Positions 1-64,000 of a stretch of DNA of 64,000 nucleotides are shown one piece after another. Under the pieces are notes generated by a model. That model did not search any database. It was not told where the DNA came from and saw nothing but the letters and a program-made list of their open reading frames with translations. Position 1 is the first letter of the stretch. Each line of letters begins with the position of its first letter. The stretch comes from Halovenus aranensis (lineage in GTDB: Archaea > Halobacteriota > Halobacteria > Halobacteriales > Haloarculaceae): the NCBI RefSeq assembly GCF_900100385.1, contig NZ_FNFC01000009.1, positions 62,001-126,000 of the forward strand, in the 5' to 3' direction. The position numbers and the translations under genes were made by a program.

Positions 1-241
1 CGTCGACGTGGACTGCCGTTTCGGCGTCGAAACTGCGTTCGCTCCGGCTCAGCACGAACTGGGCCGAACCGGGCAAGTCCTCGCGCATCGACTCGAAGGT
101 CCTCCGGCCGAGAACAACCGGGTGGTCGGCGACGCGACGCCTGTACTGGGCCTTGTCGGCGGGGATGCTCGGCCAGGGGAGCGCCCCGTCGTCTCCGATA
201 ACACCGTTGTCTGCGACCGCAGCTACCGAGACGAGTTCCAT
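1..241 (-). CDS. folA: Dihydrofolate reductase, 5' part (truncated by window edge)
   Basis: This is the N-terminal 80 codons of dihydrofolate reductase, which reduces dihydrofolate to tetrahydrofolate with NADPH. The ATG at 241 is followed by [16 protein letters not shown], then [14 protein letters not shown] and [11 protein letters not shown], which are the substrate-binding and cofactor-binding segments of the DHFR fold and closely match my memory of haloarchaeal Hdr proteins. The remaining C-terminal half lies beyond base 1. It is in the same orientation as the bat-type regulator upstream, with 68 bp between that gene's stop and this start. The family assignment is firm; whether the gene is complete cannot be seen. 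Confidence 0.9.
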
Positions 242-309
242 AGCTCGGCAGACGTGTTCGAGGTGAATAGCAGTTTCTTCCTGCGGTCGATAGCCGGGGC
301 TGTGGCGTC

Positions 310-963
310 TTATGCCTCCGGGTCGAACGCGTCGTAGACGGAGTTCTCGACCAGCGTCTTCACGCCTTTGCGGAGACGAATCGAGGCCGCCTGTGTCGTG
401 ATGTCGAGTTTCTCGCCGAGTTCCTGGAGCGTCGTCTCGCGTGGTACCTCGAAGTAACCGGTCTTGAGCCCCTCCCAGATGATTTCGAGCTGTTTCTGTG
501 TTAGGCCGAACGCCTCCTCGGACATGTGGAATGTGCCGTCGCGCATCACCGTTATCTCGGTCTCGATTGGCTCCTCGGAGATGGTATCCCAGAACTCGGT
601 AAACGACGCCTTATCGGGGAAGCTCATCTTCGTATACCAGCAGGAATTCATATTCTGTGCGTTGAGGTGAACGCCGCCGGCGTTGACCGCCGCATTGTAC
701 ACCCGCTCGTCGACCGTCCCCGACCCCACGTAGATATGATACAGCGTCCGGCTGTCTTCCTGGAGAATCGTCTGCAACGTCTCGACGTGCTGGTCTGCAT
801 GTGCACGCGCCTCGAAGCGCTCGGTGTTGCCACGGACCGAACAGGTGAGCCGGAGCGGAAAACGGCTGGTCGCGGTGAGATGGCTAATATTGACCTTGAT
901 ATCCGGGTACGTGTCCCGTATATCAGAGAGAACATCTCTGTTGTTTATGAACTCTACGTACAT
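310..963 (-). CDS. Bat-type (HTH_10) transcriptional regulator
   Basis: This 217-residue protein is a putative DNA-binding regulator of the bacterio-opsin-activator-like class found throughout haloarchaea. The C-terminal 55 or so residues form the HTH_10 domain, starting at [18 protein letters not shown] and including [18 protein letters not shown] and [15 protein letters not shown]. The N-terminal 150 residues are a variable domain of the type that precedes HTH_10 in this class; I see no PAS or kinase motif in it. It lies 97 bp downstream of a 'GRY..VSPVF' family gene on the same strand, the arrangement repeated at 53159-54409. Its target genes are unknown; autoregulation of the pair or control of folA downstream are only guesses. 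Confidence 0.85.
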
Positions 964-1060
964 GCGTTCCTGTTGCGCTGTAGTTGCAAGTATGTTCCCC
1001 TGACTCGCTTAGACAGCCAGAACGGATAGATAACTCGAACTGTCTCACCGGAGGCGAACG

Positions 1061-1594
1061 CTACCACGTCAGCTCGAAGGCCGCCTGTTCGTCCGGGCCT
1101 GGTGAGGTTTCCGAGAGGTCGACAGAGCCGTCAGACAGTTGCCGCCCTGCGCCCAGAAACACACCCTTGAAATTCTCCAGCGGATACGGCGCGCCCTGTT
1201 TGATGCCGATGCGAGCGCTGTGGTCTCCCGTCTCCTCGACGACGTACCCACCCTCGTAGCCGCCACGGTGGGCATCTCTGTCGGCCTCGACGATAAACTG
1301 TAGCCCGTCGGCGACTGTCTCGATGTGGTCCGGCCACGGGGCAGCTTTTGCCTGCTCGATACCGGCTTCGGTGATAGTCTTGCTCCCGACCTCGTCTTTG
1401 ACCTGGTCCATCGCTTTCGCGTAGTTTAGCGCATCGTGCCAGGAATTCTCGGAGATGCTGTCTACGTCGAGGTCGTTCTCAGCGAACATCTTCCTCGTCT
1501 TTCGTTCAAACACTGGCGAAACTTTGCCAGTACTCTCTACAAACGCGAGAATGTACCGGCCAACTATCTCAGTTCCCTGTTGCATGCATCTCAT
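1061..1594 (-). CDS. 'GRY..VSPVF' family protein, copy 1 (unknown function)
   Basis: I do not recognise a named family with confidence. The 177-residue protein shares a clear pattern with three others in this window (44513-45055, 45163-45705, 53864-54409). The pattern is an N-terminal GRYILAFVES and VSPVFERK, a central GSKTITEAG, WPDHIETV, an A-R pair near GGYVVEE, a PYPLENFKGVF segment, and a C-terminal AFELTW ending in Trp. No signal peptide or membrane segment is visible, so it is probably cytoplasmic. ATGs also exist at 1612 and 1585; 1594 is chosen because it puts GRY about 11 residues from the start as in the paralogues. It is directly upstream of a bat-type regulator. The order of elements vaguely recalls heme-NO-binding/V4R-type sensor proteins, which is speculation. 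Confidence 0.75.
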   Translation of the reverse strand: MRCMQQGTEIVGRYILAFVESTGKVSPVFERKTRKMFAENDLDVDSISENSWHDALNYAKAMDQVKDEVGSKTITEAGIEQAKAAPWPDHIETVADGLQFIVEADRDAHRGGYEGGYVVEETGDHSARIGIKQGAPYPLENFKGVFLGAGRQLSDGSVDLSETSPGPDEQAAFELTW

Positions 1595-1769
1595 ACTCCG
1601 AGGGTATGTCATTTAAACTGCCATTTTTAATACTAAACTATAGCTGTGAAAACATGTTTGCTTCGATGGAGATGACAGTTAGGGCGTACGAATTCCTCGC
1701 AGACAGACCTCGGACACGCCACGGACCACCAGTGAACGAGTCACCGAACCGCCGTGTCGCTGAAGACTG

Positions 1770-3245
1770 TCAGTCGTCGGTGTTCACCTCGGTCTCGGAG
1801 TCGGCCTGGAGGCCGCTGCTGGACTCGCTTTGCTCGGTGCTGGCGGCACCTGTCTCGTCGACAGCGTCGTCATCGATAACGCCTTCGGCCCACCGACCGA
1901 GACTGAACCAGAAAGCGGCCAGCAAGAACGTCACGAAGGCACCGATGGCAAAGGAGGCCCAGACGCCGATGACGCCGAGGTCGAGCGCGGCAATCTGGAG
2001 GTCGAGAACGGGGACCGTGATGGTAAACGAGAACGCAAGCGCGAGCGCGATAGGGATGCGAAACACCCAGCGCGCCAGTACTGACAGTGCCATCGCGACT
2101 TTCGTCTGGCCCGCGCCGCGGAACGCGCCCTGAATAACCATCGTCCCGCCGAAAAAGCCCCAGAACGGGGCGATGACAGTGAGGAAGGTGCGTCCCTCGG
2201 CGACAGTATCGGCGCTGTCGTCGAACAGCCCAATCAGGAACTCCGGGACGAGGATACAGATACCGCCAGCGACAAATAGCATCGCCATCGTTCCCGCTGT
2301 CGCGACCCACGTCACGCGCCTGGCGCGGTCGGGCGTGTCCGCGCCGAGGTTCTGTCCGACACCGGTCGCGGCGGCTTGGCCGACGGCGCCGGCGACCGAC
2401 CAAGTGACCGACATCAGCCGGATACCGATGCCGTAGGCGGCGATGGCGGCCGTTCCGAATGGGGTGACGAATGCGGCCATCGCCACCGATGCGAAGCTCC
2501 GCGCCCAGCCGTCGAGTGTCGCCGGATAGCCAACATCGACCAGTTTCTTCAACAGCGTCGGGTCCGGCGCGAGGTCACGCAGGTAGAGTTTCACGCCGAA
2601 GCCGCCACGGAGCAGGATGACGATACCCGTTCCGGCCGCGAACGCTCTGGCGACGAACGTGGCCCAGCCGGCACCGCGGGTCCCCATCTCGGGCAACGGC
2701 CCCCAGCCGAGGATGAAAAACGGGTCGATAATTACGTTCATCCCCGCCGAGATGAACACAAGCCACATCGCCGTCCGCGTGTCGCCTGCGCCCTGGAGTG
2801 CAGCCCGGAAGGCGAAGAACAGAAATGTCAGCGGAAGTGTAAGAAAAATGACTTCGATGTAGGCAAGCGCCGCGTCGAAGACCGCATCCTCTGCGCCCAT
2901 CAGCGCCAGTAACTCCTCGCGGAAGAGAAACCCGAGCGTCGCGAGGACTGCCGAGACGCCAAGCGCCAGTAACACGGTTTGAGCGACGACGTGGTCGGCT
3001 TTGCGGCGGTCGTCCGCGCCAACGTACTGCGAGACGAGCGCGATGGTCGCGGCTGTCAGCCCTACCGCCGTCGAGACGAACATCCACGACAGCGGAAACA
3101 TCAGAGAGACACCCGCCACGGCGTCAGAGCCGACGCGACCGACCCAGAAGATATCCGCCAGGTTGTAGGCGGTCTGGAGGAGGTTCCCCAACACGAGCGG
3201 CCACGACAGTGCCAGCACCTTCGGGGCGATTGCCCCGGTGGTCAT
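1770..3245 (-). CDS. MATE family multidrug/sodium efflux protein
   Basis: This 491-residue integral membrane protein belongs to the MATE family, which exports drugs or other organic cations in exchange for Na+ or H+. About twelve hydrophobic segments are visible in two homologous halves. The opening segment LSWPLVLGNLLQTAYNLADI followed by FWVGRVGSDAVAGVSL is characteristic of MATE, and the second half repeats it with VDVGYPATLDGWARS and AIAAYGIGIRLMS. The last 40 residues form a hydrophilic acidic tail. An in-frame GTG at 3272 exists, but a TATA-like sequence near 3283 fits the ATG at 3245 better. The substrate cannot be inferred. Confidence 0.9.
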   Translation of the reverse strand: MTTGAIAPKVLALSWPLVLGNLLQTAYNLADIFWVGRVGSDAVAGVSLMFPLSWMFVSTAVGLTAATIALVSQYVGADDRRKADHVVAQTVLLALGVSAVLATLGFLFREELLALMGAEDAVFDAALAYIEVIFLTLPLTFLFFAFRAALQGAGDTRTAMWLVFISAGMNVIIDPFFILGWGPLPEMGTRGAGWATFVARAFAAGTGIVILLRGGFGVKLYLRDLAPDPTLLKKLVDVGYPATLDGWARSFASVAMAAFVTPFGTAAIAAYGIGIRLMSVTWSVAGAVGQAAATGVGQNLGADTPDRARRVTWVATAGTMAMLFVAGGICILVPEFLIGLFDDSADTVAEGRTFLTVIAPFWGFFGGTMVIQGAFRGAGQTKVAMALSVLARWVFRIPIALALAFSFTITVPVLDLQIAALDLGVIGVWASFAIGAFVTFLLAAFWFSLGRWAEGVIDDDAVDETGAASTEQSESSSGLQADSETEVNTDD

Positions 3246-3318
3246 GTCGATACCTTTGCGTTCGGTTGCCACTGGCTATATCTTGGGTGGCATCACTATC
3301 AAACCGGCGCTTGTCGGC

Positions 3319-3579
3319 CTAGTCGTCTGTCGCGGACTCGCGGAGCTGCGAGAGTCGACCCTCGTCGTCGCCTTTCTCGGTGTCGTCGGACCCCATCTCC
3401 TCGAAGACGCCGCTGATGTCGTGTCGTTTCTCGCCGACGAGTGCGCCCAAGAGCGCGCCGGTCGCACCGCCAGTACTCGCGCCGTTGCGACTCACGAGTC
3501 CGCCGAGGAATGCGCCGATTGCCGCGCCGATTGCCGCGTACCGTGCGCGTCGGAACGCGCCGATAAGTCGTTCTTTCAT
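3319..3579 (-). CDS. Small glycine-rich membrane protein, unknown function
   Basis: This 86-residue protein begins MKERLIGAFRRARY and then has a Gly/Ala-rich hydrophobic stretch (AAIGAAIGAFLGGLV) and a second one (GGATGALLGALVG). This resembles glycine-zipper membrane segments. The C-terminal third is charged and acidic (GSDDTEKGDDEG). I do not recognise a function. The ATG at 3579 is preferred over in-frame starts farther upstream, because the residues encoded there look non-coding. It lies between the MATE gene, same strand and 73 bp downstream, and the divergent prolyl oligopeptidase gene. Confidence 0.7.
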   Translation of the reverse strand: MKERLIGAFRRARYAAIGAAIGAFLGGLVSRNGASTGGATGALLGALVGEKRHDISGVFEEMGSDDTEKGDDEGRLSQLRESATDD

Positions 3580-3674
3580 ATATGTTGGTACGTCAACCGC
3601 GTATAAAACGATTGCCTCAACTCTCACAATCCGACACCACAACAGCAAAGAGCCTTCTCACACCACCAATACCC

Positions 3675-5717
3675 ATGTCAACTTACCCCACGACAGAGCG
3701 CGAGCCCGTCACCGACACCCTCCACGGCGAGTCCATCGAGGACCCGTACCGTTGGCTCGAAGGCGACGACGACCGCGTCGACGAGTGGGAACAGCGACAG
3801 AACGAATACACCGAGACGGTCATCCAGACCGACCGCCGGGCATCGCTCGAACCGGCCTTCGAGGAACTGGGCTGGCGCGAGAACTACTTCCTGCCGACGG
3901 TTCGGGGCGGGCGGTACTTCCAGCGTATCGAACCAGCCGAGGCCGAACAGCCACGGCTGACCGTCCGGGACGAGCCCGACGGCGACCCCCGGACGCTCGT
4001 CGACCCGACAGACCTCGACGAGACGGTTTCCCTGCAGTGGTTCGAGCCGAACTGGGACGGGACGCTCGTCGTCTACGGACTGATGGATGCAGGAACCGAA
4101 CAGTACGACCTCCGAGTCCTCGATGTCGACGCTCGCGATGTCGTCGACAGTATCGACGATGTCGGCCGCTGTAACGGTGCATCCTGGGACGACCGCGGGT
4201 TCTACTACAGCGCGACCGGCGCTGCCGACGAGGGCGGCCAGCTTGACAAGCAGCTCCGATATCACGAACTCGACGGTGAGGACCGACTCGTCACTGCCGA
4301 CTTCGACCCCGAGCGGTGGCCGGCGGTGCAGGTCGGTCCCGAATCAGGTGTCGTCCTCGTGACTGTCGGGGAACTCGGCACCGACAGCGAACTCTTCGCG
4401 CTCGACGACGGCGACCTCAAGCCGGTCTTGACCGACCTCGATGCACCGCTTACGCCGACGCTGCAGGAGGGACGGGTCTACGTCCACACGACCGCAGGCG
4501 CGCCGCGTGGACGGGTGCTCGCCCACGACGCCGCCACGGTTGCCGACGCTTCGGAACTCGACGATTTCGACACAGTCGTCCCCGAGTCCGCCGACACGAT
4601 TCAACAGCTCGCACCTGTCGGCGACGGCGTCGCAATCCACCGGATTCGGGACGCGAGTTCGGTCGTCTCGCTGCACGAGGCCGACGGGACCGAGCGCTAC
4701 GAGCTCTCGCTCCCGGAGTTTGCTGGCATCCCCCGAGGCGGCCTCGGGAGCAACCGCGAGTCAGCCGAACTGTTTTGTTTCCTCCAGGGACTCGACAGAC
4801 CGACGAGCATCATCCACGCCGAGACAGGACCCGACGCCGGGCCTGACGGCTGGGCGGTCCTCCAGTCGCCGACACTGCCCGAGGCACTCGACCCACAGCA
4901 GGGGCTCGATTTGACCGTCGAGCGCCGCTGGGTCGAGTCCACCGACGCCGCCAGCGTGCCCGTCTACGTCGTCCACCGCTCGGATATCGACCTCGACGGT
5001 GACGCGCCGGCGGTGTTGTACGGCTATGGTGGCTTTCGTATCCCGCTGTTGCCGAGCCTCGACCCCTACCGGCTGCCGTTCCTGCGAGACGGCGGCGTTT
5101 TCGCGCTGGCGTGTCTGCGCGGCGGCTCCGAGTTCGGCGAGGAGTGGCACGAACAGGGCGCCCGTGAACACAAAGAGCACACCTTCGATGACTTCGAGGC
5201 CGTCGCCGAGGACCTCGTCGAGGCAGGCTACACCAGCGCGGACCGCCTCGCGGGCTGGGGTGGCAGTAACGGCGGGCTGACCGTCGGCGCGGCGCTCACC
5301 CGTCGCCCGGACCTGTTCGGGGCACTCGTCTGTTCGGTCCCGCTGCTCGATATGCTCCGCTTTCATACGTTCCTGCTCGGCCAGGCCTGGACCGGCGAGT
5401 ACGGCTCGCCCGAAGACGAGGCGGCCTTCGAGTGGCTGCGGTCGTACTCGCCGTATCACAACGTCAAACAGCGACCCTATCCGGCGACGCTGTTCGCAAC
5501 CGCCGCCGGCGACACGCGGGTCCACCCCTCCCACGCCCGGAAGATGACTGCCCGACTCCAGGAAGCAACGACGGGCGAGGACCCGATCTGTTATCACAGC
5601 GTCGAAGAGACCGGCCACGGGACCGGGACGCCCACCTCGCTGGAGATAGAACAGACGCTCGATAAGTGGGCGTTCGTCTACGAGACACTCGACGTTAGCT
5701 CCGATACCGGAAGCTGA
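3675..5717 (+). CDS. Prolyl oligopeptidase family serine peptidase (S9A)
   Basis: This 680-residue enzyme would cleave short peptides after proline in the cytoplasm. Residues 1-400 form the seven-bladed beta-propeller region, opening with DPYRWLEGDD. The rest is the alpha/beta-hydrolase catalytic domain with the complete triad: Ser531 in GWGGSNGGLT, Asp613 in AGDTRVHP and His648 in EETGHGTG. PAVLYGYGGF and RGGSEFGEEWHEQG are also typical of the S9A family. No signal peptide is present. The ATG at 3675 is chosen because translation from upstream codons gives unrelated sequence. Its 3' end overlaps by 23 bp the 3' end of the convergent gene at 5695-5943. Confidence 0.95.
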   Translation: MSTYPTTEREPVTDTLHGESIEDPYRWLEGDDDRVDEWEQRQNEYTETVIQTDRRASLEPAFEELGWRENYFLPTVRGGRYFQRIEPAEAEQPRLTVRDEPDGDPRTLVDPTDLDETVSLQWFEPNWDGTLVVYGLMDAGTEQYDLRVLDVDARDVVDSIDDVGRCNGASWDDRGFYYSATGAADEGGQLDKQLRYHELDGEDRLVTADFDPERWPAVQVGPESGVVLVTVGELGTDSELFALDDGDLKPVLTDLDAPLTPTLQEGRVYVHTTAGAPRGRVLAHDAATVADASELDDFDTVVPESADTIQQLAPVGDGVAIHRIRDASSVVSLHEADGTERYELSLPEFAGIPRGGLGSNRESAELFCFLQGLDRPTSIIHAETGPDAGPDGWAVLQSPTLPEALDPQQGLDLTVERRWVESTDAASVPVYVVHRSDIDLDGDAPAVLYGYGGFRIPLLPSLDPYRLPFLRDGGVFALACLRGGSEFGEEWHEQGAREHKEHTFDDFEAVAEDLVEAGYTSADRLAGWGGSNGGLTVGAALTRRPDLFGALVCSVPLLDMLRFHTFLLGQAWTGEYGSPEDEAAFEWLRSYSPYHNVKQRPYPATLFATAAGDTRVHPSHARKMTARLQEATTGEDPICYHSVEETGHGTGTPTSLEIEQTLDKWAFVYETLDVSSDTGS

Positions 5718-5943
5718 CGACCGTCGTCATCGCGTCTCGGCCCTCGGTGGACTCCGTCGAGACATCCAGCCCGAGGACGTCCGCCTCGTCGACGACCTCG
5801 TGTGTAATCGCACGGAGTTGTTCGGCACTTGCCTCGTCGTCGAGTATCTCGATTCGGAGTTGTCGTCGGTTCCGGGTCACGTCTGCAACGTCGTAGCCTT
5901 CCGATTCGAACGCGTCTCTGAGGTCTGCATCGACTCCTGACAT
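5695..5943 (-). CDS. Small conserved-looking haloarchaeal protein, unknown function
   Basis: This 82-residue acidic protein starts MSGVDADLRDAFESEGYDV and ends TTVVSFRYRS. Alternating hydrophobic strands (RQLRIEILDDEAS and TTVVSFRYR) with a helix between them suggest a small alpha/beta domain, but I recognise no motif. It is convergent with the prolyl oligopeptidase gene and overlaps its last 23 bp, so one of the two stop regions serves both genes. Codon use is typical of the chromosome, with a strong third-position GC bias, which supports it being real. Confidence 0.65.
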   Translation of the reverse strand: MSGVDADLRDAFESEGYDVADVTRNRRQLRIEILDDEASAEQLRAITHEVVDEADVLGLDVSTESTEGRDAMTTVVSFRYRS

Positions 5944-6001
5944 ACCCCTGTCTTCACAGAGTGGCTACTAAAATCCCTACCCGGCGGCGACCGCCACGAC
6001 G

Positions 6002-6478
6002 CTACACCTCGCGGGCGACCATCTCGCCCCAGCCCTCGAAGCCCCACCGCTCGTAGAACGCCTGCGCGCGGTCGTTTTTCTTGTCGACATCAAGGACCAG
6101 CCTATCGAGCGGGAGTGACTGCTCGCGGGCGAGCGCGAGCGCCGCCTCCATCAGCTCGTCTGCGACCCCGTCGCCCCGGAACGCCGGGCGGACGTAAATC
6201 TCGTTGAGGACGGCCGCGTCCCAGATGTACGCGAGCGACTCGGGGAGGACGAAGACGTAGCCCGCGAGTTCGCCGTCGCGCTCGCTGACCTGAACGGCCC
6301 GCTCTTGCTCGGCGACACAGCGCCGGACCCAGTCGAGATACTCCGCCCTGTAGTCGGCGTCGAGTTTGCCCTCGTAGGCGTCGGCTTTCGCCTCGTCGCC
6401 CGTCGAACTGCCGAGTTCGCGTTCGAACCCGCGTTTGAGTTCCCAGAGCGCCTCGGCGTCGTCGTACGGTCGGACCAT
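6002..6478 (-). CDS. GNAT family N-acetyltransferase
   Basis: This 158-residue protein is an acyl-CoA-dependent N-acetyltransferase of unknown substrate. The GNAT core is visible: the strand ELAGYVFVLPES, then EIYVRPAFRGDGVADELMEAAL, which contains the acetyl-CoA-binding R-G-x-G-x-A signature (here RGDGVA). It ends with the C-terminal DKKNDRAQAFYERWGFEGWG, the usual Asn-Ala-FYE-GF segment. The ATG at 6478 gives a normal GNAT length; an upstream in-frame codon at 6505 adds only non-conserved residues. It is a single gene, convergent with tRNA-Gly on the other strand. Confidence 0.85.
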   Translation of the reverse strand: MVRPYDDAEALWELKRGFERELGSSTGDEAKADAYEGKLDADYRAEYLDWVRRCVAEQERAVQVSERDGELAGYVFVLPESLAYIWDAAVLNEIYVRPAFRGDGVADELMEAALALAREQSLPLDRLVLDVDKKNDRAQAFYERWGFEGWGEMVAREV

Positions 6479-6599
6479 GGTCGACCGCTGGCTCCAGAGG
6501 GCCAAGAGTCTTCCCGCTCGTCCGGCACCCCCCAGCGCGACTGCTCGGGTGACAGCGAACAGAAATTCCCTTAAAGGTGGAACTGGTACGGGTAGATGC

Positions 6600-6670
6600 G
6601 CGCGGTTGGTCTAGTGGCAGGACCTGAGCCTTCCAAGCTCATGGCCCGGGTTCAAATCCCGGACCGCGCA
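6600..6670 (+). tRNA. tRNA-Gly (anticodon TCC)
   Basis: The cloverleaf folds by eye. The acceptor GCGCGGT pairs with ACCGCGC, followed by discriminator A. The anticodon stem TGAGC/GCTCA encloses loop CTTCCAA with anticodon TCC. The T arm is CCGGG-TTCAAAT-CCCGG, and the D arm carries GGTCTAGTGGCAGGACC. No intron and no encoded CCA are seen. A TTAAA-containing promoter-like sequence lies about 30 bp upstream. It is followed by a cluster of inverted repeats and a lower-GC stretch with a GrpB gene. Confidence 0.96.
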
Positions 6671-6726
6671 CTACCACTTTTTGCTTCCTCGGGTTTCCTC
6701 ACTCACTACGTTCGCTGCGGGAGCAG

Positions 6727-6858
6727 CGTGGCGGCTTCGCTGCCACGACATTCAGTTGCGGGCCGCCGGCCCGCAACTCGCTCGGTCGCAAAAACCTGGG
6801 GAAAAACTCTCTCGGCCCTCACTGCGTTCGCGCCGAGTGAACCGCGCCTTCGGCGCGG
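6727..6858. repeat. Cluster of three perfect or near-perfect GC-rich inverted repeats downstream of tRNA-Gly
   Basis: Three dyads follow each other. The first is at 6727-6747, with arms CGTGGC/GCCACG extended by two more pairs around CTTCG. The second is at 6754-6778, with 11-bp perfect arms AGTTGCGGGCC/GGCCCGCAACT around GCC. The third is at 6842-6858, with 7-bp perfect arms CCGCGCC/GGCGCGG around TTC. Between them lie repeats of the TCACTCACTACGTTCGC/CTCACTGCGTTCGCG type. These could end tRNA transcription or be remnants of a mobile element; no ORF here looks coding. Confidence 0.6.
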
Positions 6859-7189
6859 ACATAATGAATGAGTATATAATCAATGGATAGCGGTGTGGAC
6901 TGACCGTCAAAGAAACTGCCAGATTTGAATGGTGTCCGTACTGATATGCAAGCTACAGGGTGGGGGTCTTCCATGACAGTTCACCCGACATTCCGGGGAC
7001 TGAAACCCGGAAGAGACTGATTCCACGACTTGCTGCCCAAACCAATGGACGGGTATCCACTCTCAACGACCTTACCGCTGGACTATCCAAAACATTTAAA
7101 TACATTGGGTACGAAATGGTAAGTAGGTAGTAAATTAAACTCAAACGATTAATTTTTTCCGGTAGCAGATGCTACGTTCTCGTCCAGCA
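6859..7189. other. Gene-poor, lower-GC stretch before the GrpB gene
   Basis: No confident gene is seen. A GTG-started frame from 6960 to 7131 would give 56 residues ending in KTFKYIGYEMVSR; it has some protein-like character but is too short to call. A clear TATA-like ATTTAAATACA sits near 7094-7104, and a second AT-rich run lies just before the GrpB start. The base composition is distinctly more AT-rich than the flanking housekeeping genes. Confidence 0.4.
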
Positions 7190-7753
7190 ATGGACCCCGA
7201 CGAAGATATTACACTGCTTGAAGATCCGGTCTGGACAGAGAAATATAAGCGCGAGGAGGAACGGCTGCAGGCGGCTGCTGAAGAAGGACTGCTCGGCGTT
7301 CACCACGTTGGAAGTACTTCGATTCCGGACGTGCCCGGCAAACCTGCACTGGACGTACTTGTCGCCTTCGACTCGTTTGAACATATGGATGCGACGGCAG
7401 AACGAATCGAAGCGAAACACGAAGAGTTTGAGCGGTTCTCCGCGACGGACACCTCAATACTGCTTATAAACTGGGCCGACGACTATGCTGTCTTCCACAG
7501 GATGCACACGATGGACGACGAAGAGAAGATCAGAAACCAGATTCTTTTCCGTGACTACCTTCGCAATCATGCCGATGCACGCAGGGAGTATGAAGAGGTC
7601 AAGCGTGAAGCCGTCGAGAACCACGCCGACGACCCTGGCGATTACACTAAGGCAAAGACAGATGTCGTTACTGACTTGATCCAACGAGCAGAAGCGGCAG
7701 GCTACGAGGAGCGTCTTCCGGACTACCTTCAGACATCACAGCCTTCGCAGTAA
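7190..7753 (+). CDS. GrpB/UPF0157 family nucleotidyltransferase-like protein
   Basis: This 187-residue protein belongs to the GrpB (UPF0157) family, members of the nucleotidyltransferase fold often linked to dephospho-CoA kinase-like enzymes; the substrate is unknown. The hallmarks are PVWTEKYKREEERLQ at the start, HHVGSTSIPDVPGKPALDVL with the GSTS and D-x-L residues of the active site, and the C-terminal region RNHADARREYEEVKREA. An alternative ATG at 7169 would add seven residues. GC content is lower than in its neighbours, and it sits just beyond a tRNA gene, which is consistent with acquisition by transfer, though no flanking att copy is found. Confidence 0.88.
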   Translation: MDPDEDITLLEDPVWTEKYKREEERLQAAAEEGLLGVHHVGSTSIPDVPGKPALDVLVAFDSFEHMDATAERIEAKHEEFERFSATDTSILLINWADDYAVFHRMHTMDDEEKIRNQILFRDYLRNHADARREYEEVKREAVENHADDPGDYTKAKTDVVTDLIQRAEAAGYEERLPDYLQTSQPSQ

Positions 7754-7780
7754 CGACACGGCTGCCGCCGCAAAGTATCG

Positions 7781-7817
7781 ACTACCGGGCACGAGCAGGG
7801 TTGGCGTGCCCGGTAGT
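7781..7817 (+). terminator. Perfect 13-bp inverted repeat after the GrpB gene
   Basis: The arms ACTACCGGGCACG and CGTGCCCGGTAGT are perfectly complementary around an 11-nt loop, starting 28 bp after the GrpB stop codon. No long T run follows, so termination is inferred from position only. An alternative is a mobile-element end or protein-binding dyad. Confidence 0.5.
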
Positions 7818-8175
7818 AGTGTCGTTGTCTCGAATACCCATGGGGCTACGTTCATTCTGGATGAAGACATAGCAGTCCGATACCAGAAAACCGAGGGCTC
7901 GGCACTCATAGAGTCGTCAATGTTGACCTGAGTTGCTGTATAGACACAGCAACTGCGAAGCTGATTCAAACGATTCGAGGTGGTATAAACGGTTACAGAC
8001 CGTAGAATCTTCTGCATATTTCCCCGATTTAGTTACGGATTTCAGACAAATATCCATTCGTAGCGGTATGTACACTCCCTGTACTGAGCGGGTTTGTCGG
8101 ACAGAGGGTCGCCGACCGAGCGGAACTGTCCACAGTTCGTGAGGTATATACACCGACCTCGTAAATCAGTAGACA
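7818..8175 (+). promoter_or_regulatory. Gap upstream of glyceraldehyde-3-phosphate dehydrogenase, with promoter
   Basis: No gene is seen in these 358 bp; short frames on both strands look random. A good TATA box, GTATATAC, lies at 8144-8151, about 25-32 bp before the ATG at 8176, as expected for a leaderless haloarchaeal transcript. The rest is moderately AT-rich and unassigned. Confidence 0.6.
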
Positions 8176-9207
8176 ATGATATCGGTAGGCATCAACGGCT
8201 ACGGAACCATCGGAAAACGCGTCGCAGACGCCGTTCGCGCCCAGCCAGATATGGAGGTCGCCGGGGTCGCCAAGACCCGACCGAACTTCGAGGCCCAGAG
8301 CGCCGTCGAGAAGGGCTTCGACCTGTACGCCGCAATCGAAGACCGAAAGCCCCGCTTCGCCGAGGCGGGCATCGACCTCGCGGGCGACGTCGAGGAGCTC
8401 GTCGCGCAAAGCGACATCGTCGTCGACGCCTGCCCCTCGGGCATCGGTGCCGACAACGCCGAGATGTACCGCGAGTACGACACCCCCGCACTCCTGCAGG
8501 GTGGCGAGGACAGCGACGTGGTCGACGGGAGTTTCAACGCCCGCTCGAACTACGACACGGTCGAGGGTGCCGACCTCGTGCGCGTCGTCTCCTGTAACAC
8601 GACGGGGCTCTCCCGGCTGGTCGCGCCGCTACAGGAGTCCTACGGCATCGAGAAGGTTCGCACGACCCTCGTGCGTCGTGGCGGCGACCCGGCCCAGTCC
8701 GGACGCGGCCCCATCAACGATATCCTCCCGAACCCGGTGAGTCTCCCCTCCCACCACGGCCCGGACGTGAACACCATCTTCCCCGAACTTGACATCGACA
8801 CGCTCGGACTGAAGGTGCCGGCCACCCTGATGCACATGCACAGCGTGAACGTCACGCTCGAATCCGAGCCGACCGCCGAGGAAGTGCGCTCTCTTCTCGA
8901 CGACCAGCGCCGGACGTTCGTCATCCCCGAGTGGCTCGGCCTCGACGGCGCCGGAGCTATCAAGGAACTCGCACAGGACGCCGGACGACCCCGTGCCGAC
9001 ATCTGGGAGAACTGCATCTGGGGCGAGTCGATTTCGATGGAGGGCTCTGACCTCTATCTGTTTCAGGCGATTCACCAGGAGTCGGACGTGGTCCCCGAGA
9101 ACGTCGATGCCATCCGCGCCGTCCTCGGCGAAGCGAGCCGGGAGGAAAGCATGGCCACGACCGACGAAGCGATGGGTCTCGACGCGCCACTCGCGAGACG
9201 CGAATAA
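8176..9207 (+). CDS. gap: Archaeal-type (type II) glyceraldehyde-3-phosphate dehydrogenase
   Basis: This 343-residue enzyme interconverts glyceraldehyde 3-phosphate and 1,3-bisphosphoglycerate in central carbon metabolism. The N-terminal Rossmann motif [16 protein letters not shown] is typical of the archaeal type II enzyme. The catalytic cysteine is Cys140 in [12 protein letters not shown], and [12 protein letters not shown] follows near residue 220. In haloarchaea this form is generally associated with the gluconeogenic direction; that role is from family knowledge. The ATG at 8176 has a TATA box 25-32 bp upstream. The gene is apparently monocistronic, followed by a T-rich run and a perfect hairpin. 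Confidence 0.96.
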
Positions 9208-9231
9208 CCAGCCGTTTTTTCGGTATTAGCA

Positions 9232-9254
9232 ACGGTGACGAGAGACGTCACCGT
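9232..9254 (+). terminator. Perfect hairpin and T run after gap
   Basis: A TTTTTT run at 9215-9220 follows the gap stop codon within 15 bp. It is followed by a perfect 9-bp dyad, ACGGTGACG/CGTCACCGT, with a 5-nt loop, and another T run near 9271-9280. Archaeal terminators are T-rich, so the T runs are the more likely termination signal. Confidence 0.5.
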
Positions 9255-9436
9255 CATTGCGTCTGCGTCATTTTTATTTTCGATAATGGAAGTGTGTGCT
9301 CGACGAGCGAAAGAATGGCTTTTCAACCTTTCTTACCGGGTATTATGCTGTATTGGCGACAGCGGAGATACCGAAGTTACGTATTATCAAGCGTGAGACT
9401 ATAACAAAGGAAATAAGTCACAACGAAGGTTCGAAT

Positions 9437-11089
9437 ATGGGTATGGTGGGGGCTGGCGCGATTCTCATACTGGCTACCGTCGCAATCGGGACAGTACTCG
9501 TTGCTGGCCTGGCGACTTACGCACACTACAACGCGACCGTTCCGGCCGCGGCGGAGTTCCGGAACCTGCAGGTCGGGTGTACGCTCTGGGGCCTCAGCGA
9601 GTTAGCGGTGTATCTCTCTCCGTCGACCGGGGCAGTGCTCGACGGTCTCTACACCGCCCGTCTCCTGTTTGCTGGCCTCACGGCCGTGCTGGCAGTCGTC
9701 TTCGTCGCCGAGTACACCCAGTCTGACCTGTTGACTCGGCCGTCGGTCCGTCGGTTCCTGTGGGGAGGTTTCAGTGCGATGCTGCTACTGTGGGTGACGA
9801 ATCCGATGGAGTTGGCCTACAGTGACCTCGCCGTCGAGTCGTTTCAGGGCCTCAATCTCGTCACGCCTTCGTTCGGTCCCGTTCTCGTCTGTTATTTTCT
9901 GTTCATCTATGGCTTTTATTTGGCGACGTTTGCCGTGCTGGGGCTGTTCCTGCTCGACTCGGCGAATGTCTATCGCAAGCAAGCGGCCCTGATTTTCGGC
10001 GCGTTTTTTATCGTCGTCGCTGGGACAATCCTGTTTATCGTCGGTGGTGTCCCGCGCGAGGGCGTCGACCTCGGCATCGTGTTCAACGCGTTTGGCGGGC
10101 TGGCAATCTGGGTCGCAATCTCCCGGTACGAGTTCCTGAGGGTCGTGCCCCTGGCTAAGGAGTCAATTGTCGATACGGTCACCGACCCGGTGTTGGTCTT
10201 CGACCAGGACGACAGGCTCATCTACTCGAACGCGGCGGCCGGGCAAATCGGCGTCGATGCAGATGACCGCGACAGGCACGCTGACGACCTCGTTCCCGGG
10301 CTCAAGGCGGCGATGACCAACGGCAAGGTCATCCACCAGCACGGAGAGGAGACCGCCGTCGAGCGCGAGCGGGTGTTCGAACCGGCCGCCGAGGAACTGG
10401 TCGACCACCACGGGCGCGAACGCGGCCGAGTGGTCGTCATGCGCGAAGTCACCGAGCGCCATCGCCGCGAACAGCGCCTCGACGAGTTTGCCTCCATCGT
10501 GAGCCACGACCTCAGAAATCCGCTAAACGTCGCGAGCCTCCATATCAACCTCGTCGAGGAGACCGACGATACCGCCCACCTCGACGACGCCGCGAACGCG
10601 CTCGACCGGATGGAGGAACTCATCGACGACCTGCTCACCATCTCACAGGCCGGTTACGCGAGCGCCGAAACAGAGCCGACACCGCTTGCCCAGACCGCAC
10701 AGGCCGCCTGGAGCAACGTCGACACCGGCGACTGCGCTCTCGAAGTGGCGACGAAGGCCACTGTTGTCGCGAACAAGAGCCAGCTTCAGGAACTGTTCGA
10801 GAACCTCTTTCGAAACGCTATCGAACACAACGAGACGCCGGTGACAGTCAGCGTCGACACGCGCGGCGACGGCTTCGTCGTCACCGACGACGGTGCGGGC
10901 ATCCCCGAGGACCGACGCGAGTCAGTATTCGACCCCGGCGTGAGCAGTGCGGAAGGTGGCACCGGCCTCGGGCTCTACATCGTCCGACAGATTGCCGAGG
11001 CCCACGGCTGGACTGTCACCGTCGGCGAATCCGCCGAGGGCGGCGTCGAGTTCGCGTTTGCGGCCGGCGAACGGACGCTTCTGGCGTAG
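9437..11089 (+). CDS. Membrane sensor histidine kinase (7TM N-terminus, PAS, HisKA, HATPase)
   Basis: This 550-residue sensor kinase has seven hydrophobic segments in residues 1-235, of the histidine-kinase N-terminal 7TM type. A PAS domain follows (SIVDTVTDPVLVFDQDDRL, about residues 240-345). The H-box SIVSHDLRNPLNVAS has the phospho-acceptor His near 356. The ATPase domain shows N-box NLFRNAIEHN, G1 DDGAGIPED and G2 GGTGLGLYIVRQI. It has no receiver domain and no adjacent response regulator, so its partner must be encoded elsewhere. The ATG at 9437 is chosen because the hydrophobic domain begins there. The signal is unknown. Confidence 0.93.
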   Translation: MGMVGAGAILILATVAIGTVLVAGLATYAHYNATVPAAAEFRNLQVGCTLWGLSELAVYLSPSTGAVLDGLYTARLLFAGLTAVLAVVFVAEYTQSDLLTRPSVRRFLWGGFSAMLLLWVTNPMELAYSDLAVESFQGLNLVTPSFGPVLVCYFLFIYGFYLATFAVLGLFLLDSANVYRKQAALIFGAFFIVVAGTILFIVGGVPREGVDLGIVFNAFGGLAIWVAISRYEFLRVVPLAKESIVDTVTDPVLVFDQDDRLIYSNAAAGQIGVDADDRDRHADDLVPGLKAAMTNGKVIHQHGEETAVERERVFEPAAEELVDHHGRERGRVVVMREVTERHRREQRLDEFASIVSHDLRNPLNVASLHINLVEETDDTAHLDDAANALDRMEELIDDLLTISQAGYASAETEPTPLAQTAQAAWSNVDTGDCALEVATKATVVANKSQLQELFENLFRNAIEHNETPVTVSVDTRGDGFVVTDDGAGIPEDRRESVFDPGVSSAEGGTGLGLYIVRQIAEAHGWTVTVGESAEGGVEFAFAAGERTLLA

Positions 11090-12145
<1,056 letters not shown>

Positions 12146-12158
12146 TACGGATTTTGCG

Positions 12159-12253
12159 AGTCTGTCCCGCCGTGACAACAGCAGACGAGTTTCACACGAT
12201 GTGAGACGACAATTCGTGTGACGTGGTCACGAAGCGTACCGCAGTAATCAGTG
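12159..12253. repeat. Dispersed intergenic element, copy A
   Basis: About 95 bp here align with 34294-34390 in the same orientation at roughly 80% identity by eye, with a single-base gap. Conserved parts are CCCGCCGT, CAGCAGACG, TTTCACACGA, a perfect dyad GTGAC-GTG-GTCAC at 12218-12230, CACGAA, CGTACCGCA and TAATCA. A second dyad, TCACA-CGA-TGTGA, is perfect here and only partly kept in copy B. It lies between thi4 and the STAND-like ATPase gene. Confidence 0.75.
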
Positions 12254-12384
12254 TGGTACTGCTTACGTTGTCTCGGAAGAGTCACCACAGACGGTGGCTC
12301 GTGCTCTTTGTGTCAGCACAGCTGTCTCGGGTCACACACGTCCGTACGAGCGCCGAGCAGTGGCGTCGCTGTCGCTCCCCTACT

Positions 12385-12392
12385 GATATATA
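12385..12392 (+). promoter_or_regulatory. TATA box of the STAND-like ATPase gene
   Basis: The sequence GATATATA is 22-29 bp before the ATG at 12414, consistent with a leaderless transcript. Confidence 0.55.
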
Positions 12393-12413
12393 CCTGTCAC
12401 ACAATATTACAGT

Positions 12414-15400
12414 ATGGATGGATATACCGAGACGGATTTTATTCTTTCCGCGCTCTTCGAGGCCGGGGCAACCTCGCCCGAAGGACGGATTCCCCTGTCG
12501 ACGGTTCTCAAGACGGTCGTCCCCGACAGTTCACAGTTCAGTGCGAAAACGAACGTCGCGGTGAGTATCGACCGCCTGACGACCCAGGGGTTAGTGACGC
12601 GAACTGAAGAGTCCGATGGGACCATCTCGCTGTCTCTGACCGCCCGGGGTGAACCGGCAGCACGGACGGTACACGAAGCGATTGCCGAGGAGACGATTAC
12701 CGTTGCCGACGAGGAGGAGGCCCGCACAGTTCGGGCAGTTGCGAGTACTGTCGAGGATACGACGACAGCTGTCGCCGTGGCGTGTACCGATGGCGACGCG
12801 TACTATCGAAGCGAAACCCCCGACACGGAGTTCATCGACCGGGAGGACGAGCGCGCAGAGTGGCAACAGGTTGTCGACGAATGCACTGAGCACGGACGTG
12901 GCGCGGCGGTCGCAGTGAGTGGGCCACGAGGTATCGGGAAGACGACGCTCGTCGAGGAGTGTGTCGCCGACGTACAGTCACGAGACGACATCGATGTGGT
13001 CCGAGTAGACGCGAAACAGACCGACGAGCCGTACGGCCCGCTGCGCACGTTCGTCGACAGGGCCGGCGGGGAGAATGACATGTTCGCGGTCGACTCCGAG
13101 TGGGAAACCCTTCGGTCACAGACAGGACAGGAAGGGGAGCTCGACTCGTATGAAGCCGGACAGACCGGGCTGTTTTACGGGATAACACAGCAGCTCGAAC
13201 CAGCACACGGACACCGCATCCTCGTGCTCGAAGACAGCCACGAAAGCGACCGCGGAACGCAGTCGTATCTCGAATACCTGCTCGGCCAGTTGTCGGAACT
13301 ATCTCTCATTCTGCTGTGTACGTCGACTGTCGGCAGCGGTGACACTGTCGTCACCGACGGCGGGCCACTCGACGACGAGCGCGTGACACAGTTCGAGTTG
13401 TCTCGGTTCGGGCGCAGGGAGACGGCACGGCTGGTTCAACAGACAGTCGGGCGGCGCGACGTTCCAGACAGCTTCGTCGAGTTGGTGCACGACCAGTCCG
13501 GCGGCACCCCCCTCTATGCCGAGTTGCTAATCGAGGAGTTGCTCGAAACAGAAGCGCTAGACCCCGACTTCCGGTGGTACCCGACCGACGCTGACGATAT
13601 CGACCTTTCGACTGCCATCGAAGACGCAGTGTCCCGACAGCTCGAATCGCTCACTCCTGCCGGAAGAGAGCTCGTGACGTGGGCGTCGCTCTGTCATGAA
13701 CCAATCGATACCGCGGTTCTGGCGTCGGTCACGTCGGTTGAGCCCAACCAGCTCTCGACGGCGTTCGATGTGCTCACGGGCGCAGGTATCCTGGAACGAG
13801 ACCCGGACGGCGACCTGGTGTTTACCACTGCCGTTACGAAAGAGGTTGCACAGTCACGCTTGACCGACACACAGCGGCGCGACCGGCACCGGGCGCTTGC
13901 AACGGCACTGCGCACGGAATACGAGCCAGATGACACGACAGACGACCACGGTGGAGTGGAGCGCCGGATTGGCTCACACTACCAGAACTGTGGCCAACAG
14001 GCGGTCGCAGCCGAGTGGTACAAGAGGGCTGCTGAGAGTGCAGCGGCGGTCTACGCCCACGAGACAGCCATCGCCGAGTACAACAACGCCTTGACACTGG
14101 CCCGAGAGGGAGACAATTCCGAGCAACTGTTGGATATCGTTACCGACCTCGCAGAAATATACTGTCTCGTCGGCGAGTACGACGCAGCTGAACGACACAT
14201 CGCATTCCTCGAAGAGCGAATCGAACCAGGCGAACAACAGCGCTCACAATACGTCTGTTGGCTTCGGGCGCGTGTCGCGAACGTAAAAGGTGAGTACGAG
14301 GCTGCAGAAAAAAGCAGCCGCGATGGGCTTTCAGTGTCTGGTCTCGAAACAGAGGCTGAGTGTCGTCTGTTGAGCACGCTTACCGAGTCACAACTCATGC
14401 GCTCAGAGTTCGAGGCGGCACGGACGACTGCCGAGCAACTGCGTACCATCGCAGAGGAAGGTGGCGTCCAGAGATATACCACGGAGTCGTACGCCAAGCT
14501 CGCAAAGATAGAGTTGCAGACTGAAAACTACGACCAGGCGGCAGAGTATACCCAAACTGGCCTCGATAGCTGTGACTTCACGCAGAACACGCGCACCCGA
14601 ATCCGGCTTCTCAACATGCGTGGAACAATCAAACGCGAGATTGGGGCGTTCGGGCAGGCCAGAGAGGCTGTCGAGGAGGCGCTGCCGTTGGCCCGAGAGA
14701 TTGGTGACAAATTCAACGAAGGGAGACTGCTCGTATTATTGGCAGGTATTGCAATGCGAACCGGCAGGATGGACGAGGCACTGACGCACGCGGAGGAAGC
14801 CCTGTCGATTCAGAACGTCGTTGGTGACAGATTCGGCCAAGCTGGGACAGCAAATATTATTGCCGCAGTAAATAGCTACCTTGGTAATAGAGAGAGCGCA
14901 GTGCGCAAGTGGCGACAAGCCCTCGACATTGCACACGAAATAGATAACAAAACGCTGATCTGTGGAGTTTCGTTCAATCTGGGAGTGAATTTCCGGCAGA
15001 TGGGCGAGCTCGAAAAGGCAATAGATCGGTACAGGGAAGTTCTCGATATCGTCGAAAACTCCGAAGTTGAGCAGACGAAAGCAGAAACCTTGCTCGGTCT
15101 TGCGAGAGTATATAACAATCAAGGTGAGTATCGACAGGCAATCGAGTACGCCGAACAAAGTCTCGCGCTGAGTGAAGAGCACGGTCATTCGTACCAGACA
15201 CTCGAGGAGAGACTGGTACTCGGCAGTGCGTACCACCACGCGGGGCTGTACGCCGAGGCACGCGACTCCTACGAGACTGCGCTCGAGATGTCCCGACAGC
15301 ACGAGTTAGATCATTACATTTGTCAATCTTTGTTATCACTTGGCGCAGTTGCCCAGGAACAAGACGAACACGAGACTGCAGCCGACTACTTCCAGCAGGC

Positions 15401-15818
15401 CACAGCAATCATAGACGACATCGACCGCGTCAAGCTAATTGCCACGTACCACCTCAGGTATAGTCAGTTCCAAGCCGAGCAAGCAGCATACGAGACGGCA
15501 TTAGAGCATGTCGCTCGGGCAGAGAGAGCGTTGTCGCGCGAAGAGTGGCCCTACTACGAGGCGCGAGCACAACGCCAGGCCGCGCGTATTATGCTCGAAA
15601 CCGGCGATATTGCGACGGCAGAACCGCTCGCAACGGCGGCAATCGACACCTTCGACGAAATCGGGGCCGTCCACCATCTCGCCAAGGCACAACTCCTCAA
15701 AGCCGACATCGCAGCGACAGCAGGCGATATCGACCAGGCACACGGCCTTGCACGGCGTGCGCTCGACACCATCACGAGTGTCACGGTCCCACACCAGAAT
15801 CGTTCGTTGCTCTTGTGA
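12414..15818 (+). CDS. STAND-like signalling ATPase: winged helix, AAA_16/NACHT-type ATPase, TPR array
   Basis: This 1134-residue multidomain protein starts with a winged-helix-like region (residues 5-80: SALFEAGATSPEGRIPLSTV, then AVSIDRLTTQGLVTRTE). An ATPase domain follows with Walker A GPRGIGKTTL (170-179) and Walker B RILVLEDSH (268-276). A helical linker comes next, then tetratricopeptide repeats from about 540 to 1120 (units such as GEYDAAERHIAFLEE, GEYRQAIEYAEQSLALSEEH and GLYAEARDSYETALEMS). Such STAND proteins act as ligand-gated switches. Here the N-terminal helix-turn-helix could make it a transcription factor like MalT, which is inference. The TPR part between 14.4 and 15.3 kb is locally AT-rich. 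A PAS kinase gene follows 136 bp downstream. Confidence 0.9.
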   Translation: MDGYTETDFILSALFEAGATSPEGRIPLSTVLKTVVPDSSQFSAKTNVAVSIDRLTTQGLVTRTEESDGTISLSLTARGEPAARTVHEAIAEETITVADEEEARTVRAVASTVEDTTTAVAVACTDGDAYYRSETPDTEFIDREDERAEWQQVVDECTEHGRGAAVAVSGPRGIGKTTLVEECVADVQSRDDIDVVRVDAKQTDEPYGPLRTFVDRAGGENDMFAVDSEWETLRSQTGQEGELDSYEAGQTGLFYGITQQLEPAHGHRILVLEDSHESDRGTQSYLEYLLGQLSELSLILLCTSTVGSGDTVVTDGGPLDDERVTQFELSRFGRRETARLVQQTVGRRDVPDSFVELVHDQSGGTPLYAELLIEELLETEALDPDFRWYPTDADDIDLSTAIEDAVSRQLESLTPAGRELVTWASLCHEPIDTAVLASVTSVEPNQLSTAFDVLTGAGILERDPDGDLVFTTAVTKEVAQSRLTDTQRRDRHRALATALRTEYEPDDTTDDHGGVERRIGSHYQNCGQQAVAAEWYKRAAESAAAVYAHETAIAEYNNALTLAREGDNSEQLLDIVTDLAEIYCLVGEYDAAERHIAFLEERIEPGEQQRSQYVCWLRARVANVKGEYEAAEKSSRDGLSVSGLETEAECRLLSTLTESQLMRSEFEAARTTAEQLRTIAEEGGVQRYTTESYAKLAKIELQTENYDQAAEYTQTGLDSCDFTQNTRTRIRLLNMRGTIKREIGAFGQAREAVEEALPLAREIGDKFNEGRLLVLLAGIAMRTGRMDEALTHAEEALSIQNVVGDRFGQAGTANIIAAVNSYLGNRESAVRKWRQALDIAHEIDNKTLICGVSFNLGVNFRQMGELEKAIDRYREVLDIVENSEVEQTKAETLLGLARVYNNQGEYRQAIEYAEQSLALSEEHGHSYQTLEERLVLGSAYHHAGLYAEARDSYETALEMSRQHELDHYICQSLLSLGAVAQEQDEHETAADYFQQATAIIDDIDRVKLIATYHLRYSQFQAEQAAYETALEHVARAERALSREEWPYYEARAQRQAARIMLETGDIATAEPLATAAIDTFDEIGAVHHLAKAQLLKADIAATAGDIDQAHGLARRALDTITSVTVPHQNRSLLL

Positions 15819-15821
15819 CCC

Positions 15822-15843
15822 GTCTCGGGGTCAGCCCCGAGAC
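15822..15843 (+). terminator. Hairpin with GGGGTCA loop after the STAND-like gene
   Basis: Perfect 9-bp arms GTCTCGGGG/CCCCGAGAC surround a TCAG loop, starting 4 bp after the stop codon, with TTTT six bases further on. It belongs to the same hairpin type as 17939-17961 and, on the other strand, 44488-44508. Confidence 0.65.
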
Positions 15844-15954
15844 ACTCGTTTTGCTCCGCCTGTCGAGATTCGCCGTCTCGATTCACCAGCCAGATCTGAC
15901 AGCGTCGTATTTTAGTGTTGGAGCCACTAGCAGACAATAATAGACATACTCAGC

Positions 15955-17082
15955 ATGGCAGATGAAAACACGCCCCAGATTTCCGACGACGAGCGCGAGG
16001 AGTTACAGCTGTTGTCGCGTACGGAACTCGAGCAGCAGATTCAACGTCGGACAGCAGAGCTGGAGAACCTGACGGATGCGATGGCTGATATTCTCATCAA
16101 ACTGGACGAGACAGGTGAGATATCGATGGTAAACGGTGCCGTCGAGACAATCCTGGGATACGAGACGGCGACAGTCGAGGGCAAACCGCTCGATTTTTTG
16201 CTCACGACACCGCCCGAGAATCATCAGTCTCTGGTCCAGTCCGGTGCTGATTTCATCAACCATCTGGTCGACGACGGCCGAGTTACCGATGCGGAGGTGT
16301 ATTTTTCGACACGCGAGGGGGATGTGGTGCCGATGAGTCTGAGCGCCTCGACGCTGAAAGACGACCAGATTACCACGGGTATCGTCTGCGTCGCGAAGGA
16401 TATCACAGAACGCAAGGAGGCCGAGCAACGAGCGGAGTTTCTTCACTCCCTGTTGCGACACGACCTCGGAAACCACCTGCAGGTCGCCCGGGGGTTTCTG
16501 GAGGCACTCGAGGGGAGCGATCTGAGCGATACTCCACAACAACACGTCGAGTACGCGTTGAGCGGTGTCGAGGACGCAGTCGAACTGATAGACGACGTTC
16601 AGACACTGAACAAAATCGGTCGTGAAAAGTCGGTACAGCCGGTGGCACTCGATAGACCGATCAGGGAGGCACTCGACCGACACAACGCGCTCCAGGAGCG
16701 ACAGGAGTTCGATGTCATCACCGACCTGGGCGACCTGACAGTGATGGGCGGAACGCTGTTGACCGAACTCTTCGCCAACCTCGTCGAGAACGCGTTTGTT
16801 CACTCTAACGGCAGCACAGTTCGTCTCGACGTGACCGCGACCGACGAACACGTCACCGTGCACGTCGACGACGACGGGGACGGAATTCCGTCCGAGAAAC
16901 GCGAGGGGATCTTCGAACGCGGCGTCTCTCACGGGAGCGAGTCGGGGAGCGGGCTCGGAATGTATCTGGTACGAGAACTCGTCGACACGTACGACGGGAG
17001 TATCGAGGTGGCCGACTCTCCGCTGGGTGGGACGCGGTTCGTTGTAACCCTCCAACGAGCCACCCAACAAGAGCGCGGCTGA
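15955..17082 (+). CDS. Cytoplasmic PAS-domain sensor histidine kinase
   Basis: This 375-residue soluble kinase has an N-terminal coiled region (residues 12-40), one PAS domain (about 40-155, ending GIVCVAKDITERKEAEQRA), and an H-box LLRHDLGNHLQVARGFLEAL with His169. The GHKL ATPase domain shows NLVENAFVHSN, DDDGDGIPSEKREGIFERG and GSGLGMYLVREL. The RHDLGNHL form of the H-box is common in haloarchaeal PAS kinases. It lacks membrane segments, so it would sense an intracellular signal. It sits 136 bp after the STAND-like gene on the same strand, but a hairpin separates them, so co-transcription is uncertain. No response regulator is adjacent. Confidence 0.92.
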   Translation: MADENTPQISDDEREELQLLSRTELEQQIQRRTAELENLTDAMADILIKLDETGEISMVNGAVETILGYETATVEGKPLDFLLTTPPENHQSLVQSGADFINHLVDDGRVTDAEVYFSTREGDVVPMSLSASTLKDDQITTGIVCVAKDITERKEAEQRAEFLHSLLRHDLGNHLQVARGFLEALEGSDLSDTPQQHVEYALSGVEDAVELIDDVQTLNKIGREKSVQPVALDRPIREALDRHNALQERQEFDVITDLGDLTVMGGTLLTELFANLVENAFVHSNGSTVRLDVTATDEHVTVHVDDDGDGIPSEKREGIFERGVSHGSESGSGLGMYLVRELVDTYDGSIEVADSPLGGTRFVVTLQRATQQERG

Positions 17083-17173
17083 TGGTGAGTTTTTGACACG
17101 GACAGCAGTGACTGTGTAGCAGTTGAGAGTAGTGGTGGTCCACTGCGTGGCAACCACCAGTCAGTTGCCGCGT

Positions 17174-17563
17174 TCAGATGACGCGGTTCTGCAGGTAGTC
17201 GAGGTGTTTCGCGTTGTAGACGATTTTCACCTCGTCGGTTTCGGCAGAGCCGATACAGGTCAGGCGGACATTCTTGTCTTCGACTTCCTCGTCGGAGAGA
17301 ATCTGCTGCATGTCCATGTTGATCTCGCCGTCGATGACGATGGCGGCGCAGTTCGCACACGCGCCGGCACGACACGAGAACGGCCAGTCGTACCCCTGTG
17401 CCTCTGCGGCTTCGAGGATGTACTCGCCCTGGTTGACATCAAGCGTACCGTAATCCTCGTCACTGAGTCCTTCCTCAGCCGCTTTCTCGAAGACATCGGG
17501 GTCGTACATGTCCCAACCCTTGTCGTCGACAACTTCGTAGTTGAGGTATTCTACTGTAGGCAT
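17174..17563 (-). CDS. fer: Halobacterial-type 2Fe-2S ferredoxin
   Basis: This 129-residue ferredoxin carries electrons, for instance from 2-oxoacid:ferredoxin oxidoreductases. The plant-type cluster is bound by Cys64, Cys69 and Cys72 (CRAGACANC) plus Cys103 (LTCIGSAE). After removal of the initiator Met this gives 63, 68, 71 and 102, as in the Halobacterium protein. The acidic N-terminal insertion (residues 10-40) is the halophilic addition to the plant-type fold. Two adjacent ATGs exist (17566 and 17563); the second gives the known mature start PTVEYLNYE. Confidence 0.96.
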
Positions 17564-17690
17564 CATCCGTGTATTTTGACGCGCGCCGGTTAGACTTTGC
17601 TATTGACAACGACAGTAACGGAAAATTGTGAAAGTTCCTCAGACTGCTGTTTTCAGCCTCTAGACCGAGTAGAGCCGGGATTCTGGTGGC

Positions 17691-17867
17691 TCACAGCTCG
17701 ACGACCTCTTTCACTGGAACGATACGATGTTTCATAACCGGTTTCGTATATCCGGGTGCTTCCTCGTCGACTCCGGAGGTGTACACCTCGACTTTCTGTT
17801 GGAGGACGTGGGGTTCTCCATTTTTGTCATCCATTACTGAAATCGAGCGCCAGGTCGCATCTTCCAT
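17691..17867 (-). CDS. Small protein of 58 residues, unknown function
   Basis: An open frame with ATG at 17867 encodes a protein beginning MEDATWRSISVMDDKNGEP and ending IVPVKEVVEL. The central part, QQKVEVYTSGVDEEAPGY, alternates hydrophobic and charged residues as in a small beta domain. The acidic composition fits haloarchaeal proteins, and no competing frame on the other strand looks real. Function is unknown. It follows the ferredoxin gene on the same strand, but about 128 bp upstream of it in transcription order. Confidence 0.6.
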   Translation of the reverse strand: MEDATWRSISVMDDKNGEPHVLQQKVEVYTSGVDEEAPGYTKPVMKHRIVPVKEVVEL

Positions 17868-17938
17868 GTAGGCTGGATGCGTCTCCTGTCGCTTATGTGT
17901 TTATCCCACATGGAGAGCAGTATAGTGTGTCGTGAATC

Positions 17939-17961
17939 GCCTCGGGGTCAATCCCCGAGGC
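17939..17961. repeat. Perfect hairpin of the GGGGTCA-loop type
   Basis: Arms GCCTCGGGG/CCCCGAGGC are perfect 9-bp complements around TCAAT. It sits in the 220-bp space between the 58-residue gene and pth2, not directly after any stop codon. A 63-codon frame on the minus strand (17901-18092) runs through it, but reads like non-coding sequence. It is related to 15822-15843 and 44488-44508. Confidence 0.6.
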
Positions 17962-18088
17962 TTCCCGTGGATTAGTCGGACACGCCTCGGATACCATTGA
18001 GATGATGCCCTCTCGCGGTAGCCGAGGTCACGGTCGGGGCGTCCACGGCCCCCGATGCCTTTGACGGCGATGTTGACGATCACACCCA

Positions 18089-18427
18089 TCAATACAGCGA
18101 GAGGTCGCCGGTGACGGCGTCGACCGCCTCCTCCGGGGCCGGGCCGACCGCGAGCGCCGTCGCCGTCCCCGGTTCGAGTTGCGTGTGTCCGGCGTCGCGG
18201 ATGACGGCGTTTGGCAGTCCCTCGACGCGGGCGCTCTCTGCGAGTTCGAACAGCTCCGACTCACCTGTCGCCTGCAGGACGATTTTCTTCTGGCCGCTGC
18301 CTTTCCACTCGCGCTGGTCTCGCGGTGGGGCCTCCTCGTAGGCTTGCAGGGAGGCGTGTGCGACCTGTGCGGCGAGTTTTCCCTCGCCCATGCCGAGGTC
18401 GGCGCGCGCGACGATTGCCTGTTTCAT
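18089..18427 (-). CDS. pth2: Peptidyl-tRNA hydrolase, archaeal/eukaryotic type (Pth2)
   Basis: This 112-residue enzyme releases tRNA from stalled peptidyl-tRNA. The family signature is complete: [20 protein letters not shown], then [12 protein letters not shown], the strand [16 protein letters not shown], and [21 protein letters not shown] near the C-terminus, with the conserved Asp-Ala-Gly-x-Thr-x-x-x-x-Gly. Length is normal for Pth2. The ATG at 18427 is divergent from the ACT-domain gene with about 107 bp between them. Confidence 0.95.
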
Positions 18428-18534
18428 ACCTCCGAGTCAGGGGGCGCGGTACATGAACGTGTGGAGTTGCGAGAGTTATCGGCGGTGGCTCGCTTTCACT
18501 AACACCTTTACTGTCGGCGTCCGAGATGCGACCA

Positions 18535-19038
18535 ATGTTCGACGAGATTATGGACAAGTTCGCGGATTCGCCGAGTCAGCAACAGGTCATCCGGCTGTTG
18601 CTGGAACGGGGGTTTTCGGTCAACGACGACGGACGGGTGGTCTCGGGCGGCATCGAAATTCCCAACACGGGCATCGCCCGCGAGGTCGGCGTCGACCGGC
18701 GCGTAGTCGATACGACGACCGACGCCATCCTCGACGACGACGAACTCCGGCCAATCTTCCAGAACATCTCGGCCATTCCGAGCCTGATGGACCTCGCACC
18801 GGTGCTGGATTTGACGGTGCTGACGGTCACAGTTCCCGACGCCGAGGAGTCGGGCATCGTCGCCGCAGTGACAGAGCAGATTGCGACCCACGACATCACC
18901 ATCCGACAGGTCATCAGCGAGGACCCCGAGTTCACCGACCAGCCCCGCCTGTATGTCATCATCGACGACGAGTTGCCCGGCAACCTCATCACCGACATCC
19001 GCGAGTTGCCGTTTGTCCGCCGCATCGAGCTGGCATGA
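18535..19038 (+). CDS. Predicted regulator of amino acid metabolism with ACT domain (COG2150-like)
   Basis: This 167-residue protein has an N-terminal helix-turn-helix region (residues 10-65: QQQVIRLLLERGFSVNDDGR, then GIAREVGVDRRVV) and a C-terminal ACT domain (about 90-165: DLTVLTVTVPDAEESGIVAA, ITIRQVISEDPE, RLYVIIDDELPG). ACT domains bind amino acids, so an amino-acid-responsive regulator is likely; the ligand is unknown. The ATG at 18526 is also possible; 18535 fits a weak TATA-like element near 18505. Its stop overlaps the start of the next gene (ATGA), which indicates an operon. Confidence 0.85.
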   Translation: MFDEIMDKFADSPSQQQVIRLLLERGFSVNDDGRVVSGGIEIPNTGIAREVGVDRRVVDTTTDAILDDDELRPIFQNISAIPSLMDLAPVLDLTVLTVTVPDAEESGIVAAVTEQIATHDITIRQVISEDPEFTDQPRLYVIIDDELPGNLITDIRELPFVRRIELA

Positions 19039-19649
19039 GCGAGCGCTACCGCACGGTCGCGGGCCGCGGCCAGGCACGCTTCGAGGTTCGTGGCTCGGAG
19101 TTCATCGGTCACGTCGACGCGGCAGCGACAGTCGAGGCCGCCGAGGCGTTCGTCGCGGCCGTCCGCGAGGAGTACGCCGACGCGACCCACAACGTCCCGG
19201 CCTACCGGGTCCGGGCCGAGCCACTTCGGGAGTACGCCGACGACGACGGCGAACCCGGGGGCAGCGCCGGCAAACCCGCGCTCAACGTCCTCCAACAGGA
19301 GGCCGTCGAGAACGTCGTCGCCGTCGTCACCCGGTACTACGGCGGCACGAACCTCGGTGTCGGCGGCCTCGCCCGCTCGTACTCCCGGGCAATCAAAGAC
19401 GCACTCGATGACGCCGGCGTCGTCGAACAGCGCCCCCACGAGCGGTTCGTCGTGACCGTCGCCTACGACGATTCGGGTACTGTTCGGGGCATTCTGGAGT
19501 CGACAGGCGTCGATTTTGAGGCCGACTACGCCGAGGCCGTTGCCTTCGTTGTCTCTGTCCCCGAGACAGAGGCCGCCAGCCTGCGCGACCGTATCCGGAG
19601 TGCCACGAGCGGTCGCGCGTCCTTCGAGACCCCAGACGACCGGTCGTAG
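19035..19649 (+). CDS. IMPACT/YigZ family protein
   Basis: This 204-residue protein belongs to the IMPACT (YigZ/UPF0029) family, a ribosomal-protein-S5-like fold linked to translation control in eukaryotes and of unclear role in prokaryotes. Seen here are SEFIGHVDAAATVEAAEAF, the diagnostic DDGEPGGSAGKPALNVLQQ, and VVTRYYGGTNLGVGGLARSY. The C-terminal EF-G-like domain (about residues 135-200) is present. The start ATG at 19035 overlaps the stop of the upstream ACT-domain gene by 4 bp. In-frame sequence further upstream is the shadow of that gene. Confidence 0.93.
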   Translation: MSERYRTVAGRGQARFEVRGSEFIGHVDAAATVEAAEAFVAAVREEYADATHNVPAYRVRAEPLREYADDDGEPGGSAGKPALNVLQQEAVENVVAVVTRYYGGTNLGVGGLARSYSRAIKDALDDAGVVEQRPHERFVVTVAYDDSGTVRGILESTGVDFEADYAEAVAFVVSVPETEAASLRDRIRSATSGRASFETPDDRS

Positions 19650-19893
19650 CTATGTCTGGTCGCTCAAAAGAGGGAGGGAACGTTTCGTCTGGAACTATCG
19701 CGGTTCGTCGTATGACGTTTTGTTCACGGCGTTGGCGTCGGATTGAACGCTACGTGAGGGGATATCACGGATGGTATCGGGTCGCACTCGTGTGAGTTTC
19801 CACACGAAATGCGGGGGTGCGACGCCTGTCGAAGCCACCCGTTCTGCCGGAATATCAAAAAAGAGACGTTACCACAGCGTCATAAGTGACAGT

Positions 19894-20916
19894 ATGGAGC
19901 GTCGAGGGGCCAACCTGGGGAGAGCCGCGTCGCCAGTCGTCGGGAACATTTTGCTCGTGGCGCTGGTACTCGTATTAGCAGTCGTTCTGGTGACAATTTC
20001 GCTCACGTTCCTCGACAGAACTGGGTCCCCGAGTGCGGACGCCACCTTCGAGTACGAGCAGACGCCAGCCGGGTTAGAGATTCGTCCGATGGCGATGGGA
20101 ACCGAGGCCGTCGTCAAGTTGAACGACCGCACGATTGCGGAACTCGGCCCGGACTCGGTCGGAAGGCCTGTGTTACTCCCGACAGCACCAGGAGACGAGA
20201 TTACGGTCGTCTCGACAGACAAAGAGCGGTCGGTCCTCGTCAACCGACAGGTCGACAGCCGCGATAGCATCGGCGACTTTACCAGCTACTACACGTTCGA
20301 CGGGAGTGGGTCGTCGCTGGTAGACAACTCCGGTAACGGAAACGACGGCACACTGAAAGGAGACCCAGACTGGACAGCAAACGGTCTTGCACTGGACGGC
20401 TCGGGCGACTACGTCGAGGTGACCGACATCAGCGCCCCCGTCGATGTCAGCGAGTTCACTGTCGCCGTTGCCTACCGGGTCGACGAGGTGAAAAAACAGG
20501 AACTCGTCGAACACAAAAGCGGCGACGATAACTGGCTGCTCGAACTAAAACCGTGTGACAACGGCGAGGTGCCGAGTTCCGTGTGCGCCGGAAGTGACGG
20601 ATACACGCCGGTGTACAACGTCGACAAAAGCGGCGGGAGCCAGAGCGGCCAGATATTCGGCGGTCGACTCGAACCCGGCACCTGGCACGTCGTCGTCGGC
20701 ACGTTCGACGGCTCGGAGTACACCCTCTATGTCGACGGTGAACAGGCGAACACAGGGACCTACGAGGGCGAGATAAGCATGGGCGATATGAATATCGGCG
20801 CAGACATCGAGTTCTCGGGAGACTATTTGAACGGAGAAATACGTGAGTTGCGGCTGTACTACAGGTCCTTCGACAGTACGGATATCGCCCGCATCACAGA
20901 GGTGATGGAATCTTGA
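19894..20916 (+). CDS. Pilin-like surface protein with LamG (concanavalin-like) domain
   Basis: This 340-residue protein begins with an archaeal type IV pilin-like signal: a positively charged start (MERRGANLGRAAS), then PVVGNILLVALVLVLAVVLV, as cleaved by the prepilin peptidase PibD. After a small beta-rich part (residues 45-130) comes a LamG/concanavalin-A-like domain (about 140-335): YYTFDGSGSSLVDNSGNGND, LDGSGDYVEV, WHVVVGTFDGSEYTLYVDGE and GEIRELRLYYRSFD. This domain usually binds carbohydrates or glycoproteins. A pilus-anchored adhesin is a reasonable inference. The ATG at 19894 immediately precedes the signal. Confidence 0.88.
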   Translation: MERRGANLGRAASPVVGNILLVALVLVLAVVLVTISLTFLDRTGSPSADATFEYEQTPAGLEIRPMAMGTEAVVKLNDRTIAELGPDSVGRPVLLPTAPGDEITVVSTDKERSVLVNRQVDSRDSIGDFTSYYTFDGSGSSLVDNSGNGNDGTLKGDPDWTANGLALDGSGDYVEVTDISAPVDVSEFTVAVAYRVDEVKKQELVEHKSGDDNWLLELKPCDNGEVPSSVCAGSDGYTPVYNVDKSGGSQSGQIFGGRLEPGTWHVVVGTFDGSEYTLYVDGEQANTGTYEGEISMGDMNIGADIEFSGDYLNGEIRELRLYYRSFDSTDIARITEVMES

Positions 20917-20922
20917 ACCGAC

Positions 20923-21597
20923 TCAGGTCGTCCGGAACGCGCGGTCGCCGGCGTCGCCGAGGCCGGGGACGATGAAGCCGTCGTCGTCGAGTTCGTCGTC
21001 GACGCTGACGGTCACGTGTTCGACCTCGGGGAAGGCCTCGCGGACCCGTTGCAGGCCCGGGGGCGCACTGACCGCCGAGAGGACGAAACAGGATTCGGGC
21101 GCGCCGTCGGCGAGTATCTCGTCGAGCACCGTGACCATCGTGCTGCCGGTCGCGAGCATCGGGTCGGCGACGATGACGGTGTCGTCTTCCGTTATCTCGG
21201 GCAGTTTGACGTACTGTACCGAAATGGGGAACTCGCCGTCTTCTCCCATGCCGGCGTCTTCGTTGCGGCTGGCGGAGATGACGCCCTGACGGGCGGTCGG
21301 GAACGCCTTCAACAGCCCCTCGACGAAGGGCGTCGCCGCCCGGAGGACGTTGACGATAACGACATCGTCGAGCCCGCTCACGCGGGTCGCCGGCGTCTCG
21401 GCGAGCGGCGTCTCGACGGTTCCCGTTTCGGTTGGAAACCGGCTGTCGATGAGTTCATAGCCACAGAGCCGTCCGAGTTTGACCAGCCCTTTCCTGAACT
21501 CGACCTGGCTGGTCTCGACGCTTCGGAGGTCCGTGAGTACGTGCTGTGCGAGCGCGTGCGTGACGACTGAGGCGTGTTCGCGCTCCTGAAGTGGCAT
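20923..21597 (-). CDS. upp: Uracil phosphoribosyltransferase
   Basis: This 224-residue salvage enzyme converts uracil and PRPP to UMP. The PRPP-binding loop [14 protein letters not shown] is intact. Other family features are [41 protein letters not shown], and the C-terminal uracil-binding region [20 protein letters not shown]. Length is normal. It is convergent with the LamG pilin gene, with only 6 bp between stop codons, and has no obvious operon partner. Confidence 0.97.
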
Positions 21598-21704
21598 GGT
21601 TCACGATTCTAACGGTCGGTACTTAGGCCTGTTTACCGACTCCGCCGGCGACAGAGCGTCCCACCGTCGCTTTCATACGCCGTGAGTACGGAGTCCCCCT
21701 GCAT

Positions 21705-22403
21705 ATGGAAGAGATGGAAGAGAGTGTCTCGGGGTTCAAGGTCCGCGGTGGCTGGGTGACCGTCGTCGAACACGGCGAGCGAGTCGTCCAAGCACTCAGA
21801 GAACTCGCCGAGGAAGAAGCAATCGACGAGGCGGCACTCGAGGAGTTCGACGAGTGGCGGCCAAAGAGCCACGAGCGCCTCGACGAAGACGTCAGCAAAA
21901 AGACCGCAGAGCAGGCTCACGTACAGGAGGGGAAAGGCGAAAAAGAGGGCAAAAAGCCCGAGGAAGACCTCCAGACCGCCGGTGAGAAACTCGCCGAGTC
22001 CTACGAGAACCTCGACGAGCCAGACGAAGCGGTCAACAAGTGGGGCGAGAGCATCGATTACGTCGCCCGGGCCGCCGACTCGGCCGGCCGCAAGGCAATC
22101 AGAAAGGTCGAGGATACGGTCTACGAGAACGTGATGACCCGGATGTCACCGTACTACTTCGACAACGACCTCATCTCGGCCAACATCCAGCGCATCTCCG
22201 GTGGCGACCGCACGGAGTACGCTTTCGAGGTGAACATCAACGACGACGACCTCAAGATACGGGTCTCGAACACGCTTGCCGACTACGAGCGAGCAGTCGA
22301 CCGCTGGCACGTCAACACCGAGAAGACGACGGACACAATCGAGGCCGCCGAGGGCGTCGAACCCCCGACAGAAGACGACAACCCCGACGCCAAGACGAAC
22401 TAG
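21705..22403 (+). CDS. Haloarchaeal protein of unknown function (DUF5828-like)
   Basis: This 232-residue, very acidic, mostly helical protein begins MEEMEESVSGFKVRGGWVTV. It has a lysine/glutamate-rich middle (residues 65-90) and a conserved-looking C-terminal half, WGESIDYVARAADSAGRKA and YENVMTRMSPYYFDNDLISA, followed by a beta strand pair. I associate this pattern with the haloarchaeal DUF5828 family, from memory. No catalytic motif or membrane segment is seen. Its stop overlaps the stop region of the convergent PHP gene by 4 bp. Confidence 0.75.
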   Translation: MEEMEESVSGFKVRGGWVTVVEHGERVVQALRELAEEEAIDEAALEEFDEWRPKSHERLDEDVSKKTAEQAHVQEGKGEKEGKKPEEDLQTAGEKLAESYENLDEPDEAVNKWGESIDYVARAADSAGRKAIRKVEDTVYENVMTRMSPYYFDNDLISANIQRISGGDRTEYAFEVNINDDDLKIRVSNTLADYERAVDRWHVNTEKTTDTIEAAEGVEPPTEDDNPDAKTN

Positions 22404-23101
22404 GGGCCTGCAGGCTCGTCCGTGTCGAGCCCGAGTCGGTGAGCAATACGACGCCGTACCCCGCCAGCCGCCTGGCGCAGACTGACCAGCCAGGGCGTTC
22501 GTTTTCCTTCGATATCGGTCCGTCCCTCCCGGATTGCGTCGAGTATCCCCGAGACGGTTGGCTCGTCGGCGTCGACCCAGGTCACCGACTGCCCGACCAT
22601 CTCACAGATGTGAGCGTCGCTTCCGGCGGTCATGGGCATGTCGTGCGTTCGTGCAAAGCGGCGTGCCTGTCGGTTCGAGTAGCCGGTCACCAGCCGGGAG
22701 TTGTACACTTCGACCGCGTCGGCGGCTGTCAGCTCCTCGCTGCTGATTTTCGCGAGGACGCCGCTGCGTGACTCCTGATAGGGGTGTGGGACGACCGCGA
22801 GCCCACCGCGCTCACGGATGTAATCGAGTGTCTCGCCGAACGCCATCCCCGAGGGGACGAGTTCGTCGACCCCCAGCGCAAGCACGTGGCCGTCAGCGGT
22901 CGACACTTCCATCCCCGGGATACCGATGAGGTCGTACTCGGGCGCTAGCTCGGCAGCGTCGAGACTGGCCGAAATTTCGTCGTGGTCGGTGACTGCGAGC
23001 GCGTCGAGTCCGACCGCCTGAGCCTGTTCGAGGAGTAACTCGACAGCGTCCCGGCCGTCGTAGGAGGTCTCCGAGTGCGTGTGGAGTTCGACCGCGAGCA
23101 C
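22400..23101 (-). CDS. PHP-domain metal-dependent phosphoesterase
   Basis: This 233-residue protein carries the PHP fold: ELHTHSETSYDGRDAVELLL with the first His pair, VTDHDEISASLDA with the second, and TAGSDAHICEMVG near residue 183 with a further metal-binding Asp-x-His. PHP proteins hydrolyse phosphoesters such as nucleoside 3',5'-bisphosphate or histidinol phosphate; the substrate here is unknown. The only in-frame start before the conserved region is GTG at 23101. It is convergent with the DUF5828-like gene. Confidence 0.9.
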   Translation of the reverse strand: MLAVELHTHSETSYDGRDAVELLLEQAQAVGLDALAVTDHDEISASLDAAELAPEYDLIGIPGMEVSTADGHVLALGVDELVPSGMAFGETLDYIRERGGLAVVPHPYQESRSGVLAKISSEELTAADAVEVYNSRLVTGYSNRQARRFARTHDMPMTAGSDAHICEMVGQSVTWVDADEPTVSGILDAIREGRTDIEGKRTPWLVSLRQAAGGVRRRIAHRLGLDTDEPAGP

Positions 23102-23199
23102 ACTTCGAGAACGACACCGGACGGTGAAAAACCTGCCGTGGTGAGTCTCTCGGGGCCCAGTCCATACATTCTTATGTCAACCCAGCCACGGGATACGGT

Positions 23200-24375
23200 A
23201 TGTCACAGACAGCGTTTCGCCGGATTCCAGCCGAGCGACAGGCCGATTTCCAGCGAGTCGCCGACTACGCGTTCGACGCCGCTGCCGGACCACGTTCCTA
23301 CGACGACTCCGAGTCGACTCCTGACCTGCTCGGAACGCAGTTCGGCCTCTACGCCGACGAGACGCTCCGGACAGTCTGTACACACTACGACTTTACTGTC
23401 AGCCTCCGGGGAGAGTGGGTGTCCATGGCCGGACTCGCGAGCCTGGCGACACGACCTGAGTACCGGCGAGAAGGACACGTGAGCGACCTCATCTCGGCGA
23501 GCTTAGAGCGCTGGCGCGGGGACGCTCCCTTCGCCGCGCTGTGGCCGTTCGACTACGGCTACTACGAGCAGTTCGGCTGGGCGATGGGCTGTACGCTGAC
23601 GGAGTACACCTGTCCGCCGGCGGCGCTCGCGTTCGCACGCGACGCTCCTGGCGGGCTTTGCCGGCTGGACGCCGACGACTGGGAGCAGCTTCAGGGCGTC
23701 GTCGAGAGCTACGGGATGGAGTACGACCTCACAACGCGGCGAGACGAGTCGTGGTGGCGTAGGCGCATCTTCGACGACGGCGACCGCTACGTCTACGGGC
23801 TCGAACGCGGTGGTCAGTACCGGGGGTACCTCGGCTACACCGTCGAAGACGGGCCACGGATGAACGTCCTCTACAGCGCCTTCACCGACCGCGACGCCTT
23901 CCGTGGCCTGCTTGGCTTTCTCTCGGACCACGACTCGCAGGTCGAAACGGTCACGCTCTACCGACCGGCGGCGTCCTCGCTGCTGGATATGGCACCGGAC
24001 CCGAAGGCAATCGACTGCGAGCGCCACCCGGGCACGATGGTTCGCGTCGTGAGCGTCGTTGACGCACTCGAAACCGTAGCCTATCCCGAGGGCGTGAGTG
24101 GCACGCTGCGGCTTGCTGTCACCGACGAAACAGCACCCTGGAACGACGGCACGTTCGAGCTTACTGTCTCCGAAGGTACGGGGTCGTGTCGGCGCGTCGA
24201 TGGCGTCACGCCGGACCTCCGGCTCGATGCTGGCACGCTCGCCCAACTGGCAGTCGGCTATCACACGGCCCCCGAGGCGCGCAAACTCGCCGGGCTGGAC
24301 GCCGACGACGAGGTGACGGCACGGCTCGCGCGATGGTTTCCGTCCCGGACGGTTGCGCCGATGGACAACTTTTAG
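23200..24375 (+). CDS. Eis-like GNAT acetyltransferase with SCP2-type C-terminus
   Basis: This 391-residue protein resembles the Eis family of tandem-GNAT enzymes. The N-terminal GNAT has GLASLATRPEYRREGHVSDL, which contains the acetyl-CoA-binding R-x-x-G-x segment. A second GNAT-like domain (about residues 150-275) and a C-terminal sterol-carrier-like domain (290-391: GTLRLAVTDETAPWNDGTF, LDAGTLAQLAVGY) follow. The C-terminus ends in a hydrophobic Phe after MDN, as in Eis, where the terminal carboxylate acts in catalysis. The substrate is unknown. The next gene starts 23 bp downstream on the same strand. Confidence 0.88.
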   Translation: MSQTAFRRIPAERQADFQRVADYAFDAAAGPRSYDDSESTPDLLGTQFGLYADETLRTVCTHYDFTVSLRGEWVSMAGLASLATRPEYRREGHVSDLISASLERWRGDAPFAALWPFDYGYYEQFGWAMGCTLTEYTCPPAALAFARDAPGGLCRLDADDWEQLQGVVESYGMEYDLTTRRDESWWRRRIFDDGDRYVYGLERGGQYRGYLGYTVEDGPRMNVLYSAFTDRDAFRGLLGFLSDHDSQVETVTLYRPAASSLLDMAPDPKAIDCERHPGTMVRVVSVVDALETVAYPEGVSGTLRLAVTDETAPWNDGTFELTVSEGTGSCRRVDGVTPDLRLDAGTLAQLAVGYHTAPEARKLAGLDADDEVTARLARWFPSRTVAPMDNF

Positions 24376-24398
24376 CCGGATACACGAAAAGACATACC

Positions 24399-25031
24399 AT
24401 GGCACACGCGGGTGGGACACGACGGCAGCTGCATCTGGTCGACAGGCTGGCGGTCTGGAGCGGTGTCGTCGCGCCGGTGCTCGCGCTTGGGTGTGTAGTC
24501 CTGTCGACGGCGCTCGCTACGCCCGCGGAGTTCACCTGGGCCGGGAACGCGCTGTCGGACCTTGGTCGCCCAGAAGCCTCGACGTTCTGGCTGTTCAACG
24601 GCGGGCTAATCGCCGGCGGCACGGTTGGGCTCCCGTTCGCCTGGCCGCTCTGGCGGCGGGCGCGCAATCGTCTCGAACGACTCGCCGCCTTCACCTTCCT
24701 GCTCTCAGTTGTCGGCCTCGCGCTGGTGGGCGTGTTCCATCTGCCGCGTGACCCCCACGGACTCGTCGCGCTCTGTTTTTTCCTCGGCGGACCAGTCACT
24801 CACTCGGTGTACGGAGCCGGGCTGATACGGCGAGGCGAGCGGGCGTTGGGTCGCGTCTCGGTCGGTTTCGGCGCCGTCCACGTGCTGGCGTGGGGCGGCT
24901 GGCTCGGCTACGTCGCCATGACGGGGTCGAGTGACTTCTTTGCTGTTCCAGAGCTCGTGGCCGCAGTCGCTTTCGGCTGCTGGGCGGTTGCTGTCGCTGG
25001 CCGGTTCCGGCAAGAGAACACCGCGGTTTGA
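24399..25031 (+). CDS. DUF998 family integral membrane protein
   Basis: This 210-residue protein has six hydrophobic segments. The pattern VLALGCVVLSTALATP, then FTWAGNALSDLGRPEAS with the NALSDLG signature, and the C-terminal pairs of helices match the DUF998 family, whose function is not established. The ATG at 24399 lies 23 bp after the Eis-like gene, so co-transcription is likely. Confidence 0.88.
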   Translation: MAHAGGTRRQLHLVDRLAVWSGVVAPVLALGCVVLSTALATPAEFTWAGNALSDLGRPEASTFWLFNGGLIAGGTVGLPFAWPLWRRARNRLERLAAFTFLLSVVGLALVGVFHLPRDPHGLVALCFFLGGPVTHSVYGAGLIRRGERALGRVSVGFGAVHVLAWGGWLGYVAMTGSSDFFAVPELVAAVAFGCWAVAVAGRFRQENTAV

Positions 25032-25117
25032 TAGACACCACGGCCGAAATCTGGAGTACAGCTCTCGTCGCTCTACAGAATAGAACAATATCGCGACGGT
25101 TCGGCGTACTGACGTCG

Positions 25118-25405
25118 CTACTCGTCGCCAGCAGCTTCCTCGTCGACTTCGTCCTGCCCGTCGTCGGTCTGTTCACGGCTCTGCAAGAGAAGGTCAGTAC
25201 CAGCCGCAGCGACCATTCCGACACCGAGTGCCCGTAGCTGTCGGAGATATGTCGGCTTCGCCTCGAGCTGCGAGGCATTATCGAAGTTCTTGCCAATCAT
25301 ACGTTTGGTTATTTTAGTACTTATCTGCGGGAAGAGGGCAGTCACGACCCCTTGCAGGAGTACAAACGCTGCGCCGAACGTGCGACTCTTCTGACGATCT
25401 ATCAC
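25118..25405 (-). CDS. Small predicted membrane-associated protein, unknown function
   Basis: This 95-residue protein starts at a GTG (25405) and begins with a basic segment (MIDRQKSRTFG). A hydrophobic stretch, AAFVLLQGVVTALFP, follows, then a basic middle, and a second weak hydrophobic region RALGVGMVAAAGTDLLL before a very acidic tail. I do not recognise a domain. It is divergent from a YgaP-like membrane protein gene with about 170 bp between the two starts. Confidence 0.6.
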   Translation of the reverse strand: MIDRQKSRTFGAAFVLLQGVVTALFPQISTKITKRMIGKNFDNASQLEAKPTYLRQLRALGVGMVAAAGTDLLLQSREQTDDGQDEVDEEAAGDE

Positions 25406-25574
25406 AGAACAATCTACGCGCTCGACGGCTTTTAATATTGTGAAAGACGGGACTCACCGAAATACAGAATATACTCTTGAGTTCTATTTTGGGCAGTTAC
25501 GCCTGAGATGGAGTTATAGTATTGTACTTTACACTCAACGCTAGTATTATACGTTTGGCGTCCATATACAGAAT

Positions 25575-25805
25575 ATGAACAAAAATGTTGGCTCGGTAGA
25601 CCAGCAGTTCAGAACAGGAATCGGTGCAGTTGCTGGAGCGGTATCGATTGGGGTTCTTGCTGGGGCCGTTCCGCTCCCGACAGTTCTCTCTCCGGTGTTG
25701 GGGATTGTTGCAGTTATGATGCTCGTGACGGCAACGGTAGGAACCTGTCCTATCTATTCGATATTCGGTATCGACTCCTGCTCGCGCGACTCCACTCCGT
25801 CGTAA
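25575..25805 (+). CDS. Small YgaP-like (DUF2892) membrane protein
   Basis: This 76-residue protein begins MNKNVGSVDQQFRTGIGAVA and has two hydrophobic helices, VSIGVLAGAVPLPTVL and VLGIVAVMMLVTATVG, followed by TCPIYSIFGIDSC. The Asn-Val-Gly start and the closing CP-Y-x-x-F-G-I-x-(S/T)C are the hallmarks of the inner-membrane domain found in YgaP and in stand-alone DUF2892 proteins, often associated with sulfur-transfer or rhodanese genes. No rhodanese is adjacent here. Confidence 0.85.
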   Translation: MNKNVGSVDQQFRTGIGAVAGAVSIGVLAGAVPLPTVLSPVLGIVAVMMLVTATVGTCPIYSIFGIDSCSRDSTPS

Positions 25806-25890
25806 CGACAGACGAACCGCCACTGTCCCCACAGCGCCGCCGGAACACGCCGAAAACGTGGTGTGATGGGCTGGCGCTACGTGTCGTCGG

Positions 25891-26895
25891 TCAGGTACGG
25901 ATGCGTGGCACGTCGTCGCCGACGATGACACTCGCGACGCCGGCACCGAACGCGCGGGCGACAGAACGAGCACCGGCACCGATGCGGTCGGTCACACCCT
26001 TGTCGGGTTCGAACGTCTCGACCTCGATGCCGTCGACGCCCAGTGTTTCTGCGAGGCGGTCTTCCATCTCCTCGCGCGGGCCACAGGTGTCGACGAGCCC
26101 GTTCTCTGCTGCCTCCTCACCGATGTAGATGCGGGCCTCCGTATCGCGGACGAACTCCTCGTCGAGGCCGCGTCCGTCGACGACCGTCTCGACGAAGGCG
26201 TCGTACCAGTCGTCGAGCAGTCCCTGGAAGTACTCGACTTCGCGGTCTTCGAGCTCGCGCCACACGGACGGGGAGTCTTTGTACTCGCCGGCGACGAACC
26301 GTCGGTAATCAAGGCCAGCTTTCTCGGCCAGTCCGGTCCGGCCGAGCTGTGAGCCGACGACGCCGATACTTCCGACGATACTCGCCTCCCGGGCGTGGAA
26401 TTCGTCACAGCCACTCGCAATCCAGTAGCCGCCGCTGGCGGCCATATCCTCGGCGTAGGCGACGGTCGGCCCGTCGAATTCCTCGGCGGCCCGCCGGATA
26501 TCCTCGCTCGGGACGACGGCCCCGCCGGGCGTGTTGAGTTTCACGATGAGCGCCTCGGCGTTGCCGTCCTCGTCGGCTTTCTCGATTTGGTCGACGATAT
26601 CGTCTGCCGAGGCGGCACCGCCGCCGACCGGCAGCGGACCACCGCCGTCGCCGTCACGCGTAATCACATCGTCGACCTCGACTTCGGCGACGTTGTAGCC
26701 CGGGAATATCTCTCCGGCGAGGCGGCCGGCGAAGACGAGCCCGCCGACAGCGACGACCGTGACGAGAAGCGTATCGAGCAGCCCGAGCGCGGTGAATTCC
26801 GGGACAGCCCAGACGAGACCAATTCCGATACCGGCCGCGAGGCCGGCACCGACCAGTACCACAAGGAGTCGACCGAGTGTGCGCACTGTCGACAT
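25891..26895 (-). CDS. sppA: Signal peptide peptidase SppA-like protease (S49)
   Basis: This 334-residue membrane protease degrades released signal peptides. Two N-terminal hydrophobic segments (residues 7-30 and 36-58) anchor it. The catalytic domain shows IVKLNTPGGAVVPSEDI, the nucleophile Ser154 in DMAASGGYWIASG, and the general base Lys206 in VAGEYKDSPS, the Ser-Lys dyad of this family. GSIGVVGSQL follows the nucleophile, as usual. The ATG at 26895 is preferred to an in-frame TTG at 26901. It is convergent with nothing and divergent from the ABC transporter operon. Confidence 0.93.
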   Translation of the reverse strand: MSTVRTLGRLLVVLVGAGLAAGIGIGLVWAVPEFTALGLLDTLLVTVVAVGGLVFAGRLAGEIFPGYNVAEVEVDDVITRDGDGGGPLPVGGGAASADDIVDQIEKADEDGNAEALIVKLNTPGGAVVPSEDIRRAAEEFDGPTVAYAEDMAASGGYWIASGCDEFHAREASIVGSIGVVGSQLGRTGLAEKAGLDYRRFVAGEYKDSPSVWRELEDREVEYFQGLLDDWYDAFVETVVDGRGLDEEFVRDTEARIYIGEEAAENGLVDTCGPREEMEDRLAETLGVDGIEVETFEPDKGVTDRIGAGARSVARAFGAGVASVIVGDDVPRIRT

Positions 26896-27004
26896 AGACA
26901 ATCACTATCAATCTCGTCGCATAAAGCTGGCGAACAGCCGGGAGCGTTTCAGGCCCTGAGTGCTGGCTGGCGGTTTTATACTGCTTGCGCGAGGAGACCT
27001 CGGT

Positions 27005-27763
27005 ATGACGACCCCAGCAATCGAGATGGACGACCTGGCGAAACGCTACGGTGAGACCGTTGCCGTCGCGGGGGTCACCACGTCGGTGTCAGCGGGTAGT
27101 GTCTACGGCTTTCTGGGCCCGAACGGGGCGGGCAAGACCACGACGATGCGCCTGCTGACGACGCTGACCCGGCCCAGTTCTGGCACCGCCCGCGTCGCCG
27201 GTCACTCAATCGAAGACCGCGAGGCGGTGTCGGCAGAGATTGGCTACCTGCCCGAGGACCCGCCAATCTACGACGAACTGACCGGCCGAGAGCAACTGGA
27301 GTACATGGCCGGCCTCCGCGACCTGCCCGAGCCGGCCGCAGGCGAGCGTATCGAGGAGATGCTCGACCGTTTCGACCTCGCCGAGGACGCGAACAAGCGC
27401 ATCGGGGGCTACTCGAAGGGGATGCGCCAGAAAATCGGCGTCATCCAGGCAGTCCTGCACGAGCCCGCGGTGGCCTTTCTCGACGAGCCGACCAGCGGGC
27501 TCGACCCACGTGCCGCCCGGACGATGCGAGACACCATCGCCGAGCTGGCAGACCAGGAGATGACGATTTTCCTCTCGACGCACATCCTCCCGGTGGTCGA
27601 CGAACTGGCCGACACAATCGGCGTGCTCCACGACGGCAAGCTCGTCGCCGAGGGCGACCCCGAGACGCTCAAATCCCGCGCCGAAGCAGGCGAGAGCGCC
27701 ACCCTCGAAGACGCCTTCCTCGCGGTCACGACCGACGAGGAGGCCGCCGAAAAGCCGGTGTAA
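27005..27763 (+). CDS. ABC transporter ATP-binding protein
   Basis: This 252-residue ATPase has all ABC motifs: Walker A GPNGAGKTT (residues 38-46), the signature YSKGMRQKIGV, Walker B VAFLDEPTSGLDP, and the H-loop STHILP. It resembles the NatA/CcmA-type exporters. The adjacent convergent gene (stop codons 4 bp apart) encodes a large ABC-2-like permease, which is probably its partner although it is on the opposite strand. The substrate is unknown. Confidence 0.92.
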   Translation: MTTPAIEMDDLAKRYGETVAVAGVTTSVSAGSVYGFLGPNGAGKTTTMRLLTTLTRPSSGTARVAGHSIEDREAVSAEIGYLPEDPPIYDELTGREQLEYMAGLRDLPEPAAGERIEEMLDRFDLAEDANKRIGGYSKGMRQKIGVIQAVLHEPAVAFLDEPTSGLDPRAARTMRDTIAELADQEMTIFLSTHILPVVDELADTIGVLHDGKLVAEGDPETLKSRAEAGESATLEDAFLAVTTDEEAAEKPV

Positions 27764-27767
27764 CACG

Positions 27768-29423
27768 TTATTCGTGCCGATACTCGTCGAACCGGCGGAC
27801 AGCGTATCTGACCGAGAGCGGCGGCGCGAGTATCCCGGCGGCGAGAACCGCCACCGCAGCGCCGGTGACCACGCTTTCGGGAACGGTCAGCTCGATGCGA
27901 GGGACGAGGGTCAAAAGCCCCGAGAGAGTCGCCGCGACGAACTCTGTCCCGCCGTCGAGCCAGAGGACTCCGCCGGCACCGAGCGGGAACAACACTGCAA
28001 GCGAGTAGAGCACGAAGGCAGACTTGCTCGGCATCACGGCCTCGCGGTTGGTCGTGATACGCACCGAGCCAAACCGGGGGAATGCGGCGCCGACGCCGAC
28101 AGCGAGTACCGGGGTGAGAAGCGTGCCAACGACGGTACCGGCCGTCAACAGGAGTGTCTCCGTGAGTGCAAGCGGGCTCAACAGCCCCGCAGCCAGCGGC
28201 ACCACGAGAGCGAGCGGGGCCATGCAGATGACGCCTGCGAGGACCGTCCCACCCACGACCTCGCGGCCAGAGACGGTCGCGGTCAACACCGCCGGTAGTG
28301 CCGGCCCGTGGTCGCCGAGCAGATTGAGCGTAAACAGCGCACCAGCCGCCCAAGCCACGTACACCGCAAACAACACCGCAGCGGCGACGGGAACCTCGCC
28401 GGTCTCGATGACATCTCCGATGAACGCAATGGTGCCGAGCAGCGGGTAGGCCACATAAAAGAGACGAACAGGTGCCCGGCGTGCCCGCCGAATCGCGGTC
28501 ACAGTGACGGTTCTGACGGGACGGGCGGCGAACCCAGCGAGCAGCGACCCGAGCCGGTCGTTCGACTCGACGGTTTTGCTGTCAGAGGAGGCAGGGTCGG
28601 CAAACCAGTGAAGCTCGCCGAGTCGGACGGCAACCGCGAGCGCAGCCAACGCGAGACCGGCCGCGCCGGCGACGCTCGCGATGGTCGCCCACCAGACCCC
28701 GTCGACCACGGGAGCGGCGACGAGAACGAGCTGTCCCGGCCAGCCAAGCGGGCTGTTGCCGAGCAGGTCGAACAGAACCGCCGTGACTCTGTTGAGCCAG
28801 CCGAAGGCGATGCTCGCGAAGTACGCGAGTCCGAGAAGCGCGAACACGACCGTCCGGTACTGTGCAATCGGTTCGTACACCGTGAGCAGGTGCCGGAGAC
28901 AGAGACCGACCACGAAGCCGACAGAGACGGCAGTTCCGACGACAGTCAGGAGTGCCACCAGCGCGAACACGGGGACCAGCGGTGCCGTTGCCCCCCACGC
29001 GAAGGCGCTCGACAGAACGACGACTGGGCCGGCCAGCCAGAGCAAGACGACGATTGACTCTTTCAACACGAGTCCGGCAACGACGTTTCGAAGCCGCGTC
29101 GAGAGGAGTAACGCGGCCGGTTCGTCGATGTCTGCAACCGTGGTCATCGCCCGCGCGGTCCCGAAGACCGTGAGTCCGACGACGCCGACCGCGACCGTCC
29201 CGAGAACCGTGCTCTCGATTGTCTCGATGTCGTCGCTCGCGATATCTCCGGCAACCAACTCCTCGCCGGCCGTCGAGAGCAGCAACGAGCCAAACAGCAG
29301 TACCGGCGCGACCAGAACCAGTCCGAGCATAGCGAAAATAAGAAGCTTCGTCCGGTCTGCGCGGATTGTCCGGAGCGTTCGCCGTACCTCTGTCTGGGCG
29401 ATGCGGACCGCAACTAAACTCAT
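27768..29423 (-). CDS. ABC-2-type transporter permease
   Basis: This 551-residue integral membrane protein has about twelve hydrophobic segments. The N-terminal half opens with a conserved juxtamembrane segment (RTLRTIRADRTKLLIFA), followed by a helix, a large extracytoplasmic loop with many acidic residues, and LLLSTRLRNVVAGL, as in ABC-2/NatB-like permeases. Its length suggests two fused permease units. It is encoded tail to tail with the ABC ATPase gene; a convergent arrangement for a transporter pair is unusual, so the pairing is inference. Confidence 0.8.
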   Translation of the reverse strand: MSLVAVRIAQTEVRRTLRTIRADRTKLLIFAMLGLVLVAPVLLFGSLLLSTAGEELVAGDIASDDIETIESTVLGTVAVGVVGLTVFGTARAMTTVADIDEPAALLLSTRLRNVVAGLVLKESIVVLLWLAGPVVVLSSAFAWGATAPLVPVFALVALLTVVGTAVSVGFVVGLCLRHLLTVYEPIAQYRTVVFALLGLAYFASIAFGWLNRVTAVLFDLLGNSPLGWPGQLVLVAAPVVDGVWWATIASVAGAAGLALAALAVAVRLGELHWFADPASSDSKTVESNDRLGSLLAGFAARPVRTVTVTAIRRARRAPVRLFYVAYPLLGTIAFIGDVIETGEVPVAAAVLFAVYVAWAAGALFTLNLLGDHGPALPAVLTATVSGREVVGGTVLAGVICMAPLALVVPLAAGLLSPLALTETLLLTAGTVVGTLLTPVLAVGVGAAFPRFGSVRITTNREAVMPSKSAFVLYSLAVLFPLGAGGVLWLDGGTEFVAATLSGLLTLVPRIELTVPESVVTGAAVAVLAAGILAPPLSVRYAVRRFDEYRHE

Positions 29424-29517
29424 TGTCTCTTGATTGAACCAAATCCGACAAAAAACCCATCGTCGCGTTTCGCCGACCGAGACTCGACCCTACCCCGGGC
29501 TGGAGACACCGGCCAGG

Positions 29518-29558
29518 TTTAGGCTGGGCGAAAAGTGTACTAAAATTGATAATATTTA
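29518..29558 (+). promoter_or_regulatory. dpsA promoter with TATA box and weak iron-box-like sequence
   Basis: AATATTTA at 29551-29558 lies about 30 bp before the dpsA ATG. Upstream, TTTAGGCTGGGCGAAA at 29518-29533 shares its left half with the perfect boxes TTTAGGC-x-GCCTAAA found 1 kb further on, but its right half is degenerate, so regulation by the same factor is doubtful. Confidence 0.45.
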
Positions 29559-29587
29559 AGTGGGTCGGGACACAATAACGAGATACG

Positions 29588-30154
29588 ATGAATACACAAG
29601 AGACAGTCCAGCAGGAAGCGGGCACAGTCGAAGAGAACGCGCTCCGGCTCGCCCCGGAGAAGGCAGAACAGATTATCGACGCGTTGAACACTGACCTCGC
29701 GGACGCGTACGTCCTCTATCACCAGCTACACAAACACCACTGGAACGTCGAGGGCGCAGAGTTCCTCGACATCCACGTCTTCCTCCAAGAGGTCTACGAG
29801 GACGTCGAAGAGGCCGCCGACGAAGTCGCCGAGCGGCTCCAGGCGCTGGGCGGTGTTCCCCACGCCAGCATGACGACGCTCGCCGAGGAGGCCACTGTCG
29901 AGGCAGAAGACGAAGATGTCTACAACATCCGGACCTCGCTCCACAACGACCTGGAGATGATGGGCGACATCATCGAGAGCTACCGCGAACACATCGAACT
30001 CGCGGCAGGTCTTGGCGACCACGCGACGGCACAGATGCTCCGCGAGCAGCTCGAAACCATCGAAGAACACGCCCACCACATCGAGCACTACCTCGAAGAC
30101 GACACGCTCGTGCTCGAGTCGGCGACACACGCCGAAGCGCCGGACGTGAACTGA
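29588..30154 (+). CDS. dpsA: DNA-protecting ferritin-like protein DpsA
   Basis: This 188-residue protein forms a dodecameric iron store that protects against oxidative stress. The ferroxidase region is intact: DAYVLYHQLHKHHWNVEG and DIHVFLQEVYEDVEEAADEV carry the His, Asp and Glu ligands shared between subunits. The next helices include LGGVPHASMTTLAEEATV. The four-helix layout and length match haloarchaeal DpsA. It is the first gene of a block devoted to iron, next to iron-box-controlled genes. Confidence 0.96.
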   Translation: MNTQETVQQEAGTVEENALRLAPEKAEQIIDALNTDLADAYVLYHQLHKHHWNVEGAEFLDIHVFLQEVYEDVEEAADEVAERLQALGGVPHASMTTLAEEATVEAEDEDVYNIRTSLHNDLEMMGDIIESYREHIELAAGLGDHATAQMLREQLETIEEHAHHIEHYLEDDTLVLESATHAEAPDVN

Positions 30155-30163
30155 GACGCGCTC

Positions 30164-30469
30164 TTATTTGATTCCGGGTGCTGGGTCGTCAGTCCGCCCG
30201 GGGAGTTCGAGTTCAATTTCGAGTTCCGGCTCGTCGACGCCCTCGTAGTCGATTTCGAGCGTCGCAGGCTCGCCGAATTCGAAGGGGAGTTCCCACTCGT
30301 CAGTCGTCATCGTCAGCTCGTCGTCTTCCTGGAGTTGCGTGCCGAGTTCGACGAGAAACTCGCCGGCAGCCTCGGCGTCGAGGCGGTACTCCTGTTCGAA
30401 GTCTCGGCCGGACCTGATGGTCGTCCGGTCGGTCGCTTCTTCGGTGTCAGATGCTGTGTTGTCAGTCAT
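30164..30469 (-). CDS. Amphi-Trp domain protein
   Basis: This 101-residue protein carries one amphi-Trp domain, a small beta-sheet domain common in haloarchaea whose function is unknown. The pattern is seen from residue 20 on: GRDFEQEYRLDAEAAGEFLV, LGTQLQEDDELTM, then alternating acidic-hydrophobic strands EWELPFEFGEPATLEIDYEG and ELEIELELPG. Its start lies 2 bp after the stop of the 53-residue gene at 30472-30633, so both are in one operon whose promoter holds a near-perfect iron box. Confidence 0.8.
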   Translation of the reverse strand: MTDNTASDTEEATDRTTIRSGRDFEQEYRLDAEAAGEFLVELGTQLQEDDELTMTTDEWELPFEFGEPATLEIDYEGVDEPELEIELELPGRTDDPAPGIK

Positions 30470-30471
30470 GG

Positions 30472-30633
30472 CTATCGGGAGAAGTCGACGGTAACGTCAC
30501 TCGCTATCCAGCCGTCCGCGTTCCCCGCTTCGAGAAAGACAGCCCGTCCGGGGCGACTCTCACAGACCGTTAGCCGTGGCCGTCGCTCGGGCGCTGGCTC
30601 GACGCTTTCGTCTGGCCGCGTCTCGACTGGCAT
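30472..30633 (-). CDS. Small protein of 53 residues, first gene of an iron-box operon
   Basis: The ATG at 30633 encodes a protein beginning MPVETRPDESVEPAPERRPR and ending GWIASDVTVDFSR. The second half, LTVCESRPGRAVFLEAGNAD then GWIASDVTV, looks like a short beta domain with a single cysteine. I recognise no named family with certainty, although short haloarchaeal proteins of this kind are common. It begins 8 bp downstream of the iron box at 30642-30657, has a TATA-like TTTTATTTT about 30 bp upstream, and is followed after 2 bp by the amphi-Trp gene. Confidence 0.65.
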   Translation of the reverse strand: MPVETRPDESVEPAPERRPRLTVCESRPGRAVFLEAGNADGWIASDVTVDFSR

Positions 30634-30641
30634 CACCCCTG

Positions 30642-30657
30642 TTTAGGCTTGCCTAAA
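30642..30657 (-). promoter_or_regulatory. DtxR/IdeR-type iron box of the amphi-Trp operon
   Basis: TTTAGGCTTGCCTAAA is a palindrome except at its two central bases, matching the TTAGG-x-CCTAA consensus of DtxR-family regulators (SirR/Idr in haloarchaea). It lies between a TATA-like element (about 30659-30668, minus strand) and the ATG at 30633, so a bound repressor would block a leaderless transcript. Confidence 0.8.
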
Positions 30658-30790
30658 ATAAAAGGGATGCGATTGTCACTCGTCGATTGCACGGAGTGGC
30701 GTAATCTGTGAGCCAAGCCCAGAGCGCGAAGCGGGACCGGCCCCAGTCGAGTCGAGTGTGACGCCGCGTGTCCGTCCCCGGTGTCGCGCA

Positions 30791-30808
30791 ATTTAGGCAA
30801 GCCTAAAT
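30791..30808. promoter_or_regulatory. DtxR/IdeR-type iron box, middle copy
   Basis: ATTTAGGCAAGCCTAAAT has perfect 8-bp arms around a 2-bp centre. It lies between the two divergent iron-box genes, 112 bp before the binding-protein start at 30920. CTAAATAATT overlapping its right arm could be a TATA box for a longer transcript that includes the in-frame ATG at 30863. Confidence 0.75.
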
Positions 30809-30900
30809 AATTGAGACACGTACGAACCGCTGACAGACCCTCTGGCAGTAGCTCCCTGTTCCATGCCCCACCGGGCCGATTCCGAAACCCTTTTCGGTAT

Positions 30901-30916
30901 TTTAGGCCAGCCTAAA
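30901..30916 (+). promoter_or_regulatory. DtxR/IdeR-type iron box at the binding-protein start
   Basis: TTTAGGCCAGCCTAAA ends 3 bp before the ATG at 30920 and follows a T-rich TATA-like stretch near 30890. The placement between TATA and start codon mirrors the box at 30642 on the other strand. Confidence 0.8.
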
Positions 30917-30919
30917 AAT

Positions 30920-32131
30920 ATGGAAGACGATTCCAGTACACGGAGACAGGTGTTGAGAGCAGGAGCAGTCGTCGCCGGAGCCGGCGCGCTCGCGGGCTGT
31001 ATCGGCGGTAGCGACGGTGACGACGAGAGCGAGGACGGCGCAGACGGCGACGGCACGCCGACGGACGGAACGGAGACGCCGGCCTCGAGCGACGGCGACG
31101 ATACTCCCGAATCGACAGATGGCGGAGAGTCGACGCCGTACTCGGTGACGATGGAGTCTGTCGGGACCGTCGAGTTCGAGTCTATCCCCGAGACGTGGGC
31201 AGCGAACAACGGGAGCTGGGCCGACATGGGGGTCGCGCTCGGGCAGGACCCGCCCGAGACGGTCTATCTCTCCCAGCGGTACCATACGCAGCTCTACGAC
31301 GAGATTCCGGACCTGAGCGTCGACCAGGGCGAAATCGGCTCGCTGTGGGAGGGCGGCCTGGACACAGAGAAGTTCCTGGCGCTTGGTGAGGAAGTTGACG
31401 TGTTCGTCATGGACCCGAACTTCATCGTCAACCGGAGCGACGCCATCGAAGAGAGCGATATCGAGCAGATAGAGTCGACAGGGACGCCCTTCCTCGGGAA
31501 CAGTAGCTTCTCGCGGGGATACGAGTGGCACGACTACCAGTTCCTCTCGCTGTACGACGCCTTCGAGAAGATGGCCGAGCTGTTCCAAGAGCGCGAGCGC
31601 TACGAGGCGTTCGTCGACCTACACAGCACGTTCCAGGACAACCTAGAGGAGATTATTCCACCCGAGGACGAGCGTCCCTCTGTCGCTATCATGTGGCCAC
31701 AGCCTATCGGTGAGCCCGAGAAGTTCTCGCCGTACCTCATCGACGAGGGGACGAGTTTCAAGCAGTGGCGCGACCTCGGCGTCGAGGACGCCTTCGCGAC
31801 GACGGACGTGGCGGACTTCCACGCGGGCCGGGCTCGCGTCGACTACGAGACGCTGCTGGAGATCGACCCCGACCTGGTGTTGTTGCGTGGCAACGAGGCC
31901 AAGACGGCGACGGAGTTCGAGGAGACCGTCGTCTCCTTTATGAACAACCACGACGTTGCCAGCAGCCTGAAGGCGGTTCAAAACGGCGACGTCTACCGTG
32001 GCGGCCCCCTCTATCAGGGCCCGATTACGAACATGGTACTCACCGAACGCGCGGCCAGCCAGGCATACGGCGTCGACGAGGAGCTATTCGACCGCCAGCG
32101 GGTCGCTGACATCGTCAACGGCGACTTCTAG
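30920..32131 (+). CDS. Iron-siderophore-type ABC transporter substrate-binding lipoprotein
   Basis: This 403-residue lipoprotein starts with a Tat signal (SSTRRQVLRAGAVVAGAGAL) and lipobox AGCIGG, followed by an acidic Ser/Thr/Gly/Asp linker typical of halophilic lipoproteins. The remainder matches the periplasmic-binding fold of helical-backbone (FecB/FepB-like) proteins: FESIPETWAANNGSWADMG, the long connecting helix around ALYDAFEKMAELF, and DPDLVLLRGNEAK. The gene is under an iron box and is followed 4 bp later by an FAD oxidoreductase gene. No FecCD permease or ATPase gene is adjacent in the window, so its membrane partners must be elsewhere. Confidence 0.88.
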   Translation: MEDDSSTRRQVLRAGAVVAGAGALAGCIGGSDGDDESEDGADGDGTPTDGTETPASSDGDDTPESTDGGESTPYSVTMESVGTVEFESIPETWAANNGSWADMGVALGQDPPETVYLSQRYHTQLYDEIPDLSVDQGEIGSLWEGGLDTEKFLALGEEVDVFVMDPNFIVNRSDAIEESDIEQIESTGTPFLGNSSFSRGYEWHDYQFLSLYDAFEKMAELFQERERYEAFVDLHSTFQDNLEEIIPPEDERPSVAIMWPQPIGEPEKFSPYLIDEGTSFKQWRDLGVEDAFATTDVADFHAGRARVDYETLLEIDPDLVLLRGNEAKTATEFEETVVSFMNNHDVASSLKAVQNGDVYRGGPLYQGPITNMVLTERAASQAYGVDEELFDRQRVADIVNGDF

Positions 32132-32135
32132 GCCG

Positions 32136-32966
32136 ATGGAGTTCACCACCGAGAAGGCAACAGCGCCACGCGCCGACGCATACGACGTCGTCATCGTCGG
32201 CGGCGGTGCGTCGGGGCTCGCCGCGGGTGTGTTCGTGGCTCGATACGGGCTCGATGCGGTTATCTTCGACCGCGGCCAGTCCGCTACCTGCCAGTGTTAC
32301 ACCCTTGAGAACTACCTCGGATTTCTCGGCATCGACCCCGCGGCATTTCTCGAACTCGGGCGCGCACACGCACAGTTCGAGGGCTGTGCGGTCGTCGACG
32401 ACATGGTGTCGACAGTCGAGGGAGTCGACGACGGGTTCCGCGTCGAGACACAGGACGGGAAGACCGTCACGACCGACTCCGTTATCGCCGCCTCGGCGTA
32501 CAACGCCGACTACCTCTGTGACCTCGACGACGGACGCTTTCACGACGAGGGTGACCACCCGGTCGACTGCGACGAGGCGACCGGACGCACGGAGATAGAC
32601 GGGCTCTACGTGGCGGGCTGGCTTTCGGGGGGCCCACATCAGGTGCTCATCAGCGCCGGGCACGGGGCACGCGTCGCGAAGGCGCTGGTCGCGGACCGAC
32701 GAGCCGGGGAGGGATACTGGGAGGAAGTGGCAGCCTACTGGGATTGGTGTGTCGAAGACGGAACCTACGGCGACGACGAGTGGCATCGTCACGTCGACGA
32801 GTGGTTCGACGGGACGGTGCCAGACGACTGCAACGAGGCGTTCGTCGAAGCCGTCCGCGAAGAGGTCAAATCAGAGCGACTCGCAATCCAGCAGACTGAG
32901 GCCGAACGCCGCCGTCGCATAGAGCGGGGAAAGGAGCTTCTTCGGTGGTATCTCGACGAGCGATAG
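32136..32966 (+). CDS. FAD/NAD(P)-binding oxidoreductase linked to iron uptake
   Basis: This 276-residue flavoprotein begins with an FAD-binding Rossmann motif, YDVVIVGGGASGLAAGVFVARY, and has the second nucleotide-binding end motif GLYVAGWLSGGPHQVLISAG. The segment SATCQCYTLENYLGFLG resembles the thioredoxin-reductase-like region, but no CxxC redox pair at the usual place is seen. The C-terminal 75 residues are helical and very charged. The start is 4 bp after the stop of the binding-protein gene, so it shares its iron control. Reduction of an iron chelate is a plausible role, by inference from context only. Confidence 0.8.
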   Translation: MEFTTEKATAPRADAYDVVIVGGGASGLAAGVFVARYGLDAVIFDRGQSATCQCYTLENYLGFLGIDPAAFLELGRAHAQFEGCAVVDDMVSTVEGVDDGFRVETQDGKTVTTDSVIAASAYNADYLCDLDDGRFHDEGDHPVDCDEATGRTEIDGLYVAGWLSGGPHQVLISAGHGARVAKALVADRRAGEGYWEEVAAYWDWCVEDGTYGDDEWHRHVDEWFDGTVPDDCNEAFVEAVREEVKSERLAIQQTEAERRRRIERGKELLRWYLDER

Positions 32967-34166
32967 TCAGTCGTCGGCGGATGCCACGACGTCTCCGGGA
33001 GCGGCCGGTCTGACCGGGGAGACAGCAATCCAGAGCAGTCCCGCCGAGAGCGAGAGCGTCACGCCAGCACCCGCCAGGAAGAGCAGCGGGCCGGTACGGT
33101 TCGCGACCGCGCCGCCGCCGACCCGTGCGAATGCCCCTGCGAGAGAGAGCACCATCGACACCCCCGAGAGGACCGTCGCCCTGCCGACATCTGCCAGCCG
33201 GTCGTTCAGGTACTGATTACGAATCGGGCGGATGACGACCCTGAGACTCCGGTAGAGGAACAGCGCGGGAACGACCGCCAGCGGGACGACCGCGATGGCA
33301 GCGTAGGAGAGCCCGACCAGCGGTGCGGCCAGAAGCAGCGAGCGCCGCGTCCCAAGCGTCTCCTGAATCTGGCCGACGGCCGCCGCCGCGCCGGCAGAGA
33401 CGAGTTTGAACGCGGCGTACAGCACGCCCATCCCGGCAGTAGAGACTCCGATGGCGTCGAGTGCCGGCTGCTCGAACGTCCGGGTCAAATCGAAGACGAG
33501 AAACAGCACCACCGTGTACGCGACGACCCACCGGACCTCGGGCCTGCGCGTCTGTGCACGGAGCGTGTCGACGGCGGTCCGGACGGTCACAGGGTTGTCG
33601 CCGTGGTCACCAGAGCCGTCAGGCATGGCCGCGAGAACGGGCAACCCGAGGAGGGCCACCGTCCCGTTGACCAGAAAGGGCAGCGCCGGGTCGAGACCGT
33701 AGAGGACACCGCCGGCGAGGGCGCCGCCGGCAGAGGCGAGCAACAACGCCGTACTCGCCCGACTGTCGACCCTGGCGAAACACGCGGTGTCGCCGTAGCT
33801 GTCGAGAACATCATAGAGCCAGGCGTCCCTGTTGCCCGACCGGAACGCCCACCCGACGCCGAAGCATATCTTCAACAGCAAGTATCCGGCGGCGAAGTCG
33901 ACGACGACGTACCCGAGCAGTCCCGCTGCCCGCAGAAGACTCCCGACCGCGAGCGTCCGCCGCCGGCCCAGTCTGTCCCCGAGATATCCCGAGGGCACCT
34001 CCGCCACCAGCAGCGACACCGAAAAGACCGCCTGCAGGAGACCGATGTATTCGAGCCCGTACCCCCTGTGGAGCAGATAGATGACACTGACAGGCACGTA
34101 GAACCCCATCGAGTTCGTCACCCGATAGACGTAGTACTGCCAGCGTACGCGTCGTGGAACGTCCAT
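32967..34166 (-). CDS. Major facilitator superfamily transporter
   Basis: This 399-residue protein has twelve hydrophobic segments. The loop between helices 2 and 3, GYLGDRLGRRRTLAVGSLLRA, carries the MFS signature G-x-x-x-D-R-x-G-R-R. FYVPVSVIYLLHRGYGLEYI in the first helices resembles drug or siderophore efflux carriers. It is convergent with the iron-regulated FAD enzyme gene, the stop codons being immediately adjacent. A role in siderophore export is possible from context but no iron box is seen at its own promoter. Confidence 0.88.
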   Translation of the reverse strand: MDVPRRVRWQYYVYRVTNSMGFYVPVSVIYLLHRGYGLEYIGLLQAVFSVSLLVAEVPSGYLGDRLGRRRTLAVGSLLRAAGLLGYVVVDFAAGYLLLKICFGVGWAFRSGNRDAWLYDVLDSYGDTACFARVDSRASTALLLASAGGALAGGVLYGLDPALPFLVNGTVALLGLPVLAAMPDGSGDHGDNPVTVRTAVDTLRAQTRRPEVRWVVAYTVVLFLVFDLTRTFEQPALDAIGVSTAGMGVLYAAFKLVSAGAAAAVGQIQETLGTRRSLLLAAPLVGLSYAAIAVVPLAVVPALFLYRSLRVVIRPIRNQYLNDRLADVGRATVLSGVSMVLSLAGAFARVGGGAVANRTGPLLFLAGAGVTLSLSAGLLWIAVSPVRPAAPGDVVASADD

Positions 34167-34293
34167 CGACTAGGTGTCGGTCTGCTGTCCGGATATAAAT
34201 TTCCGGAAATTGACATTTGTAAGCAGCGCTTCAACACTGTGTTTTTGTAGAGTAACAGAGAGGTCGCGGCCGCCACTCGTACTGATTATTGGG

Positions 34294-34390
34294 AGTCGTT
34301 CCCGCCGTCCCGACAGCAGACGCATTTCACACGACGTGACACGACCAGTCCTGTGACGTGGTCACGAAACGTACCGCAATAATCACTATC
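34294..34390. repeat. Dispersed intergenic element, copy B
   Basis: This copy aligns with 12159-12253 at about 80% identity. The perfect dyad GTGAC-GTG-GTCAC is kept, at 34353-34365. It ends right at the stop codon (34389-34391) of the winged-helix gene, and fills much of the 222-bp gap upstream of the MFS gene. Confidence 0.75.
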
Positions 34391-35345
34391 AAAGGCGGCG
34401 GTCGACGACCGAGAGGGAGTCATCGACGGTGAGTGTAAGCGTATCGCCGTCGCAGTCGACAGCAAGCGTCGCCTTCGATGGGTCGGTCGCGTCGATAGTC
34501 GTGTGGCGGTCGGTCGCCGCGAACGGCAGTTTCCAGATTGGCGTCGTCGTCACGTCGAGGCCGCGCTCGGCACAGAACCCGACCAGGCGGGCATCGCGGA
34601 GCAAAACCTCACCCAGTGTGAGGTTGTCTTTGTTGCCACAGTGGTCACAGCCACGCCGCACCAGCAGCGTCCGCAGGTCGCCACGGGGATAGCCAGTCTC
34701 CTCGCCGGCGACGAACTCGGCGTCGACCGCGTTGCCACACAGCGGGCAGGTCCCGCGGGCAAACGCCAGCCGCTGGCTCCGGTTGTAGGCGGCGACGTTG
34801 TCGAGGGTTTCCTCGCGGTCGTCCCCGAGCACGCCCGGAGGCGTCAGATTGTAGTCGTAGACGTACTCACAGCCGGGGCATCTGATGGCAAAGATAGCGT
34901 TGTCGTACTCGGCTTCGAGTGCGGTGTCACAGTGATAACACTCCTGGTCGAGTTCGAACGGCGCGAGCCACGCGTCGCCCTCGTCAGACCAGGTCCGAAT
35001 GGTACGGATGAGTGTTGTCCCCTCGGGGCGGAGCCGGAACCCCTCGCCCGGAGTACTGGCCAGTTCGGAGACGACCTGTGCGTCGTCGTCCGTCTCCTCG
35101 GGCGGAACTCGCTCGACGAACGTTCCGAGCAGTTCCTGCAGGTGGTAATTGAACCGACTGCTCTCGACATCCAGGTCTGCCTTCCGGCGTAGCTCCGAGA
35201 AGGGGAGAACCGGCGGCGGACCCTCACCACCCCGGGCCTCGCTGAGCGTCCAGAGGATGGCAGTCCGGATGTCGTTGCCGAGCAAGGCGAGCGCGTCTTC
35301 GGGTGGCAACTCCCCGTAGGTCAGCGGGGATTTCTCCGGTGTCAT
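34389..35345 (-). CDS. Winged-helix transcriptional regulator with zinc-ribbon C-terminus
   Basis: This 318-residue regulator has an ArsR-like winged helix (residues 14-100): LALLGNDIRTAILWTLSEA, FSELRRKADLDVESSRFNYH. The remainder contains cysteine pairs CYHC...CPGC (about 135-165) and CPLC...CDHC (about 200-235), typical of haloarchaeal wHTH proteins with two zinc ribbons. The ATG at 35345 is chosen over a GTG at 35351. It is divergent from the RND exporter gene, so it may control that exporter, a guess from position. Confidence 0.88.
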   Translation of the reverse strand: MTPEKSPLTYGELPPEDALALLGNDIRTAILWTLSEARGGEGPPPVLPFSELRRKADLDVESSRFNYHLQELLGTFVERVPPEETDDDAQVVSELASTPGEGFRLRPEGTTLIRTIRTWSDEGDAWLAPFELDQECYHCDTALEAEYDNAIFAIRCPGCEYVYDYNLTPPGVLGDDREETLDNVAAYNRSQRLAFARGTCPLCGNAVDAEFVAGEETGYPRGDLRTLLVRRGCDHCGNKDNLTLGEVLLRDARLVGFCAERGLDVTTTPIWKLPFAATDRHTTIDATDPSKATLAVDCDGDTLTLTVDDSLSVVDRRL

Positions 35346-35579
35346 AGACACCTCGTGGTCGAGGGCGGTCGAATCGGTGCTTGCTGGTATGTCCCGGGGC
35401 GGCCGGCCAACTTGACCCGGCCGAGACGCGAATGAATCTGCCGACGGTTCTCAGTGCCCTTCATCTAAATCGTATAAACATTTTGCCTCGTTCACATATA
35501 TAAATGTATCCGGGCGGTTCTGAACAGGAGCGCACTGTGGTCATTATAAGAGAGTCAATACACTACCACGTTTCAGAGA

Positions 35580-38093
35580 ATGAGAGAAACGCTTCTCGGG
35601 CGGGCGACCAGGTTCGTCACGGAGCACAACGTCGTCGTGCTGGTAGTGATGGTACTTCTGACCGGTGGTATCCTCGCCGGTATCCCGCAGTTGGATACGT
35701 CGAGTCAGTCTGGTGGCACCGCTGACCAGTTCGAAGATGTCGACCGCGTCCAGAAATCACAGTACATCGAGGACGCGTACGGCAACGCGACCGACGACGA
35801 GTCGACCAGAACGTTCGATCCGGTATACGTCTGGAACGAGGGCGGTAACGCGCTGTCCAAAGAGTCACTGCTTGCGGGGCTACGCTACCAGCAAGCAGTC
35901 ACGGAAAACGAGACCGTCCAGGCGGCGCTTCACGACGACGGGATTCAGGGCATCGAAAATCTCGTCGGAGCGCGAGCGGCAGACGGTGACGGCTCGCTCG
36001 ACGCCCAGATTGCGGCGCTCGAATCGATGAGTGACAGCGAGGTCGAGGCCGTCCTCGGCCGGGTGCTCGATGAGAACCCGCGTGCGACGCAGTTCCTCCC
36101 CACCGACCACGAGGGGACGACCTCTGCTGACCGACGCACGCTTGCCGTCCTCGACACGACAGTCGACAGTGAAACCCGCGAAGACGCCGAGAGCGTCCTC
36201 TACGAGGCGGCGACTGAACGTTCGGACGCCGGCTTTTTTATGTTGAGTTCTGACGCTTACGACGAGGCGACCTCGCAGTTCTTCGGTGAGATGGTCGAAC
36301 TCGTCTTGCCGGTGGCGCTGGCGCTCATTCTGTTTATTTTGGTGTTCGCGTACCGCGATATAGTCGACGTCGTCGTCGGCATGACCGGGGTCGTCCTGTC
36401 GGTGCTGTGGACGTTCGGTCTGCTCGGCTGGCTCGGCGTCGAGGCTGGCCTCATGAGTATCATTCCCGTCGTGCTGATTGCGGGACTGAGCATCGACTTC
36501 GGTTTCCACGTCTTCAACCGATACCGCGAAGAGCGCGGCCCCGAAGACGAGATTCGGGCACCGATGGCGAGGGGTGTCGCCCTCGTCGCGACGGCACTCG
36601 TACTTGTGGCCGCGACGGCCTCCATCGGCTTTCTGGCAAACCTGTCGAATCCGTTGCCGGTCATCCGTGACCTCGGTGTCACCGTCACGCTGGGCGTCGT
36701 CTCTGCGCTCGGTATCTTCGTCACGGTTGTTCCCGCACTGAAAATCAGCATCGACCGCACGCTCGAACGGGTGGGTCTCGACCGCCGGAAGGCACCCCTC
36801 GGTCACGGCACGTATCTGCGGCCCGTGCTCGAACAGAGTGTCACACTTGCCAGACGGGCAGCCCCCGTCGTGCTGGTGCTCGCGGTGCTCGTCGCCGCGA
36901 GCGGCGGAGTGGTCTGGACACAACTCGACCAAGAGAGCTACCAGCAGGCCGACGGCGACGTCGCAGAGTGGAAACAGCAACTGCCCGGGCCGCTGGGCTG
37001 GGAGGAAACCCCGATATTCGAGCAACAGCGCCACGTCGAAAGCGTCTATCAGCCCGCGAACGCAGACGATGCCATCCAGTCAGAGATACTCGTCGAGGGA
37101 GACGTGACGAGTCCGTCGACACTCGAAGCTATCGACGCTGGCGTCCAGACAATCGGACAGGAGGGACTGCTCATCGACCAGGCCAGAACGAGCGCCAGAG
37201 ACTCCCCGCTGACTGCGATGCAACGGGTCGCGGCCGAGAGTGAGGAGTTCGCGGCCGTCTTCGCCGAGGCTGACACCGACGGCAACGGTGTGCCAGACCA
37301 GAATCTCGCCGAGGTGTACGACGCGCTCTATGCGGCCGACAGCGAAACTGCCGGACAGGTCATCGAGCGGGTCGACGGCGAGTACCGGTCGGTCCTCGTG
37401 ACGCTCTCGCTGGACGCCGACTTCTCCGAATCGAGCGCCATTGCGCCCAAACTCGACGACGGAGCCGCTGTCATGGCCGATGACGGCCAGCGGACGGCAA
37501 CGGCGGCCGGCCCGATTGCGGTCAACGAGGCAGTACTCGACAACGTCATCGACGGCGTCGTCACGACGATGCTCGTCGCGCTGGCAGCAATCGTACTCGC
37601 GCTGGTGGTCGTCTTCCGGCTCATGCACGGCAGTGCGACCCTCGGCGCGGCCGTTGCTTGCCCAATCGTTCTCGTGGTGGGACTCGTCGTCGCCGCGATG
37701 TATCTGCTCGACATCCCGCTGACGCTGTTGACGGCACTGCTGATGAGTCTGGTTGTCGGTCTCGGTATCGACTACAACATCCACATCGGCGACCGCTTCG
37801 CCGACGAACTCCGCGGGGGGGCAGACTCCGTGTCGGCACTCCGGACGGCCGTGACCGGTACCGGCGGCGCGCTGCTTGGCAGTACGCTCACATCGGCGGG
37901 CGCGTTCGCGACGATTGCACTCGTACCCCACCCGCAGGTCCAGAGCTTCGGGAGCATCGTTGTCGTCGCACTCGTGACCGCCTTCGTCGTCAGTTTCCTC
38001 GTGTTACCGAGCGTGCTCTTGCTGTGGAGTCGCTACGCCGGGGTGTCACTGGCCGTCTCGACACCCACAGAAGAACCGACACCGCAGGATTGA
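35580..38093 (+). CDS. RND/MMPL family exporter
   Basis: This 837-residue membrane protein has two repeated units, each made of a hydrophobic helix, a large extracytoplasmic domain and a cluster of five to six helices. The conserved proton-relay and signature helices are visible as GLSIDFGFHVFNRYREERG in the first half and GLGIDYNIHIGDRFADELRG in the second, the G-x-x-x-D-Y/F motif of MMPL and Patched-like proteins. Such carriers export lipids or hydrophobic compounds. A TATA-like CATTATAAG lies about 35 bp before the ATG. It is divergent from the zinc-ribbon winged-helix regulator. Confidence 0.92.
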   Translation: MRETLLGRATRFVTEHNVVVLVVMVLLTGGILAGIPQLDTSSQSGGTADQFEDVDRVQKSQYIEDAYGNATDDESTRTFDPVYVWNEGGNALSKESLLAGLRYQQAVTENETVQAALHDDGIQGIENLVGARAADGDGSLDAQIAALESMSDSEVEAVLGRVLDENPRATQFLPTDHEGTTSADRRTLAVLDTTVDSETREDAESVLYEAATERSDAGFFMLSSDAYDEATSQFFGEMVELVLPVALALILFILVFAYRDIVDVVVGMTGVVLSVLWTFGLLGWLGVEAGLMSIIPVVLIAGLSIDFGFHVFNRYREERGPEDEIRAPMARGVALVATALVLVAATASIGFLANLSNPLPVIRDLGVTVTLGVVSALGIFVTVVPALKISIDRTLERVGLDRRKAPLGHGTYLRPVLEQSVTLARRAAPVVLVLAVLVAASGGVVWTQLDQESYQQADGDVAEWKQQLPGPLGWEETPIFEQQRHVESVYQPANADDAIQSEILVEGDVTSPSTLEAIDAGVQTIGQEGLLIDQARTSARDSPLTAMQRVAAESEEFAAVFAEADTDGNGVPDQNLAEVYDALYAADSETAGQVIERVDGEYRSVLVTLSLDADFSESSAIAPKLDDGAAVMADDGQRTATAAGPIAVNEAVLDNVIDGVVTTMLVALAAIVLALVVVFRLMHGSATLGAAVACPIVLVVGLVVAAMYLLDIPLTLLTALLMSLVVGLGIDYNIHIGDRFADELRGGADSVSALRTAVTGTGGALLGSTLTSAGAFATIALVPHPQVQSFGSIVVVALVTAFVVSFLVLPSVLLLWSRYAGVSLAVSTPTEEPTPQD

Positions 38094-38099
38094 GCCGCG

Positions 38100-39986
38100 T
38101 CAGTCGTGTGGGTGTAGCTGTGTGATTGCCTCGTCGACGGCCTCGGTCTGGCCGAGCACCGTGAGGTGGTCGCCGTACTGTACCCGCAGTTCCGGGTCGG
38201 GAACCGTGTTCTCCTCGTCCCGGGTGACGAGTGCGACGATACAGCCGTCGGGGAGTTCGGTGTTCAGTTCGGCGATTGTCTTGTCGACGAGACCTTCGTC
38301 GGTCACTTCTATCTCCTGGACATCGCCGCTGCGGCCGAGTTCCGCCATCCACCGCGACAGCCCCGGCCGCTCGATGAGGTTGTCGATTGCCCAGGCCGTC
38401 GACCCCGTCTCCGAGACCGTCTCGATGCCGAGGTCCTCGAACGCGGACCGGTTCTCGGGGTCGTTGACGCGGGTTATCACCTTGCGGACGTCGAACTTCG
38501 AGTCCGCGAGTTGTGTCACGAGCAGGTTCGTGTCGTCGTCGCCCGTTGCAGCGACGATTATCTTCGCGTTGTCGGCCCCGGCCTGTCTGAGACACTCGGT
38601 GTCCGTGCCGTCACCGTCTCTGACAGTGAACCCCTCGCTCCGGCGTGTCTCTGCCATGTCGCTGTCGTTTTCGATGATGACGACGTTCTCGCCGCGCTCT
38701 TCTAGTCGTTTGCCCAGTTCGCTCCCGACACGTCCGCCGCCGATGATGAGTACACGCATTGGAATCACCTGTAACCGCTCAGCGATCTGTCGCGCGAATC
38801 CGCCTTCGAAGACGACAGTCACGAAAATCACCAGAAAGACCGTCCCCGCGAGGACGTTCGCACCCTCCGGATTCGACGGCGGGGCCGGGTTCTGAAGCTG
38901 GATTGCAAACAGCGTCGCGACGCTGGCCGGAATGATGCCGCGAGGACCGGCGAAACTCATAAACAGCTTCTCGCCGCGCGTAAACTGTGCGCCGGCAGTC
39001 GAGAGGAAGACGAGGGCCGGCCGCAACACGAGCGCCACGACAGCGACGACAGCAAGCCCCGCGAGACCCAAATCGAGCAGGGTTTCGAACTCGATGAGCG
39101 CCGACAGCGCGATGAAGACAAACGAAAGGACGACAATCGTCACGTCGCCTTTGAACTCCTCGATTTCCTCCTCGTAGGGCAGATTCAGATTGCCAAGCAA
39201 CACGCCAGCCGTCGCAACAGCCGCGACGCCGGATTCGGTCGCAATCGTATCCGCCGAGCTGAACGCTAAGATTGCGCCCGCAAGCGTCATCAGGCGAACG
39301 TTCTGGGGCGTCCATGCGGCCGGGCTGTCGACGTAGACCACTAGGAACCACAGGACGAGCGCGGTCGCGAGGCCAATGAAGACGCCGACGCTCAGCCGCT
39401 GGACGAACTCGACGAGGTAGTCTGTCGGGTTCGCCTCCTGTGAGGCAAGCAGCTTGAAGATGACCGCCGCGAAGATAGCCGCACTCACGTCGTTGACGAT
39501 ACCCTCCGTTTCGAGTGCCGCGGCAACGCGGTCCCGAACCGGGACGACCGCCAGAATCGGCGTGATGACCGTCGGTCCCGTCGCTACCAGCAAGGCCCCG
39601 ACCAGTGCGGAAATCCCCCACTCGACGCCGAGCAGATATCTGACCGCAAGCGTCGTCCCGCCAAACGAGATGATTGCACCGACGGTCACCAGCCGAAGCG
39701 TCGCCGACGGTGCCTCCCTGAGTTTCTCCAGTTTGAGGTGGAAGGCACCCTCGAAGACGATGATAGCGACGCTGATGCCGACGATAGTCGTCAGCGAGTC
39801 GCCAAAGGTATCGAGCGTGACGAGCCCGATTCCCTTCGGCCCGACGGCGACGCCAGCAAGAATCAAAAAGAGCACGCTCGGGACCTGAAACCGGTCGGCA
39901 AGGACCTGCGCCGTCACGCCGAGCGCGAGGATGAGCGCGACGATAATCAGCATCTCTGGTCCCTCTGAGGAGACGAGCGGAGACAT
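38100..39986 (-). CDS. Monovalent cation/proton antiporter (CPA) with TrkA-N and TrkA-C domains
   Basis: This 628-residue protein exchanges Na+ or K+ for H+ at the membrane. The first 400 residues hold about twelve helices of the CPA fold (for example VAAALETEGIVNDVSAAIFA, with the conserved acidic pair, and FMSFAGPRGIIPASVATLFA). Then come a Rossmann TrkA-N domain, RVLIIGGGRVGSELGKRLEE (about 415-545), and a C-terminal TrkA-C domain ending LTVLGQTEAVDEAI. The nucleotide-binding part would gate transport. Longer in-frame starts exist at 40052 and 40106, but a TATA-like TTTATATGG near 40056 makes ATG 39986 the better choice. Confidence 0.92.
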   Translation of the reverse strand: MSPLVSSEGPEMLIIVALILALGVTAQVLADRFQVPSVLFLILAGVAVGPKGIGLVTLDTFGDSLTTIVGISVAIIVFEGAFHLKLEKLREAPSATLRLVTVGAIISFGGTTLAVRYLLGVEWGISALVGALLVATGPTVITPILAVVPVRDRVAAALETEGIVNDVSAAIFAAVIFKLLASQEANPTDYLVEFVQRLSVGVFIGLATALVLWFLVVYVDSPAAWTPQNVRLMTLAGAILAFSSADTIATESGVAAVATAGVLLGNLNLPYEEEIEEFKGDVTIVVLSFVFIALSALIEFETLLDLGLAGLAVVAVVALVLRPALVFLSTAGAQFTRGEKLFMSFAGPRGIIPASVATLFAIQLQNPAPPSNPEGANVLAGTVFLVIFVTVVFEGGFARQIAERLQVIPMRVLIIGGGRVGSELGKRLEERGENVVIIENDSDMAETRRSEGFTVRDGDGTDTECLRQAGADNAKIIVAATGDDDTNLLVTQLADSKFDVRKVITRVNDPENRSAFEDLGIETVSETGSTAWAIDNLIERPGLSRWMAELGRSGDVQEIEVTDEGLVDKTIAELNTELPDGCIVALVTRDEENTVPDPELRVQYGDHLTVLGQTEAVDEAITQLHPHD

Positions 39987-40133
39987 GCTGCCGAGCGCGG
40001 GGGCTGTGGCTATGTCGAATATGTCCACACTGCAACTCCTCACGCGACCCATATAAAGACCGACACTGCGGTCCGACCCTCGGTCGACGGCAGTTCCAGA
40101 AGACACTTGTCAGCAACTCCGTGAGTGTCAGGT

Positions 40134-41501
40134 ATGACATCCGGACGGTACACGCGGCGGCGACTGCTGACTGCGGCGGGCGCGCTCTCGCTGTCGACAG
40201 TCGCCGGCTGTCTCTCGGAGTCTGACGACGAGTCGGCATCGCCGACAGAAACGAGCGCCGACGGGATACCGTACGACACTAGCGTTGACCACGAGATAGA
40301 GCAGTGGGACCAGTACAACACCGACTGGACGGCGCCGGAGACAGCCCCACAGCAGGGTGCCTACGGAATCGAAGTACTCGCCGAGAACCTCGAGATTCCG
40401 TGGGACATCGCGTTTGCCCCCAGCGGCGAGGTGTTTCTCACCGAGCGCACAGGTCGGATTCTGACCGTCGAGCAGGGCGAATACGAAACGGTGACCGAGC
40501 CGGGCGCGGTCATCGACGCCGAGGCTCTCCCGCCGGGGTCCGAAGAAGACAGCTGGTACGTCGAAGGCGGCGAAGGCGGACTGCTCGGTATCGCCGTCCA
40601 CCCGAACTACCCGGACGTGCCGCTTGTATACACGTACTTCACGACCGAGACGGGTGACGGCCGCACGAACCGCGTCGTCGCGTTCGACACGACTGCCGAC
40701 GACCCAGCAGACGGCTCCTGGGTTATCGTCGACGACATTCCCGCCGACGCCTACCACAACGGCGGTCGCATCACGTTCGGTCCGGCGAACTACCTCTGGA
40801 TTGCGGCCGGCGACGGCGACCCGGAGTTGGACAATCCCGATGCAATCGCCGACCCGGGGACGCTGGCGGGAAAGATTCTCCGCGTCGAGCCGGACGGCTC
40901 CGCGCCGGCCGAGAACCCCGATATCGAGGGCGGCGACCCGCGCGTGTACACGTACGGCCACCGGAATCCGCAGGGACTCGCCTGGCTCCCCGACGGCACG
41001 CCGATTATCACCGAGCACGGGCCGAGCGGGGGCGACGAGGTGAACGTACTTCGCCCGGGCGAGAACTACGGCTGGCCGGAGGCACGAAACAGCGACGGGT
41101 TCGATTCCTACGCGGGGACCGACTACCAGCCCCCGGTCGCTAACGCGCCCTCCTGGGCACCGTCGGGCTGTGTCTTTTATACGGGCGAGGCGGTCCCTTC
41201 GCTCCAGGGTCGCCTGCTGGTCGGTGGCCTCATCAGCCAGCAAGTCGTCGCCGTCACCGTCACGCAGGACGGGTCCCGTCTGTCGGCCGACCACGAGAGT
41301 CGCCACGACGCCGACTGGATGGACAGCGAGTATCACGCCGCCAGTACGCCCCTGCTCCCCGACGAACTCGGTCGGGTTCGCCACGTCGAGCAAGGGCCGG
41401 ACGGCGAGCTATACGCGGTGACTTCGAACCGCGACGGCCGCGCGGGCGACGGCTTCCCCACGAGACACGACGACAAGTTGGTCCGGCTGACCTCGAACTG
41501 A
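40134..41501 (+). CDS. PQQ-dependent sugar dehydrogenase-like Tat lipoprotein
   Basis: This 455-residue exported enzyme has a Tat signal (YTRRRLLTAAGALSLS) and lipobox AGCLSES, then an acidic linker. The rest is a six-bladed propeller of the soluble glucose/sorbosone dehydrogenase family: LEIPWDIAFAPSGEVFLTER, GLLGIAVHPNYP, GHRNPQGLAWLPDG and TEHGPSGGDEVNVLRPGENYG. The conserved His and the calcium/PQQ-binding loops are in place. It would oxidise aldose sugars outside the cell and pass electrons to the respiratory chain, provided PQQ is available, which the window does not show. Confidence 0.92.
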   Translation: MTSGRYTRRRLLTAAGALSLSTVAGCLSESDDESASPTETSADGIPYDTSVDHEIEQWDQYNTDWTAPETAPQQGAYGIEVLAENLEIPWDIAFAPSGEVFLTERTGRILTVEQGEYETVTEPGAVIDAEALPPGSEEDSWYVEGGEGGLLGIAVHPNYPDVPLVYTYFTTETGDGRTNRVVAFDTTADDPADGSWVIVDDIPADAYHNGGRITFGPANYLWIAAGDGDPELDNPDAIADPGTLAGKILRVEPDGSAPAENPDIEGGDPRVYTYGHRNPQGLAWLPDGTPIITEHGPSGGDEVNVLRPGENYGWPEARNSDGFDSYAGTDYQPPVANAPSWAPSGCVFYTGEAVPSLQGRLLVGGLISQQVVAVTVTQDGSRLSADHESRHDADWMDSEYHAASTPLLPDELGRVRHVEQGPDGELYAVTSNRDGRAGDGFPTRHDDKLVRLTSN

Positions 41502-41566
41502 CTCGTCGTGGTTCTGCGGTTGTGTCCGGGACTCAGCCACAGCGGGAAGGCTCGAAAGAACGGGTA

Positions 41567-42541
41567 TCAGGACATGAACGCGCCGGCGACGAGCAGCGGG
41601 AAGACGAGCGTCGCCTCCGCTTCTATCTGCGTGTAGTTCGTCTGTTCCTCTTTGATTTTACCCCAGGAAACCGCCTCGTCCGGCGGCGCGCCCGAGAGCG
41701 AGCCGTCGCCTTCCATCCCCGTCGAGATGTAGACGGCGTAATCCGCGCCGCCACGGAACAGGTTCGTCATGATGGCGTGGTGTTTGGGGACGCCGCCGCC
41801 GACGGCAATCAGGCCGGTCGTCTCCGCGAGCATGCCGTCCTCGATGAGCGAATCGTAGTCGTCGAGGATTTCGATGCCGATGTCCATGTCGTGTTCGCGC
41901 CGGTAATAATAGAGGAAGTTGCCGACCTCGGCGTCTGTTAGTGCCGGACAGTACACCGGCACGTCGTTGTCTGCGGCCTGTTTCAGCACCGAGTCTTCGT
42001 CCTCGAGTGTCGCACCCAACTCGCGTGCAAACGCCGTGGGCGTCCGGACCGGCTCCTCGGCGAAGAAATCATCGAAGAAGTCGTACAGGTACTCCTCCAG
42101 CCAGACGTAGCGGTCGGAGGGAACGTAGATGTTCCCGAGCCGGTTGATGCCCTGTTCGCGGAGTTTTGCTTCGTCTGCGTCCCACTCGCCCATCTTGAAC
42201 GGCTTTGCCGTCTTGATAACGTCTTCAGTCAGCGAGCCGGAGGTCGTGATAATCACGTCGACGTGGCCCTCACGGACGAGGGCGGCGACAGTCTCGCGCA
42301 GCCCCGAGGAGATGATGTTCGAGGTGAGCGTGAGATATATCGTCGCGTCGTCTGCTTGCATCTGTTCGGTAATCTCGACTGCGTCGGCGAGGTGTGTCGC
42401 CTGAAAGCCCGTCGTCGCGTAGGTGTCGAGCAGGTCGTGTAGGTCGGTCTCGCCCCGGAAGTCGGGACCCTGAACGTCCGCTGTATCGAGGTCCTCGTCG
42501 GTGCCGGGGACGACGTGGTCGTGTGAGTCGTCGTTGTCCAT
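41567..42541 (-). CDS. dys: Deoxyhypusine synthase
   Basis: This 324-residue enzyme transfers the aminobutyl group of spermidine (or agmatine in haloarchaea) to a lysine of translation factor aIF5A. The catalytic lysine is Lys295 in VSWGKIKEEQTNY, followed by AEATLVFPLLVAGAF. NAD-binding segments TSNIISSGLRETVAALV and TTSGSLTEDVIK are also typical, and AVGGGVPKHHAIMTN matches the family. ATGs at 42541 and 42559 are possible; 42541 follows a TATA-like ATATAC near 42571 at the right distance. Confidence 0.95.
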   Translation of the reverse strand: MDNDDSHDHVVPGTDEDLDTADVQGPDFRGETDLHDLLDTYATTGFQATHLADAVEITEQMQADDATIYLTLTSNIISSGLRETVAALVREGHVDVIITTSGSLTEDVIKTAKPFKMGEWDADEAKLREQGINRLGNIYVPSDRYVWLEEYLYDFFDDFFAEEPVRTPTAFARELGATLEDEDSVLKQAADNDVPVYCPALTDAEVGNFLYYYRREHDMDIGIEILDDYDSLIEDGMLAETTGLIAVGGGVPKHHAIMTNLFRGGADYAVYISTGMEGDGSLSGAPPDEAVSWGKIKEEQTNYTQIEAEATLVFPLLVAGAFMS

Positions 42542-42661
42542 ATGCACTGTTATGAGCATGAACGGTTTGTATATCTCGACTTGGCGGCGTGACGCCACAG
42601 ACCCGCTCTGGGTAACGTACCGCCCACCAACAGTTAGGTAGACGGACAGCGATGATTGCGT

Positions 42662-44083
42662 ATGAGCGACCCATTTGTGGTCATCGGCGGCGACGCTGCC
42701 GGACTGAGCGCAGCCAGCAAGTGCAAACGCGAGGACCCCGACCGCGAGGTCGTCGTCTACGAGCAAAGCGACTGGATTTCCTACGCCCACTGCGGGATGC
42801 CCTACTACATCAAAGGCGAGGTCGACGCCCTCGAAGACCTCCTCTCACTGTCCCCCGAGGCAGTCGAGAGCCGGGGAATCGACCTCCACAGACGCCACGA
42901 AGTGCTGGGTGTCGACCCCGAGAGCGAGACAGTCCGTGTCCGCGGACCAGACCGGGAGTTCGAACAGAGCTACGGCGACCTCCTCGTCGCGACCGGCGCA
43001 CACGCGCTGACCGCGCCAATCGACGGGACCGACCTCGATGATGTGTTCACGATGCATCACATGCACGCCGCGGCGGCCGTCCGGGCGTTTCTGGCACCGC
43101 CCGGTGAGGAAGTGGACGCCTTCGATGCCGGGTACGTCGACGTCGATGTCGAGGCGTACCACAGCCGTGACCCGCCCGAGACCGTCGCTATCGTCGGCGG
43201 CGGCTACGTCGGCGTCGAGATGGCCGAAGCGTTCCGCGCTCGCGGACTGGAGACACACCTTTACCAGCGCTCGGACCGGCCAGTCCCGCCGTTCGGGGCC
43301 GCTGTCGGCGACCAAGTGGCCGAGACACTCGCCGACGCCGGTGTCGACCTCCATCTCGGTACGGCCGTCACCGGGCTGGAAGGCAACGGCCGCATCGAGC
43401 GCGTCGAAGCGGCCGACGGAGCGGTCGACGTAGACCTCGCGCTCGTGGGTATCGGCATCCGTCCGAACACCGAACTCGTCGCCGACACCGCAGTCGCCTG
43501 TGGCGACTCCGGCGCGATTGTGACCGACGAGTACGGCCACACCACCGTCGACGGAATCTACGCGGCCGGCGACTGTGCCGAGATGGACCACGTGGTGACC
43601 GGAGAGCCAGACTGGGTCCCGCTCGGGCTGACGGCCAACCGCGCCGGGCGAGCCATCGGCCAGACCGTCGCCGGTGACCCCGAACCGGTCGGGGAAATTG
43701 CCGGGACGGCAGTCCTGAAAGCGTTCGACCTGGAGTGTGGCCGGACCGGTCTCGTCGACCACGACGCCGCCCGCGAGGCGGGCTTTACTCCTGTCTCGGA
43801 GACGGTGACCGCCGGCTCGCGGTCGGGCTACTATCCGGGCAGCGCCGACACGACGGTGACACTCGTCGCCGACCGCGACAGTGGCCGCCTGCTCGGAGGG
43901 ACAATTGCCGGCGAGGACCGAGCGGCAATCCGCATCGACACGCTCGCTACGGCGCTCGACGGTGGGCTGACCGTCGCCGAACTCGAGCGGCTCGATTTGG
44001 CGTACGCACCCCCCTTCAGTCCCGTGTGGGACCCGGTGTTGGTCGCGGCGAAGGTACTCGGGGGGCAACTGGACGAGGCCTGA
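42662..44083 (+). CDS. CoA-disulfide reductase/NADH oxidase-like flavoprotein
   Basis: This 473-residue flavoprotein belongs to the group of coenzyme A disulfide reductases and NADH oxidases with a single redox cysteine. The FAD-binding start FVVIGGDAAGLSAASK is followed by the active-site cysteine in ISYAHCGMPYYIKGE. The NAD(P) site TVAIVGGGYVGVEMAEAF and the FAD-end motif DGIYAAGDCAEMDHV are present, as is the C-terminal dimerisation domain (about 345-460). CoA thiol homeostasis or oxygen reduction are the known activities of relatives; which one applies is not decided by sequence. It is divergent from dys, with 120 bp between starts. Confidence 0.9.
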   Translation: MSDPFVVIGGDAAGLSAASKCKREDPDREVVVYEQSDWISYAHCGMPYYIKGEVDALEDLLSLSPEAVESRGIDLHRRHEVLGVDPESETVRVRGPDREFEQSYGDLLVATGAHALTAPIDGTDLDDVFTMHHMHAAAAVRAFLAPPGEEVDAFDAGYVDVDVEAYHSRDPPETVAIVGGGYVGVEMAEAFRARGLETHLYQRSDRPVPPFGAAVGDQVAETLADAGVDLHLGTAVTGLEGNGRIERVEAADGAVDVDLALVGIGIRPNTELVADTAVACGDSGAIVTDEYGHTTVDGIYAAGDCAEMDHVVTGEPDWVPLGLTANRAGRAIGQTVAGDPEPVGEIAGTAVLKAFDLECGRTGLVDHDAAREAGFTPVSETVTAGSRSGYYPGSADTTVTLVADRDSGRLLGGTIAGEDRAAIRIDTLATALDGGLTVAELERLDLAYAPPFSPVWDPVLVAAKVLGGQLDEA

Positions 44084-44161
44084 GCGCACTCTGTGAATTG
44101 GTCGGGTACTATTTCGCGTCGGACCACGTCGCTTTTGTGCAGTCGGACACTCCATCGGTAC

Positions 44162-44344
44162 ATGGGGTTTGGCAGCTACGACGAGTCCGAACAAGAGAAT
44201 CAGGAAATGAACACAGAGGACAACGCCGAGGCCGTCAACGTTCACGAGTCCGAACACGACGGTGAGGTGACCTTCGACACCGAGGCCTCGACGGACGACC
44301 TCGTCGACAAACTCGGCGAGATCAAAGGCTCTGGCGACGACTGA
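44162..44344 (+). CDS. Small acidic DUF5786-like protein
   Basis: This 60-residue protein begins MGFGSYDESEQENQEMNTED and ends DDLVDKLGEIKGSGDD. The Gly-Phe-Gly-Ser-Tyr start and the acidic, Asn/Gln-rich body are as I remember for haloarchaeal DUF5786 proteins, whose function is unknown. It follows the flavoprotein gene by about 79 bp on the same strand. Confidence 0.8.
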   Translation: MGFGSYDESEQENQEMNTEDNAEAVNVHESEHDGEVTFDTEASTDDLVDKLGEIKGSGDD

Positions 44345-44487
44345 ACGGCCGATATTTCTCTTCTTTCGACACCCTCATCGCTGCGCGCGCCGTGTTGCGT
44401 TCGTTCCCGCCAATCGTTGACTCACCGCGTTAGAGACAGTTGGGCGTGTGACCGACAGTCGAATCTACAGGCGGAACAGGCCGAGTG

Positions 44488-44508
44488 CCTCGGGGCTTGA
44501 CCCCGAGG
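44488..44508 (-). terminator. Perfect hairpin of the GGGGTCA-loop type
   Basis: On the minus strand, CCTCGGGG-TCAAG-CCCCGAGG lies 5 bp after the stop of the 'GRY..VSPVF' gene at 44513. The sequence is nearly the same as at 17939-17961. On the plus strand, the DUF5786-like gene ends 140 bp before it. Confidence 0.6.
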
Positions 44509-44512
44509 GGGT

Positions 44513-45055
44513 TCACCAGGTCAGTTCCCAGGCGTGACTTTCGCTCGTGTCTGGTTCAGTTTCGTCTAGGGTCGGCCGCGAGTCCTCGGGGCCAAACTCG
44601 GCTGCGACGTGTTCGAACACCCCTCGTGCGAACCCCGGGCCGTACGGGAATCCCTGGAGGATGCCAACTCTCGCGGCCCTGTCTCCGATTTCGGCGGCGG
44701 TGTAGTTTCCCGCTGGGTTCTCCAGACTGCTGTTTCTGTATGCCTCGCGGTGTTGCTCGATTAACCTCCTAAGCGCCTCCGCAATCGTCGAAACGGAGTC
44801 GGGCCACGGAATCTCCCTCGCCGCCGTGGTGCCGCCCTGTTCCATCGTCTTGGAGCCAGTCTCGTCTCTGACCTCGGTAAAGGCCAGGACCACGTCTTCG
44901 GTCCGGTACCACGCTTCCGGGTCGACGCGGGGGAGGTGTTTCTCGAAGATTGCAATCACCTTTCGCTGGAAGACAGGAGAGACCTCACCCGCGCTCTCGA
45001 CGAACGCGACGACATACCGCCCGTCTGTTTCAGACCCTGGGTCGTAGGACTTCAT
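44513..45055 (-). CDS. 'GRY..VSPVF' family protein, copy 2 (tandem duplicate)
   Basis: This 180-residue protein of unknown function has every family mark: GRYVVAFVESAGEVSPVFQR, WYRTEDVVLAFTEV, GSKTMEQGG, IPWPDSVSTIAEALRRL, NPAGNYTAAEIGDRAARVG, FPYGPGFARGVF and the terminal AWELTW. It is the downstream member of a tandem pair with 45163-45705. Their first 40 and last 45 residues are almost identical, and nucleotides around the stop codon, including flanking CACCAGGTCAGTTCCC, match too, so the duplication is recent or kept alike by gene conversion. Unlike copies 1 and 4, no bat-type regulator follows; a hairpin does. Confidence 0.75.
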   Translation of the reverse strand: MKSYDPGSETDGRYVVAFVESAGEVSPVFQRKVIAIFEKHLPRVDPEAWYRTEDVVLAFTEVRDETGSKTMEQGGTTAAREIPWPDSVSTIAEALRRLIEQHREAYRNSSLENPAGNYTAAEIGDRAARVGILQGFPYGPGFARGVFEHVAAEFGPEDSRPTLDETEPDTSESHAWELTW

Positions 45056-45162
45056 TCCACAACAGTTGTCGCTCTGGACGGATATGTTACCGGCAACAAT
45101 TGTTGCTATGCGGTCGTGGACTCACGCAGGTGAGCGAGAGCGAGTACGACCGGCGGGCGGGC

Positions 45163-45705
45163 TCACCAGGTCAGTTCCCAGGCGTGACTTTCGCTCGTGT
45201 CTGGTTCGATTTCGTCTAGGGTCGGCTGCGAGTCCTCGGGGCCAAACTCGGCGGCGACCTGTCTGAACACGCCGCGTGCGAACCCCGGGCCGTACGGGAA
45301 CCCTTCGAGGATGCCGACTCTGACCGTTCGGCCGTCGTGCTCCTCGACGGTGTAGTTGCCCGCCGGGTTCGTTTGCGTGCTGTCTCTGTATGCCTCGCGG
45401 TGTTGCTCGATTAAGACCCCCAGCGCCTCCGAAAGCGTCGAAACAGAGTCGGGCCACGGAATGGCTTTCGCTGCCTCGGCCCCGCCCTGTTCCATCGTTT
45501 TTGAGCCAATCTCGTCTCTGACCTCGGTAAAGGCCAGAACCACGTCTTCGGTCCGGTACCACGCCTCCGGGTCGACGTGGGGGAGATGTTTCTCGAAGAT
45601 GTCGTTTACTTTTCGCTGAAAGACAGGAGAGACTTCGCCCGCGCTCTCGACGAACGCGACGACGTACCGCCCGTCTGCTTCAGACTCCGGGTCGTAGGAT
45701 ACCAT
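45163..45705 (-). CDS. 'GRY..VSPVF' family protein, copy 3 (tandem duplicate)
   Basis: This 180-residue protein is the upstream member of the tandem pair; the two ORFs have exactly the same length. It keeps GRYVVAFVESAGEVSPVFQR, GSKTMEQGG, IPWPDSVSTLSEALGVLIEQ, NPAGNYTVEEHDG and AWELTW. Differences cluster in residues 75-130, for instance GAEAAKAIPW against GTTAAREIPW. The ATG at 45705 aligns with that of copy 2; in-frame sequence further upstream has no similarity. The gene lies about 100 bp from the duplicated tRNA-Arg end at 45810, so it may have arrived with an integrative element. Confidence 0.75.
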   Translation of the reverse strand: MVSYDPESEADGRYVVAFVESAGEVSPVFQRKVNDIFEKHLPHVDPEAWYRTEDVVLAFTEVRDEIGSKTMEQGGAEAAKAIPWPDSVSTLSEALGVLIEQHREAYRDSTQTNPAGNYTVEEHDGRTVRVGILEGFPYGPGFARGVFRQVAAEFGPEDSQPTLDEIEPDTSESHAWELTW

Positions 45706-45809
45706 CGGGCAGTTGTTCTCTCTCTGTGGGGATATACTGACTGCAGTAATTTTCAGGCATGAAAACTCATGCATAGCGTGCTCTAGTCGCACCTCGGCGT
45801 GTACAGACA

Positions 45810-45831
45810 GCGCGGCAAGGGATTTGAACCC
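45810..45831 (-). repeat. 22-bp exact copy of the tRNA-Arg 3' end (att-like)
   Basis: Bases 45810-45831 are identical to 45916-45937, which cover the acceptor 3' strand and T arm of tRNA-Arg(CCG). Similarity stops sharply on both sides. Duplication of a tRNA 3' end is the usual mark of tyrosine-recombinase integration. The two copies are only 106 bp apart, so any element between them is nearly all gone. Confidence 0.8.
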
Positions 45832-45914
45832 GATTTCGAGACTCCGTGCGGTCGTCTCGCGTGATTCACATCCCTTTTTGTGGGTTTCACTGCTCACTCG
45901 CGTTCGCAGGAAAA

Positions 45915-45987
45915 CGCGCGGCAAGGGATTTGAACCCTTGACCTTCTGGTCCGGAACCAGACGTTCTGTCCGCTGAACTAGCCGCGC
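45915..45987 (-). tRNA. tRNA-Arg (anticodon CCG)
   Basis: On the minus strand the acceptor GCGCGGC pairs with GCCGCGC, followed by discriminator G. The anticodon stem TCTGG/CCAGA encloses loop TTCCGGA with anticodon CCG. The T arm is AAGGG-TTCAAAT-CCCTT. There is no intron. Its 3' end is duplicated at 45810-45831. Confidence 0.96.
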
Positions 45988-46119
45988 CTGTCAGCCTCTA
46001 CTGGCTCGCACGGAATAACGATTACCATCCCGCTTCGGACCGGCGTGACTCGGCACCGCCAGCGTAGAACAGACCGCGAGCGGTGTGCCTCGGTTCGGGA
46101 GTAGTCGCGACAGTCGAGT

Positions 46120-46890
46120 TCAGACGTGCTCGCGTGGGAGTAGCTCTGTCTCGTCGCGGTCGGCGAGCCACTCGCTGAGTTTACATAGCTGTTCGGTGGC
46201 GGCCTCGAACAGTCGCTCGCCTTTCTCGGGGGTGGCGTCGGTCTGGTCGCCGAGTACCCCGTTGTCGGTGTTCTCGATGGCGTCGTAGAAGGTCCGTGCA
46301 CCGAACTGTCGGCCTGTCTCGCGGCCCCAGTCGACGAGTCCGTCGTCACGCGCCTCGGTCAGTCTGTCCTCGTGGACCAACGCCTCGGCGATGTGCATAA
46401 TCATCGCCGTCTCTTTCGGACCGCCGTGAGGACCGTTCACCTCGAAGCAGTCATCGACCAGCTCGGGGATACTCTCGTTCCACATCCACTCGAGAGCGTA
46501 GGCCGTCCCGTCATCGTGGAGACGACGGCCGACCTCGCGGAGGTGCTGGACGTTACCGCCGTGAGCGTTCACGAAGACGATGCGGTCGACGCCGTGGTAG
46601 GTGAGATTTCGCGCCAGCGACTCCATGTACTCCCGGAACACCGGCGGGTCGACCCACATGGTGCCGTGAAACTGCCGGTGATGCGGACTGACGCCGATGT
46701 TCACGGTCGGCGTACAGAGATACCCGGTCCGTGACGCCGCCTCGCGGGCCAGCGCCTCTGCGATGAGGTGGTCGGTTCCCTCCGGGAGGTGTGGGCCGTG
46801 TTGCTCGGTCGACCCCACCGGGACCAGCGCGAGCGATTCGGACTCGAAGTACGACTCGAGGTCGGGCCAAGCTTCGTCGCCAAGGTACAT
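46120..46890 (-). CDS. Creatininase-family metal-dependent amidohydrolase (possibly ArfB-like)
   Basis: This 256-residue hydrolase has the family metal-binding motifs: VPVGSTEQHGPHLPEGTDHL, VFVNAHGGNVQHLREV, and NGPHGGPKETAMIMH, which supply the Glu, His and Asp ligands. In archaea a creatininase-family enzyme, ArfB, deformylates an intermediate of riboflavin and F420 biosynthesis; the presence of an F420-type LLM gene 0.6 kb away and ribE 5.7 kb away makes this plausible but not proven. The ATG at 46890 is chosen because the conserved domain begins just after it. It is divergent from the thioesterase gene. Confidence 0.88.
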   Translation of the reverse strand: MYLGDEAWPDLESYFESESLALVPVGSTEQHGPHLPEGTDHLIAEALAREAASRTGYLCTPTVNIGVSPHHRQFHGTMWVDPPVFREYMESLARNLTYHGVDRIVFVNAHGGNVQHLREVGRRLHDDGTAYALEWMWNESIPELVDDCFEVNGPHGGPKETAMIMHIAEALVHEDRLTEARDDGLVDWGRETGRQFGARTFYDAIENTDNGVLGDQTDATPEKGERLFEAATEQLCKLSEWLADRDETELLPREHV

Positions 46891-46998
46891 ATCCAACCAC
46901 CGGAGTGCCGTCCATATATACTGTAGGGCCGTTTGCGGGAGAGATGCAAAACACACGGCAACCGGAAGGTGAAACTGCGTGGACGACACAGCAGAAGT

Positions 46999-47403
46999 AT
47001 GGCCGAATTCAACTACGAGACAGAGGTGTCGGTCCGATTTCAAGACCTCGACGTTGCCGGACACGTGAACAACGCAGTCTACGTGACCTACCTCGAAGAA
47101 GCCAGAATCGACTATCTCCAGGAGGTCCTCGGTATCGACAGCGCCGAGGCGTTGAGCGCCGTCGTCGCGCACACCGAAATCGACTATCGCAAGCCGGTGC
47201 GAGACGACAGCCACGTTACCATCGCGCTCCGGACGCGCGAGCCGGGAACCTCGAGCGTGCCAATGGAGTACGAGATACGCGCCGGCGACGAAGTCGTCGC
47301 GACGGCCGAGACCGTGATGGTCACCGTCGACTACGAGACCGGCGAGACGCGGCCGATGCCCGACTCCTGGCGCGAGCAAATCGCGGCCTTCGAAGGTCAC
47401 TGA
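46999..47403 (+). CDS. Acyl-CoA thioesterase, YbgC/FadM-type hotdog fold
   Basis: This 134-residue protein is a single hotdog domain. The active-site segment VRFQDLDVAGHVNNAVYVTY contains the family Asp (RFxDxDxxGHVNN), and YLEEARIDYLQEVLG forms the central helix. It would hydrolyse acyl-CoA thioesters of unknown chain length. The ATG at 46999 follows an AT-poor promoter region shared with the creatininase-family gene. The LLM oxidoreductase gene follows 44 bp downstream and may be co-transcribed. Confidence 0.9.
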   Translation: MAEFNYETEVSVRFQDLDVAGHVNNAVYVTYLEEARIDYLQEVLGIDSAEALSAVVAHTEIDYRKPVRDDSHVTIALRTREPGTSSVPMEYEIRAGDEVVATAETVMVTVDYETGETRPMPDSWREQIAAFEGH

Positions 47404-47447
47404 CGGCGTCCCGACCCTTTATCAGCCCCCTCGTCGTGGCTCTGGAC

Positions 47448-48422
47448 ATGCAAACTGGGATTCTCGTCCCGAACGACGCGGACGACCTCGCGGCCTTCGC
47501 AGTGCGAGCCGAGCGACTGGGATACGACGCGGTCTGGACGGGCGAACTCTGGGGTCGTGACTCCTTTGTCGCGCTGACGCGGGCGGCCTACCGGACCGAG
47601 ACGGTGCAACTCGGTACTGCCATCGTCAACGTCTACGGGCGCTCGCCGGCGACGATTGCACAGGCCGCGGCCACGCTCGACGACGCCGCGGACGGACGGT
47701 TCACGCTTGGCCTCGGAACGAGCACGCGGAAGGTCGTCGAAGACCTCCACGGCGAGTCGTTCGACAACCCGGCCCGACAGCTCCACGAGGCCGTCGAGCT
47801 GACAAAGCAGTTCCTCGGTGCCGACGGTCGTGTTTCCTACGAAGGCAAGTCATTCGATGTCGCCGACTTCCCGTCGCTGTCGGCAGATGTTCCGGTGTAC
47901 GCCGCCGCGCTCGGGCCGGCGACGAGACGCGCCACCGGGCGGACCGCAGACGGCTGGCTACCCCACAACATTCCCTTCGAGCGCCTCGGAGAGGCCTTCG
48001 AGACGATAGCCGAAACTGCCAGCGCGGCCGGCCGGGACCCCCAGACAATCACGACGATGCCCTACGTGCCAAGTGCGGCCAGCGCGGACCCTGACCGCGC
48101 CCGAGCGGCTGTTCGGGGTCACCTCGCGTACTACGTCGGGAGCGGCGAGGGATACCGTCGAGCAGTCGCCGAGTCGTTCCCACATGCCGCAGACGCGATT
48201 GCAGAGGCCTGGCGCTCCGGGGACCGAGAGGAGGCGCGAGGGGCGGTCACCGACGAGATGCTCGACGCTCTCGGCGTGGCTGGCACGCCCGAACAGGCCC
48301 GCGACCGACTCGCGGAGATTGCGGCGCTCGATGCCGTCGACGTGCCACTCGTCGTCGTGCCGGACGACACCGGCGACGAGTTGCGACGAGAGACGATGGA
48401 AGCGCTCGCGCCCGAGGAGTGA
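47448..48422 (+). CDS. LLM-class (luciferase-like) F420-type oxidoreductase
   Basis: This 324-residue TIM-barrel protein has ERLGYDAVWTGELWGRDSFV, LGTAIVNVYGRSPATIAQAA and FTLGLGTSTRKVVEDLHG, the usual order in F420- or FMN-dependent luciferase-like monooxygenases and reductases. In haloarchaea, which contain F420, the F420-dependent form is likely, but the cofactor is not decided by sequence. A related enzyme is the methylenetetrahydromethanopterin reductase. The ATG at 47448 is 44 bp after the thioesterase stop. The uvrB gene follows 40 bp further. Confidence 0.9.
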   Translation: MQTGILVPNDADDLAAFAVRAERLGYDAVWTGELWGRDSFVALTRAAYRTETVQLGTAIVNVYGRSPATIAQAAATLDDAADGRFTLGLGTSTRKVVEDLHGESFDNPARQLHEAVELTKQFLGADGRVSYEGKSFDVADFPSLSADVPVYAAALGPATRRATGRTADGWLPHNIPFERLGEAFETIAETASAAGRDPQTITTMPYVPSAASADPDRARAAVRGHLAYYVGSGEGYRRAVAESFPHAADAIAEAWRSGDREEARGAVTDEMLDALGVAGTPEQARDRLAEIAALDAVDVPLVVVPDDTGDELRRETMEALAPEE

Positions 48423-48462
48423 GACCACATCCGTCAAGTGCCTTGGCCCCTACCCTTAGCTA

Positions 48463-50517
48463 ATGACTGACACCGGCCCGCTCTCGCCGGACCGTCCCGA
48501 GGCCGAAAGCGAGTTTCGCGTCGACGCCCCCTTCGAGCCTGCGGGCGACCAGCCCGAGGCTATCGAGCAACTCGCGGCCGGCTTCCAGCAAGGAATGGAC
48601 GAGCAGACGTTGCTCGGCGTGACAGGAAGCGGCAAGACGAACACCGTCTCGTGGGTCGTCGAAGAGATTCAGAAGCCGACGCTGGTCATCGCTCATAACA
48701 AGACACTGGCCGCCCAGCTCTACGAGGAGTTCAGGGAACTCTTTCCCGATAACGCCGTGGAGTATTTCGTCTCATATTATGACTACTACCAGCCCGAGGC
48801 CTACGTCGAACAGACCGACACCTACATCGACAAAGACGCCTCTATCAACGACGAAATCGACCGCCTTCGCCACTCTGCGACGCGCTCGCTGTTGACCCGT
48901 GACGACGTTATCGTCGTTGCCAGTGTCTCGGCTATCTACGGGCTGGGCGACCCGAACAACTACGTCGATATGGCGCTTCGGCTCGAACAGGGCCAGCAGG
49001 TATCGCGCGACGACATTCTCTCACGGCTGGTAGATTTGAACTACGAGCGCAACGACGTGGACTTCACGCAGGGCACCTTCCGCGTGCGCGGTGACACGCT
49101 CGAAATCTACCCGATGTACGGCCGGTACGCCGTCCGCGTCGAGATGTGGGGCGACGAAATCGACCGCCTCCGGAAGGTCGACCCCCTGGAAGGCGAAATC
49201 GTCAGCGAGGAGCCTGCGGTCTTGCTCCACCCGGCAGAACACTACTCGATTCCCGAACAGCGACTTGAAGAGGCCATCGCCGAGATAGAGGACCTCCTTG
49301 ACGACCGTATCAGCCACTTCGAGCGCCAGGGCGACCTGGTGGCCGCACAGCGCATCGAAGAGCGCACCACCTTCGACCTGGAGATGCTGAACGAGACGGG
49401 CTACTGCTCTGGCATCGAGAACTACTCGGTGCATCTCTCCGACCGCGAGCCTGGAGAGGCCCCGTACACGCTGTTAGATTACTTCCCCGACGACTTTCTT
49501 ACCGTCGTCGACGAGTCCCACCAGACCCTGCCCCAGATTCGCGGCCAGTTCGAGGGCGACAAATCCCGCAAGGAGTCCCTCGTCGGGAACGGCTTTCGAC
49601 TGCCGACTGCCTTCGACAACCGTCCGCTCACGTTCGAGGAGTTCGAGGAGAAAACCGACAAGACGCTGTACGTCTCGGCGACGCCGAGCGAGTACGAGCG
49701 CGAGGAATCCGCACAGGTCGTCGAGCAGATTGTCCGACCCACCTACCTCGTCGACCCCGAGATTGAGATTGCCGACGTCGACGGCCAGGTGAGTAACCTC
49801 ATCGACCGACTCCAGGCCCTGCCAGACGAGGAGCGGGCGCTGGTGACGACACTCACCAAACGGATGGCCGAAGACCTCACCGAATACCTCGAAGAGGCCG
49901 GGATGGACGTCGCCTACATGCACGACGAGACCGACACGCTGGAGCGCCACGAACTCGTCCGGAGCCTGCGCCTCGGCGAAATTGACACGCTGGTCGGCAT
50001 CAATCTGTTACGCGAGGGACTGGACATCCCCGAGGTGTCGCTGGTGGCGATACTCGACGCCGACCAGGAGGGATTTTTGCGCTCGGAGACGATGCTCATC
50101 CAGACGATGGGGCGGGCAGCCCGGAACGTCAACGGCACGGTGGTGCTCTATGCCGACGAGCCGAGCGCGGCGATGGAGTCGGCAATCGAGGAGACACAGC
50201 GCCGGCGACAGATACAACAGGCGTTCAACGAGGAACACGGCCACGAACCCCGCACAATCGAGAAGGAAATCGGCGAATCGAACCTCCCCGGCAGCAAGAC
50301 CGACACCGCCGAGGCGTCGACGCTCGCGCCCGACGACGAGGACGACGCCGCCCGCGCCATCGAGGAACTCGAACAGCGGATGCAGGAGGCCGCTGATAAT
50401 CTGGAGTTCGAACTCGCGGCCGACATCCGCGACCGCATCCGGGAACTGCGCGAGGAGTTCGACCTCGCTGGCGGCGATGTCGACGAGGGCGTCCCGACGC
50501 CGGACTCGGAGTTTTGA
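48463..50517 (+). CDS. uvrB: Excinuclease ABC subunit UvrB
   Basis: This 684-residue helicase-like protein verifies DNA damage in nucleotide excision repair together with UvrA and UvrC. It has Walker [14 protein letters not shown] (residues 52-64), the beta-hairpin region [20 protein letters not shown], motif [14 protein letters not shown], helicase motifs [16 protein letters not shown] and [12 protein letters not shown]. The C-terminal UVR domain ([20 protein letters not shown]), which contacts UvrC, is present. Length is normal. It is preceded by the LLM gene and followed, tail to tail after 2 bp, by a small membrane protein gene. Confidence 0.98.
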
Positions 50518-50519
50518 AC

Positions 50520-50879
50520 TCAGTAGGCGTCGCCAGACAGCCAGACAGCGGCGAGTTCGCCGAGTGCACGCGCCCAGAGAAACGCCAGCGCGCCGTGGAG
50601 GAAGACGTAGCTAGCCGCCGTCGGGAGGAAAAACAGCGCTCCGAATCCCACCACGAGGCCGCCAAAGACGAGAATGCGGGCAATTGTCTCACTGTGTTCG
50701 GGAGCCGTGGCGAGGGCAATCGAGACGAGACAGCCACCTGTCGCGCCGACAGCGAGGGCGCCTGTCGTGAGTGCGAGCGACTGGACCGGTGTGAGCGGGA
50801 GGAGAAACGCCAGCATCACCGTCGTGAGCGCGACTTTCCCGAGTGCCTTACTCGTCTGTCTCGAAGCGGGGAGCCTCAT
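50520..50879 (-). CDS. Small integral membrane protein, unknown function
   Basis: This 119-residue protein has four hydrophobic segments: KVALTTVMLAFLLPLTPV, LALTTGALAVGATGGCLV, RILVFGGLVVGFGALFFL and AASYVFLHGALAFLW. The N-terminus is basic (MRLPASRQTSK). I do not recognise the family. Its stop is 2 bp from that of uvrB on the other strand. The ATG at 50879 is preferred because further upstream codons overlap the start region of the divergent RNase R-like gene. Confidence 0.7.
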   Translation of the reverse strand: MRLPASRQTSKALGKVALTTVMLAFLLPLTPVQSLALTTGALAVGATGGCLVSIALATAPEHSETIARILVFGGLVVGFGALFFLPTAASYVFLHGALAFLWARALGELAAVWLSGDAY

Positions 50880-50969
50880 CTGTCTGAACGGACGCGTCGA
50901 GACGAAATAAAGACGCCGAGGCGCCCCCGGGCCGACACGCCTAACTGCCGGTCGGTCGTATGCGAGTGC

Positions 50970-52277
50970 ATGAGCAACCCAGAACAGGACGCAGCCGGCA
51001 CGGTCGAGGGACAGGGGCCGGTCGAAATCGACGAGGAGATGGCGCGACATATCGAGAACAAGCGCGACGAGCTACTGGAGAAATTCGAGCTTCCCGACGC
51101 CTTCCCCGAGGAGGTCATGCAGGAGGCAAAAGAGCGAACCGAAAACATCCAACAGCAGATTGCAGACGAACTCGACGAGCGAGAGGACCTGCGCGACCTG
51201 ACGACGTGGACGACCGACCCGGTCGACGCCCAGGACTTCGACGACGCGCTCTCGGTCGAAGAACGCGACGACGAGTACGTCCTCTGGGTCCACATCGCCG
51301 ACGTGACACACTACGTCAACCCCGACACGGCGATGTGGGACGAGGCACGCACGCGCGGGAACACTATCTATCTCCCCGGCTACACGATTCACATGCTCCC
51401 GCCGATTCTGGCCGAGACGGTCTGTTCGCTGGTCCCCCACGAGGACCGTCTGGCACACACCGTCGAGATGCACCTCGACAAGGAGACGCTTGGCTACGAG
51501 ACAATCGACATCTACAAATCGGTCATCCGGAGCGACGCGCGCCTGACCTACACCGACTGCGAGAACATTCTCGACGACCCCGCGGCCGCCGAGGAGTTCC
51601 TCGAAGACACCGCGGTCGACCTCGCCGAGCGAAACCAGCTCGTGTGGGAACTCGCCCAGCGCATGCACGAGGCACGCAAGGAGGACGGCTCGCTCGTGCT
51701 CAATCCACGCCGCGACCGCGCGCACACAATCATCGAGGAGTGTATGCTGAAAGCGAACAAGGCAGTCACCCACGAGCTGATGTGGGACCGGGGTGTCGAG
51801 GCGATGTATCGGGTCCATCCACAGCCAAGTCCCGACGAGTGGAGCGAGGCGCTCAAAGAGATTCAGGAACTCGACGGCGTCTCGGTCCCCGGCGACAAGT
51901 GGGACGAGCCGCGCAAAGCGGTCAACGCGACCCTCGAAGAGGCACCGAAACGCCAACTCGACAAGATACAGTGGGCCGTGATGAAGGTGATGCCCCGCGC
52001 GAAGTACATGAACGACCCGTTCGGCGGCCACCACGCGCTGAACTTCGAGATTTACGGGCATTTCACCTCGCCAATCCGACGGCTCTCTGACCTCATCAAC
52101 CACTGGATTGTCTACTCGAACGAGCAGTTCGAGGACCTGCCAGCCCTGTGTGACCATGCTTCGGACCGCCAGCAGGCCGGCGAGTCCTGTGAGCGTGAGT
52201 ACCGGGACTTCCTCGAAGAAATCGGTCTCGACCCCGATGCAGTCAACAACCGCGGCATCGAGGTCGTCGACGACTAA
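50970..52277 (+). CDS. RNase R-like exoribonuclease, RNB domain only
   Basis: This 435-residue protein consists of a helical N-terminal stretch (residues 1-70) and a full RNB catalytic domain. The catalytic acid cluster is DPVDAQDFDDALSVEE, and ADVTHYVNPDTAMWDEART and TIYLPGYTIHMLPPILAETV follow, ending with IYGHFTSPIRRLSDLINHWI. The cold-shock and S1 domains of bacterial RNase R and RNase II are absent, so RNA entry must differ; this short form is known in haloarchaea. The ATG at 50970 is used because sequence before it is the antisense of the neighbouring gene. Confidence 0.92.
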   Translation: MSNPEQDAAGTVEGQGPVEIDEEMARHIENKRDELLEKFELPDAFPEEVMQEAKERTENIQQQIADELDEREDLRDLTTWTTDPVDAQDFDDALSVEERDDEYVLWVHIADVTHYVNPDTAMWDEARTRGNTIYLPGYTIHMLPPILAETVCSLVPHEDRLAHTVEMHLDKETLGYETIDIYKSVIRSDARLTYTDCENILDDPAAAEEFLEDTAVDLAERNQLVWELAQRMHEARKEDGSLVLNPRRDRAHTIIEECMLKANKAVTHELMWDRGVEAMYRVHPQPSPDEWSEALKEIQELDGVSVPGDKWDEPRKAVNATLEEAPKRQLDKIQWAVMKVMPRAKYMNDPFGGHHALNFEIYGHFTSPIRRLSDLINHWIVYSNEQFEDLPALCDHASDRQQAGESCEREYRDFLEEIGLDPDAVNNRGIEVVDD

Positions 52278-52372
52278 CCCCGCTGTTAGGAGGTCGTTAA
52301 CCCCAACGTCGCTGTTTGTACGGTCCGGTACGTGGTCAATACCCTTGCCAGCTACGTGCGTTGGTCGAGCTA

Positions 52373-52510
52373 ATGACACCGAATGTCAAGGTCCGATGTG
52401 ACTACTGTGAAAAGTGGCTCGTGGTCGATGGAAACACCGAGTACGTCGCCTGTGAGTGCGGGGCAGGATTCGCCGTCACAGTCACGCCGATTGCGACGCC
52501 ACGAGCGTAA
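52373..52510 (+). CDS. Small zinc-ribbon-like protein
   Basis: This 45-residue protein has CDYCEKWLVVDGNTEYVACE and CGAG, so four cysteines in the pattern C-x2-C-x13-C-x1-C, as in a small zinc ribbon. The second half (FAVTVTPIATPRA) is unstructured-looking. It could bind nucleic acid or a protein partner; its function is unknown. It is 37 bp before riboflavin synthase on the same strand. Confidence 0.65.
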   Translation: MTPNVKVRCDYCEKWLVVDGNTEYVACECGAGFAVTVTPIATPRA

Positions 52511-52547
52511 CCAACACACGTTTGGATTGTCGGACCAAACAGCGTGT

Positions 52548-53132
52548 ATGTTCACCGGCATCGTCGAGGAGACCGGAACAGTGCAGTCAGTCGAGGAGGA
52601 CGACGATGGCCTCCGCGTCCGCCTCGGAACCACGTTCGACGGACTCTCTCGCGGGCAGAGTATCAGCGTCAGCGGTGCCTGTCTGACCGTCGAGGCCTTC
52701 GGAGACGGCTGGTTCGAGGTGTTTCTCGCGACCGAGACCGTCGAGCGGACGTATCTCGGCGGACTCGCGGCCGGCGACGAGGTGAACCTCGAACGCGCAC
52801 TGCCGGCCGACGGCCGCTTCGACGGGCACTTCGTCCAGGGTCACGTCGACGGCACAGGCACTGTCGAGGCCGTCGAACGCCTCGGCGACGACTGGCGCTT
52901 TTCGTTTTCCCTGCCAGAGGAGCTCGCGCGGTATGTCGTCGAGAAGGGGTCGATTGCCATCGACGGTATCAGCCTCACAGTCGCCGCCTTCGACGGCGAG
53001 ACCGTCGACATTGCCATCATTCCCGAAACCTACGAACTCACGACACTCTCGGAGAAATCGGTTGGTGACCCCATCCACCTCGAAGTCGATGTCGTCGCAA
53101 AATACGTCGAACGCCTTGTGGACGGCTACTAA
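52548..53132 (+). CDS. ribE: Riboflavin synthase, bacterial-type alpha subunit
   Basis: This 194-residue enzyme makes riboflavin from two molecules of 6,7-dimethyl-8-ribityllumazine. Two lumazine-binding repeats are visible: MFTGIVEETGTV with SVSGACLTVEAFGDGWFEVF, then GHFVQGHVDGTGTVEAVERL with GISLTVAAFDG. Most archaea use an unrelated riboflavin synthase; haloarchaea carry this bacterial type, presumably acquired by transfer. The ATG at 52548 gives the standard MFTGIV start. It is followed by a convergent bat-type regulator. Confidence 0.96.
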   Translation: MFTGIVEETGTVQSVEEDDDGLRVRLGTTFDGLSRGQSISVSGACLTVEAFGDGWFEVFLATETVERTYLGGLAAGDEVNLERALPADGRFDGHFVQGHVDGTGTVEAVERLGDDWRFSFSLPEELARYVVEKGSIAIDGISLTVAAFDGETVDIAIIPETYELTTLSEKSVGDPIHLEVDVVAKYVERLVDGY

Positions 53133-53158
53133 CTGGTAGGTTCTACTGACACCGTGAG

Positions 53159-53797
53159 TTAGGGCTGTCTCTGTAAGTAGTAGTCGGTGACGTTCGATAG
53201 TGCGCGGCGCAAAAGCTGAGACACGGCCTGCTGTGTAACTCCCATCTTGTCTGCTATCTGTTGGAGCGTACACTCCCTTGGAATAGCAAAATACCCGTTT
53301 TGTCGCGCCAACGAGAGCAGCTGTCGTTGTTTCTCAGTGAGGGCAGCGACGGCATCGCTCTCTTGCTCGGAGGTAAGAATGTACTGTGTCTCGACACACA
53401 TACCATTTCTCCGACACTCTTCGACGAGCGTCCTATAATCACGAACGGTCGGAAAAATCATCGTGAGATGCCACCCACTACCCGAAGTTACCGCTTCGAC
53501 AATCGTGGCACCGACATCGACAACGGTTCGTTGCGTCTGGACCTCGCCGATTCCCGAGGCATACTGCGTAAGAAGCAGGTCGTGACCGACCAGTTCGCTG
53601 TTTTGTACTGTCTCGTCTGTTTTCGCGTTCTGAACGAGAGTGGAACAGATTTCTGTCTCGGCACGAATCAGCACCTGAACGTCTCCTTGAGGAGTCAACG
53701 TAATATCTTCGAACGCCAGTCGCGAGCACCCGTCGGTGGCGCGAAATGCCTCTTCTAAGAGGGGGGAGTCAACCGAAAATTCTGTTTGAACTGCCAT
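53159..53797 (-). CDS. Bat-type (HTH_10) transcriptional regulator, second copy
   Basis: This 212-residue protein has the same plan as 310-963. A variable N-terminal domain of about 150 residues (ending ETQYILTSEQESD) is followed by the HTH_10 domain: LTEKQRQLLSLARQNGYFAI, PRECTLQQIADKMGVTQQAV and SQLLRRALSNV. The N-terminal halves of the two proteins show little resemblance, while the DNA-binding ends clearly match. It lies 66 bp downstream of a 'GRY..VSPVF' gene on the same strand, repeating the arrangement at 310-1594. The region is less GC-rich than its neighbours. Confidence 0.85.
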   Translation of the reverse strand: MAVQTEFSVDSPLLEEAFRATDGCSRLAFEDITLTPQGDVQVLIRAETEICSTLVQNAKTDETVQNSELVGHDLLLTQYASGIGEVQTQRTVVDVGATIVEAVTSGSGWHLTMIFPTVRDYRTLVEECRRNGMCVETQYILTSEQESDAVAALTEKQRQLLSLARQNGYFAIPRECTLQQIADKMGVTQQAVSQLLRRALSNVTDYYLQRQP

Positions 53798-53863
53798 TTG
53801 TTAGTAGTCTATACTCTAGTAGGGAGACGGTCGAGAGACATAAATGTGCGTATAGATGGGACG

Positions 53864-54409
53864 CTACCACTCAGTCTTCCATGCGAACCGTTCGTCTGTG
53901 TCTTCAGCTATCTGTTCGAACGTCGGAATCGAGTCCTCCGGTCCCCACTGCTTGATGATTCCTGTGTAGATTCCTTTCACGAACGGCTGTGGGTACGGAT
54001 ACTCGTTTGTAACCCCAAGCCGTCCCGAGCGTTCGCCACGACGTTCGAACGTATACTCACCTGCTGGTTTGTCCTGTGTCGTGTCTCTGTATACCTCGTC
54101 ACTCACTTGAAGAGCGTTCAGTCGTTCGAACGCTTCGAAAACCGAGAGCCCAGAGTCGAATGAGAGTCCACGCGCAGTCTGTTCACCGCCGGAAATCATC
54201 GTCTGTGAGCCGACCCTCTCAAGTATTGCGTAGTACGAATCCCGGACCGCTTCAGTCTGGTACCACCCATCAGATGCTAGCTCCCCGATTCGTTCCTCAA
54301 ATGTGTCTCTGACCTTCCGCTCGAAAACGGGCGACACTTCTCCGGCCGCCTCCGCGAACGGAACAACGTATCTGCCACTTACTTTCGCCTCTGCGTCGTA
54401 CATTGGCAT
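53864..54409 (-). CDS. 'GRY..VSPVF' family protein, copy 4
   Basis: This 181-residue protein of unknown function keeps GRYVVPFAEAAGEVSPVFER, the GSQTMISGG segment, a KPAGEYTFERRGERSGRLGV stretch, YPYPQPFVKGIYTG and the terminal FAWKTEW. It is more diverged from copies 2 and 3 than those are from each other, and is about as far from copy 1. It stands immediately upstream of a bat-type regulator. GC content is below that of surrounding housekeeping genes, which suggests later arrival. ATG 54403 is an alternative start. Confidence 0.75.
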   Translation of the reverse strand: MPMYDAEAKVSGRYVVPFAEAAGEVSPVFERKVRDTFEERIGELASDGWYQTEAVRDSYYAILERVGSQTMISGGEQTARGLSFDSGLSVFEAFERLNALQVSDEVYRDTTQDKPAGEYTFERRGERSGRLGVTNEYPYPQPFVKGIYTGIIKQWGPEDSIPTFEQIAEDTDERFAWKTEW

Positions 54410-54581
54410 ATCTCACTATTCAGGTGATTTGGGTGTAAGCGCTGAGATTGTATAATCAACCTACTAAGTCAACGTCTCGTATAGATGTGTTACTAGTTAC
54501 TACACCACACCACGAGATGTCGTTCAGAGCACGGTCGGGAAAGCCGAACTGTTTTTGCGGCCAGCCCACCGACTTTCGGGT

Positions 54582-55415
54582 ATGACCGACGACGTTCCGA
54601 TTCTGGACGACCACCTTCACCTGGACCCCGTCAACGGCCGCGGCCCGGCGGCGGCAGAGGAGTTCGCCGCCGCCGGCGGCACCCACCTGCTCGTGCTCAA
54701 CAAACCCTCTTGGTCGCTCGTCGATTCGGCCGCGGTTGGCACACCCGAGGGATTCCGGGAGACCTTCGAGGTGACCTGTGCGGTGACCGACGAAGCTGCC
54801 CAGCGGCTGCCCGGTGACGCCTGGCCCGTTCTGGGCGTTCATCCCGGTCTCATCTCCCGGCTCGTCGACGGCGGCCACAGTCCCGACGAAGCCAGAGATC
54901 TCATGCAACGCGGTCTCGATATCGCCGCCGAGTTCGTCGCCGACGGGCCTGCCGTCGCGATAAAATCCGGCCGGCCACACTACGATGTCACGGAGGCAGT
55001 CTGGGAGGCCTCGAACGAGGTCATGCGTCACGCCTTCAGGCTCGCCAGCGAGACGGGCTGTGCCGTCCAGCTCCACACCGAGGGCGGCGACGACTTCACC
55101 ACGGTGACAGAGTGGGCGGAGTCGGCGGGTCTGGCTCCCGACCGCGTCGTCAAACATTACTCTGGCGGCCCGGTCGAGGGGCCGATACCGAGTGTCATCG
55201 CGAACAAAGAGGGGTTAGAAGACGCCGCAGCTAGCGGCGAGGCGTTCATGATGGAGACAGATTTCCTCGACGACCCCGACCGTCCGGGCGCGGTGCTCGG
55301 CCCGAAAACCGTCCCTCGGCGCGTCAACTGGTTGCTCGACGAAGGCTACGAGGACGCGGTCTACACCGCTCACGTCGAAACGCCCGCGCGGGTGTACGGT
55401 ATCGATATAAACTGA
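54582..55415 (+). CDS. TatD-like metal-dependent hydrolase
   Basis: This 277-residue TIM-barrel hydrolase begins with the metal-binding motif ILDDHLHLDPVNGRG (H-x-H). Further ligands are likely His in VLGVHPGLISRL, QLHTEGGDDF and VVKHYSGGPVEG, and Asp in MMETDFLDDP. Archaeal TatD-related proteins are of unclear substrate; DNase activity is known in bacteria. The C-terminal YTAHVETPARVYGI closes the barrel. It is preceded by 172 bp that hold no gene and are AT-rich. Confidence 0.88.
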   Translation: MTDDVPILDDHLHLDPVNGRGPAAAEEFAAAGGTHLLVLNKPSWSLVDSAAVGTPEGFRETFEVTCAVTDEAAQRLPGDAWPVLGVHPGLISRLVDGGHSPDEARDLMQRGLDIAAEFVADGPAVAIKSGRPHYDVTEAVWEASNEVMRHAFRLASETGCAVQLHTEGGDDFTTVTEWAESAGLAPDRVVKHYSGGPVEGPIPSVIANKEGLEDAAASGEAFMMETDFLDDPDRPGAVLGPKTVPRRVNWLLDEGYEDAVYTAHVETPARVYGIDIN

Positions 55416-55458
55416 CCAGAGGCAGGAACTATTATTCGTCCAGACCGAAGTGTAGCGT

Positions 55459-56043
55459 ATGCGTGGTCTATGCAGTGCACGCCGGGGTGTCGCGCCGGTC
55501 ATCTCGACGATTCTCATGGTGGCGGTCGCAGTCATTCTCTCTGCGACCATCGCGACGTTCGTGCTTGACGTGGGGGAAGACGTGTCTGACCCGGGACCGA
55601 ACATCGGTGAGACGACAGGAAAAATCGAGGTACAGGACGGTTATCAGGGCGGTATCGTACGAGTAACACACGTAGCTGGTGATAGCGTCCCAGCCGAGGA
55701 ACTAGAGATTGTTGTGGATGCAACAGATGCTTGTAGCGAGCAAGCGCGAATTATAAATCTTCCAGCGTCCGCAAGTGGGTTCGGAAATAACGGCTTCAGC
55801 GATTCTAACCTAGAAACGAGTGGTGACAGCATCATCAGCAAAGGACAAACATTCAATCAGAAATGGGACCCAGGAGTGTTGCATACAGCGAACGCAAATA
55901 CCTTCGAGGCAGGTGAGTACCTTGAGTTTCGAATCCGTGGGACAACCTGCTCGCTCAGCTCCGGCGACGAAATCTCGGTCGACCTCGTTCACACGCCAAC
56001 AAACAGCATCGTCGTCACACAGAAGTTGCGGGTGACGAACTGA
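55459..56043 (+). CDS. Archaeal type IV pilin (Pilin_N/DUF1628 class)
   Basis: This 194-residue protein has a class III (PibD-processed) signal: positively charged MRGLCSARRG followed by VAPVISTILMVAVAVILSAT, a pattern shared by haloarchaeal PilA proteins. The rest is a beta-rich, secreted domain with two cysteine pairs (near residues 93 and 160) and Asn/Ser-rich loops. The middle of the gene is AT-rich for this genome. It is the first of three pilin or surface genes at 55.4-59.7 kb and is separated from the next by a DUF2150 gene. Confidence 0.88.
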   Translation: MRGLCSARRGVAPVISTILMVAVAVILSATIATFVLDVGEDVSDPGPNIGETTGKIEVQDGYQGGIVRVTHVAGDSVPAEELEIVVDATDACSEQARIINLPASASGFGNNGFSDSNLETSGDSIISKGQTFNQKWDPGVLHTANANTFEAGEYLEFRIRGTTCSLSSGDEISVDLVHTPTNSIVVTQKLRVTN

Positions 56044-56124
56044 CCGGTACACGGCCTGCGAAGGCCTCACATGTCAAAAAGTTGCTGTCGAAAGTACTAT
56101 CCCCGGAGACACGTACGGTTGGAT

Positions 56125-56706
56125 ATGAGCAACGAGCCGGGGGAATACTACACCGAAGACCGCTGGCAGAACTGGATCGATCGCTTACGCGAAGAGGAAA
56201 TCGACCCCGAAGAAGAGGATTCCGCACGTCTCCTGTTGAACCTGCAGGACGACACGGCGATTGCCGTCGCCAAGATTCTCACCGATTTCGACGAGGGTGT
56301 CCTCGACGAGGAGACGACACTGGGTAAACTCGAAGAAATTCAGGAGATTGTCCTCACCGAGGTCACCTTCGAGAACGAGGACAAGGAGATGCTCATCGAG
56401 GGCGTCCAGACCTCGCTGATGTGTGTCTTCCACGCCGCCCACGAGTACGTCGTCGGCGGCCCAGCCGAGGAGGGAACCATCGGAGAGTACATCGAAGCCG
56501 CCGCCGAGGAGGAGGCAAACGAAGACCTCGACGCGGCGCTTGGCTACTGCGTCCAGGCCGGGACGCTCGTCATCGACGGCGAGGAGATGGATATGGGGAT
56601 GGCCGAAGAGCTTGAGTTCGGACTCGTCGCCGAGTGGGTCAACGGAATCGACAGCCTCCAGACGGCGATGCGAGACCCCGAAGTCGTCGAGGAAGACGAG
56701 GACTAA
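56125..56706 (+). CDS. DUF2150 family protein
   Basis: This 193-residue acidic, largely helical protein begins MSNEPGEYYTEDRWQNWIDR and continues with ARLLLNLQDDTAIAVAKIL and LCVFHAAHEYVVGGPAEEG-like segments, as known for the archaeal DUF2150 family. The function of that family is not established. No membrane segment or catalytic motif is seen. The ATG at 56125 is chosen over an upstream in-frame start whose codons look non-coding. It lies between two pilin genes in the same orientation, which may be chance. Confidence 0.85.
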   Translation: MSNEPGEYYTEDRWQNWIDRLREEEIDPEEEDSARLLLNLQDDTAIAVAKILTDFDEGVLDEETTLGKLEEIQEIVLTEVTFENEDKEMLIEGVQTSLMCVFHAAHEYVVGGPAEEGTIGEYIEAAAEEEANEDLDAALGYCVQAGTLVIDGEEMDMGMAEELEFGLVAEWVNGIDSLQTAMRDPEVVEEDED

Positions 56707-56751
56707 ACCGCGACAGAACTTCTTTCACCTCCCGGCGTCGACTCTCACACG

Positions 56752-57168
56752 ATGGGTCACGGCCCGACGCGACAACGCGGACAGTCCGAGACGGTTGGCG
56801 TCATTTTGCTACTCGCTGTCGTGCTGACACTCGTCGTCGGAGCCGGTGCAGTCCTGATTTCGGACTGGTATTCCGACACGGAGCGAGATGCCAAGGTGAC
56901 TGTCGACAGCGACCTGACGGCGACAGAGCTGACGCTTCGTCACATGGGTGGGGATGCAATCGACCCGGCGGACGTGCGGGTCGTGTTGCGGGAAGCTGAT
57001 ACGGAGTTGACGCTCGCCGACACCGGCTTCAGCGGGACGACAGACCGATTCGAGGCGGGGAGTCGCTGGGAGTATTCGTTCTCACAGCTTCCGGAGGAGG
57101 TTACAGTCCAAGTGTTCGATATCTCGACAAATACGTTGCTACACGAGCGGGCGTACGACATTAGGTGA
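56752..57168 (+). CDS. Archaeal type IV pilin (short)
   Basis: This 138-residue protein has a pilin signal: basic HGPTRQRGQS followed by ETVGVILLLAVVLTLVVGAG. The GQSETVGVILLLAVV pattern (Gly before Q, then S-E-T-V-G) is the most common haloarchaeal pilin N-terminus. The short body (residues 45-138) has alternating strands and no cysteine. It is 58 bp before the large surface protein gene, with which it is likely co-transcribed. Confidence 0.88.
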   Translation: MGHGPTRQRGQSETVGVILLLAVVLTLVVGAGAVLISDWYSDTERDAKVTVDSDLTATELTLRHMGGDAIDPADVRVVLREADTELTLADTGFSGTTDRFEAGSRWEYSFSQLPEEVTVQVFDISTNTLLHERAYDIR

Positions 57169-57225
57169 GGGAGAGACTACTGCTGGCAGACAGCTTTTTA
57201 TCCGCCAGCACACAACCCTTTCTCA

Positions 57226-59748
57226 ATGCGATTTCTGAGGGACGACAGAGGGCAGGCAATTCAAATCGGCGCTGTCCTCATCTTCGGTCTTATCGTGGTC
57301 TTTCTGGCGCTCTATCAGGGGTTTGTCGTCCCGAACCAGAACGAGGAAATCGAGTTCAATCACAACCAGCAGCTCCAGAGCGAGCTGACAGACATGCGTA
57401 GTGATGTCATCTCGATGCCCGGCGAGACGACGACACAGTCGGTTTCGGTTGGCCTCGGCCTGCGCTATCCTTCTAGGGCGGTGTTCGTCAATCCGGGGCC
57501 CGTCAGCGGGACGTTACGGACCGTCGGAACGACAGACAGCGCTCTGAACCTGACTATCGAGAACGCAACCGCGAGCGGAAATGTTGGTGATTTCTGGAAC
57601 GACACTGCGGCGTACAACACCGGCGCAATCGAGTACCGGCCCGGGTACAACATCTTCACGAACGCGCCACGGACGGTCTATGAACACAGCGTCCTCTACA
57701 ACGACTTTGGCCAGAATACGACGCTCCCAGTGACCGGCCAGACGCTGGTCAGCGGCGACCGAATCACGCTTGTCACGCTGAACGGCTCGTTCAGCCAGAG
57801 CCGTATCGGCGACGCGTCTGTCGACTTCGAGCCAGTGAGTACAGAAACCCGGCGCGTCGAGATATTCAACCAGAGTTCGCCGCTCTCGATTACCGTCCCG
57901 ACCCGACTGAACGAAAGCGAGTGGCAGACTGTCTTCGAGGAGGAGATGGACACAAACGGCGGTAACGTCACGGGGGTGAACACGACCGCACTGCCGGGCG
58001 TCGAGGACTTCTCGTTGCTCGAAGTGACTCTCAAGCCCGGCAGCTACTCGCTCCGAATGGCGAAAGTGGGCGTCGGAACGGGCGTCGAGCAGACACAGAA
58101 GGCCTACCTGACCGATATCGAAGGGGACGGAACAACGATACAGACCGGCGAGACACAGACACTGACACTCGAAGTCCGCGATTCGTTCAACAAACCGATA
58201 CGCGGCGTGACCGTCGACGGAGCCGCCGAGAATGGTAACTTCACCGGGCCAGACAGCAAAACGGTAACGAGACAGACAAACAGCGAGGGGCAGGTAACTG
58301 TCGAGTACGAGGCAATAAACCCGGGGACCAACGCGATTAATTTCACAGTCGAGCCCGGCTACCAGCCGTCACCGGGCGGGTCTCACGCGGCTGGCACGAC
58401 GAAGAACGTCACGATGACCGTACAGGTGAACAAGCCGCCACAGGAAAACAGCGGGAACGGCACGTCGGCGTTCGACGTGAACTGGCTCGACCCGAGCGGC
58501 GAGCCGGGAACGCAAAACTGTGACGACAGTGCCTGTACGCTCGACTACGCGGAGGCACAGGAACTCGAACTCACGCTGAACACCACCGCACAGAGCGCGG
58601 GTGTCGACTTCGCCGTCAGGAACAGCAGTGTCGGCACGCTCAACATGAGCAGTGGAACGACCGACGAAAACGGAGAGGTCACGGTAACGTTCCAGCCACA
58701 GGCAAACGGCACCGTCGAGGTGTACGGCTGGACCGGCGGCGGCGGCGACCAGATCGAAATAGAGGTGATCAACGCTTCGGTCGGTCTCATATACCAGAAC
58801 GACGCCGTGACCAACGACGGCAACGACGGCGACACCGTCGCTGGCGGGGTGAACTTCTCCGTCGCGAACCGTTTCAGCGAGAGCGTCACGATCACCGACG
58901 TCGAGATAACGCCGGCGAACGGGGATATCGATTACCTCAGCGACGACGTGTTCCCGAACGACGAACCCTTGGCGACCGAGGTGTACGTCGCCGCGGACCT
59001 GGACGATGCATACGTCGATTACAGCGGTGGGGCCGATCTTCCGAGAACTGTGGACCTGGACACTGACGGGCGCAACGACGGTGGGAACGCACAACTCTCG
59101 GCCGGCGCAACGGCGACGTTCTACCTCTACGAGTTCACTGACGGTACCTCGTCGGTCGACATGAGCGGCAAGGACGTGGAGATCACAATCACCTACCAGC
59201 CAGCGAGTGGCGGAACCGAGACCAAGACGTTTACGATCACACCAACCGGTGGGGGTGGCCAGACGGTAGCCTACCCGAGCAGCTATCGCGACGCAGACGG
59301 CGGTGACCAGTCGATACCACCGTCCTCGCCCTTGGGTACAATCAACTCGTTCAGCAATTTGCAGGCGGACGATGGTTCCAGAGCTACGTTTTCCGAGAGT
59401 GCGACGACCGGTTCCGGAAATAATCCCAAGTACCGGCACCGTACCGGACTACTGATCGATGGAATCGCCTCCGGCACCCATTCGATGGCAATCGAATACG
59501 AGATGGGCGCGGGAAGTGAGGAGTACAGTCTCACCGTCGTCGACGCCTCAGGCAATGAGATAGACGGGGCGACCGACTATACGCTCCCACGGTCCGGATC
59601 GGTCACGACTGAGACTTTCACGCTCTCCCAGGCAGAAAGTAATTACATCGATGCCAACGGTCTGGCCTATATCATCGTCGAAGACCCTGGCGACGACGAC
59701 ACCAACGACGAGCTATTCGTCGATTATATCCGGATCGATGTATCCTGA
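57226..59748 (+). CDS. Large surface protein with pilin-like N-terminal helix and Ig-like domains
   Basis: This 840-residue exported protein begins MRFLRDDRGQAIQIGAVLIF, and a single hydrophobic helix (residues 11-32) resembles a pilin-type or membrane anchor signal. The extracellular part has many N-x-S/T sequons (for example NLTIENATASGN) and repeated beta-sandwich regions: an invasin-like Ig domain, GVTVDGAAENGNFTGP, and SAGVDFAVRNSSVGTLN, where each is followed by a 'TDENGEVTVTFQPQANGTV' type loop. The last third (about 640-840) contains further beta-rich repeats. A function in the cell envelope or as an adhesin is inferred. No cell-wall sorting tail is seen. Confidence 0.82.
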   Translation: MRFLRDDRGQAIQIGAVLIFGLIVVFLALYQGFVVPNQNEEIEFNHNQQLQSELTDMRSDVISMPGETTTQSVSVGLGLRYPSRAVFVNPGPVSGTLRTVGTTDSALNLTIENATASGNVGDFWNDTAAYNTGAIEYRPGYNIFTNAPRTVYEHSVLYNDFGQNTTLPVTGQTLVSGDRITLVTLNGSFSQSRIGDASVDFEPVSTETRRVEIFNQSSPLSITVPTRLNESEWQTVFEEEMDTNGGNVTGVNTTALPGVEDFSLLEVTLKPGSYSLRMAKVGVGTGVEQTQKAYLTDIEGDGTTIQTGETQTLTLEVRDSFNKPIRGVTVDGAAENGNFTGPDSKTVTRQTNSEGQVTVEYEAINPGTNAINFTVEPGYQPSPGGSHAAGTTKNVTMTVQVNKPPQENSGNGTSAFDVNWLDPSGEPGTQNCDDSACTLDYAEAQELELTLNTTAQSAGVDFAVRNSSVGTLNMSSGTTDENGEVTVTFQPQANGTVEVYGWTGGGGDQIEIEVINASVGLIYQNDAVTNDGNDGDTVAGGVNFSVANRFSESVTITDVEITPANGDIDYLSDDVFPNDEPLATEVYVAADLDDAYVDYSGGADLPRTVDLDTDGRNDGGNAQLSAGATATFYLYEFTDGTSSVDMSGKDVEITITYQPASGGTETKTFTITPTGGGGQTVAYPSSYRDADGGDQSIPPSSPLGTINSFSNLQADDGSRATFSESATTGSGNNPKYRHRTGLLIDGIASGTHSMAIEYEMGAGSEEYSLTVVDASGNEIDGATDYTLPRSGSVTTETFTLSQAESNYIDANGLAYIIVEDPGDDDTNDELFVDYIRIDVS

Positions 59749-59868
59749 GTTATAAGTGAACTATCTCGACGGTTTTTCGCCACGGCAATCAGACGTATCG
59801 ACCACTACTTCGAGCCAGCGGAGATGAACGGCCATATCGAGTGGCTGAAAAACTGGCTGTGAATACTC
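59749..59868 (+). other. Possible C-terminal coding remnant after the surface protein
   Basis: Directly after the surface protein's stop, the same frame stays open to 59862 and reads RRIDHYFEPAEMNGHIEWL and KNWL before a stop. The stretch is protein-like and could be the tail of a decayed gene, but it has no start codon and I cannot name it. It ends just before the decayed copy of the pdhB 3' end. Confidence 0.35.
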
Positions 59869-59967
59869 TCAGAACGCCATCGTTCCGAATCCGGACCGCC
59901 TGGATTAGACAGTAATCCCCCGACGCATGCAGTCGAGTGTGAGCGGCGTAGCTCGCGATGCGCTCGA
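59869..59967 (-). pseudogene. Decayed copy of the E1-beta (pdhB) 3' end
   Basis: This stretch aligns with 60728-60841, the last codons of pdhB, in the same orientation. The shared parts are TCAGAACGCCATCG, AATCCGGACCGCCTG, a TAATCC block, GTGTGAGCG-CGTAG and CGCGATGCGCT. A 14-bp deletion and many substitutions break the frame, so it is non-functional. The intact gene end lies 860 bp to the right, with a toxin-antitoxin pair between. Confidence 0.75.
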
Positions 59968-60032
59968 CACTCCTCGGTAAGCTAGTGTGGTTTCGCACTA
60001 ACCCTTTTCGGCGGTCACGACCAACATCCGGT

Positions 60033-60275
60033 ATGAGCACGCCAGACGAGGTGGGAGAGGGGACCGTCTCCGGTAATCAGGTCTCAATACCGGCACACAT
60101 CCGTGACCGATTCGATATCGAGGACGGCGACGTGCTCCGGTGGAAGGTCGTCGACGGCGAGCTCCGGGTCGAGGTCCACAGCCAGGAAAGCGGTGTGTTC
60201 GACAACTTCGAACCCGGCGAGTCCGAGAAGGCTGTCGACGTCGTCGAGGAACATGACCGATTCGGCCTAGAATAA
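60033..60275 (+). CDS. AbrB/MazE-type antitoxin (VapB-like)
   Basis: This 80-residue protein carries a swapped-hairpin AbrB domain: VGEGTVSGNQVSIPAHIRDR and FDIEDGDVLRWKVVDGELRV, residues 6-48. This domain binds its own promoter as a dimer. The acidic C-terminal half (VFDNFEPGESEKAVDVVEEH) would wrap the toxin. The ATG at 60033 gives a normal antitoxin length. The stop overlaps the toxin start by one base (TAATG), typical of type II toxin-antitoxin operons. The upstream in-frame codons from 59958 run into the decayed pdhB copy. Confidence 0.88.
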   Translation: MSTPDEVGEGTVSGNQVSIPAHIRDRFDIEDGDVLRWKVVDGELRVEVHSQESGVFDNFEPGESEKAVDVVEEHDRFGLE

Positions 60276-60709
60276 TGGCCCGGGCGTTCGTTGATAAGAC
60301 CGTCCTGTACGCTGCCGCGAACAGCCGTACGTCTCGACACGACACAGCGCTCGACATCGTGCGCGGAGCGGATCGGGGCCAACTCCCAACACTGCTGCTA
60401 TCCGATCCGATTTTGATTGAGATCATGAACGGCCTGACAACAGACGTAGGGAAACCCGTAGCGGTCGATTTTCTCTCCTGTTTGCACAGCGGGAGCAACT
60501 TCGAGATTCGCCGTGAGTCCAACCTCGTTTGGACCACCGCTTTGGATACGTTCGAGCAGAGAGACCGCCTCTCACTGGCTGATGCAATGCTGGTCACGAG
60601 TGCCCGACAGCACGATATTGAGTATTGCTACAGCTTCGACGACGATTTCGACGGGTTCGATTCGTTGACGCGGCTCGTCACACCGGACAATCCATTTTCG
60701 AGTGAATGA
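60275..60709 (+). CDS. vapC: PIN-domain toxin (VapC-like endoribonuclease)
   Basis: This 144-residue protein is a PIN-domain RNase. The acidic active site is Asp7 in AFVDKTVLYAAANSR, Glu in DPILIEIMNGL (near residue 49), Asp in SLADAMLVTSARQH (near 98), and a further acidic cluster SFDDDFDGFDS. VapC toxins cut tRNA or rRNA and are held inactive by the antitoxin. Both genes lie in a cassette flanked by the two copies of the pdhB 3' end. Confidence 0.9.
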   Translation: MARAFVDKTVLYAAANSRTSRHDTALDIVRGADRGQLPTLLLSDPILIEIMNGLTTDVGKPVAVDFLSCLHSGSNFEIRRESNLVWTTALDTFEQRDRLSLADAMLVTSARQHDIEYCYSFDDDFDGFDSLTRLVTPDNPFSSE

Positions 60710-60727
60710 GCACGCCGAAGACACAAG

Positions 60728-61795
60728 TCAGAACGCCATCGCTTCACGGATGCCGTCCTGAATCCGGACCGCCTGAGGTAGGTAATAATCCTCCAGCGCG
60801 TGCAACGGGATGTGAGCGTCGTAGCCCGCGATGCGCTTGATTGGGGCCTCCTGGTACATCAACGCCTCCTCCTGGATGGTGGCGGCGATTTCCGCACCGA
60901 GACCGCCGGTCTTGGGTGCCTCGTGGACGATTGCGCCGCGGCCCGTTTTCTCGAAGGAGTCGATGATGGTGTCGAAATCGAGCGGTGACAGCGAGCGGAG
61001 GTCGACGACCTCGCAGTCGATTCCTTCCTCGGCGAGTTCCTCGGCGGCGATAAGCGACGGCCGAGTCATCGCGCCCCAGGTGAACACCGAGATATCAGTC
61101 CCCTCCCGACGGACGGCGGCCTCGCCGAGGTCGATTTCGTACGAGCGTTCGGGCACTTCCTCCCGGAACGCCCGATAGATGAGCTTCGGTTCGAGGAACA
61201 TGACCGGGTCGGGGTCTCGGATGGCTGCCGTGAGCAGTCCCTTGGCGTCGTAGGGCGTCGACGGCGTGACCACCTTCAGCCCCGGCTCGTGGACGAAAAA
61301 CGCTTCCTTGGACTCGGAGTGGTGTTCGGGCGCGCGGATGCCGCCACCGTAGGGCATGCGGACCACCATCGGGAGGTTGAGCTGGCCGTGTGTGCGACTC
61401 CGCAGCCGGGAGGCGTGACTGACGAGCTGGTCAAAGCCGGGGTAGAGAAAGCCCATGAACTGGATTTCGCCGACCGGACGCATCCCGGACAGCGCGAGAC
61501 CGATAGACGCGCCGATGATACCCGACTCGGCCAGCGGCGTGTCGACGACGCGGTCGTCGCCGAACTCCTCGTAGAGGGCGTCCGTCGCACGGAAGACGCC
61601 GCCGTTGCGGCCGATGTCTTCGCCGAGCATCATCACACGCTCGTCTTGGCTCATCTCGGTGTGGAGCCCGTCACAGATGGCCTCGACCAGCGTCAGTTCG
61701 TCGACGCTGTCGGACTCCTCTGGCGTCTCTCGCTGTGTCGGCTCCTCGGACTGTTCTTCGACGTTCTCGGCGAGTGTCTCGGCGTAGGAACTCAT
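60728..61795 (-). CDS. pdhB: 2-oxoacid dehydrogenase E1 component, beta subunit
   Basis: This 355-residue protein is the beta half of the thiamine-diphosphate-dependent E1 of a pyruvate or branched-chain 2-oxoacid dehydrogenase complex. Recognisable parts are LVEAICDGLHTEMSQDERVM, MLGEDIGRNGGVFRATDALY, PVGEIQFMGFLYPGFDQLVS, and the C-terminal transketolase-like domain with GRGAIVHEAPKTGGLGAEIA. The N-terminus has a Glu-rich extension of about 30 residues. It overlaps the E1-alpha gene by 4 bp (ATGA). E2 and E3 genes, usually next in the operon, are not downstream here. Confidence 0.93.
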   Translation of the reverse strand: MSSYAETLAENVEEQSEEPTQRETPEESDSVDELTLVEAICDGLHTEMSQDERVMMLGEDIGRNGGVFRATDALYEEFGDDRVVDTPLAESGIIGASIGLALSGMRPVGEIQFMGFLYPGFDQLVSHASRLRSRTHGQLNLPMVVRMPYGGGIRAPEHHSESKEAFFVHEPGLKVVTPSTPYDAKGLLTAAIRDPDPVMFLEPKLIYRAFREEVPERSYEIDLGEAAVRREGTDISVFTWGAMTRPSLIAAEELAEEGIDCEVVDLRSLSPLDFDTIIDSFEKTGRGAIVHEAPKTGGLGAEIAATIQEEALMYQEAPIKRIAGYDAHIPLHALEDYYLPQAVRIQDGIREAMAF

Positions 61796-62919
61796 TCTAA
61801 CACCTCCGAGAAGGCCTCGTCGCCGTACTTCTCGCGGAGTTCGCGGAGGTCGTCGCGCTGGGCTGTCAGCCTGTCCGGCGTCTCGCTGTAGACGTGCTCG
61901 AAGATGTCGTCGGGGTCGGCTTCGAGCGCTTCGGCCTCCTCGATTGCGTTCTCGATGCGCTGGTCGGCGCGGGACTCGATAGCCTCCTGGCGCTCGTCGG
62001 TCAGGATACCCTCGTTTTCGAGGAAGTTCCGCAGTCTGTCGACCGGGTCCCGATCGCGGTAGTACGCGGGTTCTTCCTCCGAGCGATAGACGCTGGGGTC
62101 GTCCGAGGTCGTGTGTGCGCCAAAGCGGTACTGGATAGACTCGATGAGCGTGGGCCGGCCCTCGCCCGGACCCGGCTCTTTGGCCTTGCGGACCGCAGCG
62201 CGGGTGGCCTGATAGACCGCAAGCGGGTCGAGTCCGTCGACGCGGATGCTCTCGACGCCGTAGGCGTCGGCCTTGCCGGCGAGGGTATCGCTCGCAGTCT
62301 GGCGCTCACGGGGCGTCGAGATTGCCCACTGGTTGTTGTTACAGACGAACACCACGGGCACGTCGAAGACGCCCGCGAAGTTCAGCCCTTCGTGGAAGTC
62401 GCCCTCGCTGGTCGCGCCGTCGCCGAAGTGACAGAGGACGGCGCGGTCGGTCTGGTCCTGGAGCTTGTACCCCCAGGCCATCCCCATCGCCTGGGGAATC
62501 TGGGTCGCGATGGGAATGTACTCGGGCATCACGTTCACGTCGTCTGGAATTGCATACCCCTGGCGATACCCCCGGAGGGGGCCGAGCAGGGAGGACAGCT
62601 CCATGCCGTGGACGTGTTTCGCGGCGTGGTCCCGGTAGGTCGGGAACAGCCAGTCCTGTTCGTCGAGCGCGTAGCTCGTCGCAACCTGTGACCCCTCCTG
62701 ACCGGTCATGGGGGCGTAGGTGGCAATCCGACCCTGTCGCTGGAGGCTGATAGCTCGCTGGTCGAACCGTCGGGCAAGTACCAGTGCCTCGTACATCGCG
62801 AGCAGTTCCTCCTCGGAGAGGTCCGGAACTGTCGCGTCCGGGTGGACAGTGCCGTCTGCGTCGAGTATGCGTAACCGGTCGTGTTCGTCCTGTTCGTAGA
62901 TTCCAGATTGTGCGTGCAT
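61792..62919 (-). CDS. pdhA: 2-oxoacid dehydrogenase E1 component, alpha subunit
   Basis: This 375-residue protein is the alpha half of the E1 heterotetramer. The thiamine-diphosphate motif is intact as CHFGDGATSEGDFHEGLNFA, with the closing NN in VFVCNNNQWAIST. QRQGRIATYAPMTGQEGSQV, RYRFGAHTTSDDPSVYR-like and RDHAAKHVHGMELSS regions match the family. Both ATG 62919 and 62922 are possible. In haloarchaea the main pyruvate route uses ferredoxin oxidoreductase, so the true substrate of this complex is uncertain; relatives have been linked to branched-chain acids. Confidence 0.93.
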   Translation of the reverse strand: MHAQSGIYEQDEHDRLRILDADGTVHPDATVPDLSEEELLAMYEALVLARRFDQRAISLQRQGRIATYAPMTGQEGSQVATSYALDEQDWLFPTYRDHAAKHVHGMELSSLLGPLRGYRQGYAIPDDVNVMPEYIPIATQIPQAMGMAWGYKLQDQTDRAVLCHFGDGATSEGDFHEGLNFAGVFDVPVVFVCNNNQWAISTPRERQTASDTLAGKADAYGVESIRVDGLDPLAVYQATRAAVRKAKEPGPGEGRPTLIESIQYRFGAHTTSDDPSVYRSEEEPAYYRDRDPVDRLRNFLENEGILTDERQEAIESRADQRIENAIEEAEALEADPDDIFEHVYSETPDRLTAQRDDLRELREKYGDEAFSEVLE

Positions 62920-62922
62920 CAT

Positions 62923-63375
62923 GTGTGGTTGTTATCGTCCGTGTTCGGTGTCGTGAGTGGTTGGCAGGTCGATACGAGACAGACCGACGGGCCGGGGGTC
63001 CGGTGCCAACGACACCCCCCGACTGCGCCGAACTGCGACCCGGTGGGACAGTGCCGGGCCGTTATCGGATATTAACTGTAGTAAATTGAAGGAAAATTGG
63101 TACTGTGCATCCGGCATCGGCAGTCTGGTCAGTCGAGCTCGGTCTGACTGCTGCACAGGTGTCGGGGGAGCTGCCCCAGTACATACCAGAGATAACGATA
63201 GTATCACCAATAATAGTTCTGAAAGTCGTGCTAGCACTTCACACAGGTGCTGTTGTGGACCGCCGAGAGTGGCAAACTGGCCGAGACAGCGATTACAATA
63301 ACAGTCAGGGAGTGAGTGTTATCAGCCAGCCCACAGGGAGTAACGCTATTACCCCGTGCGCACGTGCGTGGGAGT
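62923..63375. other. Long gap between E1-alpha and the amidohydrolase gene
   Basis: No gene is seen in 453 bp. The middle part (63062-63115) is AT-rich and may hold the E1-alpha promoter (TTAATATCCG on the minus strand), with a long leader. A TATA-like CGCTATTA near 63345 fits the amidohydrolase start at 63376. A small imperfect dyad GGGG-AGCT-GCCCC lies near 63165. Confidence 0.4.
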
Positions 63376-64000
63376 ATGAGTGTTGACGGACTGAACGTTC
63401 TGGACGACAAGCAGGCGATAGACACACACGCCCACCAGCCGACCAGCGAGTTCCTACACGACGCCGGCGGACAGATGATGCAAGACGCTGCCGACCGCTT
63501 TGGCTCCGAGATGGAGACCTGGAGCTACGAGGAGATGATCGAGGAGTACCACGACGCAGGTGTCGGGAAGGCGGTACTGCTCGGCTGGGACGCCGAGACG
63601 AACACCGGAAATCCGCCCGTGCCAAACGACTACGTCGCCGAGGTGCGCGACGAACATCCCGAGTTCTTCATCGGCTTCGGGTCGGTCGACCCGTTGAAAG
63701 ACGACTGCGTCGAGGAGGCGATTCGGTGTGTCGAAGACCTCGACCTCTCGGGGTTCAAGTTTCAGCAAATCGCGCAGGGATTCGACCCGTCCCAGCCCGA
63801 GTACGAGCAGCTATTCGACACGATTGAAGACCTCGGTGTCCCGGTCGTCTTCCACGGCGGCAACTCCACGCTGGGCGCATGTTCACCCGGTGGGCGCGGC
63901 CTCCAGGTGAAATACGGGAACCCGATGTTGATAGACGACGTGGCCGCACGCCACCCGGAGCTCCAGATACTGATTGCCCATCCGGCCTACCCCTGGGAGA
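63376..64000 (+). CDS. Amidohydrolase (Amidohydro_2 family), 5' part truncated by window edge
   Basis: The frame stays open from ATG 63376 to the window end, giving 208 residues of an amidohydrolase_2-type TIM barrel. Metal ligands are visible as AIDTHAHQPTSEFL (H-x-H) and, further on, VVFHGGNSTLGACSPGGRG, and LIAHPAYPWE at the edge. Other family parts are AVLLGWDAETNTGNPPVPND and FFIGFGSVDPLKDDCVEEAI. Members include decarboxylases such as gamma-resorcylate or aminocarboxymuconate-semialdehyde decarboxylase; the substrate is unknown. The C-terminal half is missing. Confidence 0.88.
   Translation, partial: MSVDGLNVLDDKQAIDTHAHQPTSEFLHDAGGQMMQDAADRFGSEMETWSYEEMIEEYHDAGVGKAVLLGWDAETNTGNPPVPNDYVAEVRDEHPEFFIGFGSVDPLKDDCVEEAIRCVEDLDLSGFKFQQIAQGFDPSQPEYEQLFDTIEDLGVPVVFHGGNSTLGACSPGGRGLQVKYGNPMLIDDVAARHPELQILIAHPAYPWE

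Follow-up and report, generated by a model that had tools for sequence, protein, structure and literature searches.

RESULTS

Gene pairs in the window

The window, that is, the whole 64,000-nucleotide stretch of Halovenus aranensis DNA that was analyzed, carries two loci at which the gene for a protein here called GRY adjoins the gene for a BAT-HTH_10 regulator. The features considered are as follows.

1061..1594, minus strand: GRY copy 1, H-NOX/V4R-fold protein of 177 amino acids (aa); other possible starts at 1612 and 1585
310..963, minus strand: regulator 1, BAT-HTH_10, 217 aa, 97 bp directly downstream of GRY copy 1
53864..54409, minus strand: GRY copy 2, H-NOX/V4R-fold protein, 181 aa
53159..53797, minus strand: regulator 2, BAT-HTH_10, 212 aa, 66 bp directly downstream of GRY copy 2
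44513..45055, minus strand: GRY copy 3, 180 aa, unpaired, in tandem
45163..45705, minus strand: GRY copy 4, 180 aa, unpaired, in tandem with copy 3
271..1769, no strand: two-gene stretch missing at the syntenic site of Halovenus salina; edges approximate
1650..1659, no strand: 10-bp perfect dyad AAACATGTTT, candidate operator some 60 bp ahead of the GRY copy 1 start codon; exploratory

An earlier note on this DNA had described two same-strand gene pairs with gaps of 97 bp and 66 bp, and the open reading frames were confirmed at the coordinates above. The two GRY proteins, which it had assigned to one family, are homologous (27% identity, E = 3e-22). Neither copy 1 nor copy 2 gave a significant family match in Pfam or NCBIfam. 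The note had treated the family as a two-copy case; however, the H. aranensis genome (3.29 Mb) encodes 20 GRY paralogues, and four of them are in the window, including the tandem pair at 44513-45055 and 45163-45705, which had been missed. Pair 2 (53159-54409) has a third-position GC content of 0.56 to 0.59, a hint of transfer, measured against a median of 0.80 over the predicted genes of the window, which come from a gene caller that favors high third-position GC.

In Halovenus salina JCM 30072, 10 GRY copies were found, and most other haloarchaea have 0 to 2 family members. The family occurs in 40 of 148 genomes within the taxonomic family and in 53 of 196 sampled genomes elsewhere in the order, where nearly all carriers have 1 to 3 copies and one genome (G114) has five; these figures describe a sample of genomes, and gene calls outside annotated records were made in this analysis. 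A first scan of named genomes with GRY copy 1 as the query gave no match, and a search of genomes of the class with DUF2378 gave a single match, below threshold. Long open frames at three loci (L070, L087, and L093) hinted at gene fusions, and gene calling resolved them into separate neighboring genes.

Fold and relatives of GRY

H-NOX (HNOB, PF07700) is a haem-based NO/O2 sensor domain that includes the sensor of soluble guanylate cyclase, and V4R (PF02830) is the phenol sensor domain of MopR/PoxR/DmpR, also present in MJ1460 and homologous to TRAPP Bet3. V4R has been described as a ligand-binding domain tied to signalling and transcription regulation (PMC2253512). An AlphaFold model of GRY was built from 99 family members (pLDDT 96.7, pTM 0.91), and its best PDB matches were H-NOX domains (Foldseek; E = 1.9e-5, probability 1.00). 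The model has the H-NOX fold, with a TM score of 0.65 to 0.69 spanning about 185 columns. A search of a viral structure library gave no match.

At the sequence level, the PF07700 profile matched none of the 99 family members. Pfam V4R matches were obtained for 22 of the 99 (best E = 4.8e-8), with one relative, L091, just short of the curated cut-off (30.4 against 31.0), and DUF2378 matches were obtained for 27 (best E = 3.4e-5). Neither window copy matched the V4R profile. By its common fold and detectable sequence relationship, GRY is a protein of the V4R/H-NOX superfamily.

Haem and zinc ligand residues

In phenol sensors, the V4R domain coordinates a structural zinc through three Cys and one Glu (PMC10715001). 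The four V4R-type Cys columns contain Cys in 55, 45, 45, and 47 of the 68 relatives outside the expanded clade and in 0, 0, 0, and 1 of the 31 members of the VSPVF clade. The window copies have no Cys of such a zinc site.

In the column aligned to the proximal haem ligand of H-NOX, 62 of the 68 relatives outside the VSPVF clade have Tyr, and 22 of the 31 within it have His; this stretch aligns weakly (E = 0.08 to 0.15), and the His is to be taken as no more than a lead. A His at alignment column 110 was found in L010, L013 to L018, L021, L022, L055, and others. At the proximal His position, window copy 1 has D105 and copy 2 has Gln, and the Y-x-S-x-R haem propionate motif is missing in the alignment of GRY to 6ocv. 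We therefore judged it unlikely, on these residues, that the window copies bind haem in the manner of H-NOX.

Common descent of the paired regulators

BAT-HTH_10 proteins are a standard type of haloarchaeal regulator (PMC11218638). The DNA-binding ends of the two window regulators had been reported as alike, and HTH_10 was found in both regulator 1 (E = 9e-13) and regulator 2 (E = 1.4e-17), at 48.3 and 63.7 bits against a cut-off of 23.1. Their N-terminal domains had been called unrelated, a description that does not hold: both are probably diverged BAT-type domains (PF15915; 28.2 bits in regulator 2, over the cut-off of 25.8, and 23.6 in regulator 1, just under it), the BLASTP alignment of the two proteins runs from residue 80 on, and the ten paired regulators of H. 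aranensis and H. salina form one clade, which indicates shared descent. Regulator 1 was modeled as tandem ferredoxin-like repeats, and a comparison of the regulator fold with the PDB gave no convincing match.

The ten paired regulators are monophyletic among 31 HTH_10 proteins (bootstrap 93, SH-aLRT 94), and none of 500 label shuffles was as clustered. Each member of the clade adjoins an H-NOX-fold gene, in one of three different orders. A profile of the BAT domain of the paired regulators retrieved exactly the 7 + 3 paired ones from the two genomes (E <= 1e-12). The next best regulators elsewhere, other Halovenus members included, reached at most 134 bits, against 160 to 204, and had no GRY neighbor; at the 29 loci checked for the closest regulators outside the two species, no family member was nearby.

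On the GRY side, the paired copies fall within a single clade of 31 members and are dispersed across it. In a mirror-tree test of the seven H. aranensis pairs, GRY and regulator distances were uncorrelated (r = 0.17, P = 0.25); with ten rows the test was significant, but this merely reflects orthologues. The scatter of the GRY copies and the unmirrored distances make either partner exchange or saturation possible.

The order of the two genes is not fixed. In the earlier note the regulator lay downstream at both loci, and this is not the rule: the ten pair loci show GRY>HTH (in the two pairs of the window), HTH>GRY (L010/L116, L012, and L022/L121), or a convergent order (L016 and L017/L120); for the convergent pairs, a shared operon is excluded. 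One segmental duplication of a fixed cassette is ruled out by the differing gene order, despite the single origin of the regulators. The earlier note had likewise considered one simple segmental duplication unlikely, but its argument from unrelated N termini was wrong, because the regulators share descent. At one H. salina locus (L120:3977-5931), a single HTH_10 gene has a GRY gene on either side. After the HTH>GRY pair L010 of H. aranensis come an MCP gene and an open reading frame resembling a response regulator, but H. salina has another gene in that place.

Pairing in Halovenus and elsewhere

There are 28 HTH_10 genes in H. aranensis and 27 in H. salina. Seven of the former and three of the latter directly adjoin GRY. 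Under random placement of genes (20,000 simulations), 0.35 and 0.15 such adjacencies were expected, and values as high were reached in 0 and 11 simulations, respectively; the paired copies are non-independent by shared descent, so these figures measure clustering and not ten separate events. A third to two-fifths of the GRY copies in the two genomes lie beside a BAT-HTH_10 regulator, and 13 of the 20 in H. aranensis have no directly adjacent HTH_10 gene.

Outside the two Halovenus genomes, none of 73 family loci had an adjacent HTH_10 gene (about one expected by chance), the nearest being 2.7 to 3.8 kb away. The HTH search model was sensitive enough, because none of the 21 unpaired HTH_10 genes in H. 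aranensis escaped it. The adjacency survey proposed earlier thus had a split outcome, above chance in the two Halovenus genomes and 0 of 73 elsewhere. A general haloarchaeal pairing is ruled out by the latter figure and, since the survey was negative outside the two genomes, the GRY-regulator pairing is a genus-level innovation of Halovenus.

Neighbors of the family in other settings

In Halobacterium, HemAT acts as an O2 transducer (PMC3579733). Three loci (L059:4054-6035, L057:2604-4588, and L066:2633-4620) encode a family member that bears the Cys residues and whose gene shares 1 nt with the start of an MCP transducer gene. The MCP partner also scores with Protoglobin (HemAT type) in L059 and L066 and with the MCP domain only in L057 (Pfam); this hemAT link is drawn from three related genomes, which belong to another haloarchaeal family. 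Members of a second subgroup (L062, L125, L023, L122, L081, and L090), which includes one copy per Halovenus genome, lie 5 to 20 bp downstream of a gene for a protein of 253 to 303 aa, identified as a rhodanese-type sulfurtransferase in L062 (Pfam).

Further arrangements were seen at single loci or in small groups. L110, L112, L095, and their relatives are convergent to a conserved MarR-type regulator gene 11 to 80 bp away. Two VSPVF-type family members flank a cytochrome P450 gene at L055:4147-6878, a locus from a genome that is not of Halovenus, and at L018:3496-5074 an unpaired copy is directly upstream of a gene for an HFX_2341-type protein.

Synteny and selection

Both window pairs are absent as whole units from the syntenic sites of H. 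salina (gene names at these sites were assigned from sequence by eye). At the site of pair 1, about 120 bp separate the DHFR and MATE genes in H. salina, against about 1.6 kb in the window. At the site of pair 2, the interval between the riboflavin-synthase-like and TatD-like genes contains a 217-aa open reading frame (LUD-like) and no trace of the pair. In three orthologous pairs, both genes are under purifying selection (dN/dS 0.05 to 0.14).

These data bear on whether the linkage is historical only, two genes that became neighbors by accident having been copied through duplication and transfer with no functional tie between them. The single origin of the paired regulators, the restriction of the association to one genus, and the atypical third-position GC of pair 2, with its hint of transfer, would agree with such a history. 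However, all 10 of the 10 members of the regulator clade have kept their GRY neighbor despite changed gene order, and selection has acted on both genes of the orthologous pairs; we consider this explanation improbable.

Promoters and dyads

Besides the candidate operator of GRY copy 1, a 14-bp perfect dyad, GCAACAATTGTTGC, lies about 45 bp before the start of the unpaired GRY copy 3, and dyads CTTACATATGTAAG and CTGCATATGCAG precede the paired copies L012 and L017. In an exploratory comparison, dyads 30 to 90 bp before the start were commoner at the GRY genes of H. aranensis than at 67 control genes (Mann-Whitney P = 0.0016). Strictly conserved blocks of 15 to 17 bp (TATGCATGTATATTC; CAACCCTGCATATGCAG) stand out from the diverged DNA around them in the promoters of GRY genes from two orthologous pairs. 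As judged from sequence, the pattern of dyads and blocks agrees with dimeric regulators controlling the GRY genes.

Such control would also be expected if GRY were the output of the system, with the HTH_10 regulator controlling the neighboring and other GRY genes and the ligand-binding protein acting elsewhere, for example, as a buffer or carrier for a hydrophobic molecule or an intermediate of electron transport. The dyads lie at about -45 to -60 relative to the start codons of GRY genes, at unpaired copies too, which speaks for this alternative, as do the conserved promoter blocks, the varied gene order, and the excess of GRY genes over paired regulators (20 versus 7). On the other hand, the fold superfamily is mostly sensory, and relatives overlap an MCP/HemAT-type transducer gene. 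We rate GRY as output somewhat unlikely.

Possible autoregulatory dyads could also belong to a selfish, toxin-antitoxin-like unit, in which GRY would be the toxin and the autoregulating HTH protein the antitoxin; two small genes in many copies, present or absent as a unit, would suit it as well. Yet the H-NOX fold is not among the known toxin folds, and 13 GRY copies stand without an adjacent HTH_10 gene. The BAT-HTH_10 partner is, moreover, of a regulator type that is standard for haloarchaea (PMC11218638). A toxin-antitoxin unit is thus highly improbable.

DISCUSSION

The reading that we prefer, with roughly even confidence, is that a haem-free receptor of the H-NOX/V4R fold modulates the BAT-HTH_10 regulator encoded next to it and that the receptor gene is in turn under feedback control. 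It builds on what was observed, namely, the fold, the linkage to one regulator clade, the absence of whole pairs, and the purifying selection; from these we infer ligand binding, protein contact, and feedback regulation. GRY would be a stand-alone ligand receptor without canonical haem or zinc ligands, sensing a small cytoplasmic molecule, probably hydrophobic or redox related, and would modulate the adjoining regulator by predicted contact. The regulator, in turn, probably binds the dyads just upstream of GRY genes, which would close a feedback loop. The module may have arisen in the Halovenus ancestor and multiplied there, being gained or lost as a unit. The earlier note had suggested a sensor or modulator role for the protein upstream of the regulator. 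That role is supported because GRY has the fold of signal domains, is nonrandomly linked to one BAT-HTH_10 clade, and has relatives that overlap a HemAT-type gene; counting against it are the restriction of the pairing to two Halovenus genomes, the 13 H. aranensis copies that lack a directly adjacent HTH_10 gene, the unmirrored GRY and regulator distances, and the convergent order of some pairs.

Haloarchaea encode HTH_10 regulators in large numbers (28 in H. aranensis), and many short ones lack a recognized sensor domain. If our reading is true, a separately encoded receptor would explain what such short regulators listen to. The results suggest that Halovenus has previously undescribed, home-grown two-gene sensing modules, and they place an H-NOX-fold family in haloarchaea and tie it to aerotaxis genes. 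A wider proposal, and an improbable one, is that this undescribed haloarchaeal receptor family serves as a detachable sensor of several outputs, HemAT-type transducers in some genera and BAT-HTH_10 regulators in Halovenus. With V4R-type Cys lost and His gained in most copies of the expanded clade, some copies may then have newly acquired haem-based gas sensing, their ancestor having been haem-free.

Among known systems, the Bat-type regulators without PAS/GAF domains, NarO and DmsR, share the short architecture of the paired regulators, but the passages of PMC11218638 that describe them mention no separately encoded H-NOX-fold partner. DUF2378 (PF09536), a domain of unknown function, gave weak matches only, in the 27 of 99 members, and window copy 1 has none. 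MetOD1 of methanogen two-component systems (PMC5847659), compared with GRY by description alone, is likewise a lineage-specific archaeal sensor domain of the HNOB/V4R/ATC-hydrolase group, but it lies within two-component signalling proteins. With V4R, GRY shares the C-terminal strand-helix-strand pattern, and most relatives outside the VSPVF clade keep a Cys/Glu set resembling the zinc site; in contrast, the zinc-site Cys are gone from the VSPVF clade, both window copies included, and GRY has a gene of its own, with no fusion to its regulator. From H-NOX, GRY differs in giving no PF07700 match, in having Asp (copy 1) or Gln (copy 2) at the proximal His position, and in lacking Y-x-S-x-R. It nevertheless resembles H-NOX in overall fold and length and, like bacterial H-NOX, which is used as a separately encoded sensor next to signalling proteins, it would be a sensor encoded beside the protein that it serves.

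What the first reader, a model, noticed from the sequence alone, without database searches (positions are those of the whole stretch)
12159..12253. Dispersed ~95-bp intergenic element with conserved dyads (second copy at 34294-34390)
Seen: the two stretches align over their whole length at about 80% identity and keep the perfect dyad GTGAC-GTG-GTCAC. Neither contains an ORF. Copy A lies before a STAND-like gene, copy B at the 3' end of a regulator gene. Two copies in 64 kb suggest many in the genome. It could be a small RNA, a MITE-type element, or a binding site for a chromosome-organising protein.
Basis: seen in the sequence. Interest (0 to 1): 0.65.

Follow-up and report, generated by a model that had tools for sequence, protein, structure and literature searches.

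The report
Tiny transposons landing on stop codons
The repeated stretch is a 109-base piece of jumping DNA, with no genes of its own, that is scattered through salt-loving archaea of the genus Halovenus and very often lands exactly on the stop signal of a gene, where its built-in duplication restores the signal and leaves the protein unharmed.

Summary
Copy A is 12146-12253 and copy B 34280-34388, each flanked by a 3-bp repeat. The host genome (a Halovenus relative) has 20 BLAST copies and 36 profile matches; 13 of 18 genus genomes have it, some with over 80 matches. It is a non-autonomous, MITE-type DNA transposon: 14-bp terminal inverted repeats (TAGTGATTNTTGCG), almost always exactly 109 bp (128 of 147), with an identical 3-bp flanking repeat, nearly always TGA or TCA (130 of 147). 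Orthologous empty sites, three of them in this window, show precise insertion. The target is a palindrome, GWC-TSA-GWC. The new point is where it lands: in 44 of 104 insertions the duplicated triplet is the TGA stop codon of the neighbouring gene, so the stop is rebuilt. A gene-caller-free frame test agrees (76 of 138 sense sides against 18 of 128 antisense). Both window copies sit on stop codons. No covariation and no orientation bias relative to the gene argue against a small RNA or a directional terminator. No mobilising transposase was found. The closest published relatives are the ~110-bp 'SMR-A' repeats of Haloquadratum, whose mobilisation is called enigmatic and which reportedly make no target duplication.

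The parts
12143..12145 (+). left 3-bp target repeat (TGA) of copy A; it is also the stop codon of the upstream Thi4-family gene
12146..12253 (+). copy A of the 109-bp element (108 bp here; left end eroded)
12254..12256 (+). right target repeat of copy A (TGG, one change from TGA)
11216..12145 (+). Thi4-family gene (309 aa) whose stop codon is the left target repeat of copy A
   Evidence: PF01946, E 5e-60
34277..34279 (+). left target repeat of copy B (TCG, one change from TCA)
34280..34388 (+). copy B of the 109-bp element
34389..34391 (+). right target repeat of copy B (TCA); on the minus strand it is the TGA stop codon of the DUF7347/DUF7351 gene
34389..35351 (-).
38091..38093 (+). empty site: TGA stop codon of the ORF 35580-38093; the Halovenus salina orthologue carries a copy exactly here (L152)
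44081..44083 (+). empty site: TGA stop codon of the ORF 42656-44083; the H. salina orthologue carries a copy exactly here (L046/L193)
46120..46122 (-). empty site: TGA stop codon of the minus-strand ORF at 46120-47400; the H. salina orthologue carries a copy here (L193:1648-1756); the flank beyond the stop has diverged

Best explanation
It is a non-autonomous DNA transposon (MITE-type), about 109 bp long, that is or was moved in trans by a transposase not found here. Shown: inverted ends TAGTGATTNTTGCG; a 3-bp duplication of the target (consensus T-C/G-A); a palindromic target preference GWC-TSA-GWC; near-constant length; distinct left and right subterminal motifs and a central dyad; precise empty sites in relatives; insertion of a second such element into this one; and location, in about half of the cases, exactly on the TGA stop codon of a gene. 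Inferred: a DDE-type transposase dimer binds the two ends, cuts the target with a 3-nt stagger and joins the ends. Gap repair duplicates TSA. When the target was a TGA stop codon, one copy of the TGA remains as the gene's stop, followed in frame by TAG and TGA from the element end, so the host protein is unchanged. Haloarchaeal genes often end GAC-TGA, which is half of the preferred target; that match explains much of the stop-codon bias, and a smaller residual bias remains.
For: Copies: 20 in the own genome by BLAST, 36 by profile, 13 of 18 genus genomes, none in the 98%-complete G007. Target repeats: identical in 76 of 81 exact-end elements and 130 of 147 relaxed ones, but in only 11 of the 20 older own-genome copies (my count). 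Because the repeats are direct (C..C or G..G) rather than complementary, a helix cannot explain them. De novo scan for inverted ends plus any 3-bp direct repeat in 1.03 Mb: lengths peak at 109 (86) and 108 (15) of 152 hits, and of the 103 hits of 105-112 bp 100 have TCA or TGA, the others TTA, TAA and AGT. Empty sites: L046, L152 and L193 against this window, L120 against L171. Nested insertions: L106, L119, L298. Order-wide search fixing only the target repeat, the 5-nt ends and the length: 16 of 392 genomes, reversed-pattern control 0 in all. Stop codons: 44 of 104; frame test 76 of 138 against 18 of 128; 10 of 10 sampled stop-adjacent genes have Pfam domains, several running to the last residues. 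End type next to the stop 43 left: 40 right, as expected for a symmetric target.
Against: No autonomous element or transposase with these ends was found: 30 of 74 PF01609 loci examined had no matching ends, PF13359 0 of 18 genomes, PF13586 0 of 5, and the apparently solitary ends that I fetched were mostly diverged or interrupted ordinary copies. Near-constant length over sequence clusters whose cores are only 42% identical is unusual for MITEs. The window copies have imperfect target repeats. Stop-codon enrichment depends partly on my own gene calls, and the PWM-weighted local test leaves only a moderate residual (43 against 8, expected share 0.64, p = 0.001).
Confidence: 0.9

Rival explanations
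1. Structured RNA or 3'-UTR element (small RNA, RNA-stability hairpin or transcription terminator) kept at gene ends by selection.
For: Intact copies fold strongly (z -5.4 and -6.5) and most lie just behind genes.
Against: No covariation over 20 copies; direct rather than complementary flanking triplets; no orientation preference relative to the gene (43:40); absent at orthologous gene ends; no Rfam match at the element; the window copies no longer fold better than shuffles at a notable level.
Confidence: 0.04
2. MITE of a conventional insertion sequence of the IS5/IS1031 kind: its transposase makes TNA duplications and the parent is merely absent from the searched loci.
For: 3-bp TNA duplications are the recalled hallmark of IS1031-type elements; IS5-like PF01609 transposases are common in these genomes.
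Against: None of the 30 PF01609 loci examined, of 74 matches, has ends beginning TAGTG or TACTG with a TNA repeat; recalled IS1031 ends begin GAG; the richest MAGs have only 1-3 PF01609 matches, though MAGs lose repeats.
Confidence: 0.35
3. Non-mobile binding site for a chromosome-organising or segregation protein that happens to be repeated.
For: Fixed 109-bp length, a central dyad and conserved subterminal motifs suggest protein binding.
Against: Copy number runs from 0 to about 100 within one genus, with target duplications and empty sites; not expected for a conserved host function.
Confidence: 0.02
4. Stop-codon bias is only survivorship: insertions are random in TSA sites and those inside genes and promoters are lost.
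For: No element was found inside a called gene (0 of 104); stop codons and 3' regions are safe places; the GAC-TGA gene end matches half of the target motif.
Against: Sites within 60 bp downstream of stops are equally safe but are used less than motif-weighted availability predicts (8 against 43, p = 0.001).
Confidence: 0.4

Closest known systems
SMR-A small mobile repeats of Haloquadratum walsbyi (HqIRS42, HqIRS43, HqIRS55; Dyall-Smith et al. 2011, PMC3119063; I saw passages found by term and the whole of section 25)
   Same: About 110 bp, prominent inverted ends, several families of one length, tens of copies, no transposase, ends unlike any known transposon, mobilisation unknown
   Different: SMR-A is reported to make no target duplication and to insert into near-terminal palindromes of PATE and IS605-type elements. 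Ours duplicates 3 bp, shows no hairpin at its targets and favours stop codons. The sequences could not be compared (no supplements).
MITEs in general
   Same: Short, non-coding, inverted ends, target duplication, many copies, nested insertions
   Different: No autonomous partner identified; length nearly invariant; stop-codon landing
IS5/IS1031-type elements and PIF/Harbinger-Tourist MITEs (recalled)
   Same: 3-bp duplication of the form TNA and a palindromic 9-bp target (recalled CWCTTAGWG for PIF; ours GWCTSAGWC)
   Different: End sequences differ (recalled GAG for IS1031); no PF13359 in 18 genus genomes; PF01609 loci have other ends
REP/BIME with RAYT (recalled)
   Same: Short intergenic palindromic repeats without their own transposase, perhaps moved by a host-encoded enzyme
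   Different: REPs have no target duplication and no full inverted ends at a fixed length

Membership tests
MITE | short and non-coding | tested here: met
   104-109 bp in 147 elements
MITE | terminal inverted repeats | tested here: met
   14-17 bp
MITE | target-site duplication | tested here: met
   identical 3 bp in 130 of 147, 76 of 81, 11 of 20 own copies
MITE | presence/absence at orthologous sites | tested here: met
   L046, L152, L193 against the window; L120 against L171
MITE | shares ends with an autonomous transposon | tested here: inconclusive
   none found; only part of the genomes could be scanned
SMR-A small mobile repeat | about 110 bp with prominent inverted ends | tested here: met
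   definition from PMC3119063
SMR-A small mobile repeat | no target duplication | tested here: not met
   3-bp duplication in 130 of 147
SMR-A small mobile repeat | inserts into near-terminal palindromes of PATE/IS605 elements | tested here: not met
   no stem enrichment at joined targets (mean 2.93 against 2.89 for swapped flanks); many targets are stop codons. PATE/IS605 hosts were not catalogued.
SMR-A small mobile repeat | sequence similarity to HqIRS42/43/55 | not testable with these tools
   the sequences are in supplements not held
IS5/IS1031 MITE | TNA duplication (recalled) | tested here: met
IS5/IS1031 MITE | ends like a resident IS5-type element | tested here: not met
   30 of 74 PF01609 loci scanned, none with TAGTG/TACTG ends and TNA
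structured RNA | compensatory base changes | tested here: not met

The most novel reading that the evidence does not exclude
A dispersed haloarchaeal superfamily of fixed-length (about 107-109 bp) mobile repeats, with at least three end types (TAGTG, TACTG, TACGG) and one target rule (TNA), is moved by a single kind of transposase that is not carried on any classical IS and may be a host-resident enzyme. It homes on gene stop codons as a safe haven, rebuilding the stop through its own target duplication.
Probability: 0.25. Interest if true: 0.72.

Novelty: new variant of a known kind. Interest (0 to 1): 0.48.

Why it matters
It gives a defined, testable case of a transposon whose target motif coincides with the end of genes, so that the duplication made by integration repairs the stop codon. 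It also gives clean ends, a target rule and recently active lineages (near-identical copies in strain SHR40 and Halorubrum sp. 48-1-W) with which to look for the enzyme behind short mobile repeats of haloarchaea, which a 2011 paper called enigmatic. For annotation, these elements can be masked precisely instead of being read as small RNAs or terminators.

Tried and rejected
Hairpin targeting: several joined flanks looked like hairpins to the eye; the test against swapped flanks rejected it (2.93 against 2.89 mean stem, n = 130). RNA covariation: rejected. Directional terminator: no orientation bias. Parent element: PF01609 (30 of 74 matches had loci), PF13359 and PF13586 gave no candidate. Pattern scan of one H. 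salina genome and of five low-copy genomes gave no widely spaced pair. A 1315-bp pair in Halorientalis (L144) held no recognisable transposase and one end was an ordinary copy; that locus was judged by eye, without a family search. L206, a PF01609 locus with an end-like 13-mer, had no partner. Viral contigs: 0 paired matches; 51 single-end matches, one per contig, taken as chance and not read further. Plasmids: a match over the whole element in the H. salina plasmid only, plus a weak 34-bp hit in Aeromonas. 'Unrelated cores': my first impression, corrected (42% identity between clusters against 25% shuffled).

Dropped rows. One search covered L112-L191 only (80 of 82 loci) and dropped elements within 30 bp of a locus end. 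One search used 50 non-stop elements for the motif. In some searches two pairs of the 44 stop-codon cases are probably shared ancestral insertions (L127/L141 by 97-98% flank identity, L145/L187 by identical gene ends), so independent cases are about 42. Intergenic space is overcounted because my gene caller covers 74% of the DNA.

Full report
What is there. They match over 97 nt at 85%. A whole-genome search with copy A finds 20 copies at E <= 3.3e-7 in the window's own 3.29-Mb assembly. Copy A is 12146-12253 and copy B 34280-34388. Immediately outside the ends lies a triplet, T-S-A. In relatives it is the same triplet in direct orientation on both sides: TGA/TGA or TCA/TCA and a few others in 76 of 81 elements with exact ends, and identical in 130 of 147 with up to two mismatches per end. 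In the older copies of the own genome 11 of 20 are still identical. Direct identity rather than complementarity separates a target-site duplication from an RNA helix.

Where it occurs. A sequence-only profile of the 20 copies finds 36 matches in the own genome and matches in 13 of 18 genomes of the genus, from 1 to 97 per genome, and none in the 98%-complete G007. A scan of named genomes with the paired ends returned 82 stretches: Halovenus salina JCM 30072, strain SHR40, many MAGs, and also Halorientalis regularis TNN28 and Halorubrum sp. 48-1-W. The contig lengths of G002 and G013 equal those of H. salina and SHR40, so the window belongs to a Halovenus relative. Paired ends do not occur in IMG/VR, and the only plasmid with a match over the whole element is one of H. 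salina.

It is mobile. A scan for inverted ends flanked by any 3-bp direct repeat, with no end sequence imposed, over 1.03 Mb of fetched loci gave 152 hits with a sharp length peak at 109 (86 hits) and 108 (15 hits). Of the 103 hits of 105-112 bp, 100 have TCA or TGA and one each TTA, TAA and AGT. The loci were chosen because they hold the first family, so this is not a random genome sample. Orthologous empty sites exist: the H. salina sites L046 and L152 match this window at 83-85% right across the junction, with a single TCA/TGA where H. salina has the element. L193 matches the window on both sides of a third site, with a diverged stretch beyond the stop codon. L120 is empty in L171. L081 and L171 share one insertion, so insertions can be old. 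Elements with other ends have landed inside this one, also with TCA duplications: TACTGTCGGACGTAA (L106), TACTGGTGGCTGTAA (L119) and TACGGTCGTTCGTGA (L298). A pattern that fixes only TSA, five end letters and the length finds such elements in 16 of 392 genomes of the order, in 9 of 95 genera, while the reversed pattern finds none. A few of these may be chance; the G335 match, for instance, lacks inverted ends.

Anatomy. 128 of 147 elements are exactly 109 bp. The elements of 109 bp fall into 22 clusters. Between clusters the cores are 42% identical, against 25% for shuffled cores, and the ends 68%. Conserved parts are the ends, a left motif AGTCTTTACCGC, a right motif CGAAAA-AAC and a dyad GTkTCACGnCGTGAmAC at the middle. 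A profile centred on the two ends and the middle is what one expects if a protein complex holds both ends; this is inference.

Target. Around the duplicated triplet the flanks read G-W-C on the left and G-W-C on the right, a palindrome. Hairpins at the target were tested and rejected.

Stop codons. With a simple codon-usage gene caller, 0 of 104 insertions lie inside a gene and 44 have the duplicated TGA as the stop codon of the adjacent gene. A triplet that is in frame after the insertion and existed before it must have been the stop codon already, so these are not truncated genes; 10 of 10 such proteins tested have Pfam domains, several reaching the last residues, such as the aminotransferase, acyl-CoA dehydrogenase and DUF7130 proteins. 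Without any gene caller, the frame ending at the TGA is open for at least 99 codons on 76 of 138 sides that read TGA, against 18 of 128 sides that read TCA. Expected from motif-weighted availability of stops and intergenic sites is 7%, an underestimate because missed genes inflate the intergenic class. The strictest comparison, stops against TSA sites within 60 bp downstream, gives 43 against 8 with an expected share of 0.64 (p = 0.001). So the motif explains most of the bias: haloarchaeal genes often end GAC-TGA (48 of 360 TGA genes, against 13 of the 44 insertions). A moderate extra preference remains. Both window copies are on stop codons (Thi4 gene; DUF7347/DUF7351 gene), and so are the three empty sites in the window (38091-38093, 44081-44083, 46120-46122).

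Mechanism. Shown: ends, duplication, target, empty sites, stop-codon landing. Inferred: a DDE transposase with a 3-nt stagger. The two ends are used next to stop codons equally (43:40), which fits a symmetric target and speaks against a directional terminator. The element's ends continue the stop in frame as TAG-TGA, which is read directly from the sequence.

What is missing. No transposase or autonomous relative with these ends was found. Only parts of the genomes could be read, and MAGs lose repeats, so absence is weak evidence.

Literature. Searches for haloarchaeal MITEs, 'Halovenus' with 'MITE' (no paper), 'small mobile repeat', 'SMR-A' and MITEs with stop codons in archaea point to one close precedent, the SMR-A repeats of Haloquadratum walsbyi (PMC3119063; passages and section 25 seen). 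These are about 110 bp, three families, prominent inverted ends, no known mobiliser, but reportedly no target duplication and a preference for IS605/PATE palindromes. Two of these features are not met here, so membership is not claimed. In these searches I saw no report of a mobile repeat that prefers stop codons; of the papers listed I read only passages or sections of two (PMC3119063, PMC10264941).

Verdict. A real, mobile, MITE-type element; ordinary in kind, unusual in its fixed length and in landing on stop codons, with an unknown mobiliser.

Noticed in passing
L131:1695-1772, L191:2992-3069, L173:1941-2018, L067:1618-1695 and others: A second family of mobile repeats with ends TACTGNYGG[CA][TC]GTAA, 75-78 bp and also 108 bp, also with TNA duplications; several short ones have a perfect palindrome at the exact centre.
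   Followed up: partly
L298:2151-2395: A third end type, TACGGTCGTTCGTGA, in a repeat of about 107 bp nested inside a 109-bp element, with a TCA duplication.
   Followed up: no
L297:1846-2375 and L154:4928-5197: 109-bp elements interrupted by unrelated longer inserts with ends GTGTTCAGATAAG or TGTTCAGATAAG, probably an ordinary IS-type MITE; the L154 insert contains a run of N.
   Followed up: no
window 44504-44803 and 45154-45453: A 300-nt direct duplication (84% identical, 650 nt apart) just before the minus-strand tRNA at 45915-45987.
   Followed up: no
window 59881-59967 and 60754-60840: An 87-nt direct repeat (77%) 873 nt apart.
   Followed up: no
L081 and L171; L127 and L141; L145 and L187: Pairs of MAGs that appear to share the same insertion at orthologous sites, so some copies predate species splits.
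   Followed up: partly
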